A stretch of 64,000 nucleotides of DNA from Verrucomicrobiia bacterium (lineage in GTDB: Bacteria; Verrucomicrobiota; Verrucomicrobiia; Verrucomicrobiales; DEV007): NCBI GenBank assembly GCA_030425385.1, contig JAUIAH010000019.1, forward strand, positions 62,001 to 126,000, given 5' to 3'. This document shows positions 1-64,000 of the stretch, one piece after another. Below the pieces are notes generated by a model. That model ran no database searches, was not told the origin of the DNA, and saw nothing but the letters and a program-made list of their open reading frames with translations. The translations under genes and the position numbers were made by a program. Positions within the stretch are counted from its first letter, which is position 1, and each line of letters begins with the position of its first letter.

Positions 1-107
1 CAAATCACGAATGACGAGAAAAGTAGCGCTCCCTGGGGTTTTTGATTGATCGTGGAGTTTACTCTCGCTACTTTCATAGCGTAGTGCCCCAAACCCCAAA
101 GGCTGCC

Positions 108-500
108 ATGGACGCGGATTTCCAGAAACATCTCTCTCGGCGACAACGCCAGATCCTCGATATTCTCTACGAAGTAGGAGAAGCCTCCGTGCTGGAGATC
201 CAGGAACGCCTTCCCAAGGCACCCACTCCCATGGCCATCCGCCGGATGTTGCAGATCCTTGAGGAGGACAAAGGCTTGGTGAAACGGCGCAAAGAGGGAC
301 GAAACTATCTCTACACCGCGCGTCCAGCCCGTTCCAAGACCGGTGCCAAGATGCTCAACCACGTCGTGAAAACCTTCTTCGACGGCTCCTTCTCCCGCGC
401 CTTCGCCGCCCACCTGGCGGATAAGAAATCCAAGTTGGATGTGGATGAGTATGAGCAGCTTATGAGCGCGATTGAGAGAGCGCGCGAAGAGGGACGGTAG
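108..500 (+). CDS. BlaI/MecI-family transcriptional repressor
   Basis: About 130 residues, the usual BlaI/MecI/CopY length. The N-terminal half is a winged helix: RRQRQILDILYEVG, then a recognition-helix region with TPMAIRRMLQILE, then a wing with basic residues (KRRKEGRNYLY). The C-terminal helices (FFDGSFSRAFAAHLAD and DVDEYEQLMSAIERA) match the family's dimerisation domain. I chose the ATG at 108 (MDADFQ) because the upstream in-frame extension to 42 lacks family character. Family members normally sit beside an M56-type sensor protease that cleaves them. No such partner follows here: the next gene is the exported FG-GAP/ASPIC protein, 78 bp downstream on the same strand, which makes that gene a possible target. 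Function as a DNA-binding repressor is well supported; the regulated genes are inference. Confidence 0.85.
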   Translation: MDADFQKHLSRRQRQILDILYEVGEASVLEIQERLPKAPTPMAIRRMLQILEEDKGLVKRRKEGRNYLYTARPARSKTGAKMLNHVVKTFFDGSFSRAFAAHLADKKSKLDVDEYEQLMSAIERAREEGR

Positions 501-578
501 GCCAGTTTGGGCCAGAAGGCATTCGCCTGATTTGGATCCCGCTTGAACACGCTGGGGAGTCTTCTTTAGGCTCGCTGG

Positions 579-3500
579 ATGCGTATGCTTTCCTTCCTGA
601 GCCTGATCGCCCTTCTGGGCGTCGCCGTGGCTGACGAGTTACCACCCGAAATCCCTGGAACCGGGGTGGCGACCCCGAAATATGATCCTAATCACGGGGG
701 CTGGGACAGTGAGCGCCTTGCTGAGGAAGCGAGTTTGCAACTCAACGTGTTGAAAGATGCTTTGGAAACGGGCTCCGCAGGGGCCTCTCTCGCAGCGATG
801 GTCAGCGAGGGATTTGCGGGCGAGGCTCTCCGGCCTTTAACCGTCTCCGTCTTTGAAGACGCTGTCGTCGACGTTCGCCGAGCGAGCGGCGGCAAGAGCG
901 TCCGCTTTGAAGGGAAAGATGGTTGGGTGAAGGCTGTCCAGACGCTCACCGATCCTCTCCAGGCTGGACAACTGCATGCGAAGTTCAAGACGATCGGTGT
1001 CGATGTGGAGAACGACGGTGCGCAGCTGCGCTTTGAGATCCGCTTGGATGGGCAATCGAAAGATGGCAAGCGACTACAAGTGAACGCCCAATGGGCCACG
1101 AGGTGGCAACGTGAGGGTGAACAATTGGAGATGACGCGCTTCGAAATCACCGACTACGAAGAAATCCTCACGAAGCGGCCCCATCCCCAACCGCTCTTTG
1201 CTGATGCTACCGGAGCCTCACTCGGACAGGACCCGGCGTTTCAGCAGCAGTTGGCGTACGGAATCGACCACTGGTTGGCGCGGCTCGACACACGCACAGG
1301 CATCAAGGTGGGCGGATGGAATGGCTTGGCGATTGGCGATGCCAATGGTGATGGCATCGAAGATTTGTATGTGTGTCAGAATGGTGGATTACCAAACCGT
1401 CTCTTTCTGGGTCGCGCCGACGGAACGGCAGGGGATGTGGCCGCGGCGGCAGGCGTGGATTGGTTGGAAACGAGTCGTGGCGCCTTGTGGATCGACCTCG
1501 ACAATGATGGCGATCAGGATCTGATCGTGGCGGTTTCGGAAGGCTTGCTGGTGCATGAGAATGACGGAGGCGGGCGATTCCAAGTCCGCTCTGCCGAGGT
1601 CCTGCCTTTCGCTGTGCCCTATTCACTCGCTGCTGCAGACTATGATCAGGATGGCGATCTGGATATCTTTGCCGCATGCTATGACCGCCGTGGTCATGTG
1701 GATCGCAATATTTCCCTGGCGCGTCCGGTGCCCTATCATGATGCCAACAATGGGGGACGCAATGCTCTCTTGCGCAATGAAGGCGGGTTCCGTTTCTCCC
1801 ATCAGACCAAACGCGTGGGGCTGGATGAGCACAACACGCGCTACAGCTACGCCGCGGCCTGGGCAGACTACGATCGCGATGGCGATCTCGATCTCTACGT
1901 TGCGAATGACTTTGGCCGCAACAACCTCTATCGGCAAGAACGTCAGGGTGACCGTATCCGCTTTGTGGATGTGGCCGAAGAAATGGGCGTGTTAGACATC
2001 GCGGCAGGCATGTCGGCGGCTTGGGGCGATTATGACAATGATGGGCTCCTCGATCTCTATGTGAGCAACATGTTCTCCTCGGCAGGCAATCGCATTGTGA
2101 CCCAAGGCCAGTTTCTTGCCAATGAAGACAAAGCCACGCGGGCGCTCTTTCTCCGGCATGCGCGAGGCAATAGCCTCTTCCGCAACACGGGATCTGGATT
2201 TGACGATGTTAGTATTGATGCAGCGGTGACCCAGGGGCGTTGGGCATGGGGCTCTGCCTTTGCCGATCTCAACAACGATGGCTGGCAGGACCTCGTCGTG
2301 GCTAATGGCTTTATCACGCAAGCAGACACGGGCGATTTGTGAGGCTTCTACTGGCGACAGGTCGTGTCGCAGTCCCCTACCAAAGAGACCAATTCACCAG
2401 GCGAGACCTATTTGGATGCTTGGCAAGATCTCGCCACCCGCATCCGCCACGGCAACTCCTTCAGTGGGCGCGAACCCAATAGCGCTTTCCTTAACACCCG
2501 TGGCCAACGATTCGCGGACATTTCCTTGATGGCTGGTCTCGGATGGAAGGACGATGGGCGCGGCCTCGCCTGGACGGATTGGGATCGCGATGGCGACTTG
2601 GATCTTTGGATCAGCAATCGGACCGCACCCCGTGTGCGCTTCTTGCGCAATGATTATGAGGCAAGCCCATCTTCCGCCATGCTCAGACTGGAGGGTGATC
2701 CGGCTCGACGATGCCCTCGAGATGCCATCGGTGCCGTGGTGACCATGACCCTCACCAATGGACAACGACTGGTTCGCCACCTGAGTGCGGGCGAAGGATT
2801 CCTCAGCCAATCGAGCAAATGGCTCCACTTTGGCCTCGGGGAAACCTCCTCCATCCGGCAAGTCGCCGTGCGCTGGCCGGGCACGGAAACGGAAGAAGTG
2901 TTTCAAGGCGTCTCCGCGGGGCGTTGGCATCTCCGTCAGGGTTCTGGCAAGGCTGTGCGGGACAAGAACAAGAGCGCCACGCTTCCCAAGGGTTCCTGGG
3001 AGGAGCCATCTACCGAGAGCAACGCCCATGTCATCCTCACCGATCCCCGCGATGCCCCCACCCTGCGTTACCGAGGATGGGATGGGAAAGAACGTACCCT
3101 GAACACCCAATCCCCCACCCTCACCGTTCTCTGGGCGTCATGGTGTCAACCCTGCCTCCGTGAACTCGCCGCGCTAACAAAAGCACGCGCACAATTGGAG
3201 AAAGCAGGCCTCCAGGTGATCGCTTTGAACATGGAAGAAGCGCAGGCCTCCCTCACAGGGGATGCCGCTCCCGACTTACGAGCCATTCAGAAAACGCTTA
3301 GTGGACTTCGATGGCCCTTCGCATCGGGGCGCGCCAGCACCTCCCTGGTGGAAGACTTGGATGGTGCTCAGCAAGCCATTCTCTATCGGCAAGAACCTCT
3401 TCCACTTCCTAGCAGTTTCCTCTGGCACCGTGGTCAACTCTTCAGTTTCGCCAAGGGCGAAATCAGCGTGGCCGCCCTCCTTCGCGAAACCAAACGCGTC

Positions 3501-4307
3501 ACCCAAACACCCACCGCGCATCCCGATCACGCGGTGCCCTTGCCCGGCCGATGGTCCACGCAGCATTTCATCACGAACCCCATCGCCATCGCGAACGTTT
3601 ATCTCGAGGGCGGCTACACGGAGGACGCTCGCCAGTATTTGGAGGATAGCTTGGCAAAGCTCGACCGCGTCTCTGATCCTCAGATCAAGCGCATGCAAGA
3701 GGCGGACATCGCGCACATGTTAGGCGAAACCTATCGTTTGGAAAACGCCCCTCCCAAGACCGCGCTCCCTCACTATCAAAGAGCGCTCCAGTTAAATCCC
3801 ACCCACCCCGCCGCAGCCCTTTCCTACGCGCGAGCCCTCGCCGCCCTGAAGCGCTCGAAGGAAGCCATCCCAGTCCTCGAACGCGTGCTCAAGCAGTTTC
3901 CCAAGCGACACGACATCGCCGTTCAGTTAGGCAATCTTCACCAGGCCCTCGGTCAAGACACCAAGGCCATCGCCCAATATCACGCCGCGCTCGACGCCGA
4001 ACCAAGCGACTTTGAGGCTCTCAACCAACTCTGTTGGATACACGCCACCAGCGCTCAACAAGCCGCCCGCAACCCTCGTCAAGCCATGACATTGGCACAA
4101 ACGATCGCCCAGCGCTATGGCAACAACGCCCACGCCCTCGACACCGTCGCCGCGGCGCTTGCCGCGGCAGGGCAGTGGGAACGCGCCACGCAAACGGCTC
4201 AACGCGCCCTCGCATTAGCCCAACAACGCCGCGATCCTCGACTCGTGCGCGACCTGCAAGCACGCCTCAAACTCTATCAGAGTCGCAAACCTTTCACGCG
4301 GCGCTAG
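579..4307 (+). CDS. Candidate selenoprotein: exported FG-GAP (CRTAC1-like)/ASPIC-UnbV/TlpA-like/TPR protein with in-frame UGA
   Basis: One reading frame of 1243 codons with a single internal TGA at 2340-2342 (residue 588), read here as selenocysteine. Order: signal peptide (about 1-18); an unannotated alpha/beta region (about 20-210); a series of FG-GAP/VCBS repeats with Ca-binding-like DxDxDGxxD loops (DANGDGIED, DLDNDGDQD, DYDQDGDLD, DYDRDGDLD, DYDNDGLLD, DLNNDGWQD); the UGA in context ADTGDL-U-GFYWRQVV; another FG-GAP repeat (DWDRDGDLD); an ASPIC/UnbV domain (about 700-790); a TlpA/thioredoxin-like domain with WCQPC (C856, C859); and TPR repeats to the end. ASPIC/UnbV domains typically follow FG-GAP repeats in one exported chain, so the two halves belong together. 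The downstream half has no signal peptide of its own and at best a weak ribosome site before GTG 2364. A hairpin just after the UGA resembles a bacterial SECIS. Alternatives are a nonsense mutation or a true stop with restart. The biochemical role is unknown; redox chemistry is inferred from Sec and CQPC. Confidence 0.82.
2350..2373 (+). promoter_or_regulatory. Candidate bacterial SECIS hairpin for the UGA at 2340-2342
   Basis: Starting 8 nt after the UGA, the RNA can form a stem of three pairs (A2350-T2373, C2351-G2372, T2352-A2371), one bulged G (2353), then five consecutive pairs (GCGAC 2354-2358 with GTCGC 2366-2370). The loop AGGUCGU (2359-2365) contains GGUC at +18 to +21 from the UGA. 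In the E. coli fdhF bSECIS the loop AGGUCU starts 18 nt after the UGA, and its G and U contact SelB. The match in distance, loop sequence and bulged upper stem is seen directly; SelB binding is inference. Confidence 0.75.
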
Positions 4308-5833
4308 TAAGATTTGGCAAAGATGAGTCGGCGCTGGCTCGCTTTGCCCGTGTAGAAACAGGTACCTTCCTCTGCATAAGCCTCGTCGAAAGGAATGCAC
4401 CGGATGGTGACTTGGAGGTCTTTCTTGAGTTGATCCTCATCCTCATTGCTACCCGCCCAATGGGCGACGGCAAACCCGCCCTGCGCGCCCTTCTTCTGAA
4501 AGAAATCGTAGAAGGCGTCTTTCGTGTCCAGGCGGACGGAATGCGCCTCACGGAAATCCAATGCCCGTTGGTAGAGCTGGTCTTGAATGTCTTGAAGCGT
4601 GGCGGTCGCGGAGGCGATGAATTCCGCGGTCGGTAAGAAAGCCTTGCTCTTCGGACCTTGATCGCGCCGCGTCACCGCGACCGATCCCTTCTCCAAATCA
4701 CGCGGCCCGACTTCTACACGGAGCGGAACGCCTTTCTTGATCCATTCCCAATTCTTCACTCCCCCATTAAGATCGCGATCATCAATCCTAACCGAAAGGC
4801 GATCATCGTGGAAACGTTGTTCACGCAACTCGGCAGCCAACTGATGCACCGCCGCCATGACAGGCTCGCGATGCTGCTCTTTGGGAATGATTGGAACGAT
4901 GACAATGTGATTAGGCGCAATGCGAGGCGGCAGGATGAGGCCGTCATCATCTCCATGCGCCATGATCACGGTCCCGATCATGCGTGTGGAGACTCCCCAA
5001 CTCGTCGTCCAGACATGTTCCAAGTTCCCATCGCGCCCCGTGAACTGAATGTTAGACGCCTTAGCGAAATTCTGCCCAAGGAAATGAGAGGTCCCCGCCT
5101 GGATAGCCTTGCGGTCTTGCACCATAGCTTCCACACACAAGGTGTCTTCGGCGCCTGGGAAGCGTTCGTTCTCCGTCTTGCGCCCCATGACCACGGGCAA
5201 GGCCAGGTGCTCGCGCATGAACTTCGCGTAAACCCCTAACATCTTATCCGTTTCTTCCAAGGCCTCTTCCTTCGTCTCATGGGCGGTGTGCCCCTCTTGC
5301 CAGAGGAATTCTGCTGTACGCAGGAAGAGTCTTGGACGCATTTCCCAGCGCATCACATTGGCCCATTGATTGATGAGCAAGGGCAGATCCCGATAGGATT
5401 CCACCCAACGCGAGAAGGCCGCGCCAATAATGGTTTCCGAGGTGGGGCGAATGACCAGAGGCTCCGTGAGTTCTCCTGAAGGCACGAGCCGCGTTTTCCC
5501 ATCCTCATCCTTGGCGGCCTCCAAACGATGATGCGTGACCACCGCGCATTCCGTGGCAAAGCCTTCCGCGTGCTTGGCTTCTTCTTCCAGATAACTCAGT
5601 GGGATGAGCAACGGGAAATAGGCATTCTCGTGACCCGTGTCCTTAAACATTTGGTCAAGCTGCTGCTGGATGCGTTCCCAGATGCCATAGCCCCAGGGTT
5701 TGATGACCATGCACCCGCGGACTTCGGAATTCTCAGCCATGTCCGCAGCCCGCACCACTTGCTGATACCACTGGGGGAAATCTTCCTCTCGCGTGGGGCT
5801 GATTGCGGACTTGTTCTGAGGTTGTTTGGCCAT
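4304..5833 (-). CDS. proS: Proline-tRNA ligase, archaeal/eukaryotic (ProS type 3) form
   Basis: A 509-residue class II synthetase that charges tRNA-Pro with proline in the cytoplasm. Visible features: class II motif 2 region with RWEMRPRLFLRTAEFLWQEGHTAH, the adenylate-binding TSWGVSTRMIG segment, an anticodon-binding domain after about residue 290, and a C-terminal extension ending in Tyr (AKSY), the hallmark of the archaeal/eukaryotic-type enzyme. It lacks the editing insertion of the E. coli-type ProRS, and the length is normal for the short form. It lies 9 bp downstream of the M20 peptidase gene on the same strand, probably co-transcribed. Its stop codon shares the palindromic CTAG (4304-4307) with the stop of the convergent selenoprotein gene. 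Confidence 0.95.
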   Translation of the reverse strand: MAKQPQNKSAISPTREEDFPQWYQQVVRAADMAENSEVRGCMVIKPWGYGIWERIQQQLDQMFKDTGHENAYFPLLIPLSYLEEEAKHAEGFATECAVVTHHRLEAAKDEDGKTRLVPSGELTEPLVIRPTSETIIGAAFSRWVESYRDLPLLINQWANVMRWEMRPRLFLRTAEFLWQEGHTAHETKEEALEETDKMLGVYAKFMREHLALPVVMGRKTENERFPGAEDTLCVEAMVQDRKAIQAGTSHFLGQNFAKASNIQFTGRDGNLEHVWTTSWGVSTRMIGTVIMAHGDDDGLILPPRIAPNHIVIVPIIPKEQHREPVMAAVHQLAAELREQRFHDDRLSVRIDDRDLNGGVKNWEWIKKGVPLRVEVGPRDLEKGSVAVTRRDQGPKSKAFLPTAEFIASATATLQDIQDQLYQRALDFREAHSVRLDTKDAFYDFFQKKGAQGGFAVAHWAGSNEDEDQLKKDLQVTIRCIPFDEAYAEEGTCFYTGKASQRRLIFAKSY

Positions 5834-5842
5834 GCCTGCTGC

Positions 5843-6967
5843 CTAGCACGATTCGAGAAAAGCTCGATAGAAATCCACTCCTTTTTCCAGTTCACGCAAG
5901 TCAATCCATTCATCATCCGTGTGTGCTTGATCAATGGATCCCGGCCCCGCTGCTACCGATGGAATGCCAGCGGCCGCCAAGTGAGCCGCGTCACAAAACC
6001 AAGGGGCCCCCACCTTGGCACCCGTCCCCGCGGCCGCAAGGGCCGTGACCATGGGATGGTCGGGGTCTGTCTCCAATGGCATGCATTCCAGCGTCGTCTC
6101 CACGGTGATCTCATCGGAGAGATACGCGCGCAGGAGGTCTAACACTCCTCGCTCTGCCAGCGAAGGCGTGAAACGGAAATCCAGGTGCGCGGTGGCTCGA
6201 TCAGGAACGATGTTAGGCTGCATCCCACCCTGACATTGCCCGATATTTAACGTAGACGGCCCTAAGACCGGATGAGCGTAATCAGCAAGTGCCGGGATCA
6301 ATTCTCGATCCAGCCTCATCAACGCACCCGCCAATTTCATCACGGCGTTGTCGCCAAGTTCGGGCCGCGCGCCGTGCGCTGCCTTGCCGTGGGCGACGAG
6401 CTTGACCCAAGCGGTGCCTTTGTGCGTGTAAACCACATCAAGACCGGTGGGTTCGCCGATCACAGCAAAGTCATAGTCGGGATGGTGCTGGGCAAAGTGC
6501 TTCGATCCCGGCTGCGAATTCTCCTCTCCCATGAAGCCCACAAAGGTCACTTCCACGGGCAGGTCCGCCACGGCATCTCCCAACTCGTAAAGCGCCCAAA
6601 GCATGGCGGCCATGGTGCCTTTGGTATCTGCAGCCCCACGTCCGTAGAGCCGGCCGTCTCGGATTTCGGCGGCAAAGGGATCCACCGTCATTCCCTCAAT
6701 GGACACGGTATCCAAATGCGGTCCGAGCACGACGCGGCGCTTGCCGGAGCCGCGCGAAGGGAAGCGGCCAATCACATTGGGGCGATCCGGTCGAATCTCC
6801 TCCAACGTCACCTCGGCATGCAACCGCTCCAGGAATTCCGCCACGTAGGCAGCGCACTTTCCCTCCCCTAGATAGGGGGCAGAAGCACGATCACGTGCAA
6901 AGGGATTGATGCTGGGCACTTGAACCAAGGCTTGCAGCAACTCCACGACCGACTGGGGTGATGCCAT
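5843..6967 (-). CDS. M20-family metallopeptidase / ArgE-DapE-type deacylase
   Basis: A cytoplasmic-type M20 hydrolase of 374 residues. Metal-binding motifs are visible: GPHLDTVS (usual GHxDxV, with P before H), GRGAADTKG with the second metal Asp, MGEENSQPGS with the catalytic and metal-binding Glu pair, and a C-terminal DAAHLAAAGIP...GPGSIDQAHTDDEWI segment supplying the last His. The central dimerisation domain contains KGTAWVKLVAHGKAAHGARP. The family removes acyl groups or cleaves dipeptides; acetylornithine deacetylase, succinyl-diaminopimelate desuccinylase and carboxypeptidase-like members cannot be told apart here, so no symbol is given. It precedes proS by 9 bp on the same strand. 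Confidence 0.88.
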   Translation of the reverse strand: MASPQSVVELLQALVQVPSINPFARDRASAPYLGEGKCAAYVAEFLERLHAEVTLEEIRPDRPNVIGRFPSRGSGKRRVVLGPHLDTVSIEGMTVDPFAAEIRDGRLYGRGAADTKGTMAAMLWALYELGDAVADLPVEVTFVGFMGEENSQPGSKHFAQHHPDYDFAVIGEPTGLDVVYTHKGTAWVKLVAHGKAAHGARPELGDNAVMKLAGALMRLDRELIPALADYAHPVLGPSTLNIGQCQGGMQPNIVPDRATAHLDFRFTPSLAERGVLDLLRAYLSDEITVETTLECMPLETDPDHPMVTALAAAGTGAKVGAPWFCDAAHLAAAGIPSVAAGPGSIDQAHTDDEWIDLRELEKGVDFYRAFLESC

Positions 6968-7108
6968 GCGGAGAGGGTGCTGGCGGTTGCCGATCGAGGC
7001 AACTTTCGCCTGACAAAAGTTGGAAAACCGGTGATTTTAATCTGGCCCGATGCCGAGATCGACACCAAGATCCGCTGCAGATTTCAAAACACACTACTAT
7101 TTATAGGA

Positions 7109-7819
7109 ATGAGCGACGAGACTCCGAAACCGCCAAAACCACCCGCACCCCCGACCCCGCCCAAGACGGACAAGACCACCACAGTCCCTCTGAAGAAGGA
7201 AACCGTCCGGATCACGCTCAAGCCGAAAGATGGGGCCCCTGCGGCACCCAAGCCGCCCACGGCAGCACCCAAGCCGCCGGCACCAGCCGCCAAAGCGCCT
7301 CCCGCCCCAGCGGCGAAAGCTCCAGCGCCTGCAGCGAAAGCACCGCCTGCTCCCGCCGCCAAAGTACCCGCGGCGAAGATTCCTGCGCCCAAGGCCCCAT
7401 CCGCTCCCAAGCCGCCGTCCGCCCCAGGAGCCCCGGCACCGAAGGTGGCCGCTCCTAAAGTAGCGGCGCCGAAAGTGGCGGCCCCCAAAGCTCCCGGAGC
7501 ACCTCCAGTCGCTCCCGCGGCTAAAGCGCCCGCTGCCACCGTCCCCGCAGCCAAGAAAGTCGCGGCCGTAGCTCAGACAGGCGCTCCCCCTGCCAAGAAA
7601 GTGGCGGCAGGCAAGACGGCCCCACTTCCAAAAGCGACGGTCAAACTCCAAGCGGCGCCCACCATTCCGAAAGCCCCCACCCTCAGCGGCGTCTCTACGA
7701 ATGTGGTCGACGATAGCGACGGTGACGAAAGTGGTCTCATGCCCTTCGCTCTGCTCGCTTTCCTCGCGTCCGCAGCCTTGTTGGTCATCCAAATCCTCAA
7801 CTTCCTCCAAGGAAGGTAA
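7109..7819 (+). CDS. Ala/Lys/Pro-rich low-complexity protein with C-terminal membrane anchor
   Basis: About 236 residues. From residue 6 to about 190 the sequence is dominated by Ala, Lys and Pro in short degenerate units such as PAAKAP, APKVAAPK and PPKTDK. It ends with a single hydrophobic segment (LMPFALLAFLASAALLVIQ) and a short tail NFLQGR. There is no N-terminal signal peptide, so a tail-anchored topology with the basic proline-rich region in the cytoplasm is the simplest reading. I chose ATG 7109 (MSDETPKPPK); the longer frame from 6977 starts inside the divergent promoter region. No known family was recognised. Proline/alanine/lysine linkers of this kind occur in envelope-spanning proteins and DNA-binding tails. 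Two short genes (a membrane peptide and thioredoxin) follow on the same strand. Confidence 0.7.
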   Translation: MSDETPKPPKPPAPPTPPKTDKTTTVPLKKETVRITLKPKDGAPAAPKPPTAAPKPPAPAAKAPPAPAAKAPAPAAKAPPAPAAKVPAAKIPAPKAPSAPKPPSAPGAPAPKVAAPKVAAPKVAAPKAPGAPPVAPAAKAPAATVPAAKKVAAVAQTGAPPAKKVAAGKTAPLPKATVKLQAAPTIPKAPTLSGVSTNVVDDSDGDESGLMPFALLAFLASAALLVIQILNFLQGR

Positions 7820-7843
7820 CCGAAACCACTTTCTTAAGAAACC

Positions 7844-7921
7844 ATGTTTCCCGCACTCATCGTTCTCATCCTCGCCTGTGTCGTGGTCGCCCTGGAACTC
7901 ATGTCCAAGGGTGTCTTCTAA
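7844..7921 (+). CDS. Possible 25-residue membrane peptide
   Basis: ATG 7844 to TAA 7921 encodes MFPALIVLILACVVVALELM followed by SKGVF. It is essentially one hydrophobic helix of about 18 residues with a short charged end. It sits 24 bp after the tail-anchored protein and 53 bp before thioredoxin, on the same strand. Composition and position favour a real small membrane protein, but no ribosome site is obvious and nothing was recognised by homology. Confidence 0.35.
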   Translation: MFPALIVLILACVVVALELMSKGVF

Positions 7922-7974
7922 GTCGTAGGCACATTTCGATTTGCAAGGACAGCCATGCCGACCATTAGGTTAGC

Positions 7975-8304
7975 ATGGCTGATTCTATTGTAACCATCAC
8001 TGGCGACAACTTCGACACAGAAGTCCTGCAAGCAGAGGTTCCTGTCCTCCTCGATTTCTGGGCTCCCTGGTGTGGCCCCTGCCAACAGCTCAATCCTGTG
8101 ATTGAAGCCCTCGCCAATCAGATGGGCGACAAAGCCAAGATCGCCAAAGTGAACGTCGACGATAACCGTGATCTGGCCGTGAAGCTCAGTGTGAAAGCCA
8201 TGCCTACCCTCATCTTCTTCCAAGGCGGTGAAGAGAAAGAGCGTGTGACTGGAGGCCTCAACCAAGAAGCCATGGCTTCCAAACTCCAAGCTTTGGCATC
8301 CTAA
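7975..8304 (+). CDS. trxA: Thioredoxin
   Basis: A 109-residue soluble thioredoxin, normal family length. The redox motif WCGPC places the active cysteines at 33 and 36. Other family marks are DNFDTEVL at the N-terminus, the buried Asp in LLDFWA, the cis-Pro in KAMPTLIFF, and GGLNQEAM near the end. It reduces disulfides in cytoplasmic proteins, including PAPS reductase, and a cysH gene lies at 21.2 kb in this window. No signal peptide is present. The convergent SGNH gene ends 21 bp downstream. Confidence 0.95.
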   Translation: MADSIVTITGDNFDTEVLQAEVPVLLDFWAPWCGPCQQLNPVIEALANQMGDKAKIAKVNVDDNRDLAVKLSVKAMPTLIFFQGGEEKERVTGGLNQEAMASKLQALAS

Positions 8305-8325
8305 AGCCTTCTTGAGGCCAAGCAT

Positions 8326-9315
8326 CTAAGGTTGCTTCCCTGCCAGGGGAGCAAGCCTTGACTCTAACAGGGAACCAATTGCTCGGCTGAGCTTCCCTGC
8401 GCCTTGTCGGTTCAGGTGAGTGGAGTCCGCAAAGTCTGTTTCTATGAGCGCTAGCTCGCCGTGGTAGTTCTGGAAGAGAGCTTCTTCTCGCGCACACAGA
8501 CTCGCGAGTCTGGGCCAATGCTTTTCTGTAAGGAACAATCGATCTTTCTCTGTCAGGATATCCTCTCGGATAGGAGGCTGGATGAGCGCGAAGAGGATCC
8601 CGCGTTCGCGGCAACGGGTGGCGAGTGTCGTCAGCGCCTCGTAATTGGCTTCATCCACGGCTTCTTCCTGAGCGATCGGTTTGAACCAACGATCATCTAG
8701 ACGCTCAAATCCTTCGTCCATGAGATCGAGTGGCACGCTCCCGCCTTCATCAAAGTCGAGGGAATAATAGGTGCCGCGCCCACAGCGATCGCGGTGAACT
8801 GGGCCGATGGATTCTAACAAATACTTGGCTGAGAGGTAGTCCAAATGGCTGCGAAAGAGGTCGCCTGTGCGAAAGAAGCGTTGCAGCTTCTCAGCGTCAT
8901 AGATGGCGCGCCCACGGTAGTCCCGCTCGAAATCAATCGGAGCCGTGACTACCAAGACAACCTTAGGAGAAAGAATCGCTAACAAGTGCTCCAAGAAATA
9001 GTCCGTTTGCTGAATCTTCATGCCCCAAGAACTGGCATTGAGGAAATGATGACTAGCAAAGACCTCTGAGTCCAAGTTATTGACGGTCATGGAAGATCCC
9101 ACCGCAAGAATGTCACACGGTTCCTGCAAACGCTTAGACAACCACACGGCTTTCTCATCGAAGGAAATGCTCCCAGTGAAAGGCGGTGGTGGCAGCGCCT
9201 CCTGGTAGCGATAGACCATGCCTAGGAGGAGCCCACCGAGCACGACCAACGTTCCCAAGAGCCACCTGAGGTAGCGTCGGAAAGGCAGCGGTGGCAGAGG
9301 CGAATCGGCAGGCAT
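8326..9315 (-). CDS. SGNH-fold extracytoplasmic protein paired with MBOAT acyltransferase
   Basis: About 329 residues from the ATG at 9315, which follows the MBOAT stop by 5 bp; the longer frame to 9405 overlaps that gene and is not preferred. An N-terminal signal anchor (YLRWLLGTLVVLGGLLLGMVY) is followed by an extracytoplasmic domain with AVGSSMTVNN (candidate nucleophile Ser at 74/75, like the GDS block of SGNH hydrolases) and a C-terminal DSTHLNRQGAGKL block supplying the Asp and His. Such proteins accompany MBOAT transporters in AlgI/AlgJ-, PatA/PatB- and Dlt-type systems, where they place acetyl groups on a sugar polymer outside the inner membrane. The polymer is unknown here. Confidence 0.75.
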   Translation of the reverse strand: MPADSPLPPLPFRRYLRWLLGTLVVLGGLLLGMVYRYQEALPPPPFTGSISFDEKAVWLSKRLQEPCDILAVGSSMTVNNLDSEVFASHHFLNASSWGMKIQQTDYFLEHLLAILSPKVVLVVTAPIDFERDYRGRAIYDAEKLQRFFRTGDLFRSHLDYLSAKYLLESIGPVHRDRCGRGTYYSLDFDEGGSVPLDLMDEGFERLDDRWFKPIAQEEAVDEANYEALTTLATRCRERGILFALIQPPIREDILTEKDRLFLTEKHWPRLASLCAREEALFQNYHGELALIETDFADSTHLNRQGAGKLSRAIGSLLESRLAPLAGKQP

Positions 9316-9320
9316 CTCTG

Positions 9321-10889
9321 TTAGAATTGGAAATAGAGAAATTCGCTCACGCGCGTGAGATTGGCGAAAGTCCAGAATCCTAAAACGGCCACGGCCACGG
9401 CCCATCCAGTCGAAGGATGCCAGGTGAGCCAGCGAGAGCCCAGGCGTTTGAGTTCTCCAGGATAGGTCTCAAAAGCGGGCTCAAACCGATGCATGATCTG
9501 GCAGACATTGGGCGCAAGAAACGCAACGGCGGCCGCTCCCAAGGCCCAAAGGGCTGCAGGCACCCCAATGGGGAACGCATTCTGCTGGATGCCCTCGAAA
9601 TGAATCCACCCACCCGTAGCCGTCGCTAGGCTACCTAAGGCGGTGGCGAGCCCGTCCGGCATGCTGATGCCATTGAAGCCAAACATCCCTCTGAGAATAG
9701 CGATGGCGCCATCGAAGGTGGTCGCACGGAAGAAGCTCCAGGCGATCATCACCGCTACGAACGTGAGACCACCATAACCGAGCCGGAAGAACCACCCCAC
9801 CGGACGTTGTTCGCGAAAGGGCTGTCTCCAAGCTCGCCAATGGTGATTGATGATCAGATAAAGGCCATGCAGGCCTCCCCAGATGATGAAATTCCAGCCC
9901 GCGCCGTGCCATAGCCCCCCTAACAACATGGTGAGAAGCAAGTTTATCTGTTGCCGCGTGGGGCCTTTGCGATTCCCACCGAGGGGAATATACAGGTAGT
10001 CTCGGAGAAAGCGCGAAAGCGTCATGTGCCAGCGACGCCAGAACTCCACAATGCTCGTGGCTTTATAGGGCGAATTGAAGTTCATCGGCAGCTTGATGCC
10101 AAACATGCGCCCCAATCCGATCGCCATGTCCGAATAGCCGGAGAAGTCGAAATAGATCTGCATAGCATAACTCAGGGACGCCGTCCATGCTTCGAAGAAC
10201 GTCAGTGTCAGACCGCTATCGGCCCCTGCGAAAGCCGCGGAAGCATAAGCGGCCACTTCATCGGCGATGATGACTTTCTTGAAGAGACCCAGGAGAAAGA
10301 TGGTGAGCCCGATGGCGAAAGCATTTGATTGAAACCGGAAGCGATGCTTTTCCAGGAATTGTGGCATCATTTCTCCGTGATGGACAATAGGGCCCGCGAT
10401 GAGCTGTGGAAAGAAAGTGACGAACAGGCAGTAGGGCAGAAAGCGCGGCTCCTGAGCCTTGCCCTGATAGGCATCGACGACGAAGGCGATCTGTTGAAAC
10501 GTGAAGAATGAGATCGCTAGCGGAAGCACAATCGTTTCTAAATGAAACGACGTCCCCGCCAGTCGATTGACGTTATCGACAAAGAAATTGGCGTATTTGT
10601 AGTAGGCTAGCAGACTGAGATTCAATCCTACTCCCAACCAAAGCAGCGCTTTGCGACGGCCAGGCGGCGTGCCTTCACGGATGAGGGCTCGCCCGAAGGC
10701 GAAATTCACCAGTAGCGAAAGGACGATGAGAACGACATAAGCCGGATTCCAGAAACCGTAGAAGAAGAGGGACGCAACAACGAGCCATCCCATGGCCAAT
10801 TGAGTCTGGCCACGCGAACCGAGGAGGAAGAAGACCAGCAGCGTGACTGGCAGAAAGGCGAAGATGAAATGATAAGTATTAAAGAGCAT
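9321..10889 (-). CDS. MBOAT family O-acyltransferase (AlgI/PatA-like)
   Basis: A 522-residue polytopic inner-membrane protein. It begins MLFNTYHFIFAFLPVTLL, typical for bacterial AlgI-type MBOATs. The family signature is present: FDFSGYSDMAIGLGRMFG, the PFNSPY-like NFNSPYKA, EFWRRWHMTLSRFLRDYLYIPLGG, and the invariant catalytic His (H328) in GLWHGAGWNFIIWGGLHG. It moves an acetyl (acyl) group across the membrane for O-acetylation of an exported polysaccharide or peptidoglycan. The SGNH partner follows by 5 bp, and a CDP-sugar epimerase gene precedes it by 38 bp, all on one strand, which points to a modified surface glycan. Confidence 0.92.
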   Translation of the reverse strand: MLFNTYHFIFAFLPVTLLVFFLLGSRGQTQLAMGWLVVASLFFYGFWNPAYVVLIVLSLLVNFAFGRALIREGTPPGRRKALLWLGVGLNLSLLAYYKYANFFVDNVNRLAGTSFHLETIVLPLAISFFTFQQIAFVVDAYQGKAQEPRFLPYCLFVTFFPQLIAGPIVHHGEMMPQFLEKHRFRFQSNAFAIGLTIFLLGLFKKVIIADEVAAYASAAFAGADSGLTLTFFEAWTASLSYAMQIYFDFSGYSDMAIGLGRMFGIKLPMNFNSPYKATSIVEFWRRWHMTLSRFLRDYLYIPLGGNRKGPTRQQINLLLTMLLGGLWHGAGWNFIIWGGLHGLYLIINHHWRAWRQPFREQRPVGWFFRLGYGGLTFVAVMIAWSFFRATTFDGAIAILRGMFGFNGISMPDGLATALGSLATATGGWIHFEGIQQNAFPIGVPAALWALGAAAVAFLAPNVCQIMHRFEPAFETYPGELKRLGSRWLTWHPSTGWAVAVAVLGFWTFANLTRVSEFLYFQF

Positions 10890-10927
10890 CCGTCACCTTT
10901 CGACGCGCAAGAGCATCCGCCGGAACG

Positions 10928-11998
10928 CTAGGACGCCACTTTCCAGCGGTCCACGTTGTTATCGTAGATCTCCTGCAAGATGCCGCGGACGTCGTATTGG
11001 AGTTTCCAATCAGGATAATGCGATTTGAAGCGACTGAGATCGCTAACATACCAGATGTGATCGCCGATTCGGTTGTCCTCCACATAAGTGGAATTAAACG
11101 CGTTCCCGGTGATCTTCTCCGACATGTGAATCGCTTCCAACATGGAGCAATTGGAATGGCGACCGCCTCCAATATTGTAGACCTCAGCGGAACGCGGATT
11201 GCGATAGAAGGCATCAAAGGCAGCGATGAGATCGGCGCTGTGAATGTTGTCACGCACCTGCTTGCCCTTGTAGCCGAAGATCCGATACTCGCGTCCAGAG
11301 CATGCGCAGCGCATGAGGTAACTGAGGAATCCGTGGAGTTCTGCTCCCGAATGGCTGGGACCCGTAAGACAGCCCCCGCGGAAACAGGCTGTCTTCATGT
11401 CGAAGTAGCGACCGTATTCTTGCACAAGGACATCTGCAGCTACCTTCGAGGCTCCGAAGAGACTGTGCTTGGTGTGATCAATAGACATCGTCTCCGGAAT
11501 GCCGCGGTAGTAGTCGTGACTCTCATCAATTTCCCAACGCGATTCCAATTCCACGAGCGGCAGGCGGTTGGGCGTGTCGCCGTAGACTTTGTTGGTCGAC
11601 GTGAAGATGAAGACCGCCTCGGGACAATGTTCCCGGGCAGCTTGCAGGAGATTCAATGTCCCGTTGGCATTCACCGTGAAATCCATGTGGGGATCGCGCG
11701 CCGCCCAATCATGAGAAGGCTGCGCCGCTGTGTGCACAACGAGATCGATCGCCTTGCCATGCTTCTTGAACAGGGAATCGATCGCCTCCCGATCTCGGAT
11801 ATCGACTGAGAGGTGGGAGTAGTTGGCCAGACCCTGTTCCAATTTCTGCCGGTTCCAGGCGGTGGACGCTTCGTCTCCGAAGAAGACCTTTCGCATGTCG
11901 TTGTCGATCCCAATCACATCGAGGCCCTGATCGGCGAAATACTTGGCGGATTCCGACCCAATAAGACCGGCAGAACCGGTGATGACAGCTAAACTCAT
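10928..11998 (-). CDS. NAD-dependent epimerase, CDP-paratose 2-epimerase-like
   Basis: A 356-residue short-chain dehydrogenase/reductase-fold epimerase. The NAD-binding glycine motif is TGSAGLIGS near the N-terminus; STNKVYGD and RDNIHSADL are family blocks. The segment [16 protein letters not shown] followed by LFGASK resembles CDP-paratose (tyvelose) 2-epimerases and related nucleotide-sugar enzymes. The usual catalytic YxxxK tyrosine reads FGASK here, with Phe in place of Tyr. That may be a feature of this subgroup, and it makes the exact reaction uncertain. It heads a probable operon with MBOAT and SGNH genes, consistent with making and acetylating a surface polysaccharide. Confidence 0.78.
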
Positions 11999-12225
11999 GG
12001 TTGCTCTACAGTTTATGATTTCTATAGTTAAGCAAGAGCGAATTTCAGGTGAAGGGAATGAGCCGCTCGTGCTTGCGAGAATTTACTAAAGGCATCCTAG
12101 GACAGATCGCACGAATCGATAGCCTGTTTGAACCGATTCGGGTTTTGACTTGTCAGGACTTCCGAGTTGCATTGCTGCCTCTGGGCCCGTTAGAAGAGTC
12201 GCCTTTCCCAACCCACTATCCCATC

Positions 12226-13326
12226 ATGGCCACACCCAACGATCCCCATCCGATCGATCCGGATGATTTGGACTACGAATCTGAAGAGACCCGAGAGGCT
12301 GGCATCCCCGAAGCCCCGGCGAAGCGCCGTGATCCCATGGAGAATCTGTCACACGGCAAGGAATCGATCCCCGCTTTTCAAACGCAGGACCGCCGGCAAG
12401 CCAGCCGCCTCAAGGGCATGGACCTGGAGGAAGGAAACGTGGAAGATCTGAGCGAATCCATCGATCCACAGACGTTGAAACGCTCCAAAGAAGCGGCTCG
12501 ACAGGCAGACAAGAAGAAACTGCAGCCCGAAGCCCGCACGCCTGAGCAAGAGGAACGGGGTTCTGCCAGAGAGCAGGAGGAGAACCTGCGTCGTGAAGGA
12601 GGGCGCCCGAAGAGCGTTCGTCCCGTTGAATTTGAGCCCACGGCATGGGAATCGTCATCGACCAAGCTGGACATTCCCCGCGGAGATGATGGCGAGCCGT
12701 TGCCCCGTGTCGGTTTCGCCCATTGCCTTCAACGCGTCTCCGGCGGCCTCAAAGCATTCTGGGGTCGCCTGAATGTCATCGAGATGGCGAGCGTGGTGGC
12801 CTTTCTCATCGTGGCGTTGGCGGGCCTCTTCATCTTTCGCAATCTCGTTCACTCTGGCCCACGCCCAGAGAATGATGCGACGCCAACGCTGCAGTCGGTC
12901 GATTTGCCCGCCCAGGGCGATTCGCTTTCCATCAACGACATCCAAGCGCAATGGCGCGCCGGCCGACCCGGAGAGATTGTCCGTGTGGGCGTGCTGCGCG
13001 TGCCTGAAGTCACCGTCGATCTCGGCGGAGGCAGCGGTTTCCTCCGCATCCTTTACCGAGATGAGACAGGCAAGATCCGGGGCGATATCTTCGTAGCCGA
13101 GGTGCGCAACGGCCAGGTGAATGGCAAGAGCACCGTGACCACGGTTTGTTCGGAGGGCTACGAGAACACGATGAAGCTAGTGGAGTGCCAAGCGGGACGG
13201 CTCGATCCCTGGACGGTGGAAGTCTTTGAAAGCAAGGCCTACGACTTGCCGATTGATCAATGGCGTTCCTTGGCGTTCTTTGGGATGCCGAACAAGGCCG
13301 AGGCTCCTTCCGAAAGCGGCAGTTAG
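12226..13326 (+). CDS. Hypothetical single-pass membrane protein with charged cytoplasmic region
   Basis: About 366 residues from ATG 12226 (MATPNDPHPIDPDD); the frame extends upstream to 12049 but that part looks non-coding. The first about 180 residues are highly polar, rich in Glu, Arg, Lys and Gln, with no signal peptide. One transmembrane helix follows (ASVVAFLIVALAGLFIF, about 188-205), then an extracytoplasmic domain of about 160 residues beginning after HSGPRPENDATP and containing GGGSGFLRILYRDETG. No family was recognised. It precedes the coproheme decarboxylase gene by 42 bp on the same strand; a functional link is not shown. Confidence 0.72.
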   Translation: MATPNDPHPIDPDDLDYESEETREAGIPEAPAKRRDPMENLSHGKESIPAFQTQDRRQASRLKGMDLEEGNVEDLSESIDPQTLKRSKEAARQADKKKLQPEARTPEQEERGSAREQEENLRREGGRPKSVRPVEFEPTAWESSSTKLDIPRGDDGEPLPRVGFAHCLQRVSGGLKAFWGRLNVIEMASVVAFLIVALAGLFIFRNLVHSGPRPENDATPTLQSVDLPAQGDSLSINDIQAQWRAGRPGEIVRVGVLRVPEVTVDLGGGSGFLRILYRDETGKIRGDIFVAEVRNGQVNGKSTVTTVCSEGYENTMKLVECQAGRLDPWTVEVFESKAYDLPIDQWRSLAFFGMPNKAEAPSESGS

Positions 13327-13368
13327 CTTCAGGTCACACCCCGCCAGACGACAACCCAGATTCCTTGC

Positions 13369-14217
13369 ATGCACGAACGTTCGATGACTGAAACCGATAC
13401 GGAGGGGAACACTGGCTTGGTCCCGCGCGAAGGCTGGATCGTGATGCATCTCTTCTACCATCTCGAGCACGCGGCTTGGGATCTCCTTGGGAATGATGTC
13501 CAGCGCCAGTTCAAGACGCAACTGACTCAACTCGTACAGGACATCCGCGCCAATCCCGATACTCAGTTGCTCACCTTCAGCATGGTCTCACCCAAGGCCG
13601 ACCTTGGATTCATGCTCCTCACGCCTGACCTGCATCAGGCCAACGCGTTTGAGAAACAGTTAAACCAATCGTTAGGACCCGAGATTCTGTCGCCGGTCTA
13701 CTCCTACCTCTCGATGACGGAGCGGAGTGAATACACCACGACAGAAGAACAGTATCGCCAGCAAGTGATTGAGGAAGACGGTCTTCAAGCCGATTCCCCA
13801 GAGCTTGAGGCGAAAGTGCAAGAGTTCAACGAACGCATGGCGAAATATCTCCAGCATCGACTCTATCCGAACCTTCCTGAGTGGCCGATCTTCTGCTTCT
13901 ACCCCATGAGCAAGCGGCGATCCGGGGACGATAACTGGTACAGTTTGAGTTTCGAAGAGCGGAAAGCCTTGATGGGTGGTCACGCCAAACTAGGGCGCCA
14001 ATGGGCAGGCAAGATCCTTCAATTGATCACCGGGTCCACCGGGATCGACGACGCTGAATGGGGCGTGACTCTCTTTGGGCACGACCTGATTGATGTGAAG
14101 GAGATTGTCTACCAAATGCGCTTCGATGAAGTCAGCGCTCGGTATGGCGAGTTTGGCGAGTTCTACATCGGCCTACAGCTGCCTCTCGACGAGCTTTTCC
14201 AGCAGCTCGCGATCTAA
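13369..14217 (+). CDS. chdC: Coproheme decarboxylase / heme synthase (HemQ, chlorite-dismutase family)
   Basis: A 282-residue protein of the chlorite dismutase-like superfamily. It converts coproheme III to heme b in the coproporphyrin-dependent branch of heme synthesis, using peroxide. Diagnostic residues are visible: [21 protein letters not shown], with the catalytic Tyr (Y191) in [14 protein letters not shown] with the proximal heme His (H205); and [20 protein letters not shown]. The C-terminal [15 protein letters not shown] block is typical of HemQ. The start is ATG 13369 or ATG 13384; neither has a clear ribosome site. thiG follows on the same strand 13 bp later. This pathway is classical in Gram-positive bacteria and is also found in some other phyla. 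Confidence 0.92.
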
Positions 14218-14230
14218 CAAAACGCCCGAT

Positions 14231-15031
14231 TTGAGCGCCCTCCACACGACCCAATCGCTCAGGCTTGGGGACCGCGACTTTCAATCGCGCCTCTTCGTCG
14301 GCACCGGCAAATTCTCCTCCAACCAGGCCATGCGGGACGCCTTGCTCGCCTCAGGCACCGAGGTCGTGACCGTCGCCTTGCGTCGCGCAGATCTCTCAGG
14401 CAAGGCAGATCCTTACGCCAATATTCTGGATTTCATTGATCCTGACAAATACCTCATCCTCCCTAACACAAGCGGTGCGATGAATGCCGAAGAAGCAGTG
14501 CGCCTCGCACGCCTTGCGGCCGCGGCAGGCTTGCCCAAATGGGTCAAGCTCGAGATCCATCCCGACCCTCGTTATCTTCTCCCCGACCCGATCGAGACGT
14601 TGGCGGCGGCGGAGATTCTGGTCAATGAAGGCTTCACGGTACTCCCTTACATCAACGCGGATCCTGTGCTCGCCAAGCGGCTCCAGGATGTGGGAACGGC
14701 TGCGGTGATGCCTCTCGGTTCACCCATCGGGAGCAATCGCGGCGTCGATACCCGACATCAGATTTCCATCATCATCGAGCAAGCCACCGTCCCGGTAGTC
14801 GTCGACGCTGGCCTAGGCGTCCCAAGTCACGCAGCGGAAGCGATGGAGCTCGGTGCCGATGCGGTGCTCGTGAATACCGCGATCGCCATCGCTGCCAATC
14901 CCACCACAATGGGGCACGCCTTCAAACTCGCCGTCGATGCAGGAAGACTCGCCTTCGAGTTAGGCCTACCAGAACCACAAACGACGGCAACTGCCACTAG
15001 CCCCCTCACGGGATTCCTCTACCAAGACTAA
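14231..15031 (+). CDS. thiG: Thiazole synthase
   Basis: About 266 residues, TIM-barrel enzyme that builds the thiazole phosphate of thiamine from deoxyxylulose phosphate, dehydroglycine/iminoglycine and ThiS-thiocarboxylate. Family blocks: [10 protein letters not shown], the Schiff-base Lys in [32 protein letters not shown] and [17 protein letters not shown] place the start at TTG 14231, giving [17 protein letters not shown] and the usual family length. The alternative ATG at 14105 would overlap chdC by more than 100 bp with a meaningless Ser-rich leader. No thiS lies next to it. No TPP riboswitch was seen in the short gap after chdC. Confidence 0.9.
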
Positions 15032-15042
15032 CACGTGGTTGT

Positions 15043-15909
15043 CTACTGGCGCAAGGCAGCACGATCAACGGTGAACGTCCCCGTATAGTTGAACGGACCT
15101 TTGTTAGGATCCGGTTTAAATTCAAACACTTTCACGGCAGGATGACGACGGTTGCCGGTCTTGGCATGAAGCGTGATCTTGAGATTGCGCTGCCCAGATT
15201 CGGAACGTCGCAGGCGTTTGCCCTTGATCTGAATGGTATTCTTCCCGTTGCGAAGACCGCCCATTACCAACTGCGTCCCATAGTCATCATGGCTCCGATG
15301 GGTACTGACACCATTGACGAGCACTTCCGCTTCAAACCCAAGGGTAATGAGGTGAATGTCAGTGATGTGATCTGGCTTAGGGCAGGCTTTCTGAATCTCG
15401 GGAGCTCTTCCTGAGGGTTGGAATTCAGGCTCTTTCAGAAAGCCCAAGCGCCCCGCGCGAATATCCCCTATCACTTGACCTGGCAATTGCCCCATCACTG
15501 CCAACTTATGAAACTTCCACTGGGCGCCTTCCTTCAGAAAGCGCAGGACGAGCATGCTGTGTTCGGGCGCTTGCCCCACCTCGAAATCCACGCGGCCGTA
15601 GTAGACGCCTACGGCAGTCACGCCCTTCTGTTTCACGTGCAACGCCTGTAGGCCTGCCAACGCAGGCGGCTTCATCGGCACGGCAAAGATTGCTGCGGGG
15701 AAGCGCTTCTTCTGCGAAACAACCGTGTTCCGCGTCTCCATTTGGCGTGCATACGCGGTCACGCGTTGCCAGCCCTTGTAGTCTTTCTTCACCATCGCTG
15801 CACGCCATTGCCCATACACCGCTTCCAACTGCGGCTGCAACGGAGCAGCGTGTGTGGACGTCACCACTATCAAAGATGAGACGATGAAGAGGGAAAGGAC
15901 ACGAAACAT
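15043..15909 (-). CDS. Secreted protein of unknown function
   Basis: About 288 residues from ATG 15909 (or 293 from 15924). It begins with a signal peptide (FRVLSLFIVSSLIVVTSTHA) with a likely cleavage after AHA-like THA. The mature part has a region like a small NTF2/DUF-type domain (VYGQWRAAMVKKDYKGWQRV, then YYGRVDFEVGQ and WKFHKLAVMG) followed by a beta-rich C-terminal part with NGKNTIQIKGKRLRRS. No known family was confirmed. It is convergent with thiG, whose stop is 11 bp away. Export is well supported; function is not known. Confidence 0.7.
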   Translation of the reverse strand: MFRVLSLFIVSSLIVVTSTHAAPLQPQLEAVYGQWRAAMVKKDYKGWQRVTAYARQMETRNTVVSQKKRFPAAIFAVPMKPPALAGLQALHVKQKGVTAVGVYYGRVDFEVGQAPEHSMLVLRFLKEGAQWKFHKLAVMGQLPGQVIGDIRAGRLGFLKEPEFQPSGRAPEIQKACPKPDHITDIHLITLGFEAEVLVNGVSTHRSHDDYGTQLVMGGLRNGKNTIQIKGKRLRRSESGQRNLKITLHAKTGNRRHPAVKVFEFKPDPNKGPFNYTGTFTVDRAALRQ

Positions 15910-16104
15910 GACGCGAAGCACCATCTAAGCCCAAGCAACTGATGGCAAGCTTGGAAAAACGAAGCCTGCACCTTGAAAGAGATTGCCAAAGAAGCCAAGA
16001 CCACGGAACGTGAGCTGTCGCTCTAATGGCCGATTCCAACCCGATCACTCCCGATGTCAGCAGCGCACGAAGGTCTTCCGTGCTTGCGCCTGCTTCTGTG
16101 TGTC

Positions 16105-16938
16105 ATGGATAGGACACAAGCCCTGATGGAGGAAGCGTCCACGCTCGTCTACAAGGAAGCGTCGGGCGTCGAGCTGCACGCCCATCTCTTCTATCCCGCA
16201 GGGCATCACGCGGATCAAGAACGCCCCTCCATTGCTTTCTTCTCTGCTGGCCTTTGGGATAATGTGATGATCAGCCAGTTTGCCCCACACTGCTTGCACT
16301 TCCGTGAACGGGGGGCTGTCTCGGTCATCTTTGAGTATCGCGAGCTTTCGAAGCACCACCTCACTCCCGTGGAAGCGATTGCCGACGCCCGGTCCGCCTT
16401 ACGGTGGCTGCGCATGAACCATGACGGCCTTGGCATTCATCCTGATCGTATCATCGCAGCCGGCGCTTCTGGAGGCGCGCATCTATGCCTCTCCGCAGCC
16501 TTGTTAGAGTCACATGACGAGCCGGGTGATCCCGTGGAGATTTCCTGTTCCCCTAATGCCCTCGTCCTCTTCAGTCCGGTCGTCGACACCACGAAGAAAG
16601 GAGTGGGGCAACAGCACTTTCGCGATTTGGACATCGCAAAGAGCACGAGCCCGTCTCAGCATGTTCGCAAAGGTCTGCCACCCAGCATACTCTTTCATGG
16701 GCTCACAGACCGGGTCGTCCCCTTCCCGCAAGTGCAACGGTTTGTCAAAGCCATGCGTCGCCGCAAGAATGTGTGTGAGCTTCTCACTTTCCCCAAAGAG
16801 GGGCACAGCTTCTTCAATTTCAACGTGAGCATGCGCAATTTCGAAGCGACGCTCAACGCGGCCGATCGCTTCCTAGTCGATCTCGGTTTCCTTCCTGAAA
16901 ACGAGTTGGATGATGGCACTAACCGGCTTGCTAGTTGA
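16105..16938 (+). CDS. Alpha/beta-hydrolase esterase (BD-FAE/carboxylesterase-like)
   Basis: About 277 residues from ATG 16105; a start at 16054 is possible. It has an alpha/beta hydrolase fold with the nucleophile block AAGASGGAHLCL (GxSGG type), the acid block FHGLTDRVVPF, and the histidine block KEGHSFFNF. IEYRELSKHHLTPVEAIADARSALRW-type segments (here FEYRELSK and IADARSALRWLR) are typical of the carboxylesterase/feruloyl-esterase-like proteins found beside sulfatases and polysaccharide genes in this phylum. There is no signal peptide from the preferred start. The substrate is likely an acyl ester of a plant or algal polymer or small molecule; this is inference. Confidence 0.8.
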   Translation: MDRTQALMEEASTLVYKEASGVELHAHLFYPAGHHADQERPSIAFFSAGLWDNVMISQFAPHCLHFRERGAVSVIFEYRELSKHHLTPVEAIADARSALRWLRMNHDGLGIHPDRIIAAGASGGAHLCLSAALLESHDEPGDPVEISCSPNALVLFSPVVDTTKKGVGQQHFRDLDIAKSTSPSQHVRKGLPPSILFHGLTDRVVPFPQVQRFVKAMRRRKNVCELLTFPKEGHSFFNFNVSMRNFEATLNAADRFLVDLGFLPENELDDGTNRLAS

Positions 16939-17058
16939 CGTCGCTTCGGCAGGGATCTTTGCCCCCATCAGTCCGCTGAGTACGTCTTTCCCGACACACA
17001 TGCTCTCCCTGTGGACGGGCCGAAGGACCCATCCAACAGGGATTCTCCCTCTTCATCC

Positions 17059-18306
17059 TCAAATAATCATTCCCGCAGCCACCGTTTGATTCGTTTGCTC
17101 ATCGACCAAGATGAAACTGCCGGTTGTTCGATTGCTCTGATAGGAATCCGCAGCAATGGGACGCGAGGTGCGAAGGCTGATGCGACCGATGTCGTTGAGT
17201 TGGAAGGTCAAATCATCTTCGATCTTCCGAAGCGTATTGATATCCACCTTATATTTCACCTCACGCACCATGGCTTTGACCTCATTCGTGGTGTGGCGCA
17301 GGATATACTTGCCACGCACGGCCAACGGAGCCTCTGCTGAGAACCAGCAAATCATCGCTTCAATATCTTGCTCCGGCGTGGGAGGATTATTCGGCTTGGC
17401 GATGAGATCGCCTCGGCTGATATCAATCTCATCCTCAAGCCGGATGGCGACAGACATTGGGCTGAAGGCCTCTTCAATCTCTTGGTTGTCGGCGTAGATT
17501 GCCTTGATCTTACTCGTAAAACCTGAGGGCTGCACGAGGATATCATCTCCTACTTTAAAGACGCCTCCTGCCACTCTACCCGCGTAGCCACGGAAATCGT
17601 GATATTCATCCGAGTGCGGCCGGATCACCCACTGAACAGGAAATCGGGCATCCACATGATTACGATCCGATCCTATGTAGACGGTTTCTAAGTGATAGAG
17701 TAATGAGGGCCCCTCATACCACGGCATCTTATCTGATTTATCCACCACATTGTCGCCATTCAGGGCGCTCATGGGAATGAACGTCACATCGACGATATTG
17801 CGCAGTCGAGACGAGAACTCCTTAAATTGCTGCACAATCTTGTCGTAGACTTCTTCTTGATAGTCCACCAGGTCCATCTTGTTGACGGCAATGACAACGT
17901 GCTGAATGCGAAGAAGGCTCGCGATAAACGAGTGGCGGCAGGTTTGCTCAATCACGCCATGCCGCGCATCAATGAGAATGATAGCGAGATTAGCCGTGGA
18001 GGCTCCCGTCACCATGTTACGCGTGTATTGAATGTGTCCTGGAGTGTCCGCAATGATAAACTTGCGTTTGGGCGTGGCGAAATAGCGATAGGCAACGTCA
18101 ATCGTGATCCCCTGCTCGCGCTCCGCACGAAGACCGTCGGTTAATAAAGCCAAGTTCACGTGCTCATCGCCACGCTTCTTACTCGAAGCCTCCACTGCCG
18201 CGATCTGATCCTCGAAGGTATTCTTACTATCGTAGAGCAACCGCCCAATAAGCGTGCTCTTGCCGTCATCCACACTCCCTGCGGTCGTAAAGCGTAATAA
18301 ATCCAT
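17059..18306 (-). CDS. cysN: Sulfate adenylyltransferase subunit 1 (GTPase)
   Basis: A 415-residue GTPase of the EF-Tu superfamily. With CysD it makes adenosine 5'-phosphosulfate (APS) from ATP and sulfate, driven by GTP hydrolysis. The P-loop GSVDDGKST is at residues 10-18; DTPGHIQYTRNM and NKMDLVDYQ are the G3 and G4 motifs; HGVIEQTCRHS matches CysN. The C-terminal beta-barrel domains are complete and there is no fused APS kinase, which is encoded by cysC. It is last in the cysC-cysD-cysN order, 11 bp after cysD. Confidence 0.97.
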   Translation of the reverse strand: MDLLRFTTAGSVDDGKSTLIGRLLYDSKNTFEDQIAAVEASSKKRGDEHVNLALLTDGLRAEREQGITIDVAYRYFATPKRKFIIADTPGHIQYTRNMVTGASTANLAIILIDARHGVIEQTCRHSFIASLLRIQHVVIAVNKMDLVDYQEEVYDKIVQQFKEFSSRLRNIVDVTFIPMSALNGDNVVDKSDKMPWYEGPSLLYHLETVYIGSDRNHVDARFPVQWVIRPHSDEYHDFRGYAGRVAGGVFKVGDDILVQPSGFTSKIKAIYADNQEIEEAFSPMSVAIRLEDEIDISRGDLIAKPNNPPTPEQDIEAMICWFSAEAPLAVRGKYILRHTTNEVKAMVREVKYKVDINTLRKIEDDLTFQLNDIGRISLRTSRPIAADSYQSNRTTGSFILVDEQTNQTVAAGMII

Positions 18307-18317
18307 TTCTCTAAACT

Positions 18318-19220
18318 CTAAAAATATCCTTCTTTCTTACGATCCTCCATTGCGGTCTCTGATCGCTGATCGTCCGCACGGGTGCCACGCTCTGTTTGAC
18401 GCGCTGTGGCCACTTCCTGGATGATCTTATCTAGGGTATCGGCATCCGACTCGACAGCACCGGTGCAGGTCGCATCGCCAATCGTTCGGAAGCGCACTTG
18501 CTTCTCCTCCACCACTTCACCCGCTTGCTTCTGCACAAATTCACAGTCAGCCAAGAGAGTGCCATTGCGATTGATGACTCCCCGCGTATGCGCGAAGTAG
18601 AGGCTCGGGAGATCGATCTCCTCCTGCTTGATGTACATCCAAATGTCCATCTCCGTCCAGTTGGAGAGCGGAAACACGCGGAAATGTTCGCCATGATGCT
18701 TACGACCATTGAAGATGTTCCAAAGTTCAGGCCGCTGGTTCTTGGGGTCCCATTGGCCAAACTCATCGCGGGCAGAGAAGAATCGCTCTTTCGCCCGCGC
18801 CTTCTCCTCATCGCGACGTCCACCACCCAAGGCCGCGTCATATTGATGCTCTTCCACCGTGTCGAGTAACGTCACCGTCTGCAGCATGTTGCGACTGGCA
18901 TTAGGGCCCGTCTCTTCCCGAACACGTCCGGCATCGATTGATGCCTGCACAGAACCCACCACCAATCGCGCGCCTAATTTATCAACGAAGGCGTCCCGAT
19001 AGGTCATCGTTTCATCAAAGTTGTGTCCGGTGTCAATATGCACCAATGGGAAAGGAAGTTTGGCCGGCCAAAAGGCTTTGTGAGCGAGCCAGGCCATGAC
19101 GATGGAGTCCTTACCTCCTGAGAAAAGAAGGGCGGGATTCTCGAATTGAGCTGCGGTCTCTCGCAAGACGTAGATGGCCTCAGACTCAAGCTGGGCTAGG
19201 TGGTCAATCGCGTAGTTCAT
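18318..19220 (-). CDS. cysD: Sulfate adenylyltransferase subunit 2
   Basis: A 300-residue PP-loop ATP pyrophosphatase that forms the catalytic part of the CysDN ATP sulfurylase. The PP-loop SGGKDS is at residues 34-39. Other CysD blocks are LVHIDTGHNFDETM, ALGGGRRDEEKARAKER (sulfate site), WDPKNQRPELWN and VFPLSNWTEMDIW. The C-terminus with QTERGTRADDQRSE and MEDRKKEGYF is the normal family ending. Its start overlaps the cysC stop by 4 bp (ATGA), indicating translational coupling. Confidence 0.97.
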   Translation of the reverse strand: MNYAIDHLAQLESEAIYVLRETAAQFENPALLFSGGKDSIVMAWLAHKAFWPAKLPFPLVHIDTGHNFDETMTYRDAFVDKLGARLVVGSVQASIDAGRVREETGPNASRNMLQTVTLLDTVEEHQYDAALGGGRRDEEKARAKERFFSARDEFGQWDPKNQRPELWNIFNGRKHHGEHFRVFPLSNWTEMDIWMYIKQEEIDLPSLYFAHTRGVINRNGTLLADCEFVQKQAGEVVEEKQVRFRTIGDATCTGAVESDADTLDKIIQEVATARQTERGTRADDQRSETAMEDRKKEGYF

Positions 19221-19822
19221 GAAAGCGTGATCCGTGGAGTGACAAGATCGATCAGTAGTTGCACGGCTTCCTCGACGGAAAGTGTCTCTGTATCAAGAGT
19301 AAGGTCAGGGTTTTCTGGTTCTTCGAAGAGCGAGTCTTTCCCAGTGAATTGTTTCACTTCTCCGCGTCGCGCTTTTGCGTATAGGCCTTTCACGTCGCGC
19401 TTCTCACAAGCTTCGTAGGACGCCTTCACGTATATTTGCAAGAGGTCATCCCCCAGGATCTCCTTAGCAATAGCCCTCAAGTCATTGGTGGGCGTGATAA
19501 ACGACGTGATCGTCAGCACTCCCAGGCTTCGGAATAATTTCGCGATCTCGGCAATTCTTCGAATATTCTCCTCACGATCTTCAAGGCTGAATCCCAAGTC
19601 TCGGTTGATCCCATGACGGATGTTGTCCCCATCGAGAACTTGCACCAGGCGCCCGGCTTCATGGAAATGACGCTCCAGAGCGACAGCCAGCGTGCTTTTC
19701 CCGCTCCCCGACATCCCATACATCCAGACGACGACTCCACGTTGTCTCAGGAGAGCTTCTTTGGCTGGGGTGTCGAGCAATCGGTGAAACTCTGTGTGGA
19801 TGTTTGCGTTGGAATCCGTCAT
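19217..19822 (-). CDS. cysC: Adenylylsulfate (APS) kinase
   Basis: A 201-residue P-loop kinase that phosphorylates APS to PAPS. Visible motifs: GMSGSGKS at 36-43, the DGDNIRHGIN block that binds APS, the DREENIRRI helix, and VKASYEACEKRDVKGLYAKARRGE near the lid. Length is typical. It is the first gene of cysCDN. Only 21 bp separate its start from the start of the divergent Rrf2 regulator, so the two promoters must overlap each other's coding regions. Its presence, with the PAPS-type CysH, indicates the PAPS route. Confidence 0.96.
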   Translation of the reverse strand: MTDSNANIHTEFHRLLDTPAKEALLRQRGVVVWMYGMSGSGKSTLAVALERHFHEAGRLVQVLDGDNIRHGINRDLGFSLEDREENIRRIAEIAKLFRSLGVLTITSFITPTNDLRAIAKEILGDDLLQIYVKASYEACEKRDVKGLYAKARRGEVKQFTGKDSLFEEPENPDLTLDTETLSVEEAVQLLIDLVTPRITLS

Positions 19823-19843
19823 GGAAAGCGTTATGAGAATGGG

Positions 19844-20257
19844 GTGAAGGTGAGTCAGAAACTTGAGTATGCCTGTCGGGCGATGATTCAGTTAGGGAAG
19901 CAACGATCTGGTGGTCAGGTGCTGAGAGTGGATGACCTTGCCGGATTGGAATCGATCTCGGCCACTTTTCTGGTGCAGATCCTCAACGAACTCAAGCGTG
20001 CCGGGCTGGTCCAAAGTCGCCGGGGCAAATTGGGTGGATACCAATTGGCTCAGCAACCCGAAGACATCACCATGCTGGACATCGTGCGCGCCGTTGAGGG
20101 CGACATCTTGGGAATCGACTCTGACCGGCAAGGAGAATCGGGCGCTCGCGTGGTGGCCATTTGGACGGATGTGGCGAAGCACTTGGAAGCGAAGATGACC
20201 GCCATCACCCTCCGGGAAATGATGTCTCAAGATCAATTGTTGGAATACCACATTTAG
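19844..20257 (+). CDS. Rrf2-family transcriptional regulator, probable sulfur-assimilation regulator
   Basis: About 137 residues from GTG 19844 (reading MKVSQKLEYACRAM, aligning with the MKLSTKGRYALRAM-type start of Rrf2 proteins); GTG 19850 is an alternative. The winged helix includes VDDLAGLESISATFLVQILNELKRAGLV, the recognition helix and wing RRGKLGGYQLAQQPEDITML, and IVRAVEG. The three cysteines that ligate a cluster in IscR/NsrR/RirA-type members are not evident in the C-terminal half, so it looks more like the cluster-free CymR type. It lies between divergent cysCDN and convergent cysK, with its stop directly abutting the cysK stop. In Bacillus, CymR controls cysteine genes together with CysK; an analogous role is inference from location. 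Confidence 0.88.
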   Translation: MKVSQKLEYACRAMIQLGKQRSGGQVLRVDDLAGLESISATFLVQILNELKRAGLVQSRRGKLGGYQLAQQPEDITMLDIVRAVEGDILGIDSDRQGESGARVVAIWTDVAKHLEAKMTAITLREMMSQDQLLEYHI

Positions 20258-21229
20258 TTATGCGGGAGGCAACTCGGATACCGGGAGCGCCGCCACTTCA
20301 GCCCGCACCGTTTCCGCCAAAGGCGTGCTGAGATAGCGTTCTGTCGGACTTGGTGCGACGACCACGATGCGTTTGCCAGCCATGCCCGGTCGCTTGGCGA
20401 CATTGATCGCTGCGGTCACATTGGCACCCGTGGAAATCCCCGCCGGAATGCCTTCCTCTTCAGCAAGGCGTCGCGCCATGGCAAAGGAGGCTTCATTGGA
20501 TACCTGTTCCACATCATCGACAATATCCGTGTTCAAGTTAGCAGGGATGAAGCCCGCACCGATTCCTTGAATCTTGTGAGGCCCAGGCTTGCCCCCTGAA
20601 ATGACAGGGCTGTCTTCGGGCTCCACGGCGATCGTCTTCATGTCCGTGCGACTCTTCAACACTTCGGAAACGCCTGTGATGGTACCGCCTGTTCCAACAC
20701 CTGCGACAAAGGCATCAATGCGTCCCTCAGTGGCTGCCCAAATCTCTTCAGCCGTGGTGCGCCGATGGATCTCTGGATTCGCCGGATTCTCAAACTGCTG
20801 AGGGTTGAAGGCCCGATCCCCCAATTCCTCCGACAACATCTTGGCCTTAAGAATCGCGCCACCCATCCCGCGCGGACCCGGAGTGAGGACCACTTCCGCC
20901 CCTAACATACGGAGCAGCACGCGGCGCTCGATGGACATGGTTTCCGGCATCGTCAGAATGCAGCGATACCCCTTCGTGCGGCAGACAAATGCCAAAGCAA
21001 TGCCGGTGTTCCCAGAGGTGGGCTCGATGATGACCGTATCCTGCTTGATCTTCCCGTCGCGTTCCCCTGCTTCAATCATGGCCAAGCCAATACGGTCCTT
21101 TACGCTGAAGAGCGGATTGAAGAACTCCGCCTTGATGACGATCTCGGCATCGGCACCATCCGTCACCCGGTTGAGGCGAATCAGTGGGGTGTTTCCAATG
21201 GTTCCTGTGATGTTGTCAGCAATCTTCAT
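20258..21229 (-). CDS. cysK: Cysteine synthase (O-acetylserine sulfhydrylase)
   Basis: About 323 residues from ATG 21229 ([20 protein letters not shown]). It is a PLP enzyme that makes cysteine from O-acetylserine and sulfide. The PLP Lys is K44 in [16 protein letters not shown] is the substrate loop; GTGGTITG binds the PLP phosphate; GIGAGFIP and [11 protein letters not shown] are further CysK blocks. A longer frame to 21310 adds a non-family leader and was not chosen. It is the last gene of sir-cysH-cysK and ends exactly against the stop of the Rrf2 gene. Confidence 0.95.
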
Positions 21230-21248
21230 GACGTCGTGATTAGGGTAG

Positions 21249-21980
21249 TTAGATTTGAAAGTCTTGTTGGTCCGAAGGGAGGTGCAGGCCGCATTCTCGT
21301 TTCGTCCCATCGAAGCGCGTTTCCTCCGGGCTCATACCTTCCACCATCGGTTTTGTCGAGTGCCAATCCCCAATGGATACGTAGCCCTTCGATACCAGCG
21401 GGTGAATAGGGAGCGCGTGCTCCCGCATGTAAGCCGTGACGTCCGCATCCGTCCAATCAAGGATGGGATAGAGCTTCAACGTCGCCTTCTGTGCCTCTAC
21501 GAATGGACGCTCGGCGCGCGAAGCTGCCTGCACGCGCCGCATTCCACTAAGCCAGAAAGAGGCTCCGAAATCCTGCAAGGCACGATTCATGGGCTCCACT
21601 TTAGTCAGGAGAGCGTATTTCTCCGCCCCCTTCTCACCTTGCTCCCAAAGCTTGCCATACAGCGCCTCCAACCGCGCGGCACTATACTGAGATTGATAGA
21701 CGTGAATGTTAAGGTCCCAAGTCTTGATCAATTGCTCAGCAAAGTGATAGGTCTCCGGAAAGAGGTAGCCGGTGTCGATGAAGACGATAGGAACCTCTGG
21801 AGCATGTTCCCTGAGCAAATGAAGCATGACCGCTGCCTGCGCACCAAAGCTAGTCGTGGCGACAATCTCGCGGGGATGCGCGGCCACCACGGAGCGGAGA
21901 CGTTCTTCGACAGAGAGCGTTCCCCACGAAGCCGTCAACGTTTCCGCTAGATCGGCGCGCTGTCCCAGCGGTGCGTTCAT
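21249..21980 (-). CDS. cysH: Phosphoadenosine phosphosulfate (PAPS) reductase
   Basis: A 243-residue PP-loop-fold reductase that releases sulfite from PAPS using thioredoxin. [15 protein letters not shown] is the degenerate PP-loop region, and [15 protein letters not shown] and [13 protein letters not shown] are substrate-binding blocks. The single catalytic Cys is C230 in KRECGLH. The four additional cysteines (CC..CxxC) that bind the Fe-S cluster in APS reductases are absent, so PAPS is the expected substrate, in line with cysC nearby. Its start overlaps the sir stop by 4 bp. Confidence 0.95.
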
Positions 21981-23701
21981 ACCTTCGTCTCGCCCAGATT
22001 CTGATGAAAGTCAGTGCCTGCTACTGTCTCTTTGATATGTCCTTTGCGAATCACATAGTCACCAAAGTTCTCACCATCTTCGCGCTCCTTCGCATAGCTC
22101 TCGATGAGCGGCCGCAACAGTGGGGTGATCTCCTCACTCTTGACCGACTCGCGATAAAGCTTATTGAGACGATCACCCACAAAACCACCGCCGAGATAAA
22201 CATTATACTTCCCAGGCGCGCGTCCCACCATGGCAATCTCTGCCAGATACGGACGCGCACATCCGTTAGGGCAGCCCGTCATCCGGATAGTAATGGCGTC
22301 TTCGCGCAATCCCGCCTCTTCGATAACCGTATCCAATTCCGTCACAAGGTCGGGCAAATACCGCTCACTTTCTGCGAGAGCCAAGCCGCAAGTCGGAAGC
22401 GCCACGCATGCCATGGAGTTCAACCGCAAGGCTGACCCCAGATTATTCTGATCCAATCCGTATTTCGCTAACAACGCTTCGACTTTGGGCCGTGCTTCTG
22501 CCGAAACGCCCCCAATGATCAGATTCTGATTGGCTGTCAGACGGAAGTCTCCCTCATGGATCTCAGCAATCTCCCGCAACGCCGTGCGTGCCTTCTGAGT
22601 GGCATCGTCACGAACGCGCCCATTCTGGACGAATAGCGTGTAGTGAGATTTCCCATCCGTCCCCTCCGTCCATCCATACCGGTCCCCGTTGTGATCAAAG
22701 GTGAAGGGACGCTCATCACCTAACGCATACCCCAAACGCTCTTCCACCTGTTGACGAAACCAGTCGAGGCCACGATCCTCAATCGTATACTTCAAGCGCG
22801 CATGCGCACGATCTGTCCGGTCGCCATAATCGCGTTGGACTGAGACAATCTTCTCACCCACATCGACTGCCTGCTCCGGCGTGCAGAATCCAAGCACTTG
22901 CGCTAAGCGAGGAAACGTTGCCTCTTTGTTATGCGCCATGCCCATGCCACCTCCAACCGTGACATTGAAGCCAGCCAACTTCCCATCCTCAATGATGGCA
23001 ATGTAGCCCAAGTCATGCGCAAAGATGTCAACGTCATTGCTAGGCGGCACCGCCACCACGGTCTTGAATTTCCGAGGCAAATAGGTCTTCCCGTAAAGAG
23101 GCTCTTCCTCTTCAGGCTCAGGGGTGATCTTCTCTTTGTCTAACCAGATCTCATGATACGCCCCCGTGCGAGGAGAAAGATGATCGCTGATCTTGTGCGT
23201 GATCTCTAACACCTGCTCGTGCACTTCCGATTGGTACGGATTCGGATTGCACATCACATTCCGGTTCACATCGCCACAAGCGGCCAAGGTATCTAACAAA
23301 GCTTCATTAATCTCCTTGATCGTCTGCTTGAGATTCCCCTTCAGCACCCCATGAAATTGAAAGGCCTGGCGAGTGGTCAGCTTGAGTGTCTCGTTAGCGT
23401 AGTCGCTCGCGAGCCGATCCATATCCAGCCACTGCTGAGGAGAGCAGACCCCTCCAGGGACGCGGACGCGGATCATGAAAGAGAATGCTTTCTCCTGCTT
23501 CGCCTTGCGACGCTCCTTACGCAGATCACGGTCGTCTTGCTGGTAGATGCCATGGAACTTCGTCAATTGGGTGTCGTCCGCGGAGATCGCGCCTGTGGAT
23601 GTGTCCGCCAGCCCATCTAAAATCGTTCCCCGCAAATAATGACTTTCCGTCTTAAGAGCTTCGTTCTTGTGCAGCGGTTTATCCGGAGAAGAGGTGGCCA
23701 T
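21977..23701 (-). CDS. Assimilatory sulfite reductase, hemoprotein (siroheme/4Fe-4S)
   Basis: About 574 residues from ATG 23701 ([14 protein letters not shown]). It reduces sulfite to sulfide by six electrons. The fold has two repeated nitrite/sulfite-reductase ferredoxin-like halves; [18 protein letters not shown] belongs to the first and [16 protein letters not shown] to the second. The siroheme/4Fe-4S cysteines appear as [14 protein letters not shown] and [15 protein letters not shown]. No flavoprotein partner (CysJ) lies nearby, so the electron donor, NADPH flavoprotein or ferredoxin, is open. It is the first gene of the sir-cysH-cysK operon. An inverted repeat stands just upstream. Confidence 0.94.
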
Positions 23702-23711
23702 GAATTTAATC

Positions 23712-23737
23712 CTTAGTAAGTTAGTCATCTTACTAAG
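23712..23737. promoter_or_regulatory. Perfect inverted repeat upstream of sir, candidate regulator operator
   Basis: The arms CTTAGTAAG (23712-23720) and CTTACTAAG (23729-23737) are exact reverse complements separated by 8 nt, in the 102-bp divergent intergenic region, 10 bp upstream of the sir ATG. The dyad is AT-rich in a GC-rich genome and is placed to overlap a sir promoter or transcript start. A dimeric Rrf2 protein is encoded in the same locus and is the natural candidate to bind it. No copy of this dyad was seen in the 21-bp rrf2-cysC gap. Confidence 0.55.
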
Positions 23738-23803
23738 CATTAGACGAGGCCCTTTGCAAATGGAAATTGCCATCCTCAAGAGTTGGTTCATTGTTTGGAA
23801 ACC

Positions 23804-26800
23804 ATGAAATTTCTCAAACGTTTAGCAGTTGGAGCGCTCTCCATTCTGAGCGCCGTGGCAGCCATGGCGGAGACCAAGCTTCTACGCTTCCCTGATATCG
23901 CTGGCGACCTGGTGGTGTTCTGTTACGGAGGCGATCTATGGAAGGCTTCCACGGAAGGTGGTCAGGCCGTTCGACTCACGGCCCATCCTGGGCAGGAGCT
24001 CTTCCCAAAGTTCTCACCCGACGGCAAGTGGATCGCATTTACCGGGCAGTATGATGGCGACGAGCAAGTCTACATCATGCCCACTGCCGGTGGCATTCCC
24101 AAACAACTCACCTATTACCCGGCCGCTGGCCCCTTGCCTCCGCGTTGGGGATACGATCATCAAGTCTACGGCTGGACACCCGACGGAACGCAGGTGCTCT
24201 TCCGCTCGCTGCGTGATGCCGATGGCGGCAAGACCCTCACAGGTCTCTACACGGTGAGTGTCGACGGCGGATTGCCCGTGATGTTGCCTATGCCGACTTC
24301 CGGCGCAGGCGATCTTTCTCCCGACGGGAAGCACATCTTCTATTCTCCGTTGTTCCGCGACTTTCGCACCTGGAAACGCTACGAAGGGGGATGGGCACAG
24401 GATCTCTATGTATTCGACACGGAAAGCAACCAGGCGACCCCAATCGATAACAGTGTGCGCACGGAACGCGATCCCATGTGGATTGGCGAACACCTCTACT
24501 TTGCCTCGGATCGTGGAGGTCGCCTCAATCTCTATCGCTACGATCGCGAAACCAAGACCTCGGAAGTCCTCACCCATCACCGAGAATGGGACGTGCGCTG
24601 GCCGTCGTCCGATAGCACGTCACGCATCGTCTTTGAAATCGATGGTGTCCTCGCCATCTACGACATCGCATCGGACAAGGAAACCCGTTTATCGATCACC
24701 GTACCGGATGATGGCTTGGCCATGCGCCCTTCTCGCTATCCAGCAGACAAGAACATCGAGAGTTACGCGCTTTCGCCAAAGGGCAAACGCGCGGTCTTTG
24801 TCGCGCGTGGCGATGTCTTTACCGTGCCGGTCGAGAAAGGCAGTACCCGTAATTTGACCAATTCCTCCGATGCACACGATAAGCATGCACGTTGGTCGCC
24901 CGATGGACGCAAGATTGCGTTTGTCTCCGATCTCTCGGGCGAGGAACAAGTTTATCTGATCAACCAAGACGGGCGTGGCGAGCCGGAAGCGCTCACCACG
25001 GGCCACCAGGTGATGCTGAGCGCTCCCGAGTGGTCGCCCGATAGCAAGCGCATCGCCTATTCCGACAAAGACGGCAAACTGTTCGTGCTGACCGTGGAGA
25101 CCAAATCCGTGGTGGAGATCGAAGATTCACCTCGTGGTGGTATCTTCGATTACACATGGTCTGGTTGCAGCAGTCATCTGGCCTTTACCATGAGCGAAGC
25201 CAACGGCTTTAGCCGTCTCCATATTTGGTCAGCTACAGAAGGTACCGTGCAGCCGATCACGGACCCCCGATTTGATATCGGTTCACCAACTTGGGATCCC
25301 GAGGGCAATTATTTGTTTTATCTCTCTCGTCGTGAATTTGCTCCGCAAATCTCTTCCATTGAATGGAACTATGCCGGGAGCCACGATGTCCAAGCTTACG
25401 CTCTGGCACTACGTAAGGATGTGAAGAACCCGTTTGCTCCAGAATCAGACGAAGTGAGCATCGAAGAGGATAAGAAGGATGAGAAGCCCGATGAAGAGAA
25501 AGAGGATAGCGCAACAGAGAAGAAGAAAGAGAAGGCCGATCCCAAGCCAACCGTGATCGATTTCGATGGGTTGGCTCAGCGCAGTGTCCGCATTCCCATT
25601 CCTGCCGGAAATATTCGCTCTCTTGCTGCCATCAAAGGCTTTCTGTTCTACTCCACGTCTGGGTCCAGCTACTACGGGCGCAGCAGTCAAGAGAAACCCG
25701 TCTTGCATCTATATGATCTTAAAAACCGGGAATCGAAACCATTTTTAGAAGACGCCGGAGGCGGTGCCCTTTCAGCCGACGGCGAGAAGATCCTGGTACG
25801 CGCTCAAGGCAGCTTTGCCCGCTATGACGCCAAACCAGGCGCTTCTGGCAAACAAGCCGTCTCCACTTCCGGTCTTATGGTCGATCGCGTACCCAGTGAG
25901 GAATGGCTCACCATCTTCAATGAAGTCTGGCGCCGCTACCGCGATTTCTTCTATGTCGATAATATGCACGGCTTTGACTGGAAAGCCATTGGTGACCAAT
26001 ATCGCCCATTGGTGGCACACGTCGCCCATCGCTCTGACTTGAACTACGTCATTGGTGAAATGATATCCGAGCTGAATGTGGGGCACGCCTATATCGCTGG
26101 AGGCGATTTCGAGATCCCTGATCGACCCAAGGTCGCCCTGCCGGGGGCCCGATTCGAACGCGATGCCCAGGCAAACAAATACCGCATCGCCACGATTCTG
26201 CGTGGCCACAATGAAGAGAGCAAATACCGTTCACCTCTCACCGAAGTCGGCGTTGATGCAAGGGAAGGCGATTACGTGCTCGCCATCGATGGCGAGCCGC
26301 TTTCTGGAGATGACAATCCTTACCGCCTCTTGCAGCATAAGACCGCCCCCGTGGTTCTGACCGTGAACGATAAGCCCGAGGAAGAGGGATCCCGCCAGAT
26401 CACGTATCGCCCCATAGATTCCGAAAGTTCCCTGCTCTATCTTAACTGGGTATTGGGCAATATGGAGAAGGTCCATGCCATGACATCGGGCAAGGTCGGA
26501 TATCTCCACATCCCGGACATGGGCGCCCCTGGAATTTACGAATTCATCAAATGGTTCTACCCCCAGATTCGCAAAGAAGGCATGGTGGTCGACGTCCGCA
26601 GCAATGGTGGTGGCAACGTTTCTCAGTGGATTATTGAACGATTAGATACAGAATTGCTAGGCACACGCTTCGGCTACTCCAGCGATGAGCCGGGAACCTA
26701 TCCCGCCACGGTCTTTCATGGTCACAAAGTTTGCCTCATCAACGAGACATCTGCATCGGATGGCGATATCTTCCCGCACCGTTTCCGTAAAGCAGGCCTG

Positions 26801-27097
26801 GGACCATTGATCGGCAAGCGCTCCTGGGGCGGTGTGGTCGGCATCTCCAGCCGCGGACCATTGCTTGATGGCGGCACGGTCTACGTCCCCCTACAGGCCA
26901 CCAATGACACCGATGGCGCCTACATCATCGAAGGCCACGGAGTGGATCCTGACATCATCGTTAATAATGATCCCCAAGCAGTCATTGAAGGACGCGATCC
27001 GCAATTGGAACGCGGCGTGCAAGAAGTGCTCCGCATGATGGCGGAGAACCCCAAGAAGCTACCTCAGCGGCCAGCCGATCCTGTGAAGACAGAATAG
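23804..27097 (+). CDS. Exported tricorn-like S41 peptidase with N-terminal beta-propellers
   Basis: About 1097 residues from ATG 23804, with a signal peptide ([20 protein letters not shown]). Residues about 30-600 hold WD40-like/PD40 repeats ([45 protein letters not shown]) forming the tricorn-type propellers. A Lys/Glu-rich stretch (about 550-585) links to the C1, PDZ and C2 catalytic domains. The nucleophile is S985 followed by D986 in [10 protein letters not shown], and H761 in NVGHAY is the charge-relay His, matching tricorn Ser965-Asp966 and His746. The Ser before that His in tricorn is Gly here. It probably degrades peptides in the periplasm. It is divergent from sir and convergent with the AbgT gene, 13 bp away. 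Confidence 0.92.
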
Positions 27098-27110
27098 GAT
27101 CGCGCTGGCA

Positions 27111-28712
27111 TTATGGCGTGGTTCCCTGCAACTCGATGCCCATCGGGGCGCCGGGACCGAGATTGATTCCGAGGACGATCCATATGATCATCAAGACAAC
27201 TCCGGTAATCAGCATCCAGACCGAGTAGGGAATCATCATGGCGGTGAGTGATCCGAGTCCGAAGTCGTGCTGCCAGCGTCTGGCAAAGATGAGGATGAGG
27301 GGGAAATAGACCATCAAGGGCGTGATGATATTCGTGGCGCTATCACCGACGCGATAGGCTGCGGTGGCCCCTTCTGGACTGATGTTTAAGAGCATCAGCA
27401 TGGGTACCAGCACCGGCGCAAGGAGAGCCCATTTCGCGCTCGCCGAGCCGACGAATAAGTTCAATAACGCCGAGAATAAGACAATAAGCCCAAGCACGAT
27501 AGGCAGTGGCAGGCCGCTGGATTTGATAGCATCGGCACCATGAACAGCGGAGATCAGACCGAGATTGGACCAATTAAACATGGCCACGAAATGAGCAGCC
27601 GCGAAAGAGAGGACGAGGTAATAGCCCATGTCCTTCATCGATTCTGTCATCATCGAAACCAGATCATCGCCGGACTTGATCGTCCCCGCAGCCGAGCCAT
27701 AGGCCCAGCCCATGGTGAGAAAGATCACCATAAAGGCGGCGACGAGGGATTGAAAGAATGGCGTTGCAGTGACATACCACGCTTGGCCTTCGGTCCCTGG
27801 ACCGTCATTTAAAAGTGGCGTCCCCGCTCCGAAGGTCATGATGGTCCACAGAATGCACACCCCAAGAAAGGCGAGGCCAGCCCGGCGCAACCCTTTCTTC
27901 TCCCCGTCCGTCAGCGGCTTGTCTTCATCGCCGAAGGCATCTTTATGCGCATCGCCAGGGATCCATTTGCCCAGTCTTGGTTCAATAATCTTGTCCGTGA
28001 CAACCCAGATCACCGGCAGATAGACAACTAGCAATGCGGCGATGAAATACCAATTCCCAGCGATATTCATCATCCAACTCGATTCGAGCTGAGCCCCCTC
28101 GACGGCTGCTTCCGTGACTCCGAATAAGAGGGCATCAAGATTCCCGGGCGTGAGGTTGGCCGAGAAGCCACCGGAGACACCCGCAAAGCCGGCCGCGATC
28201 CCTGCCAGCGGATGGCGTCCAGCAGCAGCAAAGACGATGGCTGCCAGCGGAATCATGACAACATAGCCGGCGTCAGCAGCATGGTTGGACAGCATGGCGA
28301 CAAGGGCAACGGTCGGCGTCAATAGAGCTTTCGGCGCGTGGCGCATCGCGGACTTGATGCCGCTGGCGAACAGCCCGGAGCGCTCAGCAACCCCAGCTCC
28401 CAACATCACTACTAACACGTATCCCAAAGGATGAAAGTGAGCGAACGTTTCCGGCATCTCCGTCCAGACGCGCTGGATGTTCTCGGCCGAAAGCAAGCTC
28501 TTGGCGGTCAGGATCAACGGCCCGGCTCCATCCGCAGCGAGTTTGGTCGGGTGTGCTGCCGAGACACCTGCCCAGGCACAGACGAGAGAGATTATTAGCA
28601 GAATCCCAATCAAATAGACAAAGATGAATACTGGATCTGGGAGCCGGTTTCCGGTGCGTTCGACAAAGCCAAGAAAGCCTTTCTGAGCGGAAGGGGAGTC
28701 AGTATCTTTCAT
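27111..28712 (-). CDS. AbgT-family transporter
   Basis: A 533-residue polytopic inner-membrane protein with about 11-13 hydrophobic segments. It starts with a short cytoplasmic tail followed by RTGNRLPDPVFIFVYLIG, the family's N-terminal signature. Other AbgT blocks are NHAADAGYVVMIPLAAIVF, GFSANLTPGNLDALL and DSATNIITPLMVYFPLIL. The family includes p-aminobenzoyl-glutamate importers and sulfonamide/antimetabolite exporters, so direction and substrate are not settled. A TIM-barrel isomerase gene starts divergently 68 bp from its start codon. Confidence 0.92.
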   Translation of the reverse strand: MKDTDSPSAQKGFLGFVERTGNRLPDPVFIFVYLIGILLIISLVCAWAGVSAAHPTKLAADGAGPLILTAKSLLSAENIQRVWTEMPETFAHFHPLGYVLVVMLGAGVAERSGLFASGIKSAMRHAPKALLTPTVALVAMLSNHAADAGYVVMIPLAAIVFAAAGRHPLAGIAAGFAGVSGGFSANLTPGNLDALLFGVTEAAVEGAQLESSWMMNIAGNWYFIAALLVVYLPVIWVVTDKIIEPRLGKWIPGDAHKDAFGDEDKPLTDGEKKGLRRAGLAFLGVCILWTIMTFGAGTPLLNDGPGTEGQAWYVTATPFFQSLVAAFMVIFLTMGWAYGSAAGTIKSGDDLVSMMTESMKDMGYYLVLSFAAAHFVAMFNWSNLGLISAVHGADAIKSSGLPLPIVLGLIVLFSALLNLFVGSASAKWALLAPVLVPMLMLLNISPEGATAAYRVGDSATNIITPLMVYFPLILIFARRWQHDFGLGSLTAMMIPYSVWMLITGVVLMIIWIVLGINLGPGAPMGIELQGTTP

Positions 28713-28780
28713 GCAAACGTGAGTGTTGTAACCGCCAGACTCTTCATCGACAAGTGCCTTCCTTCTTCCAATACTGAGGC

Positions 28781-29671
28781 ATGCCGCAACTCGCCGCCTT
28801 TCCCAAAGCCTTCATGAATGCTCTCTGCAAGACGGGAGATATGAGCCTGATCGAATGGATCCGCCTCGCCTCGAAATTGCCCATTGATGGGTTGGAATGG
28901 TATGCGGGCTTTCTTGAAATGGCGGATCGTTCGCAATGGGAACCGCTGCGACGGGCCGTGGAGGAGAAGCATCTCGTCATTCCCATGGTGTGTTGTTCTC
29001 CCGACTTCACGCATCCAGACCCCGCCTTTCGTGAGGCGGAGATTGAGAAAGAGAAGGGATGGATCGATATGGCAGCGACTTTGGGAGCGGGCTACTGTCG
29101 GGTGCTGTCAGGGCAACGACGCCCCGAATTGTCTCGTGAGGAAGGGATTGGCTATGCGGCGGAGGCGATTCAAGCCTGCCTGCCCTATGCCAAAGCGCGC
29201 GGCGTGACCCTGATCCTCGAGAATCACTACAAGGATGATTTCTGGGATTACCCCGAGTTTGCCCAGATGATGGACGTCTTCTGCGATCTGGTGGAGGCCG
29301 TTCAAGATCCCCACTTCGGCGTGAATTATGACCCTAGTAATACGATCCTTGCAGGCGAGGACCCGCTAGAGTTGCTCAAACGGGTCTCCCATCGGGTGAA
29401 GACGATGCACGCAAGCGATCGCTATTTGATCGAGGGCACGATTGATGATCTTCGGCGAGAGGAGGTGGGCGTGGAAGGCTACGCCCAGCGCCTGCGTCAC
29501 GGCCAAATTGGCGAGGGGCTGAATGACTACGATGCGATCTTCTCCGAGCTCAAGCGGGTGGGATTTGATAGCTGGATCAGCATTGAGGATGGCGTGGATG
29601 GCATGGATCAATTGGCCCGCAGCGCGGAATTCCTGCAGGCAAAGATCGCCGCGCACTGGAGCGATGCCTGA
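28781..29671 (+). CDS. Sugar phosphate isomerase/epimerase (xylose isomerase-like TIM barrel)
   Basis: A 296-residue AP-endonuclease-2-type TIM barrel. The first block MSLIEWIRLASKLPIDGLEWY, the central ILENHYKDDFWDYPEF (metal-binding Glu), GVNYDPSNTILAGEDP and the C-terminal SWISIEDGVDG with its Glu are the usual metal and substrate positions. There is no signal peptide. Related enzymes isomerise keto-sugars, inosose or hydroxypyruvate; the substrate cannot be assigned. ECF sigma factor genes follow on the same strand after 66 bp; no functional link is shown. Confidence 0.82.
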   Translation: MPQLAAFPKAFMNALCKTGDMSLIEWIRLASKLPIDGLEWYAGFLEMADRSQWEPLRRAVEEKHLVIPMVCCSPDFTHPDPAFREAEIEKEKGWIDMAATLGAGYCRVLSGQRRPELSREEGIGYAAEAIQACLPYAKARGVTLILENHYKDDFWDYPEFAQMMDVFCDLVEAVQDPHFGVNYDPSNTILAGEDPLELLKRVSHRVKTMHASDRYLIEGTIDDLRREEVGVEGYAQRLRHGQIGEGLNDYDAIFSELKRVGFDSWISIEDGVDGMDQLARSAEFLQAKIAAHWSDA

Positions 29672-29737
29672 GGTGAGATTGTGGACTTCGACCGTGCTCC
29701 CTCCAGCGACTGTGCTATAGAGGAGGCGACTGTTTCC

Positions 29738-30397
29738 ATGAATAAATCGCACGCGGCCCCGTCAGACCCTGCAGTGGAGTCCCCCGAGGATGGTGGATCT
29801 GCTGCCAGTGAAGAGGCAGTGGGCCCGCCGGACACGGAACTCGTCACCCGATGCCAAGCGGGCGACACCGGCGCGTTCGATGAGCTGGTCACGCGATACC
29901 GAGGCAAAGTTTACGCGATGATATACAACATGGTCAAAAGTGAAGCCGATGCCTGGGACCTCTCTCAAGAGGCCTTCATCAAGGCGTGGAAGGCCCTGCC
30001 CAAATTCGAGGCGCGGTCGAGCTTCTACACGTGGCTCTACCGCATCGCTCACAACGTGACCTACGACTGGATGCGAAAACGCAAGGTCCAGGCGGAAGGC
30101 GAGTTTGACGAGTCGGTGCAACATGCCGCCGACCCGAAAGCCAAGACCGTGCCCTTCAAAGAGGCTCGCCCGGATCACAAACTTGAGCACCAGGAACTGC
30201 GCGGTCGGATCGAGGATGCCATCGAGAAGCTGTCCCCCGAACACCGTACGGTGATCTTGCTGAAAGAAGTGGATGGTCGCCAGTATAATGAAATTGCGGA
30301 AATTGTGGGCATTTCGATTGGCACCGTCATGTCGCGCTTGTTCTACGCCCGTAAGAAACTACAATCCCTCTTGAAAGACGTCTATGAAGCCCAGTGA
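29738..30397 (+). CDS. RNA polymerase ECF sigma factor (RpoE-like)
   Basis: About 219 residues from ATG 29738, preceded by AGGAGG 11 bp upstream. The N-terminal 45 residues are an acidic/Ser leader. Region 2 contains FDELVTRYRGKVYAMIYN, DAWDLSQEAFIKAWKALP (2.2/2.4) and SFYTWLYRIAHNVTYDWMRKR. Region 4 contains KLSPEHRTVILLKEVDGRQYNEIAEIVGISIGTVMSRLFYARKKL. It is a complete group-4 sigma factor. The next gene overlaps its end by 14 bp and encodes a membrane protein with anti-sigma features, giving a standard sigma/anti-sigma pair. Confidence 0.93.
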   Translation: MNKSHAAPSDPAVESPEDGGSAASEEAVGPPDTELVTRCQAGDTGAFDELVTRYRGKVYAMIYNMVKSEADAWDLSQEAFIKAWKALPKFEARSSFYTWLYRIAHNVTYDWMRKRKVQAEGEFDESVQHAADPKAKTVPFKEARPDHKLEHQELRGRIEDAIEKLSPEHRTVILLKEVDGRQYNEIAEIVGISIGTVMSRLFYARKKLQSLLKDVYEAQ

Positions 30398-31022
30398 AGA
30401 ACAGTGGAATCGTTGGATCGATGGCGATCTTCCCCCCGAAGAGGTGGAGGCGATGGAAGCGGCTGCCCGGGAAATGCCCGAGTTGGCCGAGGACCAGGCT
30501 TTCTTCAGCCGCCTCTCAGATGATCTGAAGCAAACATTTCCAGCCGAACGGACGCCGCCTTTCGCAGACTTCTTCAATAGCCATTTGCAGAAGCAGATCC
30601 GTGATTTGGAAGAAGCGCCCGCGCCAGTGGAACGGCGTTCCTGGTGGCCGGATTGGATGCGCCTTTCATGGGTTGTCCCTCTGGCTGCAGCCGCGGTGCT
30701 GGTGTTTGCCCTTACCCAGATTGGGGTGATTGGCGGTCACGGCGTTTCCGGAAGCCAGATCGTGTATGCCTACACCCCGGACGAATCGATCGAGGCGCAG
30801 GTGGATTTCAATGAGGATGCCAATGCGACCGTCATGCGCTTGCAAGGTCTGGATCCCCTTCCGACGGGATTTGATCTCCTCCTCGCGGATGGGTCGCGTC
30901 CTGAAGTGAATCGCCCCATCGTGGTGGAGGCCGATCTTCCTGATGATGACTTTGACGACGGAGCTGCCTTCGTCTTTGTCGGCCCGCAAACTCAATTCAC
31001 CTCCCACCGGGCAACCTACTAA
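30384..31022 (+). CDS. Probable anti-sigma factor, single-pass membrane protein
   Basis: A 212-residue protein overlapping the sigma gene by 14 bp. The cytoplasmic part (EEQWNRWIDGDLPPEEVEAM, about residues 5-25) resembles the helical start of anti-sigma domains but lacks the HxxxCxxC zinc motif. One transmembrane helix (WVVPLAAAAVLVFALTQIGVIG, about 95-116) is followed by an extracytoplasmic domain of about 90 residues ending in Asp-rich DLPDDDFDDG. Assignment rests on gene position and topology. It would hold the preceding sigma factor at the membrane until an envelope signal arrives. Confidence 0.75.
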   Translation: MKPSEEQWNRWIDGDLPPEEVEAMEAAAREMPELAEDQAFFSRLSDDLKQTFPAERTPPFADFFNSHLQKQIRDLEEAPAPVERRSWWPDWMRLSWVVPLAAAAVLVFALTQIGVIGGHGVSGSQIVYAYTPDESIEAQVDFNEDANATVMRLQGLDPLPTGFDLLLADGSRPEVNRPIVVEADLPDDDFDDGAAFVFVGPQTQFTSHRATY

Positions 31023-31032
31023 GCAACCGACC

Positions 31033-31542
31033 ATGGGTGCCGTGCGATTCATAGGCGTTCTCCTAGGAACGCTCTTCTTCACCTCCGCGCTTGCCGAGGA
31101 GGCGCCAAAGGAGACAGAAGGCTCCAAACGTCTGTGGGGCGCGTTGATCTTTGCAAGTAAGGAAGCCGGGGACAAGCGTCCCGGCTTCGCTGACGCGGAT
31201 GCAGAACTGGCAGCCACGTTAGGAAAAGTCTTCGCAGAATTCCACCATTTCCAGGTGTTAGGGGAAGACGATGAAGCCCTCTTCAAGACCACCCACTCGT
31301 GGGTCGCCCCCTCCAAACAGTTGTGTGTGAAGTTCGACTCCAAAGGCCGGACGAAAGATGGCGGCATCAAGTTAGACCTCCAGTTGTGGAATCAAGGCAA
31401 GGCTATCGTGAAGACGGATGCCGTCTTTAAGAAAGACAGCCCCGTCTTCATTGAAGGCCCCGAGTGGGCCAAGGGCCGATTGCTCTACATCCTTAAGCTC
31501 AAGGACGGCCAGCGCGCCACGCCGGCCTCAGATCAGGGCTAG
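31033..31542 (+). CDS. Small secreted protein of unknown function
   Basis: About 169 residues from ATG 31033, 10 bp after the anti-sigma gene. A signal peptide (VRFIGVLLGTLFFTSALA) precedes a mature part with SKRLWGALIFASKEAG, a central LGKVFAEFHHFQVLGEDDEALFKTT and a beta-rich end. It may be part of the sigma/anti-sigma transcript. No family recognised. The last 15 bp overlap the convergent membrane-protein gene. Confidence 0.65.
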   Translation: MGAVRFIGVLLGTLFFTSALAEEAPKETEGSKRLWGALIFASKEAGDKRPGFADADAELAATLGKVFAEFHHFQVLGEDDEALFKTTHSWVAPSKQLCVKFDSKGRTKDGGIKLDLQLWNQGKAIVKTDAVFKKDSPVFIEGPEWAKGRLLYILKLKDGQRATPASDQG

Positions 31543-32379
31543 CGCGGCTGGGATTGCGAGAATGGCCCAACTTGCCAAGTGCAGCGTATCCGATTTGAAT
31601 TGGTGCCGGAACACGTAGAGCAACAGCGCTAACACCGTCACCAACGCCATGGTTAGGTAGTAACCCATGAGGGCATTGCCAATCTGTTTCGATTCCATCC
31701 GTGCGAGCCAAAGGACGGTGACGAGCACCAGCCCCAGCCAAACCCCCAATCGCTGATCAATCGCCATCCACTCGTCGCGATGCGCTTCCTCTCCGGGGAG
31801 GTCCACGTGTTCGCGACACGAGACATTGAGAAAGATCAAACTGATCAACAGCGTCTGCGCAATCAGTAGCTGTAAGGCAGCAGGCGGCACCGAGGCGCTT
31901 CCATACGTGGGCAATAACACGCCTGCGGAGAAGATGGCTCCCCGGACAATCTCCCGGGGTAAGGCCGCTCGGGGTCCCATTTCCATCCGTGAGAAGAAGA
32001 GATAGAACAGCACGGGGACGATCAGGAAGATGCCCAATTCCAGAATGCTCTGGGGGAGAAACCACAAGAGCAAACGCCCGAGGACCAGACCAAGGATGCC
32101 GAGAAGAAGAAGGACGCCCGTCTGGTACCGGCGCATGAACCAATGACGCCAACTCATCATCTGTCCCCGCCGTGATTCGAAAAGCCGATCCGCAAGACCC
32201 ACCATCCAAACCGTGAAGAACAGCACCTGATGCGTCACCGGCTGCAACTGCACATTCGTCACCCGAGCAAACAACGCCTGCCACCCCCACGCCGCAGTCG
32301 GCGCCAAAGTACACAGAGCCGTCGGCCAGAGCCACCAGGGCATTTGACTGAGGTGCCTCTCCCTCACCGCTGTGGACAT
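31528..32379 (-). CDS. Polytopic membrane protein of unknown function
   Basis: A 283-residue protein with roughly seven hydrophobic segments, among them LFFTVWMVGLADRLFESRR, VLLLLGILGLVLGRLLLWFLP, LGIFLIVPVLFYLFFS, LQLLIAQTLLISLIFLNVS and MALVTVLALLLYVFR. The organisation and the DRLFE segment hint at UbiA-like prenyltransferase relatives, but the NDxxD metal motifs are not visible, so I do not assign it. It overlaps the convergent secreted-protein gene by 15 bp and starts 93 bp from the divergent gph gene. Confidence 0.65.
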   Translation of the reverse strand: MSTAVRERHLSQMPWWLWPTALCTLAPTAAWGWQALFARVTNVQLQPVTHQVLFFTVWMVGLADRLFESRRGQMMSWRHWFMRRYQTGVLLLLGILGLVLGRLLLWFLPQSILELGIFLIVPVLFYLFFSRMEMGPRAALPREIVRGAIFSAGVLLPTYGSASVPPAALQLLIAQTLLISLIFLNVSCREHVDLPGEEAHRDEWMAIDQRLGVWLGLVLVTVLWLARMESKQIGNALMGYYLTMALVTVLALLLYVFRHQFKSDTLHLASWAILAIPAALALI

Positions 32380-32472
32380 ATGGAAGGGGCTTTAACGTCA
32401 AACTCCGACCATGACAAATGCCAATCTCCCCTCTTGGCTTGCGCTCCCCTATTCCTCGCCTCCAGTGGCCCC

Positions 32473-33144
32473 ATGTCCTCCCCACCGGCCCAAGCCGTTC
32501 TCTTCGATCTCGACGGCACTCTGCTCGATTCGCTCGGCGATCTCGCCGACGCCATGAACACCGTGCTTTCCAAGGAAGGGCTGCCCACGCACGACCTCGA
32601 TGCCTTCCGCTACCACATCGGCGATGGCATCCGCGCCCTCGTCGAACGCTCCCTACCTGCTCATCTCCACGATGACGCCTCCCTCGATCGCTTCTTGGAA
32701 CTCTACCGCGCCAGCTACGCCGAACGGTGGCACCTCTCCCAACCCTTCCCCGGTGTTCCCGAACTCCTCGATGCCCTGTCCAGCCGCGGCATCGCCATAA
32801 GCGTCGTTTCCAACAAGCCCGACCCCTTCACCCAACAATGCGTCCGCCAACTCTTTCCTCATTGGCAATGGAACGGCATCCTCGGGCAAACGGACGCCAT
32901 TCCCGCCAAGCCCGATCCCACTGGAGCCGTGCGCATGGCGGAAACCATCGGCCTCCCTGTCGACGCGTGCTGGTTCGTCGGCGATAGCGATGTCGACATG
33001 CAAACCGGCGTCCGCGCAGGCATGCACCCCGTCGGTGTCACTTGGGGATTCCGACCCGCTGAAGAACTGCGCGCCGCCGGAGCCAAGCATCTCATTGAGG
33101 AGCCCAAGGATCTCCTGACACTCCTCGACACCGCCGCGTCGTGA
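32473..33144 (+). CDS. gph: HAD-family phosphoglycolate phosphatase-like hydrolase
   Basis: About 223 residues from ATG 32473. HAD motif I is FDLDGTLLDSLGDL, motif II Ser/Thr lies in ISVVSNKPDPF, motif III Lys in PAKPDPTGAVRM, and motif IV in FVGDSDVDMQTGVRAG. The helical cap lies between motifs I and II. The closest family is phosphoglycolate phosphatase, which removes phosphate from 2-phosphoglycolate formed by DNA repair or oxygenation; related HADs cannot be excluded. Its stop TGA overlaps the GTG start of tsaD (GTGA). Confidence 0.85.
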   Translation: MSSPPAQAVLFDLDGTLLDSLGDLADAMNTVLSKEGLPTHDLDAFRYHIGDGIRALVERSLPAHLHDDASLDRFLELYRASYAERWHLSQPFPGVPELLDALSSRGIAISVVSNKPDPFTQQCVRQLFPHWQWNGILGQTDAIPAKPDPTGAVRMAETIGLPVDACWFVGDSDVDMQTGVRAGMHPVGVTWGFRPAEELRAAGAKHLIEEPKDLLTLLDTAAS

Positions 33145-34151
33145 AGACGCTCGCCATCGAGACCAGTTGCGACGAAACCGCCGTCGCCATCCTCGAAGAT
33201 GATCGCGTCCTCGCCAGCGAGATCGCCTCCCAGATCGATCTCCACCGCGCCTACGGAGGCGTCGTCCCCGAGGTCGCCTCACGCAATCATCTCGTCAAGA
33301 TGCGGCCCGTCCTCCTCAAAGCCCTCGCCGCTGCCAACACGGACCTCACAGAAATCGACACGTTTGCAGCGACAGCCGGCCCCGGGCTCGCAGGAGCCCT
33401 ACTCATCGGCAACACCACCGCCAAAGCCCTCGCCCTCGCCCATCACAAACCCTTCATCGCTGTCAACCACCTCGAAGGGCACCTGCTCTCACCCTTCATG
33501 GGCCACCCAGACGGCATCCGTCCCTGCGTGGCTCTCGTCGTCAGCGGCGGCCACACCTTGCTCATCCATCTCCGCGCCTTCGGAGACTATCACTTATGCG
33601 GCAAGACGCGTGACGACGCCGCTGGCGAAGCCTTTGACAAAGTCGCCAAGATGCTAGGGCTCCCCTATCCCGGCGGCCCTGAAATCGATCGCCTCGCCAA
33701 GGAAGGCAACCCAGATGCTTACGACTTCCCACGCAGCATGCTCAAGCGTCCCGACCACGACTTCAGCTTCAGTGGGCTCAAGACCGCCGTTCTCTACACC
33801 ATTGATGGGCTCGACATTGCCCTAGCAGAAGCACGCGCAGATCTCTGCGCATCCTTTCAAGAAGCCGTCATCGACGTCCTCACACGCAAGACCATCCGCC
33901 TGGCGCAATCCCTTGGTGAACGCTGCCTCGCCATCAGCGGCGGCGTGAGCTGTAACAACCGTCTCCGCCAAGCCTTCGTGGATCGCGCCGCCGCGGCCTC
34001 GCCTCCTCTCGAAGTCCTCATCGCTCCCCCCGCTCTCACCACGGACAACGCCGCCATGATCGCCTACGTCGCCTGGCAGAAAGCCCAACGCGGGCAACAT
34101 TCACCCCTCGAATCCGATGTCGACCCCAACCTCCGACTCGCCACAGGGTGA
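33141..34151 (+). CDS. tsaD: tRNA N6-threonylcarbamoyladenosine transferase
   Basis: A 336-residue ASKHA-fold enzyme that attaches the threonylcarbamoyl group to A37 of tRNAs reading ANN codons. The GTG start at 33141 overlaps gph by 4 bp. N-terminal AIETSCDETAVAILED, the metal-binding HLEGH (His109-like pair), VSGGHTLL, LPYPGGPEIDRLAKEG, DFSFSGLKTAVL, and C-terminal ISGGVSCNNRLR and TDNAAMIA are all classical TsaD motifs. Length is normal. This is a conserved housekeeping function. Confidence 0.96.
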   Translation: MKTLAIETSCDETAVAILEDDRVLASEIASQIDLHRAYGGVVPEVASRNHLVKMRPVLLKALAAANTDLTEIDTFAATAGPGLAGALLIGNTTAKALALAHHKPFIAVNHLEGHLLSPFMGHPDGIRPCVALVVSGGHTLLIHLRAFGDYHLCGKTRDDAAGEAFDKVAKMLGLPYPGGPEIDRLAKEGNPDAYDFPRSMLKRPDHDFSFSGLKTAVLYTIDGLDIALAEARADLCASFQEAVIDVLTRKTIRLAQSLGERCLAISGGVSCNNRLRQAFVDRAAAASPPLEVLIAPPALTTDNAAMIAYVAWQKAQRGQHSPLESDVDPNLRLATG

Positions 34152-34209
34152 GCATGGTTGTTCCGATCCCAATAGAGACGAACATCGCCACGCTTAGACC
34201 TAGGCTACC

Positions 34210-36258
34210 CTATCCGTTTGCCCGGAGGTCGAGGCAGACGAGCTTCCTGGGCCCCTTGACGTAGACGTAGCCATTGGCGATAGCGGGGTAATTGCGGGTG
34301 GCGCGCCGGGTGATTTGCGCTCTGTGTTTGATGGTGCACTTGTCAGGATTGGCAGCGACGAGCATGATCTCGCCCTGATCGCTCATGATGAGTAGATCGT
34401 CTCCCATTCGGATCAACGTTCCGGCACCACCGTGGTCTTCTTCCCAGACGACTTCGCGAGTGGCGAGCTTGACGCAGCGCAGCGTGGGGCCTTTGAGGGC
34501 GTGGCCATGGTAGCCGTAGAGATATCCGTTGTGGCAGATGGGCGTGGCGTAGTGTGAGGAAATCAGGTTCTCCAAATTCCAAACGAGCGAGGGCGTTCCG
34601 TTCGTGATGCGCACGCGGTTTAAACCGATGCCATACCAACCACTGAGGAGGATTTCATCACCGTAGACGACCGGATTGGCGGCGAGTGGATTGCCAGAGC
34701 TTTGGCCGGGCGTGGGAAATGCCCAGAGTTCTTCTCCACTCGCGGGATTGAAACAACGGATGTGCGTGCGTGTCGTGACGAGCGCCCTAACATCTCCATC
34801 AAGATGGGCGAGCATGGGCGAGACGCCACAGGCCTCGTCCCTGGATGCTGTCCACTGCGGCTTCCCATCTTTCAACGCAAACGCAACAACTCCAGAGCGG
34901 TTATTTCCGTCGCCGACGTTGTAGATCACCTTGTCCTCGACGACGAGCGGGCTGGTGAGAAAGCCGTGCCAAGTCGCACGTGTTTCGAAGGTCTCGAAGA
35001 GTTGGTATTTCCAGAGTTCTGTTCCATCGGCCATGGACAGGCAGCCGAGCACGCCGTCCGGCAAGGAGAAGACGACGCGGTCACCGGCGATGGTGGGCGT
35101 GCCGCGGCTGCCGTGATCGTAACCCGTCTTGTCCCTGAAGTCGGTCGGATAAGGCTTGCTCCACAAGGGGTTGCCGGTGGTGGCGTCGAGGCAATCGATG
35201 ACAAAGTTTCGCCCGTCGCGGTGAATGACGAGCACCTTGCCATCGGCGACGACAGGACTGGCATGCCCGGCACCCACGTCATGCTTCCAGGCGACGCGTG
35301 GTCCGTCATCCGGCCACTCCGTTGCGATTGGAGGCCCGGAGTAACCAGCATTCCCGTTGGGGCCGAGAAACTGCGCCCAACTCTTGCCGTCGTGAGGCTC
35401 GGCCAGATGCCGGGGCGGTTGCACGCGAATCGCCTCTGACCATTCGCCGTCATGATAAGCACGCGCCACGAGCGAGGTGGGTTTGGCAGGATCCCACACG
35501 ACCGTTCCGCCTGTAACCTTCCGCGCGCGAAGCTTGGCAGCAAAGAGGAAATCGGAACTGGTGAGGCCGTCATTCAGCGCCTGCACGGCGAGCACGTTTC
35601 TGCCTTTGGCAAAACCCTTCGCACCCTCGCTCAAGCGCATTGCGCGAAACTCGACGGCACCACTATCATTGACCTTGTCCTCGGCTTCAGTACGCCAACT
35701 CAGGGATTCCGGCGCATTCATCGAAGCCATGCGCTGCCCATTGAGAAAGGCAACAAAGCCGTCGTCACACTGCACATCAAGATACCATTCATTGGCGTCG
35801 GGTATTTGTTCTAGATCGAATTCCCATCGCAGGCGAATGCTCCCGCGCTTGCCCCGCATGGCGGCCTTCACATCATGTTTGATGAGAGGAATGTAAGTGT
35901 CCTCGTCGTCATAGCCAATCGGTGGCGTTGCCTGCGTCCACGCGCTGTCATCGAAACTGGATTGGTGCCACGTCTCGTCGTCCGCACCGCTCTCCGGCAC
36001 CTGTGCGCGGCAGGAAGCGCTTTCCGCGAGCAGCGTCGTTGAATGAATCGTGGGGGACTCGGCGATCTTCACCTTTGCCGATGGCTGCCCCGATTCCGCA
36101 CGGGGATCGGAACCATCCGAAGTGAAGTAGATCGTGCCCTCATTGGCACTCAGGAACCGTTTGTCATTCTGCCCGAGGATAAATATTGGCGGCTCCACGC
36201 TAGGACATGTCGAAGCAAGCGTTAGGCTAATGAGATTCAAACAAATGAGGCGTTTCAT
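34210..36258 (-). CDS. Exported PQQ-like beta-propeller protein with N-terminal carbohydrate-type domain
   Basis: A 682-residue protein with a probable signal peptide (RLICLNLISLTLASTCPS, a Cys that could be lipidated). The N-terminal part has a chitobiase/CHB-type segment (GTIYFTSDGSDPR) and a galactose-binding-like region (WHQSSFDDSAWTQATPPIGY, WYLDVQCDDGFVAFLNGQRM). From about residue 270 it is a PQQ/WD-like propeller with repeats such as VIDCLDATTGNPLWS, GCLSMADGTELWKYQL and RCFNPASGEELWAF. Such propellers act as scaffolds or non-PQQ sugar-binding proteins in this phylum. Catalytic residues for a quinoprotein dehydrogenase were not identified. Confidence 0.82.
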   Translation of the reverse strand: MKRLICLNLISLTLASTCPSVEPPIFILGQNDKRFLSANEGTIYFTSDGSDPRAESGQPSAKVKIAESPTIHSTTLLAESASCRAQVPESGADDETWHQSSFDDSAWTQATPPIGYDDEDTYIPLIKHDVKAAMRGKRGSIRLRWEFDLEQIPDANEWYLDVQCDDGFVAFLNGQRMASMNAPESLSWRTEAEDKVNDSGAVEFRAMRLSEGAKGFAKGRNVLAVQALNDGLTSSDFLFAAKLRARKVTGGTVVWDPAKPTSLVARAYHDGEWSEAIRVQPPRHLAEPHDGKSWAQFLGPNGNAGYSGPPIATEWPDDGPRVAWKHDVGAGHASPVVADGKVLVIHRDGRNFVIDCLDATTGNPLWSKPYPTDFRDKTGYDHGSRGTPTIAGDRVVFSLPDGVLGCLSMADGTELWKYQLFETFETRATWHGFLTSPLVVEDKVIYNVGDGNNRSGVVAFALKDGKPQWTASRDEACGVSPMLAHLDGDVRALVTTRTHIRCFNPASGEELWAFPTPGQSSGNPLAANPVVYGDEILLSGWYGIGLNRVRITNGTPSLVWNLENLISSHYATPICHNGYLYGYHGHALKGPTLRCVKLATREVVWEEDHGGAGTLIRMGDDLLIMSDQGEIMLVAANPDKCTIKHRAQITRRATRNYPAIANGYVYVKGPRKLVCLDLRANG

Positions 36259-36273
36259 GATTCCAGTGCGATG

Positions 36274-37527
36274 TTAGCGAGTTTCGTGCGTTGGTGAGGC
36301 ATTGATGCTTTGCGCGTCGAGCCAGGTTTGGGCTTGCTCCGGTTCGCGCCGAAGCCACTCACCCGCCATTCCTGAAACGGCATGACGGCGAATGTTCTCG
36401 TCAGTGATGGTTTGTGCCCAGGTGACCGAGGCCTTCGGATCGATTCGGTTGATGGACTGGGCGAAAGCAAAGACGGCCTCGTCCCGGGTCAGAGATGGTT
36501 CCATGGTGCCGAGCCATTCGGCTGCGGCATTGTAGTCACGGGCTGCCCAGCGAATGATCGTTTGAGGAATGGCCAGCTTGCGGATCTCCGGCGATGCCGC
36601 AGTTCGCATCCAATCGAGGTAGGCCACGGGATCGGAACCTGCGCCTAACACGTCACTTTCGTGAAAGAAGCCATCGAGTATCTCCGTGGTCAGTCCAACA
36701 GCCTCGGCATGAACGCGGGCAGTCGCGACTCCTTGTTTGGCCACAAGGGAACGCAGAACGAGTTTGGCGACGCGGGCACGAGCTGGTGCGTTGTCGAGAT
36801 CGGCAGCGGCCTCAAGCAGGGATGACGCAAGATCCACCGCTACAGGGAATACGGCAGTGCCCGTCTGATCTCGGAACGGAAGTTCGTCTCCTATCTCTAA
36901 CAATTGCGCGAACCCAGCAGGGAAATCATCGCGTGCAATCTCCAGGGCATGCCTTGCTTTGAACCACTGCTGCTCCGAACGCGGCACTTCCATCGGCTCC
37001 AGCATGGCGAGCGCTTGCTCGGGATCCTGTTTCAGCCAAGCGACGACAAGGCTGGCCCGCAATTCGCTATCGTTGGCTACCTCCGGGAAGCGTTGATAGA
37101 CGGCTTCGGCATTCCGCTCCATGGCGAACAACACCAGAATCATCTTGGCAAATGCCTGTGCCGTGGGTGGTGCTTCTGATCCGTGTGCGAAGGAAATGGG
37201 CGCCTCGATTTCGCCGGCAAGCGTCAGAGCTTGATTCAGTGTTAGGCCTGCAAACGCTTCGAACAACTTCGGATGGCGCATCACCCAGTCCAAGGGAGAT
37301 CGCAGCGATTCCGGCGATAATTCGGAAAGAGGGGCCAGCAATTCCCGAACTTGAGGCAAGCTCTCAGCGCGTGCTGTCGACTGGAGCGTGATCGGTGAGG
37401 GTTCAGATATTTGAACCCGATATTCTGCAATTTCGCCTCGTAGATCCGTGATTCGAGCGGATTGCCTAACGAACACACCTCCGCAGGCGAGAAGGCAAAG
37501 AAGACCTGCAAGAATCGCTGATTTCAT
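36274..37527 (-). CDS. Membrane-anchored helical-repeat protein, partner of the sigma fusion
   Basis: About 417 residues from ATG 37527, whose start overlaps the stop of the sigma fusion gene (ATGA). One N-terminal hydrophobic segment (AILAGLLCLLACGGVFV) acts as signal or anchor. The rest is alpha-helical with degenerate units built around W, DP and A, for example VAWLKQDPEQALAMLEPM, IRWAARDYNAAAEWL and GEWLRREPEQAQTWLDAQ. The same unit style is seen at the C-terminus of the sigma fusion (ARDWLADDRDEAVRHL) and in the frameshifted gene at 39.6 kb. It is not a recognised enzyme; a protein-protein scaffold or sensing role is inference. Confidence 0.72.
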   Translation of the reverse strand: MKSAILAGLLCLLACGGVFVRQSARITDLRGEIAEYRVQISEPSPITLQSTARAESLPQVRELLAPLSELSPESLRSPLDWVMRHPKLFEAFAGLTLNQALTLAGEIEAPISFAHGSEAPPTAQAFAKMILVLFAMERNAEAVYQRFPEVANDSELRASLVVAWLKQDPEQALAMLEPMEVPRSEQQWFKARHALEIARDDFPAGFAQLLEIGDELPFRDQTGTAVFPVAVDLASSLLEAAADLDNAPARARVAKLVLRSLVAKQGVATARVHAEAVGLTTEILDGFFHESDVLGAGSDPVAYLDWMRTAASPEIRKLAIPQTIIRWAARDYNAAAEWLGTMEPSLTRDEAVFAFAQSINRIDPKASVTWAQTITDENIRRHAVSGMAGEWLRREPEQAQTWLDAQSINASPTHETR

Positions 37528-39539
37528 GGTGACTCGGTGTACTGAATCCAAGTTCGAGGCAAATGGCGCACCGCCTCGTCGCGATCATCGGCTAGCCAAT
37601 CCCGGGCGAAGTCCCGCAGCGACGGTTCGCGCACTTCGGCGTTCTGGATCCTTTGCAGCAAGTCCATCGCCTGCGGCCTGGTCCCGGCGCGATTCGCCAA
37701 ATCGAGATAGCCCCTGTCAGCAATTGCTGCCGAAGGTTGTTGCTGCAGCCAGGCAACGACACGATCCGCCGTTGCCGAACTCCACCCAATAAACGCTGGC
37801 AACGCACGCACGGCCTCATCTTCGGTAAGGTGCTCCAGCAACCAGTTGGCACGGGCTTCGAAAGAGAAGCCTTCCAGTGGTGTGGATGCCAGGGCGCTTG
37901 CGACTTCGGGTGTCAGCCGTACATCGAACGCATTGGCGAAGCGTGTCAGCTCATCGGCACCTGAGAGCCCGCGATGGTAGGCTGCAGTGATCACGGCTTC
38001 AATGTAATCGCCAGTCGTCAGAGGCAGTTCAAGCAGGCGTCGCAACTGCTCCCTTGCCTCGGTCGATTGCGCTTGGGCGGCCAGTGACTCCGCAACCGAA
38101 CACACGTAGAACGTGCGATAAGCCGGCTGGGCGTCCAACCATCTGTCTAACATATCCACAGCCCGTCGCGGATCGTGCCTGGCCACGCCCGCCATGAGGT
38201 GGCCCCGCAGGAACTCGTCAGGCCGATCACTCACGCCTGTGCCTAACAGTTCCCCTGCCTCAACTTTGTCCCAATACCACGCTTCCGCTGACTTGGGGTC
38301 GTCCTTCATCCATTGCGCGAACAAATCCGCGTAGGCGATGGCATCGACTTTCATCGCCAAGAGACGTTCGATCTCCTGAGCAGGATCGGCGTCTGTTCGG
38401 GATTCGCTGAGCAACTGCAAAGCCAACTCGCGGGTGCTTTCGAGCGCGGGATGCGACTCCACGGCAGCAGTAAGCTCTTCCGATTGGGTGTCTGTGAGAG
38501 TCGCCAAAGCAGCCGAAGCTTTGAGCAAGACGAGCAGGTTTCTACCGGCAACGCCTTCGTGCACCGCGTTCAGCAGCGCTGTTGCATCAAGTGGCCGAGC
38601 TGCTGGATTGGCAGGCGTTGCCTGCGTCTGAAGAAAGGCCGATTCATCCCACGTTGTCCGTTGGCTCGTGGTCGACGACGCGAGTTGTGCTTCCAACGCG
38701 GCGAGCTTCCGATACTGAAGCGACAACGGCAACGCCGCCAGAGCTAGAACGGCAACAGCTGTGATGCTCGATAATTTGAACGCGCCCATCGTTTGCAGCG
38801 CATTTGTCAGGAGGTTCAAGTTGCTGACCGCACTTGACTTCGCATACGCGGATGCTGCAACCGACGACGCCAGCGATGCGGGGACGGCTTTCGCCAGTTC
38901 CGCACCGAGCCCGGCAGCGATCACCGCACTTGTCAGCGTCACACCCTTGGCACTCAGCAGGCGGGCGAGCTTCGCCAGGACGCGCTTCAGCTGCATCTTG
39001 CAAGCGGCCTCCGTGCGACCCGTGTGACGGGCGATTTCCGCAAACTTCTTCTCTTCGAAGAAACGCAGCAACACGAGCTCGCGGTCTCTTGGTGAGAGCT
39101 GGTCTAACGATGCGTCAAGGAAGGGAATGGCATCTTGCCAGTCGGAATCGTCGACATCCTCTAACATGGTGCTACTCCTGTGACGTGCCAGGGCTTGGTG
39201 CTTACGTCGGCGGCGGCGTTCGGTGCGTTGGAGTTGAGACACCTCAAAACGCGTGGTTTGAAACAACCAGGCCGCCAAAGAAGGATGCCGCCGCAACGAC
39301 GAGGCTTTCCTCGCCAGAATCGAGAACACATTCTGCGTCGCTTCCTCAGCCAGCTGCCGGTCGCCACTCCGGCGCAGCGCACTTGCATACACCAGCCCAC
39401 TAAGCTCTTTCACCAAGCGCGTGAAAGCCGCTTCCGATTGTCCCGAGTCCAGGAACGCCGCGAATAACCTCGCCGGATCCACCGCCCCACCGGAGCGTGA
39501 AGACGAAGTAGCGGAGCTGTTCTGGCGAGTTTCGTGCAT
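37524..39539 (-). CDS. ECF sigma factor fused to a membrane helix and large extracytoplasmic helical domain
   Basis: A 671-residue protein. Residues about 22-190 are a complete ECF sigma factor: region 2 with LVYASALRRSGDRQLAEEATQNVFSILARK and LAAWLFQTTRFEV, and region 4 with LSPRDRELVLLRFFEEKKFAEIARHTGRTEAACKMQLKRVL. After a linker there is one transmembrane helix (AVAVLALAALPLSLQYRKL, about 257-276), then about 390 residues of helical repeats. The sigma domain would be cytoplasmic and the repeats outside the membrane. No separate anti-sigma gene adjoins; instead the helical-repeat gene downstream overlaps it. Sigma factors with C-terminal extensions are known in PVC bacteria. How the tethered domain reaches promoters, by proteolysis or in place, is not visible here. 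Confidence 0.88.
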   Translation of the reverse strand: MHETRQNSSATSSSRSGGAVDPARLFAAFLDSGQSEAAFTRLVKELSGLVYASALRRSGDRQLAEEATQNVFSILARKASSLRRHPSLAAWLFQTTRFEVSQLQRTERRRRRKHQALARHRSSTMLEDVDDSDWQDAIPFLDASLDQLSPRDRELVLLRFFEEKKFAEIARHTGRTEAACKMQLKRVLAKLARLLSAKGVTLTSAVIAAGLGAELAKAVPASLASSVAASAYAKSSAVSNLNLLTNALQTMGAFKLSSITAVAVLALAALPLSLQYRKLAALEAQLASSTTSQRTTWDESAFLQTQATPANPAARPLDATALLNAVHEGVAGRNLLVLLKASAALATLTDTQSEELTAAVESHPALESTRELALQLLSESRTDADPAQEIERLLAMKVDAIAYADLFAQWMKDDPKSAEAWYWDKVEAGELLGTGVSDRPDEFLRGHLMAGVARHDPRRAVDMLDRWLDAQPAYRTFYVCSVAESLAAQAQSTEAREQLRRLLELPLTTGDYIEAVITAAYHRGLSGADELTRFANAFDVRLTPEVASALASTPLEGFSFEARANWLLEHLTEDEAVRALPAFIGWSSATADRVVAWLQQQPSAAIADRGYLDLANRAGTRPQAMDLLQRIQNAEVREPSLRDFARDWLADDRDEAVRHLPRTWIQYTESP

Positions 39540-39618
39540 TTGCTTTATCTCATTGCGGCCAGATTTGCGGGGAAAGTAACATCATTTCGAGCACCAAAGA
39601 CGCTTTTCCAAAGGCGAA

Positions 39619-40510
39619 TCACGGTTTGGGGAGAAGCGCGCGTTTGATGGACTCCGGGAGGGCGCTTGCCTCCAACGCAGCCCGCCCTTCCTTTGGATCA
39701 CGCAGCAACCACCGCTGCATGACCGAGCGAGTCATTTGCTCGCGATTCCTTTGATCACTCATCAAGCCTAGAACCTCAACTGCTTGCGCCGGGTGGTCAC
39801 GAAGGGAACGCATGGCTTGCCTCTGAATATAGAGGTCGCGCTCTTTGCCTGCAGCCATGGCTTCCACCTTGGCAACGAGCCGGTCCGGTTCTTTCTCAAA
39901 GACAATTCTTTCCACGAACTCGAGTACCGCATGTTTGTCAGGCCCTTCTTCAAGGGCTTCGGCTTGCTTGAGGGCTTCGATAGGATTCTCGCAAGCCAAT
40001 CGCTTGATGCCGCCGTATTGGCGCTCTATCCGATCACTATCGATCCGGTCTAGCAGAGATGTTAGATCGGTGCCAGGATCATGAATGGCATGGCGTTGGG
40101 TTTGAAGGGCAACGAGCGCCTCTGGATCGTTTATCTTGAACCACGCGAGCGCTTGCTCGAACGCTTCATCGTTGAGATGTTCCGCAAGCGCTCTCAGAAT
40201 GGCCTCGACGATCCCAAAGATCATCCCAACCTCGACGGATTCATCTCGGCCATCAAGATTGGAGACAAGCCGAAAGGTGCGATCGCACGTATTTGAGCGC
40301 TTCGTCAGGGAAATGCCGTCCTGCTCCATTGGCGATTCGCTTGATAAAACGCTCGTTCTCGTCAGCATCTAGTTCCTTAGCACCAATGGTAGTGATCCAT
40401 TCGAAGTGCTTCTTGAGTTCTGCCAGGGCTTGTGGCGTCGGCACGGCATCGTCAGCTAAGGCAGCGGTAGAACGGACAATGAGAAGTATGATGAGAATTG
40501 GACGAAGCAT
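39619..40510 (-). pseudogene. Frameshifted gene for a secreted helical-repeat protein
   Basis: The 5' part reads from ATG 40510 as a signal peptide (RPILIILLIVRSTAALA) and a helical region up to FPDEALKYVRSHLSACLQS, ending at 40253. The continuation, in another frame, runs from the overlap near 40250-40290 to 39619 with the same W/DP/A repeat style (LAWFKINDPEALVAL, QRWLLRDPKEGRAALEAS) and no signal of its own. Together they would form one protein of about 290 residues related in style to the two genes downstream. One frameshift explains the pair; it could be real decay, programmed slippage or a sequence error. Confidence 0.6.
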
Positions 40511-40620
40511 GAGGCATCCCGGTTGCATGGGAACTACGCTATCCTTCCAACTAGACGAGGCAAGTGGTCCGGCTTTACGAGAGGATGGATGCGTGTAGCG
40601 TGTGGGGTTGCCTCTTCATC

Positions 40621-43473
40621 ATGAAACCGTTAGACACCTTTGCTCGTCGTCATCTGGGATCTTCCACCGAGGATCAGGATGCCATGGTCGCTACCCTTGA
40701 TTACCCGAATCTGGAGGCGCTGATCGATGACGTGGTCCCTCCGGAGATCCGCGACACGCAACCGCTGAATTTGCCCAAGCCCCTTTCCGAGTCGGAAGCA
40801 ACCACGACTCTGCGCACCATGATGGCGCAGAATGCCGTGCCGCGGTCATTCATCGGTGCGGGGTATCACGGTTGCCTCATTCCCCCCGTGATTCAGCGGA
40901 ATATTCTGGAGAACCCGGGCTGGTACACGGCTTACACCCCTTACCAGGCAGAGATCGCGCAGGGACGCCTGGAGGCGTTGCTCAATTTCCAAACCCTGAT
41001 CACGGAATTGACGGGATTGGACGTGGCTAATGCCTCGCTCTTGGATGAGGCGACCGCTGCGGCGGAGGCGATGGCCATGGCCATGCATGGAAAGCGGGGA
41101 CGCACGTTCTTCGTCTCCGAGCGGTGTCACCCCCAGACGATCGATGTGGTGCAAACGCGGGCGGAACCGTTGGGCGTGCGCGTGGTGGTGGGCGATCACG
41201 AAACTTTACCGATCGAGGACACCGAGGGCCTCTTCGGCGTCCTGCTGCAGTATCCGACCACGGATGGCGCGGTTTTAGACTACGGCAGTTGGATGGAGCG
41301 GGTGAAAGCTGTGAAGGCCACGACTATCGTGGCAGCCGACTTGCTGAGTCTGACATTGCTGCGACCTCCGGGAGAATTCGGCGCGGACATTGCCGTGGGC
41401 AGTGCGCAACGCTTTGGAGTTCCGCTAGGCTTTGGCGGCCCTCATGCGGCTTACATTGCCTGCACAGATGCGTTGAAGCGCAAGTTGCCGGGGCGTCTTG
41501 TGGGTGTCTCCCATGACGCTCAAGGCAAGCGCGCCTATCGCCTGGCCTTACAAACGCGCGAACAGCACATCCGGCGCGACAAGGCCACCAGTAACATTTG
41601 CACCGCACAAGTCTTACTCGCCGTGATGGCCGCGAGCTATGCGGTCTACCATGGCCCGAAAGGATTGCGTACCATTGCCCGGCGCATCCATGCCTTGACC
41701 TTGCATTTGGCCAAGGCCCTGGATGAATTGCCAGGGTGCGAGGTAGGTTCTCACTTCTTCTTCGATGCGTTGCGCGTGACTCTGACAGACACCACCAGCG
41801 CAGCCATCCTGACAAAAGCACGTCGTCGCGAGATGAATCTACGCGCCCTGGACAATCAGACGGTGGGGATTGCTCTGGACGAAACGACGACTGTGGAGGA
41901 TCTGGCCGAGCTCTTCGAAGTGTTTGGCGGCGATCTCAATGATTTCTCGAACGTGGTGGAAGACGAGGAACCCGATCTGCCCGACTTTGCCCGGCGCTCG
42001 ACCCGTTACCTGCAGCAGGAGGTCTTTCAAATCTACCACACGGAAACTGAGATGCTGCGCTACCTGCATCGGTTAGAGTCGCGAGATCTCGCTCTGAACC
42101 AATCCATGATTCCGTTAGGATCGTGCACCATGAAATTGAACGCCACGTCCGAGATGGTGGCGCTCAGTTGGCCGGAGGTGAATGGCCTCCACCCCTTTGC
42201 CCCGAAAGATCAATGGCAGGGCTATCAAGCGCTCTTCACCCAATTAGAAGATTGGTTAGCCGAGATCACGGGATTTGACGCCGTTTCTCTCCAGCCCAAC
42301 GCTGGTTCGCAGGGCGAGTATGCGGGGTTGTTAGCTATCCGACGCTACCATGAGAGCCGCGGGGAAGGCGATCGCAACGTCTGCCTGATCCCAACCTCCG
42401 CGCATGGCACCAATCCCGCGAGCGCGGTGATGGCGGGCTTCAACGTCGTGCCTGTGCGCTGTGACGAAGATGGAAATATCGATGTGGCCGATTTGAAACA
42501 GAAAGCCGACGAGCATCGCGAGGCGCTCGCCGCGCTCATGGTCACTTACCCCTCCACCCATGGTGTCTTTGAAACCGCAATTGTGGAGATTTGTGAGGCC
42601 ATTCATGAGGCTGGCGGCCAGGTCTACATGGACGGGGCGAATATGAATGCCCAAGTGGGGCTGTGTCGCCCTGGAAAGATTGGTGCGGACGTGTGCCACT
42701 TGAATTTGCACAAGACCTTCTGCATCCCGCATGGAGGCGGCGGTCCAGGCGTGGGCCCCATTGGCGTGGCCCAGCATCTGGCAGATTTCTTACCGGGGCA
42801 CCGGGAATCGGGGGACGCCCAGGGAGTCGTGTGTGCCGCCCCTTATGGCAGCGCTAGCATTCTCACCATCTCGTGGGTCTACATCGCCATGATGGGAGCC
42901 CGCGCCCTGACGGAGGCGACCAAGCTGGCGATCCTCAATGCCAACTACATCGCTCGCCGACTCGAAGACTTCTTTCCAGTGCTCTATCGGGGCGAGAAAG
43001 GCCTCGTGGCCCACGAATGCATCATCGACCTGCGTCCTTGCCGGGACGAAGCCGGGATCGAGGTAGAAGACGTGGCGAAACGGCTCATGGACTATGGATT
43101 CCATGCCCCCACCATGTCGTGGCCAGTGCCAGGCACCTTGATGATCGAACCCACTGAGAGCGAATCCAAGGCGGAGCTGGATCGATTCTGCGACGCGCTC
43201 ATTGCCATCTACGGGGAAATCCGAGCCGTCGCCAACGGGGAAGCCGATCGCGATGACAACGTTCTCAAAGGAGCCCCACACACGGCCGAGAGCGTGTGTG
43301 CAGATACCTGGGAGCGCCCATACGGACGGGAGGAAGCCGCCTTCCCCGCGCCGTGGCTGCGGGCGCACAAGTTCTGGCCCGCCGTGGGTCGCATCGATAA
43401 TGTGTATGGCGACCGCAATCTGGTTTGTACTTGCGACCCTATCGAATCGTACGTAGAGGCAGAGCATGTCTGA
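40621..43473 (+). CDS. gcvP: Glycine dehydrogenase (decarboxylating), P-protein
   Basis: About 950 residues from ATG 40621 ([20 protein letters not shown]), the full single-chain form of the glycine cleavage P-protein. It decarboxylates glycine with PLP and passes the aminomethyl group to lipoyl-GcvH. The PLP Lys is K698 in [16 protein letters not shown]. Other family blocks include [64 protein letters not shown] and [13 protein letters not shown]. The gcvT and gcvH genes are not in the window. No glycine riboswitch was recognised in the 110-bp leader. Its end overlaps the Nudix-ScpB gene by 8 bp. Confidence 0.96.
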
Positions 43474-45112
43474 CCAGGCCGCGATCGATGTCGATTGGGA
43501 CAACTGGACCGCGGAAATGCGGTCTATGCTGGTATTTATAAGACGTGAGGATGAAGTGCTCCTGATCCGCAAGAAACGCGGGTTGGGCGAGGGAAAGATC
43601 AATGGCCCCGGTGGCAAAGTCGACGAAGGCGAGACGGTCGAGCAGGCCGCTGTGCGGGAGACCGAGGAGGAAGTCGGCCTCATTCCCAAGAATCTTGAGC
43701 GCTGCGGCGAGCTCTATTTCCAGTTCAAAGACGGCCTCAGTATCCACTGTACCGTCTTCATGACGGAGATCTACGAAGGGAAACTGACGGAGACGGACGA
43801 GGCCAAACCCATGTGGGTGAAGGTGGACGAGATCCCCTTCGACGAGATGTGGGAGGACGATCAATTCTGGCTCCCGCAAGTCCTGGCGGGCGATACCTTT
43901 GAAGGCTATTTCACCTTCGACGACGACACGATGCTCAGCAAGGATCTCCGATTCGGATCGGATCCCGAGCCAACGGAAGCAGACGAGCCTGACAAAGACG
44001 CAGACGAATCGCCTGATCCGGTCAACACGCCTGAGGAAGAGCCCGATTCTAAAGACGAAGACGCACCCGACGAGGAGCCAGATTCCAAGAAGGATGAGGA
44101 AGACGCACCCGACGAGGAGCCAGATTCTGAGGAGGACGATAACGCCGACGACGCTTCTGTGGAAGCGGAGGCCTCAGATGACGGAGACGAGGAGGAGGAT
44201 ATCGACGAGGAAGACGAAGAGGATGGACACGGCTTTGATGACGCCACCTTTCTCCAACTCCAACGGATCGTGGAAAGTCTCATCATGGCCTCGGAAACGC
44301 CCATGACGATCGCCTCCTTGGTCGGGACCATTCACAAAGTGGTGAGCGACCAGCAGGCATTGGCTCAGGAAGCAGCGAAAGAAGGCGAAGCCTTTACGGG
44401 ACCTGATGTGGCCTGGGCCGCAGAGGTGGGGGAAACGGCCATCATCGCAGCGATCGGTGCTCTGAACGCGTCGTATGAACGTGAGGGTCGCGCCTTCATG
44501 CTCTCCGAACGCGCCTCAGGATACCGGATGTTCACGCGTCCTGGATTCGGACTGTGGGTTCGCGGTCTCTTTCCCGATCAGAAACCCCAACGCCTGCGTC
44601 CCCCCGCCTTGGAGACTCTCGCCATCATCGCCTATCGTCAGCCGCTGACAAAGGCCGACATCGAGGCTGTCCGCGGAGTGAGTGTGGACGGGGTCCTCAA
44701 GATGTTGTTAGACCGGAATCTCGTCCAGATCGCCGGTCGCTCGGACGCGCCAGGGCGTCCCCTCCTCTACGAAACGTCCGACATGTTCCTGGATCACTTC
44801 GGCATTCGGACCGTGGATGAACTGCCGAACGCAGACGAACTAAGGAAAGTCGAATTGCCGAAAGCCGAGGTCGAAGCGGAACCTGAAGCCGAATCGGACG
44901 AAGCCTCTTCCGAAGAAGACAAGGACGTATCGGAGCCAGATGAAAGCCCCGCGGAAGAAACGGACGATTCCGCCGACGAGGAGGATGATACGGCTGAAGA
45001 GGAGGATTCTTCCACGGATGATGATGGCCACGTGGACGAGGACGATTCCTCTGAGGACGATGACGAATCTTCTGAGGAAGACGATGGCCACGAGGTCAAG
45101 GAATCGGTATAA
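43466..45112 (+). CDS. Nudix hydrolase - ScpB fusion protein
   Basis: A 548-residue two-domain protein. Residues about 15-155 form a Nudix hydrolase with a perfect Nudix box at 50-72 (G50, E56, R64, E65, E68, E69, G71; text [12 protein letters not shown]...RETEEEVG), closest in look to 8-oxo-dGTP/oxidised-purine diphosphatases (MTH1-like [23 protein letters not shown]). An Asp/Glu-rich linker of about 90 residues follows. Residues about 256-455 are ScpB, the winged-helix kleisin partner of [73 protein letters not shown] and [16 protein letters not shown] second acidic tail ends the protein. No stop or frame change separates the domains. ScpA is not nearby. It overlaps gcvP by 8 bp. Confidence 0.9.
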
Positions 45113-45120
45113 TGCCTGAT

Positions 45121-45139
45121 GCCGTCTAATTAAGACGGC
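45121..45139 (+). terminator. Terminator-like hairpin after the Nudix-ScpB gene
   Basis: A perfect 7-bp stem, GCCGTCT (45121-45127) and AGACGGC (45133-45139), with the loop AATTA, starts 8 bp after the stop. It is followed by TATTAG rather than a run of T, so termination strength is uncertain. Confidence 0.45.
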
Positions 45140-45163
45140 TATTAGACAACCGCATTCCTTACC

Positions 45164-46120
45164 ATGAGTAACTCCAAGATGATGACCGCCTTGGCGGTCG
45201 CGGCGCTCGCCGCTGTGCCGATTGGATGGCAATGGAAGACCATTCAATCCTTAAAGGCTCAGCTCGCGCAAGCCGTTCCCAAGCAAGATCTCGTCATCCA
45301 AACACAGCGCGCGCCGGAATTGACACATGCGTTAGAGCAAACACAAGCACAACTAGCGGATGCACAGCGCGAGACCGCTGAAGCTACCGCAGTGACGTCT
45401 ACTGATGAGGAACCACCTCCCGCCAACCCCATGGCCGGGATGGCCCAGATGTTCGAAGATCCAAACATGCGCGGCATCCTTCGCCAACAGATGGAAGGCC
45501 AGATCAAAGCGATGTTCGGTGATCTGCTAGAATCCTTCGAGTTGACAGAAGACGACCGCGCCGCCATAGAAAGCTTGTTAGTCGAGAAGATGATGCTCAG
45601 CGCGACGCAGGGCCTCAAAGCGATGAATCAGAATCTTTCGAAAGAGGAACGCCAAGCCTTCGCCGCCGAATTCAAAGATCAGACCACCGCTTTCGACGAC
45701 GAGATTCGCGAAACCTACGGCGATGAGATTGCCGACAAGATCTCCCTGTATGAGAAATCTACCAACGAACGCCAAGAACTCGCTGGATTTCGCAGCGCGC
45801 TCGACCAGAAGGGCGTGGCCTTGGATTCCGAAACTGAAGAGACGCTCATGGGCATCATGTATGAGGAGCGCCAGCAATTTCCCTTCACCCATGACATGAA
45901 TGATCCTAACAATGCTGCCGTCCTCGCCTCTCTGAATGACACCAGCGTCGCCACCATGGAGGAAGAGCTCACGCAACTGGCAGATCGCATCAACGTCAGG
46001 GTCGCAGATGTTCTCGACCCCGAAGCCCTCGACGCGTTCAAAGCCAATCAGGAAAGCTTTCGAGCCCTCATGATCAGTTCCCTCAAGATGGGTCAGCAAA
46101 TGATGGGCGGATCCCGCTAA
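45164..46120 (+). CDS. Signal-anchored coiled-coil protein of unknown function
   Basis: A 318-residue protein with an N-terminal hydrophobic segment (MMTALAVAALAAVPIGW). A coiled-coil-like region (KTIQSLKAQLAQAVPKQ, LTHALEQTQAQLADAQRE) is followed by a Met-rich helical domain (MAGMAQMFEDPNMRGILRQQ, MFGDLLESFELTEDDRAAIE) and a C-terminal helical part. Composition is acidic and helix-rich throughout. No family recognised. A terminator-like hairpin separates it from the Nudix-ScpB gene. Confidence 0.7.
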   Translation: MSNSKMMTALAVAALAAVPIGWQWKTIQSLKAQLAQAVPKQDLVIQTQRAPELTHALEQTQAQLADAQRETAEATAVTSTDEEPPPANPMAGMAQMFEDPNMRGILRQQMEGQIKAMFGDLLESFELTEDDRAAIESLLVEKMMLSATQGLKAMNQNLSKEERQAFAAEFKDQTTAFDDEIRETYGDEIADKISLYEKSTNERQELAGFRSALDQKGVALDSETEETLMGIMYEERQQFPFTHDMNDPNNAAVLASLNDTSVATMEEELTQLADRINVRVADVLDPEALDAFKANQESFRALMISSLKMGQQMMGGSR

Positions 46121-46246
46121 GCTGTTTCTCTTGGGCAACCGAGCAAAGAGATCATGGCGAGCGTCAATCGGTAATCGTTCGATCAAATTAAAGATTGTCT
46201 CGCGGTCGATGGCTCGCTTCGATCGAGGTGCTCCGCGCCACCAATC

Positions 46247-47506
46247 ATGACTCGAGAACAACGCCAGCTCGCCGACGCCCTCACCACAGGAGATCTATGG
46301 AAACTCATGCGGCGACGCGTGCCCCCCATCGTCAGCGAATACTTCCGTGGCGGTGCCGACGCCGAGATCACTCTCCGAGGGAACGTGCGCGCGTTTCAAC
46401 AATCCATGACCACTGCCTATGGAGCCCTGAAGTTTCCTGCCGTGGACATGAGCACCACCGTGGTCGGACAGCGGTTAGAGATTCCATGGTTCATCGCCCC
46501 TGTGGGCAGCATTCGCACCCTCTACCCCAAAGCCGACGCCGTGGCGTCCAAGGTTGCGGGCGAGTTTGGCACCGCCATGACGCAGTCCACGCTCTCTGGC
46601 ACACGGTTAGAAGAAGTAGCCGCCGCATCGACGGGGCCATGCTGGTTTCAATTGTACCTTTGTGGGGGACGCGAGACCGCATTGCGTGGCATTGCTAGGG
46701 CGAAAGAAGCAGGCTTCAAAGCTCTAGTATTGACCATGGATACCGGTGTGGCTGGCATGCGTACGATGCACGCCCGCATGAAACCTATGGAAGCCATGCG
46801 TGCGTTCAGCGGCCTCAGTCTTGGAGAACGGATCGCTCTGGCCTGGAAGAAACTAGCACTCGCACCTCAAATGTTGCCGCGTCTGCCATGGTTGCTCCAA
46901 TTCTACCGCGATGGCGGGATGTTTGAATTTGTGAATGTCCTCGATGAAGAAGGCTGTCCCATGCCGAGCGATGGCGACATTGCCACGCAGTTGGCCACCT
47001 CGACCGTGACGTGGGACGATCTGCAATGGATTCGTGAGGCGTGGGGTGATGACCACCCTCTCATTGTCAAAGGCGTCCACTGCGCCGATGACGCTCGCAA
47101 AGCCGAGGCCCACGGCGCCACCGGCGTGACCTGGTCCAATCATGGTGGACGGCAGCAGGACCGCGTTCCCCCCGTACTGCACATGGTCGCGCAAGAAATG
47201 CCCAAGCTGAAAGATTCCAAACTCGACTTCATGATGGATGGCGGCATCCGCAATGGCACCGACATCCTCATCGCCTTGTCCTACGGCTTGAAAGCGGTTG
47301 GCATCGGACGCGTCACTGCAGCCGGCATCGGCGCAGGGGGACCCGCTGGTCTCACCCGCGCCTTTGAAATCCTCAGAACCGAGTTTGAACGCGCCATGCG
47401 TCTCGTCGGCGTCGCCAGCGTCAATGAACTCCGAGCCCGCGGCTCGGAAATCCGGCGCGAAAGCATGTTAGTCGGAGACGGTCATTTGCCGCCTTTCGAC
47501 TTCTAA
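46247..47506 (+). CDS. FMN-dependent alpha-hydroxy-acid oxidizing protein
   Basis: A 419-residue TIM-barrel flavoprotein of the LldD/glycolate oxidase/lactate monooxygenase family, which oxidises L-2-hydroxy acids to 2-oxo acids. Family residues: VSEYFRGGADAEITLRGN near the N-terminus, APVGSIRTLYPKAD, CWFQLYL, ALVLTMDTGVAG, the Lys in LIVKGV, the catalytic His and substrate Arg in SNHGGRQQDRVPP, and FMN phosphate binding at DGGIRNGTDILIALSYGLKAVGIGR. The usual SNHGGRQLD reads SNHGGRQQD. Electron acceptor (quinone or oxygen) and substrate are open. Confidence 0.9.
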   Translation: MTREQRQLADALTTGDLWKLMRRRVPPIVSEYFRGGADAEITLRGNVRAFQQSMTTAYGALKFPAVDMSTTVVGQRLEIPWFIAPVGSIRTLYPKADAVASKVAGEFGTAMTQSTLSGTRLEEVAAASTGPCWFQLYLCGGRETALRGIARAKEAGFKALVLTMDTGVAGMRTMHARMKPMEAMRAFSGLSLGERIALAWKKLALAPQMLPRLPWLLQFYRDGGMFEFVNVLDEEGCPMPSDGDIATQLATSTVTWDDLQWIREAWGDDHPLIVKGVHCADDARKAEAHGATGVTWSNHGGRQQDRVPPVLHMVAQEMPKLKDSKLDFMMDGGIRNGTDILIALSYGLKAVGIGRVTAAGIGAGGPAGLTRAFEILRTEFERAMRLVGVASVNELRARGSEIRRESMLVGDGHLPPFDF

Positions 47507-48136
47507 AGGCAGTTCCTTGGCGAGTTGGTCCGCCCTGAAGTCACCGGGCGGCTCTCGTGCCCCTTCAGGGCACTCTTTTCTGGCTCGCGTGACTCAGGGC
47601 TAAAGCCCTGAGCTAGGCTCTCGGGGACTTTCAGCCCCCATTTCCCAGAGGCTCAATTACTAACAGAAGCATGCAATGTCCATCCAGCCTGAAGGACAGG
47701 GAGAACACAGCCCTGGGTGCGCATCTCGGGGACTTTAAGCCCCCAGGTTCCCAGAAATCACTAAAAGAAGCATGCAATGCTCATCCGGCCTGAAGGGCCG
47801 GGAGAACACAGCCCAGGGTGCGCATCTCGGGGACTTTCAGCCCCCCCAGGTTTCCAGAAACCACTAACAGAAGCATGCAATACCCATCCGGCCTGAAGGG
47901 CCGGGAGAGCACAGCCCAGGGCTTCAGCCCTGGGTGCGCATCGACAGAAGATTGTCCGCCCTGAAGGGGCGGGAGAACATTTCACCGGCCAGCTCTCGTG
48001 CCCATCCGACCTGAAGGGCCCAGAGAGCACCTCTCCCAACCCCCAGAGGAGGAATCCCCTGACAGAATCGTGCAACACCTGTACGCCTGACAGGCATTAC
48101 AGTGATCGAATGATAGAGCTAGCGGCTTCCACGCCC
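47507..48136. other. Gene-free 630-bp region with repeats and hairpins
   Basis: No credible gene is present between the FMN oxidase and carB. The region holds a degenerate tandem repeat (separate entry) and several GC-rich hairpins. Two are perfect: CTCAGGGC-TAAA-GCCCTGAG (47593-47612) and CCCAGGGC-TTCA-GCCCTGGG (47915-47934). Recurring modules such as CCTGAAGGGCCGGGAG and TCTCGGGGACTTTCAGCCCCC are themselves near-palindromic. An apparent frame through it has a Pro/Ser/Gly-rich translation typical of repeat DNA. Confidence 0.8.
47665..47972. repeat. About 102-bp tandem repeat, three degenerate copies
   Basis: The marker AGAAGCATGCAAT starts at 47665, 47766 and 47869, giving periods of 101 and 103 bp. 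Each unit continues with a CATCC(A/G)GCCTGAAGG block, GGGAGA(A/G)CACAGCCC, and GTGCGCATC; the first two units also carry TCTCGGGGACTTT and a C-run. The third copy keeps a full CCCAGGGC/GCCCTGGG hairpin where the first two have a collapsed form. Related fragments appear before the first copy (47507-47640) and after the third (to about 48070). It looks like an intergenic repeat family that may be dispersed in the genome. Confidence 0.8.
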
Positions 48137-51100
48137 CTAACTCTGATAGTCTTGCAGCGGGCAGACGTTTAGCTCTTGTTCTTGCTGGGCGCGGATCGCC
48201 TCGATGCTGGCCCGCGTGGCGCTAAGGGTGGTCATGATAGGGATGCGATGCGACGTGGCTTCGCTCCGGATCTTGATCGCATCGGCATGGGTTTCACGGT
48301 CGTCTGGCGTGTTGATGATGAGGGCAATCTCCTCATTCTTGATCATGTCGAGGACATTGGGGCGGCCTTCGTGCAACTTGGGCAAGACGGTGAATGGCAA
48401 GTCGCCTAACACACGTCCGGTGCCATCAGTGGTGTAGATATCAAAGCCAAGGTCATGGAACCCCTGAGCAATGTCGGCAATTTCCGCTTTCTGCCGATCT
48501 GCCACACTGATGAACACATTGCCAGAGGTGGGGAGAGCAGCCGATACGGCCATCTGCGATTTGGCATAGGCCATGCCGAGATTGGAATCGATTCCCATGA
48601 CCTCACCAGTGGATTTCATTTCGGGGCCAAGAGCGATGTCAATGCCAGGGAACTTGATGAAGGGGAAGACCGCTTCTTTCACCGAGTAGTGCGGAGGAAT
48701 CACACTTTCCGTGAACCCTAACTCTTTCAGCGTCTTGCCCGCCATGATCTTGGCCGCGAGTTTGGCCAATGGGACGCCGGTGGCCTTGCTCACAAAGGGC
48801 ACGGTCCGGGATGCCCGTGGATTGACCTCGATGACAAAGAGCTCTTCGTCCTTCACCGCGAATTGGATGTTCATGAGACCGCGCACCTCAAGGGCTTTCG
48901 CCAGGTCCTTGGCGGCCTGCGTGATCTCATCTTTCACCTTGTCCGAGAGACTGAAGGCGGGAATGGCACAGGCACTGTCACCACTGTGGACGCCCGCACG
49001 CTCAATGTGTTCCATGATGGCACCGACAACAGAGCTTTCTCCGTCACTGATACAATCCACATCGACTTCCGTGGCATCTTCGAGAAATCGATCCACCAAC
49101 ACAGGACGCTCCTGACTGGCCTCAACCGCGGACTCCATGTAGTGCGCGAGTTCGGCGTCATCATAGACGATCATCATGGCACGCCCTCCGAGAACAAAGC
49201 TCGGCCGCACGAGCACGGGGTAGCCGATGCGTTGAGCAACTTCCAAAGCAGCCTCTTTCGACGTCGCGGTGCCCGCCGGAGCCTGTTTCAAGCCTAACCG
49301 ATCGAGTAAGCTGGAAAAGTATTCCCGATCTTCTGCCAACTCGATGCTCTTGGGAGAGGTGCCAATGATAGGCACACCATGGGCTTCAAGATCTTTTGCC
49401 AGGTTGAGAGGCGTTTGCCCGCCAAATTGCACGATCACGCCCCAACATTGCTCTTCATCATAGATGTTGAGCACGTCTTCCAGGGTGAGCGGCTCAAAGA
49501 ACAACTTATCGCTCGTATCATAGTCCGTCGAGACGGTCTCCGGGTTCGAGTTGACCATGATGGTCTCGAAACCCAGTTCTTTCAGAGCAAAGGCAGCATG
49601 CACACAGCAATAGTCGAACTCAATCCCTTGCCCAATCCGGTTGGGGCCGCCTCCCAGGATCATCACTTTCTTCTTATCGCCACCTCGCGCTTCATTCTCG
49701 TCGCCGTAGGTCGAGTAGAAATAAGGTGTGTAAGCTTCGAATTCAGCCGCACAGGTATCGACCAAACGGTAGGTCGGGATGACGCCGGCCGCCTTCCGCT
49801 TTTCCCGGACCTCGCGCTCGGTATTCCCTGTCAAATGTGCCAATTGACGATCTGAGAATCCCAACTTCTTCACCTTGCGGAAGTCCACATCCTCCAAGGA
49901 CGATCCTTGCAAGGCCATGCCCTCATCCGCCAAGGTCTTCAATTGCCGGAGAAACCAGGGATCGATCTTGGAGAGCGCGAAGACTTCATCTTCGGAAACA
50001 CCACGCCGGAAGGCTTCGCCTACAAAGAGAATCCGTTCCGCATTGGGGACGCTGAGCTTGCTCTTGATCAACTCTAGCGACATGTCCTCAGGAGCATCCT
50101 TGCCATCAAACCCAAAACCAAAGCGGCCAATCTCCAGGGATCGCAAGGCTTTCTGCATCGCCTCCTTGAATGTCCGGCCGATGGCCATGGCCTCGCCGAC
50201 ACTCTTCATCATGCTCGTGAGCGTGGCGTCTGCTTTGGGAAACTTCTCGAACGTGAAGCGCGGGACCTTCACGACACAATAATCGATGGTCGGCTCGAAA
50301 CTCGCTGGCGTCTCTTTCGTGATATCGTTAGGCAATTCATCCAAGGTATAGCCCACCGCCAACTTCGCCGCGATCTTGGCAATGGGGAAGCCTGTAGCCT
50401 TGGACGCGAGCGCCGACGAACGCGACACCCGCGGATTCATCTCGATCACGATCATGCGCCCATCCTCCGGATTCACGGAGAACTGGATATTCGAACCGCC
50501 CGTTTCCACCCCAATTTCACGAATGACGGCAAACGAAGCATCACGCATCAATTGGTATTCTTTATCGGTGAGCGTCTGAATGGGAGCCACGGTGATGGAG
50601 TCGCCCGTATGCACACCCATGGGATCAAAGTTCTCGATCGAACAGATCACCACACAGTTGTCAGCACAATCCCGCATCACCTCCATCTCATACTCTTTCC
50701 ACCCTAACAAAGACTCCTCAATCAGCACCTCCGTCACTGGTGACAGGTCGAGACCGTGTCTGACAATTTGCTCAAATTCTTCTTTATTGTAAGCGATGCC
50801 GCCCCCTGCCCCGCCCAGGGTGTAGGCGGGACGAATGATGACGGGGAAACTGCCAATCTTCTCCGCAAACTGGTGTGCCTCCTCCAAGTTGTGCGCCACT
50901 CCAGAGATGGGCACATCCAGACCGATGCGGATCATCGCATCCTTAAATAGCTGGCGATCTTCTCCCCGCTCAATCGCATCCGCCTTGGCCCCAATCAGCT
51001 TCACCCCATGGGGTTCCAAACGGTTCTGGCGGACGAGTTCCATCGCCGTGTTCAGCGCTGTTTGCCCTCCCAGCGTCGGCAAGAGTGCCTGCGGCTTCTC

Positions 51101-51340
51101 CTTGAGAATGATCTTCTCCACCACATCTGGCGTGATCGGCTCGATGTAGGTCCGGGCGGCGAATTCCGGATCAGTCATGATGGTGGCGGGGTTGGAATTC
51201 ACCAGCACGACCTCATAGCCCTCCTCTTGCAGGGCCTTGCAAGCCTGCACCCCGGAATAGTCGAACTCGCAGCCCTGCCCAATGACAATCGGGCCGGCAC
51301 CAATCAGCAGAATCTTCTCAATACTCTCGTCCTTAGGCAT
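48137..51340 (-). CDS. carB: Carbamoyl-phosphate synthase large subunit
   Basis: About 1067 residues from ATG 51340 ([22 protein letters not shown]). With the small subunit CarA it makes carbamoyl phosphate from bicarbonate, glutamine-derived ammonia and two ATP, for pyrimidine and arginine synthesis. Two homologous ATP-grasp halves are visible, starting at [21 protein letters not shown] and [20 protein letters not shown], each with its own ATP-grasp blocks ([34 protein letters not shown]). The C-terminal MGS-like regulatory domain starts near residue 930 ([20 protein letters not shown]). carA is not adjacent. No attenuator was recognised. Confidence 0.97.
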
Positions 51341-51522
51341 AAATTGGCGCACACTTCCATCCCCGCGGAAGCTTGTAAAGCGGGACTCGCGTAGGATCCC
51401 GTTCCATACAGAAACACAATCTCACGATCAGGCTGCTCGCGCGATGGCAAGAACCACGCTGAGAACATTTTAGGGAACTTTCCGCTCGCTGAGGGGAATC
51501 CTTTGGTGACGCCCTCGCTCCC

Positions 51523-52086
51523 GTGACTGAAACCGAACAACTCGCCTGCATCGACCGCACCCTGGCGGGCGACATGGCGGCTTTCGAGAACCTCGTGGCG
51601 CAATGGGAAGCAAGTGTCTACCGCGTGGCGGACGGGATCTGCCACGATTCCCATCACGCACGGGATGTGGCCCAAGACGCCTTCGTCGCGGCCTATCGCC
51701 AGTTGGGCCAGTTTGATCCCCATCGGGCCCAGTTTGCCACCTGGCTGCTCACGATCACGCGCAACCTGGCCCTCAAATCCAACCGGAAGCACCAGCGCAT
51801 GATCCCCACGCGTGCCGAATTCCTTGAGGATGCCTCCGTTTCCAAGGCCCCTTCTCCAGAAGAGGGCCTTGAGTGGAAAGAGACCTTTGCGGCACTGGAT
51901 GCGGCGATGGAGAAACTTCCCGCCAAGCTACGGGCGGCTTTCACCCTTACCGAACTGGAAGGGCTCTCCTATCAGGAAGCCGCCCTTATTGAAGCCGTAC
52001 CCATTGGCACCATCCGCTCTCGAATCAACCGCGCGCGTCAGCGCCTTCGCCTGGCGCTCATGTCCACCCCATCACCTCTATCATGA
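51523..52086 (+). CDS. RNA polymerase ECF sigma factor
   Basis: A 187-residue group-4 sigma factor beginning at GTG 51523 (MTETEQLACIDRTLAGDMAAFE). Region 2: FENLVAQWEASVYRVADGI, HHARDVAQDAFVAAYRQLGQFD and QFATWLLTITRNLALKSNRK. Region 4: LPAKLRAAFTLTELEGLSYQEAALIEAVPIGTIRSRINRARQRLRLAL. A GGAACTT at 51474-51480 upstream resembles an ECF -35 element, but a matching -10 is not clear. Its stop overlaps the start of a 92-residue protein (ATGA), and a signal peptidase gene follows, suggesting a three-gene operon. Confidence 0.92.
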   Translation: MTETEQLACIDRTLAGDMAAFENLVAQWEASVYRVADGICHDSHHARDVAQDAFVAAYRQLGQFDPHRAQFATWLLTITRNLALKSNRKHQRMIPTRAEFLEDASVSKAPSPEEGLEWKETFAALDAAMEKLPAKLRAAFTLTELEGLSYQEAALIEAVPIGTIRSRINRARQRLRLALMSTPSPLS

Positions 52087-52361
52087 ACACCACATCTCCT
52101 GACAACCCCACCAATGACCGCGCCTTCAATGCGTGGCTGCAGCACCGTCAGCACCGCGCGAGCACCGCCTTGGCAGGCTGCCGAGAATCCGCCCTGGAAC
52201 GGCTCCGCAGCAAGGCAGATGCCCACGCACCCCTGTCACCAGGCTATTCTGAACCCAGGATCGCACTTCGCCTACCGCTGCCCTTCTCCACCTTGGGAGC
52301 CTCCATGCTGGGCATCGCTCGCGTCGTCGTCTTCTTGGGCATCACCCTACTCCCCGCCTAA
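52083..52361 (+). CDS. Small membrane protein, possible anti-sigma factor
   Basis: A 92-residue protein overlapping the sigma gene by 4 bp. The N-terminal half is polar and helical (NDRAFNAWLQHRQHRAST, RESALERLRSKADAH); the C-terminus has one hydrophobic segment (TLGASMLGIARVVVFLGITL). Position and topology fit a minimal anti-sigma, but no zinc motif or known anti-sigma domain is visible, so the role is inference. The signal peptidase gene follows after 17 bp. Confidence 0.55.
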   Translation: MNTTSPDNPTNDRAFNAWLQHRQHRASTALAGCRESALERLRSKADAHAPLSPGYSEPRIALRLPLPFSTLGASMLGIARVVVFLGITLLPA

Positions 52362-52378
52362 ATCCACACACGATCACC

Positions 52379-53233
52379 ATGAACTCAATCACGCTCACCG
52401 CTCCGCGCAAGGCGTCCACCGCCCTCAATCTATCCCTCCTCAGTCCTGGCCTGGGACACGTCTATTGTGGGGTCATCACGCGAGGCCTCCTCATTCTATC
52501 ATTATCGTTACTTTCTTTGGTCGTCTTTGTCCTCGCACTGGCCTTGCCGTTTCCTGGAAGTGCCTTGCTGGTCTGGGTCACCGGTTTGGCAGTCGTGGCA
52601 TTGACGCTCTTTGGCTGCGTCGATTCGCGGCGACTCGCCCGGACGACTCGCAAAGACTACCGCCTCAAAGATTACAATCGGCCCCTCGTCTATACCATGC
52701 TAGCATTGATCTCAGGTGCCTCCCTGCCACTGATCGCCATTCTTCTGAAGACTTGGGTGGTCGAGGCCTTCGTCATGGAAGGCGATTCTTACTATCCTAC
52801 CCTGAGACCAGGCGCACGTGTCCTCGCCAACAAGCGCGCCTACGACCATGCGGATCCCCAACGAGGCGACACCATCGTGTTTCGCAGTCCCGATCGCACG
52901 CGCACCTGGGTCAAACGCGTCATCGCGCTTCCGGGAGACGAACTCGAGATCATCGCCGGGGAGATTTGGGTCAATGGAGACCATATTTCCCGCCGAACGC
53001 TCCGAACCGAGCCAGCGGGTTCGATTGCTCGCGAATCGATCGGGGACCACGCCTACGAAGTGGTGGAGGACGATTCCCATCTCGACAAGACGGTGATTCC
53101 TCCCAACCACGTGTTCGTCCTGGGCGATCATCGGCCAAGATCATTGGACAGCCGCCACTTTGGACCCATTTCCATCTTCAGCATTACCGGAAAAGTGACT
53201 ACGCAGATCTGGCCGCTTTGGCCACCGGCGTGA
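52379..53233 (+). CDS. lepB: Signal peptidase I-like serine protease with extra membrane segments
   Basis: A 284-residue membrane protein. About 120 residues with three or more hydrophobic segments precede the S26 domain. The nucleophile block is EGDSYYPTLRPG with S137; the usual SMxPT reads SYYPT. The general-base Lys is K179 in TWVKRVIALPGDELEI, and the C-terminal box is VLGDHRPRSLDSRHFGPI. The Ser-Lys dyad is therefore intact. It removes signal peptides at the outer face of the inner membrane. Its place behind an ECF sigma gene suggests a dedicated or stress-induced peptidase, which is inference; another lepB may exist elsewhere. Confidence 0.85.
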   Translation: MNSITLTAPRKASTALNLSLLSPGLGHVYCGVITRGLLILSLSLLSLVVFVLALALPFPGSALLVWVTGLAVVALTLFGCVDSRRLARTTRKDYRLKDYNRPLVYTMLALISGASLPLIAILLKTWVVEAFVMEGDSYYPTLRPGARVLANKRAYDHADPQRGDTIVFRSPDRTRTWVKRVIALPGDELEIIAGEIWVNGDHISRRTLRTEPAGSIARESIGDHAYEVVEDDSHLDKTVIPPNHVFVLGDHRPRSLDSRHFGPISIFSITGKVTTQIWPLWPPA

Positions 53234-53357
53234 TGTTTTCGAAAGGAAGTCAGCCGCAGTTCGCAAAGATGATCCTAAAGAGTGCGAATAATGGGGCAAA
53301 TGATTGCTAATCATAGTTTCCATAGCATTCTCTGCCAGAATCAGCCTCAGAGAATCC

Positions 53358-53741
53358 ATGGTCGCCATCAATCACCCTTCTCCTGACGAGCGCGGTCTCG
53401 TCAGTGCTCTCCGTGAGCGTTGGAAACAGTTCCGACGCCGACGCATCCAACACGCGATTCGGAGCTACAACAGCGACAAGCACTTCCGTTCCCCGATGTT
53501 TCGACCCATTGCGGGCCCGGCCACGATGCGCATGGTGCACGGTGAGATTGAGCGGAACAAGCTGCCTTTCCATGTGGATGGTGGAAGACCCTGGCTGGCC
53601 CACGCTCCCGCCTCTCCCTCCTCCAGCGAATCCCCGTCGTCTGCCGAGGATCCAGGTTCGGCCTTGCCTGCCAGCCTCCGCCATCGGCAGCCCTCCTCGA
53701 CCGAAACGTCGGAGGAGTCGCCCATCATTCTCACGACGTGA
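53358..53741 (+). CDS. Hypothetical basic protein with Ser/Pro-rich tail
   Basis: About 127 residues from ATG 53358 (MVAINHPSPDERG); an upstream ATG at 53304 is possible. The N-terminal half is basic (RERWKQFRRRRIQHAIRSYN), the C-terminal half a disordered Ser/Pro/Glu tail (PASPSSSESPSSAEDPG). No family recognised. Its last 11 bp overlap the convergent moaC gene. Coding status is plausible but not certain. Confidence 0.45.
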   Translation: MVAINHPSPDERGLVSALRERWKQFRRRRIQHAIRSYNSDKHFRSPMFRPIAGPATMRMVHGEIERNKLPFHVDGGRPWLAHAPASPSSSESPSSAEDPGSALPASLRHRQPSSTETSEESPIILTT

Positions 53742-54192
53742 GCGGCACCTTCTCTTTGGAGACCAACTGCACCTCAGAAATCACCATCTCGCCATCCACC
53801 GCCTTGCACATGTCGTAGATGGTGAGACCCGCCACCGCCACCGCCGTGAGGGCCTCCATCTCGACGCCCGTTTGCGCCTGAGTCTTCACCGTGGCGGTGA
53901 TCTCAAAACCAGCGGCATCCTCAGTGAACGTGAGCGAGACGTGTCGCAGAGGGAGTTGATGACAAAGGGGGATGAGCAAAGCCGTCTGCTTCGCGGCCTG
54001 AATGCCAGCGATCCGTGCGGTCGCTAACACATTCCCTTTCTTCACGCCATCACTGGTGATGAGGCGGATGGTCTCGGGTTGCAAGCGGATATGACCGCGG
54101 GCTTGAGCGATCCGCGTGACCACGTCTTTCCCTGACACATCTACCATATTCACATCGCCCTCCGGCGATACGTGGGTCAATTCCGTATTCAT
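53731..54192 (-). CDS. moaC: Cyclic pyranopterin monophosphate synthase
   Basis: A 153-residue MoaC that converts 3',8-cyclo-GTP to cyclic pyranopterin monophosphate in molybdenum cofactor synthesis. Conserved blocks: NMVDVSGKDVVTRIAQARG, KKGNVLATARIAGIQAAKQT, LIPLCHQLPL, TQAQTGVEMEALTAV and the catalytic YDMCKAVDGEM. Length is normal. moaA and other Mo-cofactor genes are not in the window. The Ste24-type gene lies 13 bp upstream on the same strand. Confidence 0.95.
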   Translation of the reverse strand: MNTELTHVSPEGDVNMVDVSGKDVVTRIAQARGHIRLQPETIRLITSDGVKKGNVLATARIAGIQAAKQTALLIPLCHQLPLRHVSLTFTEDAAGFEITATVKTQAQTGVEMEALTAVAVAGLTIYDMCKAVDGEMVISEVQLVSKEKVPLTS

Positions 54193-54205
54193 GTTTCGTC
54201 AAACG

Positions 54206-55450
54206 CTAGAGGGCACGCAGAGCGGTAATGCGTTCAAGCATCGGCGGGTGCGAGTAATTGATGAAGACGTAGAAGGGATGCGGGGTGAGATTGGAGAGAT
54301 TGTCCTTGGACAACGCCTTCAACGCCGAAATCAAATGATCGGAAGTGCCCGTGACTTCGGCCGCATAGGCATCGGCTTCAAACTCGTTCTTCCGACTAAA
54401 GATCGCCATGCCCACGCTGATGAGCTTGCTCAACGGGCTGAGAAGGAAGGAGAAGAAGATGAAGCTCAGATAAACGGACGTCTGCTCCACCCCAAAGGCA
54501 TCGAACAATCCGCGATTGTTCATGAAGAGGCCTAACAAATAGAAGATCAGACCCATCTGTAAGATGCCGAGAACGAGTGATTTCACGATGTGCTTCTTCT
54601 TGAAATGACCGATCTCATGGGCGAGCACCGCCACGAGTTCGGGCACCGTGTGCTTCTTAATAAGCGTATCGAAGAGGGCAATCTTCTTGTTCTTCCCGAA
54701 TCCGGCGAAATACGCATTGCTCTTGGTGGAACGTTTCGAGCCATCCATCTCAAAGACACCCGTGAGCGGAAACTCACACCTGGCCGCCATCGACTCGATG
54801 GCTGATTTCAATTCACCATCCTCCAAGGGTTCAAACTTATTGAACATTGGCAGGATCCACTTGGGATAGATGAAGAGAAGAAAGAGCTGGAACAAGGTCG
54901 TCACAACCCAAGCCACCACCCAGGCGCTGCTTTGAAACGTCGGATTCTCGAAGAGGTAGAGAAGCAACGCAAAGAGCGGCAATCCTAACACCGCGCTCAA
55001 GATGAGATTCTTCACAAGGTCAGCCGCGAAGGTCTTGGGGGTCATCTTGTTGAAGCCGAACGTCTCCTCGATCACGAAGGTGTCATAGAGATTGAAGGGT
55101 AGGGAAAGCAATTGACTGGCCAGAATGAGGACCGTGACGAAGAGGAGCCCAGTCACAATAGGACCCTGGCCAAACCCGCGCACCCACTGATCGAGCCATT
55201 GGAAACCGCCCAGCCACCAGAAGAGGAGAAAGACGATGAGCGAGAAGGTCGATTCCAAGAGGCCAAACTTCGTCGTCGTGCGCGTGTAGGCTTGTGATTG
55301 CGCGTATTTCTCCGCATCAAAGACATCGCCAAATTCACTGGGCAGCTCCGGTTTGAGCGCCTTGAGATTGAGGAGATTGGAGAAGACATCTAGCAGATAA
55401 AACCCAATGACGGTGATCGCGATGAAGATGAAGTAGCCGTTGAGTTCCAT
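54206..55450 (-). CDS. M48 (Ste24-type) membrane endopeptidase
   Basis: A 414-residue polytopic metalloprotease of the CAAX prenyl protease 1/Ste24 type. Zinc motif HEIGH is in AVLAHEIGHFKKKH (about residue 275), with the third ligand Glu in KNEFEADAYAA. Several transmembrane segments precede (YFIFIAITVIGFYLLDVF, VTGLLFVTVLILASQLLSL, LFALLLYLFENP) and follow it. The N-terminal DVFDAEKYAQSQAYTRTTTKF and ETFGFNKMTPKTFAADLVK are typical Ste24 blocks. Bacterial members act in membrane-protein quality control rather than on prenylated substrates, which is family knowledge. Confidence 0.93.
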   Translation of the reverse strand: MELNGYFIFIAITVIGFYLLDVFSNLLNLKALKPELPSEFGDVFDAEKYAQSQAYTRTTTKFGLLESTFSLIVFLLFWWLGGFQWLDQWVRGFGQGPIVTGLLFVTVLILASQLLSLPFNLYDTFVIEETFGFNKMTPKTFAADLVKNLILSAVLGLPLFALLLYLFENPTFQSSAWVVAWVVTTLFQLFLLFIYPKWILPMFNKFEPLEDGELKSAIESMAARCEFPLTGVFEMDGSKRSTKSNAYFAGFGKNKKIALFDTLIKKHTVPELVAVLAHEIGHFKKKHIVKSLVLGILQMGLIFYLLGLFMNNRGLFDAFGVEQTSVYLSFIFFSFLLSPLSKLISVGMAIFSRKNEFEADAYAAEVTGTSDHLISALKALSKDNLSNLTPHPFYVFINYSHPPMLERITALRAL

Positions 55451-55557
55451 GAATCGGCATTAACACAGTAGCCGAAGGGTCGCAATGGAGAACAACACTT
55501 GTGCACGAGGACTCGTTTCCGGTAGACTCTTCAGCCCTACCATAACCCTGCCCAACC

Positions 55558-58500
55558 ATGCTCTCACGTTTCCTTTCCTTCACGCTCGTCCTCGTTTGCG
55601 GGATGATCTCTGCGCCCGCTGCCCTCCGCCTGACCGAGGTGGTGACGAACAACGTCTCAAGCCTCGTGGATGAGGACAACGATTCGCCCGACTGGATCGA
55701 GCTCCACAATGATGGCGACGAATCGGCGTCACTGGCGGGCTATTTCCTAACGGACGATCAGAACGATCTGAATCAATGGGAGTTTCCCGACGTATCCCTC
55801 GATCCAGGCGCCTACATCGTCGTGTTTGCCTCGGGCAAAGATCGTCGTGTCGCCGCTGGCAACCTTCACACGAATTTCCAACTGAAGAATGGCGGCGAGT
55901 ATCTAGCGCTGGTCGATCCTGACAAAACCACGGTGATCGATGCGTTTGATCCCGAGATCCCACAGTTAGAGGACGATCAGAGCTATGGGGTGAGGGCCTC
56001 GGGAGGCACTTGGGTTCTCCATTATTTCAATACCCCCACCCCAGGCGCGGAGAACGCTAGCGGAACCGTGGCAGAGGAAGTGCAATTCTCCGTTCGCGGG
56101 CAACCGTTCACGGACACGGTCGAGGTGGTCCTTTCCACGCGTTCGGGTTCCCGTATCACCTACACGATGGATGGGAAGAAACCCACACTCTTCAATGGGC
56201 AGACTTACTCCGAGCCCATCGTTCTGGAGGAAACGACGATTCTCTCTGCCTCCATCTCCCGCGGCCCCCTCACGCAGGAAGTGTTCTTTAAAGTCACGCC
56301 TGAATTGGCTGCCCGAACGAGCAATCTCCCCTTGGTCATGGTGCAGAGTGACGGTCGGGTTGCGAATGCCGATTACAAAGACATGCTCTTGGGGATCTTG
56401 GAACCCAGCGGGGACGATTCGCGGACCAAAGTCGAAGGTCCCTTTACCCTCAATTCGAAAGGGCAAATCCGAGGGCGCGGATCCTCGACCTTGGGATTTC
56501 CCAAGAAATCTTACCGCCTGGAGTTCCAAGACGAAGACGGCGAAGACAAAGTGGTGAAACCGCTAGGCATGCCCTCCGAATCAGACTGGATTCTGAGCGG
56601 CCGCTATGAGGAAGATCGCTCTCTGATTCGCAATGAATTCACCTATGCGCTCAGTCGCCAAGTGGGGCGTTATGCCGCGCGCACGCGATTCTGTGAAGTC
56701 TACTTTGCGCCAGATGGCGATGATCCCGTCAGCGTCGATGATTACATCGGTGTCTACAGCTTCATGGAGTCACTCAAACGCGATGCCGACCGCATTGATA
56801 TCGATGAACTTCTCCCAGAACACGCCGCCGAACCGGAGATCACGGGAGGCTACATCTTCAAGGTCGATCGTGCGGGTGACAACGACACGGTGACGACGGC
56901 TGGAGGCCAAAGCATCGCTATCACCGAGCCCGCACGGACTGAGCTGACTTCTGAGCAGTTAGCGTATTTGCGAGGATATCTTGGAGACATGGCCGATTCC
57001 TTTGATTCCTCCGATCCAGAAACAGGCTACCCTGCCTACATTGATGTGGGATCTTGGTTAGACCATCATTTGATCAACACCCTGATGCTCAACGTCGATT
57101 CCCTGCGCTTGAGCACCTATTTCTACAAGCAACGCCTAGGCAAAGTGTTCGCCGGCCCTGTCTGGGACTTTAACATTTCGTCAGGATCACGCGATCGCTT
57201 TGGAAGCCCTCCCCGCCCTAGTGAACCTGAGGTATGGCGCGGGATCAGCGGCGATCGTGGCACGACCTTCTTCACCAATGGCACCCAACGGTGGTGGGGT
57301 GATCTCTTTCAACAACGCGATTTCCAACAGGCCTATTGCGACCGATGGCACGAACTGCGTCAGGGTGCCTTCAGCACCGAGAATATCCATGCCCTCATCG
57401 ACCGCATGGCCGACGAGATTCGGGAGGCTCAACAACGCAACGAAGCACGTTGGCCCCAAGTGCCTCCAGAGTACGGGGGCTGGCAGGGCGAGATCGATCA
57501 TCTCAAGGATTGGCTGGCCACGCGGGCGGCGTGGATGGATGGCGAATTGGTGAAGCCCCCAACAGCCATTCCAGATAGTGGCGCGCTCACAGAGGGCGAG
57601 ACGGTGCAGTTGCAAGGGCGACGAGGGACTCTCCTTGCTCCCACCACACTCTATTACACCACGGATGGCACCGATCCGCGACTGCCGGGAGGTGAGATCA
57701 ACCCCTCGGCGATCGAGTATCCTTCCGAGGGGATTCTGCTGGAAACGTCTGCGACCATCGTTGCTCGGGAATACCTGCCTGACTACAATCCTAAGCCAGA
57801 TGGGCCTGATCAACAATGGAGCGCCCCTGCGAGCTTCGCGTTCATTGTCGGTGTCGAGCCCGCCGCGGCAGGCAATTTGGTGGTTTCCGAAATCATGTAT
57901 CATCCTAGCAATCCCTCCGAATCCGAGATCGCTGCGGGGTTCACCAACGACGATGCCTTTGAATATCTGGAATTAGCTAACATTGGCACTTCTCCTATCG
58001 ATCTCCTCGGTGTCAGCGCCACGGACGGGATTGCTTTCCACTTCACGGATTCTCACATACTCGCTCCGGGCGAGACCGCGCTGCTCGTATCGAATGAAGC
58101 CGCCTTTCATGAGCGCTACGGCGCAGAAATCGAGGTTGCCGGTGTCTATGCTGGCAACCTGAGAAACTCGGGTGAAAGCCTAGCCCTCGTCAGCGCGTCG
58201 GGCGAAGCAATCCTTGCATTCGGCTACGATGATAATGACCCGTGGCCCGACGAAGCGGATGGTGACGGCGTCTCACTGGTTCTCAATGATCCTAACAGCA
58301 ACCCAGATCCTAACATGGTTGGCAGTTGGACCGTTGGCACACCGTCACCAGGAAGGCTGGGGGGCGGCGAGCCTGCCGGACAAAGCTATGAGGCGTGGGC
58401 TGCTGTAGCCATTCCCGAAGACCGTGCCAGCGATCCACTAGACGATCCCGATGCCGATGGTCTCGTGAATTTGCTAGAATACGCCCTGAATCGGAATCCT

Positions 58501-58725
58501 ATCCTCGCAGAAACCGAAGCGGTATTGGTTCTCCGAGGCTCACCCGACAGCACCACCGTCCACTATGAGCCGAATGCCAACGCTCCAGACGCCGCGCTCA
58601 CCGTGGAGATGTCGAATGACCTCGTGCAATGGAATGCCCTCCCGGCAGGAACACCGTCCGCAGAAGGCATCACCGTGACGCTGCCTCGCGGGAGCACCGG
58701 ATTCGTGCGCCTGCGTGTCGAGTAA
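55558..58725 (+). CDS. Exported CotH-kinase / lamin-tail-domain protein
   Basis: A 1055-residue secreted protein with a signal peptide (LSRFLSFTLVLVCGMISAPAA). Order: first lamin-tail domain (RLTEVVTNNVSSLVDEDN, DSPDWIELHNDGDESASLAG, about 23-150); chitobiase-like beta segment (GSRITYTMDGKKPTLFNG); CotH kinase-like domain (RGRGSSTLGFPKKSYRLEF; FMESLKRDADRIDID; AGPVWDFNISSG, about 245-590); a second chitobiase-like segment (TLYYTTDGTDPRLPGG); a second lamin-tail domain (VVSEIMYHPSNPSE, FEYLELANIG); and a C-terminal DDPDADGLVNLLEYALNRNP module found at the end of many secreted proteins of this phylum. CotH kinases phosphorylate coat proteins in Bacillus; the substrate here is unknown. A promoter-like TTGTGC (55499) with TAGACT (55523) and an 18-bp spacer precedes it. 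Confidence 0.88.
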   Translation: MLSRFLSFTLVLVCGMISAPAALRLTEVVTNNVSSLVDEDNDSPDWIELHNDGDESASLAGYFLTDDQNDLNQWEFPDVSLDPGAYIVVFASGKDRRVAAGNLHTNFQLKNGGEYLALVDPDKTTVIDAFDPEIPQLEDDQSYGVRASGGTWVLHYFNTPTPGAENASGTVAEEVQFSVRGQPFTDTVEVVLSTRSGSRITYTMDGKKPTLFNGQTYSEPIVLEETTILSASISRGPLTQEVFFKVTPELAARTSNLPLVMVQSDGRVANADYKDMLLGILEPSGDDSRTKVEGPFTLNSKGQIRGRGSSTLGFPKKSYRLEFQDEDGEDKVVKPLGMPSESDWILSGRYEEDRSLIRNEFTYALSRQVGRYAARTRFCEVYFAPDGDDPVSVDDYIGVYSFMESLKRDADRIDIDELLPEHAAEPEITGGYIFKVDRAGDNDTVTTAGGQSIAITEPARTELTSEQLAYLRGYLGDMADSFDSSDPETGYPAYIDVGSWLDHHLINTLMLNVDSLRLSTYFYKQRLGKVFAGPVWDFNISSGSRDRFGSPPRPSEPEVWRGISGDRGTTFFTNGTQRWWGDLFQQRDFQQAYCDRWHELRQGAFSTENIHALIDRMADEIREAQQRNEARWPQVPPEYGGWQGEIDHLKDWLATRAAWMDGELVKPPTAIPDSGALTEGETVQLQGRRGTLLAPTTLYYTTDGTDPRLPGGEINPSAIEYPSEGILLETSATIVAREYLPDYNPKPDGPDQQWSAPASFAFIVGVEPAAAGNLVVSEIMYHPSNPSESEIAAGFTNDDAFEYLELANIGTSPIDLLGVSATDGIAFHFTDSHILAPGETALLVSNEAAFHERYGAEIEVAGVYAGNLRNSGESLALVSASGEAILAFGYDDNDPWPDEADGDGVSLVLNDPNSNPDPNMVGSWTVGTPSPGRLGGGEPAGQSYEAWAAVAIPEDRASDPLDDPDADGLVNLLEYALNRNPILAETEAVLVLRGSPDSTTVHYEPNANAPDAALTVEMSNDLVQWNALPAGTPSAEGITVTLPRGSTGFVRLRVE

Positions 58726-58741
58726 CTGCTTCTGACAGACG

Positions 58742-58767
58742 GTCAGGAGGGGTCTGCCTCTCCTGAC
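58742..58767. terminator. Bidirectional terminator-like hairpin between cotH-type gene and selD
   Basis: Arms GTCAGGAG (58742-58749) and CTCCTGAC (58760-58767) are perfect complements and extend inward through a G-T pair and two G-C pairs to a TCTG loop, an 11-bp stem. It sits in the 45-bp gap between two convergent stops. No T-run follows on either strand, so it may act as an mRNA 3'-end hairpin rather than a strong intrinsic terminator. Confidence 0.6.
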
Positions 58768-58770
58768 ATG

Positions 58771-59829
58771 CTAACGGACACGCAAAGGTGTTTCCGCATG
58801 CGCCGCCGTGACGTTGCCGATGATGGCAGCGTGGGAAAGGCCGACTTCGTGCAATTGGCGACGGGCGCTCTCGGCTTGAGATTCAGGTAGGGCTACGAGG
58901 AGGCCGCCACTGGTTTGGGGGTCGTAGAGGATCTCGTGGTTTGCTGGATTCGCGGAGGCTTCAAACGTGGTGCGGCCCTGAGTGAGCGCGCGGTTGTGTT
59001 TATTCACGCCAGTGGAGACACCCTTGGCGTACATCTCCAAGGCTTCCGGCAGGATGGGCACAGCACTGAGATCGATCTCCAATCCGCAGGCACCATCCGA
59101 GGTCATCTCGAGACCGTGGCCAGCGAGCCCGAAGCCGGTGATATCGGTCGCAGCGTGAACTTCGAAACCTTGCAGGACTTCCGCCGCCTTGCGGTTGAGC
59201 GTGGTCACGGTATCGATGCAGGTCTGAAAGGCCTTCTCCGAGACTTGGCCTTTCAGTTTCGCATTAAAGAGGACACCACTGCCGATGGGCTTGGTAAGAA
59301 TGAGAGCGTCCCCAGGCTTGGCGCCGACATTCGCCCAGTATTTCTCTGGATGGACGATGCCAGTGACAGCGAGTCCAAACTTGGGTTCGTCATCCTCGAC
59401 CGAGTGTCCGCCAGCGAGAACGGCTCCCGCCTCTGTGATCTTGTTGAGCGCACCCGCGACGATCTGATGCAGCTGTTCGGGAGGAAGTTTCCCTGAGGGA
59501 AAGCAGACGATGTTGAGACAGGTGAGGGGGCGTCCTCCCATGGCGTAGACGTCACTGATGGAATTCGCCGCGGCGATCTGGCCGTAGACGTAGGGGTCCT
59601 CCACTGGCGGCGTGATGATATCCGCCGTGGTGACAATGGCAGTGTCTTCCGAGAGCCGATAGATGCCCGCATCATCGCTGGTGTCAAAGCCCACCAACAA
59701 GTTTGGGTCCGCGTTCTTCGGAAGCGACGCGAGGAGTTCACCGAGCCCGACCGGGTCGATCTTAGCAGCTCAACCACAGGTCTTGGAAAGACTCTGCAGT
59801 GTCGCCTTCTTACGAAAAGGGAACGTCAT
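58771..59829 (-). CDS. selD: Selenide, water dikinase (selenophosphate synthetase) with in-frame UGA for Sec20
   Basis: Read from ATG 59829 the frame gives MTFPFRKKATLQSLSKTCG, then TGA (59770-59772), then AAKIDPVGLGELLASLP and the full SelD body; 353 codons in all, the usual length. The UGA falls where SelD enzymes have the catalytic Cys or selenocysteine, just before the conserved AxKI segment with its essential Lys. Later blocks, TADIITPPVEDPYVYGQIAA, NSISDVYAMGGRP, VLAGGHSVEDDEPKFGL, TKPIGSGVL and TDITGFGLAGHGLEM, are typical. It makes selenophosphate from selenide and ATP for Sec-tRNA synthesis (and 2-selenouridine). A start at TTG 59700, which avoids the UGA, would remove the catalytic N-terminus. 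SelD selenoproteins are known in other bacteria; the SECIS hairpin is a separate entry. Confidence 0.93.
59743..59761 (-). promoter_or_regulatory. Candidate bacterial SECIS hairpin of selD
   Basis: Downstream of the UGA at 59772-59770, CCC and GGG (59755-59753 and 59748-59746) pair around the loop GGUC (59752-59749), which lies at +18 to +21. The stem can extend with bulges on the 5' side (G at +13 with C at +25; GA at +9/+10 with UC at +26/+27). Loop sequence and distance equal those of the hairpin after the UGA at 2340 and are close to E. coli fdhF. The stem is weaker than at 2350. Confidence 0.6.
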
Positions 59830-59859
59830 GGCGGAGCCTAGACGTGGTCTCCACAGGTT

Positions 59860-60480
59860 TCAAATGGAGGAATCCGTCTCACGCAATCGCCTTTCTAGCA
59901 TTGCCTCGAAATCACCATGCCTTTCGGGAAGATAGTGAATGCCTCGAAATCCGAGGCCATCTGCCGCAGCCACGTTGGGGTGCCGATCATCAATGAAGAT
60001 GGCGTCCTGCGGCTCGATCCCATGGCGCTCGGCAGCGGCTCGATAGATCGCCGGATCCGGCTTGAGATAACCCGCCTCATAGGACGCGGTGCCTCCATCG
60101 AAGTACTCTAACATGGGCTCATGCTCAAGAAGATGATCGAGGTGCCACGGATTCGTATCGGAGAGGTAGAAGAGCGCATGCCCGGATCGAGAGAGACGCT
60201 CGACCACTGGGAGCATCGGCGAATTAGTCTCGAATCCAGAGTTGTAAGCGCCCTTCAGCTCTGCCGCAGTCCCTTGAAACTGAAGGTCATCCAGGCACTG
60301 GCGCGCAAAGTCATCACCATCACATTGCCCCAAACAGAAGGGGCGCGAGTGCTGGATCAGAATGGCTCTCACCCGGGCCAGGGGAAGCGTCGTGCGCGCC
60401 TGCATGGCCTGACTCACCGCTTCTAAACTGAAATGGGTGAGCACATTGCCGATGTCGAAGACGACCGGTGATCGTGTCAT
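59860..60480 (-). CDS. HAD-superfamily phosphatase (YihX-like)
   Basis: A 206-residue HAD hydrolase. Motif I is FDIGNVLTHFSLEAVSQAM (DxG-N with Asp nucleophile; the second Asp of the usual DxD is Gly, as in the GNV/YihX-type subgroup), motif II YLSDTNPWHLDHL, motif III YLKPDPAIYRAAAERHG, and motif IV IFIDDRHPNVAAADGLG. The family acts on small phosphate esters such as glucose-1-phosphate; the substrate is not fixed. It begins 9 bp downstream of the 60490 gene on the same strand. Confidence 0.85.
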   Translation of the reverse strand: MTRSPVVFDIGNVLTHFSLEAVSQAMQARTTLPLARVRAILIQHSRPFCLGQCDGDDFARQCLDDLQFQGTAAELKGAYNSGFETNSPMLPVVERLSRSGHALFYLSDTNPWHLDHLLEHEPMLEYFDGGTASYEAGYLKPDPAIYRAAAERHGIEPQDAIFIDDRHPNVAAADGLGFRGIHYLPERHGDFEAMLERRLRETDSSI

Positions 60481-60489
60481 AAGCAGGCC

Positions 60490-60945
60490 CTATTTGAAGG
60501 CGTAAGCAACCGCCCAATGGGCTTCCGTTTGATCCTTAGTGGTGATCTTGAAGGCAATGTAGTAGGTTCCGGATTTGGGCACCTCCACAGGAATGCCAAT
60601 CCAGTTCTTGCCTCGTTTGACCTTTTTATCATCGGAAACGAGACGCCCCTTCTTGTCGTAGATCGCAATCGCCATGGTCACGTCATCCGAATCAGTGCCG
60701 ACCCAGAACCAGTAGGCGTTGCCAGCAATGAGGTGATGCTTGATGGCGTGACCTTCTCCAGAGTCAGACACGCCCTGCCAGAAGTCTTTACGAAGGCTGA
60801 AGCCACCTTCGTCAGAAACAATCTTCTCGGCGCCCTCCAAGGCGAAGCTCAGCGCGTCCACCACCAGTGCCCTTACGGAGAGGACGCTCGTGAGAAGAAT
60901 GAGCGAAGCGGCAAGCGTGGCCTTGATCAATGAATGGCGGGTCAT
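60490..60945 (-). CDS. Small secreted beta-domain protein
   Basis: About 151 residues from ATG 60945, whose start overlaps the stop of the upstream gene by 4 bp. A signal peptide (LIKATLAASLILLTSVLSVRA) precedes a beta-rich mature part (IKHHLIAGNAYWFWVGTDSD, MAIAIYDKKGRLVSDDKKVK, VEVPKSGTYYIAFKITTKDQ). The pattern resembles pre-peptidase C-terminal-like beta-sandwich domains that stabilise secreted proteins. The function on its own is unknown; coupling suggests it works with the neighbouring exported protein. Confidence 0.68.
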   Translation of the reverse strand: MTRHSLIKATLAASLILLTSVLSVRALVVDALSFALEGAEKIVSDEGGFSLRKDFWQGVSDSGEGHAIKHHLIAGNAYWFWVGTDSDDVTMAIAIYDKKGRLVSDDKKVKRGKNWIGIPVEVPKSGTYYIAFKITTKDQTEAHWAVAYAFK

Positions 60946-61760
60946 GGCGCAATCGTTTCGGCCCCGACCGTGTGGCACAGTTGGTGGATACGTTTGACAG
61001 ACTCTAACGAAATCGCGTCTTCCGATCCCATGAGAGGTTCCAGTTTCTCAAGGTGAGCGATGACTTCCTTCATGCGTTTGTTCCTAACAAAGCGGTCGTT
61101 ACCTTTGAATGTCTTGGTGAAATGCTCGATCAGCTGAGGCTGATGGAGGATCTCTGCCCGCTTGGAGGAATAATCCTTTGCGATGATGGCAGTGACAATC
61201 TCCGTGCCGCGCAACCAGCCTCCCACACTGACACAATGCGCCAAGTCCTGATCACGCCGCCGTTCCATTTCGTCTCGCACCGTTTGCCGCGTGGCATCGA
61301 ACTCCGCGCGCACGGCTTTCCAGTCGCCGCGGTTAGCCTCGTCAATGATGCTCTTGCTATGTGGGAGCACCGCATGACGCAGCCCTAACTCTTCGGCGAC
61401 AGCGAGCACCGTCCGCCCTAACGAACGGATAGCGTCCTGATCTTGAGCCTCAACGGCGAGAAAACCCTCAGCGACGACGCGTCCAAGGAAGAGAGCGAAA
61501 TGGGTACGGTCACGGCAATCCTTCTCTTCTGGGACATTCAATTCGTCACGCCAATGATTTCGCGTGACCTCCAACTTATCGAGAACGTTGAAGACCTCGC
61601 TGGGAATGGGGACCACCACTTCCTCATTAAACTCGGCGATCTCGCTGAACTTGATCACGTCGTCACTGGCAAAGAGGGATGCCCCCACCGCAACGGCAGC
61701 CGCACCTGCCAATCCGGCCATGATGGCGCGCGGACGCCGTCGAATGAATGTCATCGTCAT
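60942..61760 (-). CDS. Exported helical protein of unknown function
   Basis: About 272 residues from ATG 61760 (MTMTFIRRRPRAIMAG) or ATG 61754; the longer frame to 61916 is not convincing. A hydrophobic segment (AIMAGLAGAAAVAVGASLFA) is followed by an acidic helical protein (IAEFNEEVVVPIPSEVFNV, HFALFLGRVVAEGFLAVEAQ, AHCVSVGGWLRGTEIVTAII). It resembles other uncharacterised periplasmic helical proteins in this phylum but no family can be named. It overlaps the following small secreted-protein gene by 4 bp. Confidence 0.65.
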   Translation of the reverse strand: MTMTFIRRRPRAIMAGLAGAAAVAVGASLFASDDVIKFSEIAEFNEEVVVPIPSEVFNVLDKLEVTRNHWRDELNVPEEKDCRDRTHFALFLGRVVAEGFLAVEAQDQDAIRSLGRTVLAVAEELGLRHAVLPHSKSIIDEANRGDWKAVRAEFDATRQTVRDEMERRRDQDLAHCVSVGGWLRGTEIVTAIIAKDYSSKRAEILHQPQLIEHFTKTFKGNDRFVRNKRMKEVIAHLEKLEPLMGSEDAISLESVKRIHQLCHTVGAETIAP

Positions 61761-61815
61761 TACGGACGATATTCCGGCCGAGGCAATTTGCCAGAAATAG
61801 TTGTGGAGTGTGACC

Positions 61816-63273
61816 CTAGGGGGACGGGATCTCGTTGAGCGTATAGTAGGCCACGGGATGCAGCACCGGCAGACCAGATGCCGACCGCACACCCGGAAGA
61901 CGCAGTTCGTGGACATGCCCTCTGATCAACCGGTCCAATCGAAGTCTCACAGAGAGCCCATCTGCGCTCGGCTCTGCCGCCATGACTTTGAGCCCTTCCT
62001 GATCCACCACGGGGCTCCCGTAGCTGGATTGATAAATGTAGGTGTAGGCCTCGACTTCGTAGCTCGCCAAATCAGCGAGTGATTGCCCATCGGCTGGCTG
62101 GGTGAACGTGATGCGAAAGCCATCGGGTTGCGCATAGACGCGCTTCATCTCAAACGGCACTTTTCCCGTCCACTGCACACGCTCGAGCGCAAAGCGCTGT
62201 CCCCCACGCGATCCCCACCCGCGATCCGTGCCGCCATTGAAGAGAATGCCATCCTCGCCGAAGCGGATGGCAACATTTCCTGATTGGAAACCTGATAGGA
62301 AGGGGAAACAAGCACCCTGATAGACTCCGTTGATTTGCTCCAGCGCTACCCGCTGCACTTGGGAAGCCGTCTGCTCGGCAACGAAGAGCTGATTCTCAAA
62401 AGGGCCAAAGGCACCGTTCGTCTCGTCGCAGGCAATGCCGGCGGGAGAATTGCCCATCTTGCCGTGCGGGAGCACACACGCTGGAGGCACAAACTCAGGG
62501 ATGCGATCGGCCTCCTGCACGATGCGACTGCCACTCTTCGGATCCTCGGGCCGCGGACCGATGGCATTGGTTAACTGATAGTGCACGTTACCTGTAGGAT
62601 TCCCCTGAAACGAGCCTACCTTGAGATGCTTGAGCGAACTAGAGCCATTCCACGGCCCTTGATTGTCACAATAAAACATATCGCCCAGATGATTGCGCCC
62701 AATCCCACCAGGAGATCGAATGCCACTGGCAGTGGGAATCATGTCCCCTTCGGGCGTGACGCGCACACACCATCCGCGGTAATCCGCCCGCGTCCCACCG
62801 GATCCTGTGAGGCAGAGGACGACCCAGATGTTCCCATCCTGGTCATGACGCGAACCGAAGGCGTACTCATGATAGTCCCCACAAATGCCCCAACCATCGT
62901 TAACGGTCTCAAACAGATCCGCCCGCCCATCGCCGTCATGATCGCGCAAACGGGTGACTTCAGGGCGTTGCGTCGCATACAGCCAGCCATCGCGGTAGGA
63001 AAGACCAAGTGATTCATGCAACCCTTCGGCAAAGAGCGTGTAGTGCACATTGCTAGGATCATCGTCATAAGCCCCCGTCAAGGTATAGATGTCACCGCGC
63101 CTGCTAGCGACCGCAAGCTGTTGATTCGGAAGAGGCTCGATCCCACTGACTTCTAACACGATATCATCCGGAATCGGAATAGGCGTGATGGGATAGTAAT
63201 CGGCTTCAACAGGCATGTCCTCTGCGTGCCCGAACGCCGCGAGGCTGATGAGAAGAAGAAGGGTAAGTTTCAT
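61816..63273 (-). CDS. Exported beta-propeller protein (PQQ-dependent sugar dehydrogenase-like)
   Basis: About 485 residues from ATG 63273 with a signal peptide (KLTLLLLISLAAFGHA). It looks like the soluble-glucose-dehydrogenase-type propeller common in PVC bacteria: PDDIVLEVSGIEPLPNQQLA, YTLFAEGLHESLGLSYRDG, VTRLRDHDGDGRADLFETV with a Ca-binding-like loop, HEYAFGSRHDQDGNIWVV, GIRSPGGIGRNHLGDMFY and NSPAGIACDE. Such genes usually stand beside cytochrome-type genes, as here. Whether it binds PQQ or is a non-catalytic sensor/binding propeller is open. Confidence 0.8.
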   Translation of the reverse strand: MKLTLLLLISLAAFGHAEDMPVEADYYPITPIPIPDDIVLEVSGIEPLPNQQLAVASRRGDIYTLTGAYDDDPSNVHYTLFAEGLHESLGLSYRDGWLYATQRPEVTRLRDHDGDGRADLFETVNDGWGICGDYHEYAFGSRHDQDGNIWVVLCLTGSGGTRADYRGWCVRVTPEGDMIPTASGIRSPGGIGRNHLGDMFYCDNQGPWNGSSSLKHLKVGSFQGNPTGNVHYQLTNAIGPRPEDPKSGSRIVQEADRIPEFVPPACVLPHGKMGNSPAGIACDETNGAFGPFENQLFVAEQTASQVQRVALEQINGVYQGACFPFLSGFQSGNVAIRFGEDGILFNGGTDRGWGSRGGQRFALERVQWTGKVPFEMKRVYAQPDGFRITFTQPADGQSLADLASYEVEAYTYIYQSSYGSPVVDQEGLKVMAAEPSADGLSVRLRLDRLIRGHVHELRLPGVRSASGLPVLHPVAYYTLNEIPSP

Positions 63274-63292
63274 GAAATTAGTCAATGCTATG

Positions 63293-64000
63293 TTAGTCTG
63301 TCTGACCCAGAAGGTAGGCGAACCGCTGCTTCACCGTGGCGGTGCCTTCGTGGAAGAGGATGGGTTGAAGGAGTTCCCATCGATCGCCCTGCTTCCGCAA
63401 GAGAGGATCCTCGCCACCCTCCAATGTGATGACGACGCTCGCATCCACCAGGAACTCGCCATCCACCGGGTCAATCTTCTCCGCCAAAGCCGCACGGAAG
63501 TAGAGGGGCTCAGGCGGATCCGCTTCCGCTCGTAAAGTGAGCGTCCGATTCAAAGCGATATCGCTCCCTAACAAGGCACCCTCGGGTGCGATGGCGTCTT
63601 CAATCGCCACCGTCCCCATCTGATAACGAAACACGGGAAGACGCTGTTTCCCCACCAAGGTGTAGCCTTTGAACTGAAACCCAGGAGAACGCCCCTCAGG
63701 TGTTGGCCAAGAAGCTTCAGGAGTCGCCAGTGCTGCCAATGGGGCGCCTTCGGGGCACGGCAACACGCCATAGCCCAGGGGCGGTTGATGTCCCTGACCA
63801 CGGCCGCGCCAATGACGGGCAGCATCCATGAATCCGCCGAGCCATACCTGCGCCAAGCGCATCTGATCCGCATCAAAACTCACATTGATCCCACCAGGAT
63901 ACCCCACGCCGATCGCACGATTGCCCGCGCCATCGATGAAATTCCGATAGAGGCGAGCCTCGCCATTCTGTGAGGCCAGCGGAATTCCACGCATCTGCTG
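63293..64000 (-). CDS. PVC-type secreted protein, 3' part (DUF6797/c-type cytochrome-associated), running off the window
   Basis: The C-terminal 230 or so residues of a longer protein whose 5' end lies beyond position 64000. Visible segments include GVGYPGGINVSFDADQMRLA, WLGGFMDAARHWRGRGQGHQ, PLGYGVLPCPEGAPLA and FKGYTLVGKQRLPVFRYQMG. These match a conserved module seen next to heme-c and propeller domains in large secreted Verrucomicrobia/Planctomycetes proteins, so the missing part may carry a heme-binding CxxCH; that is inference. It lies 19 bp upstream of the propeller gene on the same strand, consistent with joint function. Confidence 0.65.
   Translation of the reverse strand, partial: QQMRGIPLASQNGEARLYRNFIDGAGNRAIGVGYPGGINVSFDADQMRLAQVWLGGFMDAARHWRGRGQGHQPPLGYGVLPCPEGAPLAALATPEASWPTPEGRSPGFQFKGYTLVGKQRLPVFRYQMGTVAIEDAIAPEGALLGSDIALNRTLTLRAEADPPEPLYFRAALAEKIDPVDGEFLVDASVVITLEGGEDPLLRKQGDRWELLQPILFHEGTATVKQRFAYLLGQTD

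Follow-up and report, generated by a model that had tools for sequence, protein, structure and literature searches.

The UGA codon at 2340-2342 of the window, by which is meant the whole 64,000-nucleotide stretch of a Verrucomicrobiia bacterium contig that was analysed, is strongly supported by sequence comparison as a codon read as selenocysteine (Sec). Within the literature covered, the protein that contains it belongs to a new selenoprotein family, with a known mode of decoding, an unreported scaffold and an unusual built-in partner. The region 579-4307 on the forward strand is one open frame with this TGA as its sole interruption and a closing TAG stop that reaches 4307. The upstream ORF alone (579-2342) gives 587 amino acids and ends at the TGA, whilst reading through gives a product of 1242 residues with Sec at position 588. 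The read-through protein begins with a hydrophobic stretch and an N-terminal domain that is only weakly assigned (DUF4440 at 20.6 bits, below the cut-off of 25.2), followed by FG-GAP repeats (132.6 bits against a Pfam cut-off of 26.9), UnbV_ASPIC (58.3 bits against 23.4), a TlpA/AhpC-TSA domain with the motif WCQPC and TPRs. The 19 models of NCBIfam release 20.0 that matched, mostly of TPR or thioredoxin type, were every one below cut-off. The preliminary description of this DNA had taken 579-2342 and 2343-4307 to be one frame split by the TGA, had placed FG-GAP, ASPIC/UnbV, TlpA-like WCQPC and TPR parts in the joined product and had proposed a probable new selenoprotein family with a hairpin directly after the UGA at the spacing of a bacterial SECIS. 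The frame reading and Pfam confirm the first two points, and the last is borne out by a UGA found family-wide, by the hairpin and by the Sec machinery, with a family far larger than could be seen there. The features are collected in the table.

Features of the selenoprotein gene and its upstream neighbour, in window coordinates
Feature	Position	Strand	Evidence
BlaI/MecI-type repressor upstream of selenoprotein gene	42..500	+	Penicillinase_R, 69.6 bits
Complete selenoprotein gene, 1242 residues with a single UGA in frame	579..4307	+	Frame reading, Pfam, self match of 100% containing 1 TGA
Probable export signal, residues 1-19	579..635	+	Inferred from hydrophobic N-terminus in sequence
FG-GAP / CRTAC1-like beta-propeller, about residues 203-699	1185..2675	+	Pfam, structural match to murine CRTAC1
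UGA codon, selenocysteine 588, at the start of a predicted helix (568-579 in the model, Sec at 569)	2340..2342	+	Alignments, model
SECIS-like hairpin, 6-bp stem, loop GGUCG, GGUC 17 nt past UGA	2354..2370	+	Hairpin comparisons
ASPIC/UnbV domain, residues 716-781	2724..2921	+	Pfam PF07593, 58.3 bits
TlpA/ResA-type thioredoxin domain, residues 826-913 (Pfam AhpC-TSA range; structural matches reach further)	3054..3317	+	Pfam, TlpA/ResA structures
CxxC Cys856-Gln-Pro-Cys859, proposed reductant of Sec588	3144..3155	+	Sequence, domain alignment
TPR repeats, about residues 1059-1143	3753..4007	+	Pfam

The window's copy is not alone in its genome, an 8.0-Mb assembly of 74 contigs. Nine genes, the window's included, match the read-through protein with exactly one TGA in each match, and in all nine the TGA lies at the same aligned place within D-L-U-[SGM]-x-x-W-R, the column being invariant. 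It is this agreement between nine genes that makes the TGA in frame more than chance. Three further relatives in the same genome carry TGC, TGT and GAT at the Sec column (L018, L019 and L023). Relatives elsewhere were sought in a genome set with one genome per species, covering 84,980 species, from which the best 80 of the loci listed were used. Records of Verrucomicrobiota, Planctomycetota and Acidobacteriota have UGA at the aligned column. Loci were aligned to a profile of the nine genes and kept where their sites differ within 300 bases, giving 154 rows, 141 of them at 200 bits or more. Amongst these 141 the Sec column holds U in 101, C in 8, E in 7, A in 6, D in 4, Q, I, N and R in 3 each, and S, G and M in 1 each; rows without TGA were picked deliberately and rows are fetched loci, so these counts are neither frequencies nor a random sample. 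The homologues thus read through the position, with UGA in 101 rows and Cys in a related clade, rather than consistently ending or splitting there. The close relatives, at 340 bits or more, comprise 98 UGA rows and 22 rows with E, A, Q, N, R, D or S, and as none of these 22 has Cys at the column, exchange of Cys and Sec is confined to comparisons with a more distant clade.

A quick tree of the 141 rows, made with the Sec site removed and with 41 of its 138 inner branches unresolved, requires 8 changes of the UGA label against a mean of 35.1 in shuffles. The eight Cys rows fall in one well supported group together with three Asp rows and two UGA rows (L064 and L106), in which D-Y-U-T-H-F-W can be found next to D-H-C-T-H-F-W, and fourteen Glu, Ala and Gln rows form one group within the UGA rows. 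The window's copy clusters with those of four genomes drawn from the sample of another phylum (G499, G774, G402 and G581), a grouping of sequences that suggests the selenoprotein gene has been transferred between phyla.

The hairpin that follows the UGA has a 5' arm at 2354-2359 (GCGACA), a loop at 2360-2364 (GGUCG) and a 3' arm at 2365-2370 (UGUCGC), with the loop being of the GGU-like kind that is typical of bacterial SECIS elements. Taken singly its folding energy is not unusual, as over a 71-nt stretch it has a z of -0.22 and 77 of 200 shuffles fold as well, thus the window's hairpin is significant only by comparison across genes; Rfam gave no match within 2200-2600. The main control in that comparison held the protein fixed and redrew the synonymous codons. 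All six pairs are formed in 31 of the 46 UGA loci of a first set where 1.4 would be expected from such recoding, and in none of 30 non-UGA loci, whilst in the larger set they are formed in 80 of 98 UGA rows (3.1 expected) and in none of the 22 close relatives without UGA (0.4 expected). Similarly, GGUC stands at +17 in 76 of the 98 UGA rows and in one of the 22, although S-[FY]-F-W-R is kept in 14 of these same 22.

Other measures of the hairpin vary in how well they separate it from chance. An alignment of 44 of the 46 rows, which omits the two UGA rows of L059 with GGUC at +20, has a covariation score of 0.271, where shuffles give 0.148 and none of 500 reaches the observed value, though related rows can inflate this score. 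In the same alignment 83.3% of stem cells are paired against at most 66.3% when the stem is slid along, but pairs with double changes do not exceed the level of shuffles (3 against 2.0, 98 of 500). The nine genes of the genome itself have changes on both sides in three of the six stem pairs. Against synonymous recodings the folding energy is mildly low, with a mean z of -1.2 and the 5% level reached by 9 of 46 rows, and where the stem is allowed anywhere near the site a median of 22% of recodings reach it, the mean longest stem being 6.4 against 4.0. It is the six-pair count at the fixed place that separates, with energy and free-place measures doing so less well. When the whole genome was scanned with a covariance model of the hairpin region, which was built with the nine family genes among its rows, those nine were found at E of 5.6e-6 or below and the next match at 0.059.

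The genome also carries the machinery that such decoding would need. Absence of selA, selB and selC was to count against the preliminary description, and there are matches above cut-off to selA (490.6 bits), selB (283.4 bits) and tRNA-Sec (65.1 bits), the last being called tRNA-SeC with anticodon tca by ARAGORN. In 14 control genomes the cut-offs were passed by selA in one, selB in two and tRNA-Sec in five, so that a tRNA-Sec score alone is no proof. Of the 28 other genomes with UGA members, 26 have selB above cut-off against 9 of 21 control genomes (p 2e-4), these controls being the sources of other FG-GAP matches rather than a random set, with at least three (G416, G422 and G430) that themselves hold UGA members. 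The remaining two of the 28 have a tRNA-Sec match of 69.1 bits (G400) and a partial selB match of 145.8 bits (G403). Co-occurrence with tRNA-Sec at 53 bits or more discriminates less well than selB (22 of 28 against 11 of 21, p 0.07).

A second feature of the family that appears tied to Sec is the CxxC of the TlpA domain, which was counted on rows aligned to a profile built from the family's TlpA domains. Both cysteines are found in 88 of the 90 UGA rows that align, the exceptions being L037, which is cut before the cysteines, and L064, which has Ser-Ser at their columns. In the aligned rows without Sec both cysteines are found in only one of 17 (L232, with Ser at the Sec column), the other 16 having other residues there in 13 and a deletion in three. 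The association has a Fisher p of 2e-14 on rows, which are not independent of one another, and on the tree the link rests on few independent events, as a pattern-based CxxC count (87 rows) gave eight independent pairs with a mean of 5.2 in the same direction, none opposite and a median p of 0.0625. Loss of the CxxC in 16 of 17 rows without Sec and its retention in 88 of 90 with UGA suggests that Sec works together with the attached TlpA dithiol. The 11 of 101 UGA rows that do not align to the domain comprise seven short ones, three cut by the end of the locus and L241, which is cut by a second TGA. The seven shorter rows, which have no TlpA domain, would need a reductant from elsewhere. The Asn and Arg rows end before any TlpA domain could start. 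In L121 a TlpA domain lies further downstream.

Where Sec sits in the fold was examined in a model of residues 20-1000, which has a mean pLDDT of 92.6 and a pTM of 0.94. Sec588 (residue 569 of the model) is predicted as the second residue of a helix, 568-579, and in a model of the Cys relative L090 (mean pLDDT 88.0) the Cys at about 591 starts a helix as well, 591-597. Confidence at the Sec or Cys site is lower than overall, with block means of 84 and 77 respectively. A thiol or selenol at the start of a helix is typical of redox-active sites. Given this position and the retention of Sec and CxxC together, it is proposed that Sec is reactive and that the attached dithiol is its reductant.

The best explanation of these observations, and one that we consider likely, is a probably exported propeller protein in which Sec588 is decoded by SelB, tRNA-Sec and the hairpin and is served by the TlpA CxxC as reductant. 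SelB with tRNA-Sec and the GGUC hairpin would decode the UGA as selenocysteine, and the ribosome would continue through the remainder of the propeller and then the ASPIC, TlpA and TPR parts. The hydrophobic N-terminus suggests that this protein is exported, as members of the family probably are in general. Sec588 would lie at the start of a helix, one inserted towards the end of a CRTAC1-like propeller that has many acidic loops of the DxDxDG type, and may act there as a redox-active residue that attacks an extracytoplasmic substrate or is oxidised by it. Sec588 could then be reduced again by the TlpA domain with its thioredoxin-type CxxC, making a selenol/dithiol relay within one chain.

It could instead be, as the preliminary description allowed in speaking of a redox or metal-binding position, that Sec588 is a metal ligand or a structural selenolate in the propeller, with the TlpA domain keeping Sec free or serving another cysteine. 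Of the residues at the Sec column Cys, Asp, Glu, Gln and Asn are possible ligands, conserved Asp columns are numerous in the propeller, and a similar propeller is that of aldos-2-ulose dehydratase (Z 20.6-20.8), whose entries include one with a title describing the active-site metal as depleted. Yet Ala, Arg and Ser are found at the column too, and the disappearance of the CxxC along with Sec in 16 of the 17 rows that keep a TlpA domain without Sec is better fitted by a redox role, which leaves the ligand reading unlikely. We regard it as very improbable that the UGA is a selenium-dependent switch, acting mainly as a stop that yields a truncated protein and read through only when selenium is ample. 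Selenoprotein UGAs do in general compete with termination, but here the stop would fall inside the propeller, and the model of the joined protein is a confident one. Less credible still is that the UGA is read as some other amino acid, by a reassigned code or unspecific read-through. The frame would be open under any such reading, but TGA is an ordinary stop of 17 of the 49 genes in the window (by a simple gene caller, with the 579-2342 call counted among the 17) and ends six of the nine family members of the genome, besides which the hairpin accompanies the UGA and selA, selB and tRNA-Sec are present. Mechanical ORF calling does yield two ORFs, but a pair of separate genes, or a pseudogene broken by a point mutation, is contradicted by 101 distinct rows from many genomes that share this UGA, with a conserved hairpin after it.

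Members of the proposed selenoprotein family were counted in samples of two phyla. In the window's own phylum 6 of 387 sampled genomes match at E of 1e-60 or below, two with TGA (G000 and G349) and four without, and in the phylum of a Planctomycetaceae record (G389) 107 of 392 match, most matching rows having one TGA among the matches listed; in both surveys three candidates per genome were scored as a rule, so that members may be missed. In a deeper search of 38 genomes, 36 match at E of 1e-45 or below and family matches per genome reach 31 in G400 and 21 in both G387 and G393, with TGA in all but four rows among the matches listed and one TGA row that also has a TAA. At least 21 rows of G400 have one TGA among the matches listed, some of which are contig-end fragments and some possibly strain variants. 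Plasmid records gave 42 matches, every one below 60% identity.

There is perhaps an even chance that the family forms an extracytoplasmic selenoenzyme class, in which a calcium-type propeller has a thioredoxin-type reductant covalently joined to it, Sec tends to disappear without Cys taking its place, and copies have multiplied to tens in certain planctomycetes and verrucomicrobia, perhaps with a different secreted partner for each. If so, Planctomycetota and Verrucomicrobiota would be among the most selenoprotein-rich bacteria, whilst gene calling shows truncated halves only, and many exported proteins of abundant environmental bacteria would be split at a sense codon by ordinary annotation. 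Selenium would be tied to the poorly understood bacterial CRTAC1/ASPIC proteins by a testable active residue, and selenium chemistry so far unrecognised would take place outside the cytoplasm of common environmental bacteria. The natural relatives that lack Sec, along with the built-in reductant, would help in asking why selenium is used at all.

The genes that surround members of the family were compared as well. It is possible that the BlaI/MecI-type repressor upstream regulates the selenoprotein gene; at other loci, L017 has BlaI and M56 genes nearby and L015 has FUR-family and peroxidase genes upstream. Large proteins of LamG/TSP3 type directly adjoin five of the nine copies in the genome (a rough p of 2e-5, taking 140 domain matches as genes and assuming 6500 genes), although they were dropped as a candidate partner because the adjacency is seen little outside this genome. 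No operon partner is constant across genomes in a survey of 98 of 102 neighbours, the four longest, one of them a LamG protein, having been left out; the domains in these 98 include LamG_3 (8), TSP3 (4), DUF1501 (3), LTD (3) and UnbV (3). In some lineages hydrazine-synthase-like genes are reported to have as a neighbour a gene whose FG-GAP product carries a CRTAC1-family annotation (PMC12758564).

That no FG-GAP/ASPIC selenoprotein had been described, as the preliminary description held, agrees with the literature covered. The 119 selenoprotein families and subfamilies in Table 1 of a 2026 inventory (PMC13188914) include no FG-GAP, ASPIC/UnbV or CRTAC1 family, and its main text has no mention of FG-GAP, CRTAC, Verrucomicrob-, Planctomyc- or Acidobacter-. 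In the covered part of the deep-Sep paper (PMC12013277) nine new families are given, none of the FG-GAP/ASPIC kind, along with a largest selenogenome of at least 46 selenoprotein genes, whilst an account of selenoproteins in two planctomycetes (PMC4807772) has no FG-GAP, ASPIC or CRTAC in its main text. The literature search, in a library that covers few subscription journals and preprints, returned nothing on such a selenoprotein.

The protein can be set beside several known systems. With the known bacterial selenoprotein families, as far as PMC13188914 was covered, it shares the in-frame UGA, the downstream hairpin and the SelA, SelB and tRNA-Sec machinery; the TlpA entry in Table 1 of that inventory has the Sec motif UGC, unlike the propeller selenoprotein. 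The best structural match to the predicted model is murine CRTAC1 (PDB 9etn; Foldseek E 5.9e-26, Z 36.9, rmsd 2.3 over 455 residues), the alignment covering 184-770 of the model, that is the propeller and ASPIC. The ASPIC domain is common to both and the sequences match at E 8e-37, but the sequence match is interrupted between profile positions 493 and 649, so skipping the stretch that bears Sec, and the TlpA and TPR parts find no counterpart in the matched chain of 586 residues. The propeller also resembles that of aldos-2-ulose dehydratase, as noted above. To the TlpA/ResA thiol-disulfide oxidoreductases the likeness lies in the fold and CxxC of the C-terminal domain, which differs here in being fused behind a Sec-bearing propeller, with Sec outside the thioredoxin motif.

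A thioredoxin-type domain is retained in 17 relatives that lack Sec (L166, L167, L171, L172 and L223-L235), with the CxxC pair missing from it in 16 of the 17, and these relatives without CxxC are apparently non-redox forms. Within the UGA members, L064 (4018) has Ser-Ser in the CxxC columns of its TlpA-like domain, which differs from its sister in the same genome, L106, where Ser-Ser is not found at these columns. Another member, L241 (G455:C78), has three TGA codons within its matched frame, the second being ~20 codons downstream of the Sec site; the extra TGAs may reflect a pseudogene, an error or several Sec residues.

The presence of tandem UGA copies on a 9.5-Mb contig (L242) shows that the family is not restricted to fragmented assemblies. 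A head to tail pair of family genes on one strand is found in L182 (G391:C35).

Family copies and neighbouring genes
Feature	Location	Strand	Remarks
BlaI/MecI-type repressor	window 42-500	same as selenoprotein gene	Penicillinase_R, 69.6 bits
Two UGA copies in tandem	L242, G542:C1:9487000-9495000		close to contig end
FUR-family regulator and peroxidase gene	L139, 3874-6642		upstream of paralogue L015

A gap of 78 bases separates the end of the repressor from the selenoprotein gene. In this genome, giant LamG/TSP3-type proteins immediately adjoin five of the nine paralogues (L135, L136, L138, L139, L141). The FUR-family and peroxidase neighbours hint at a peroxide link for paralogue L015, from which they are separated by one ORF on the opposite strand.
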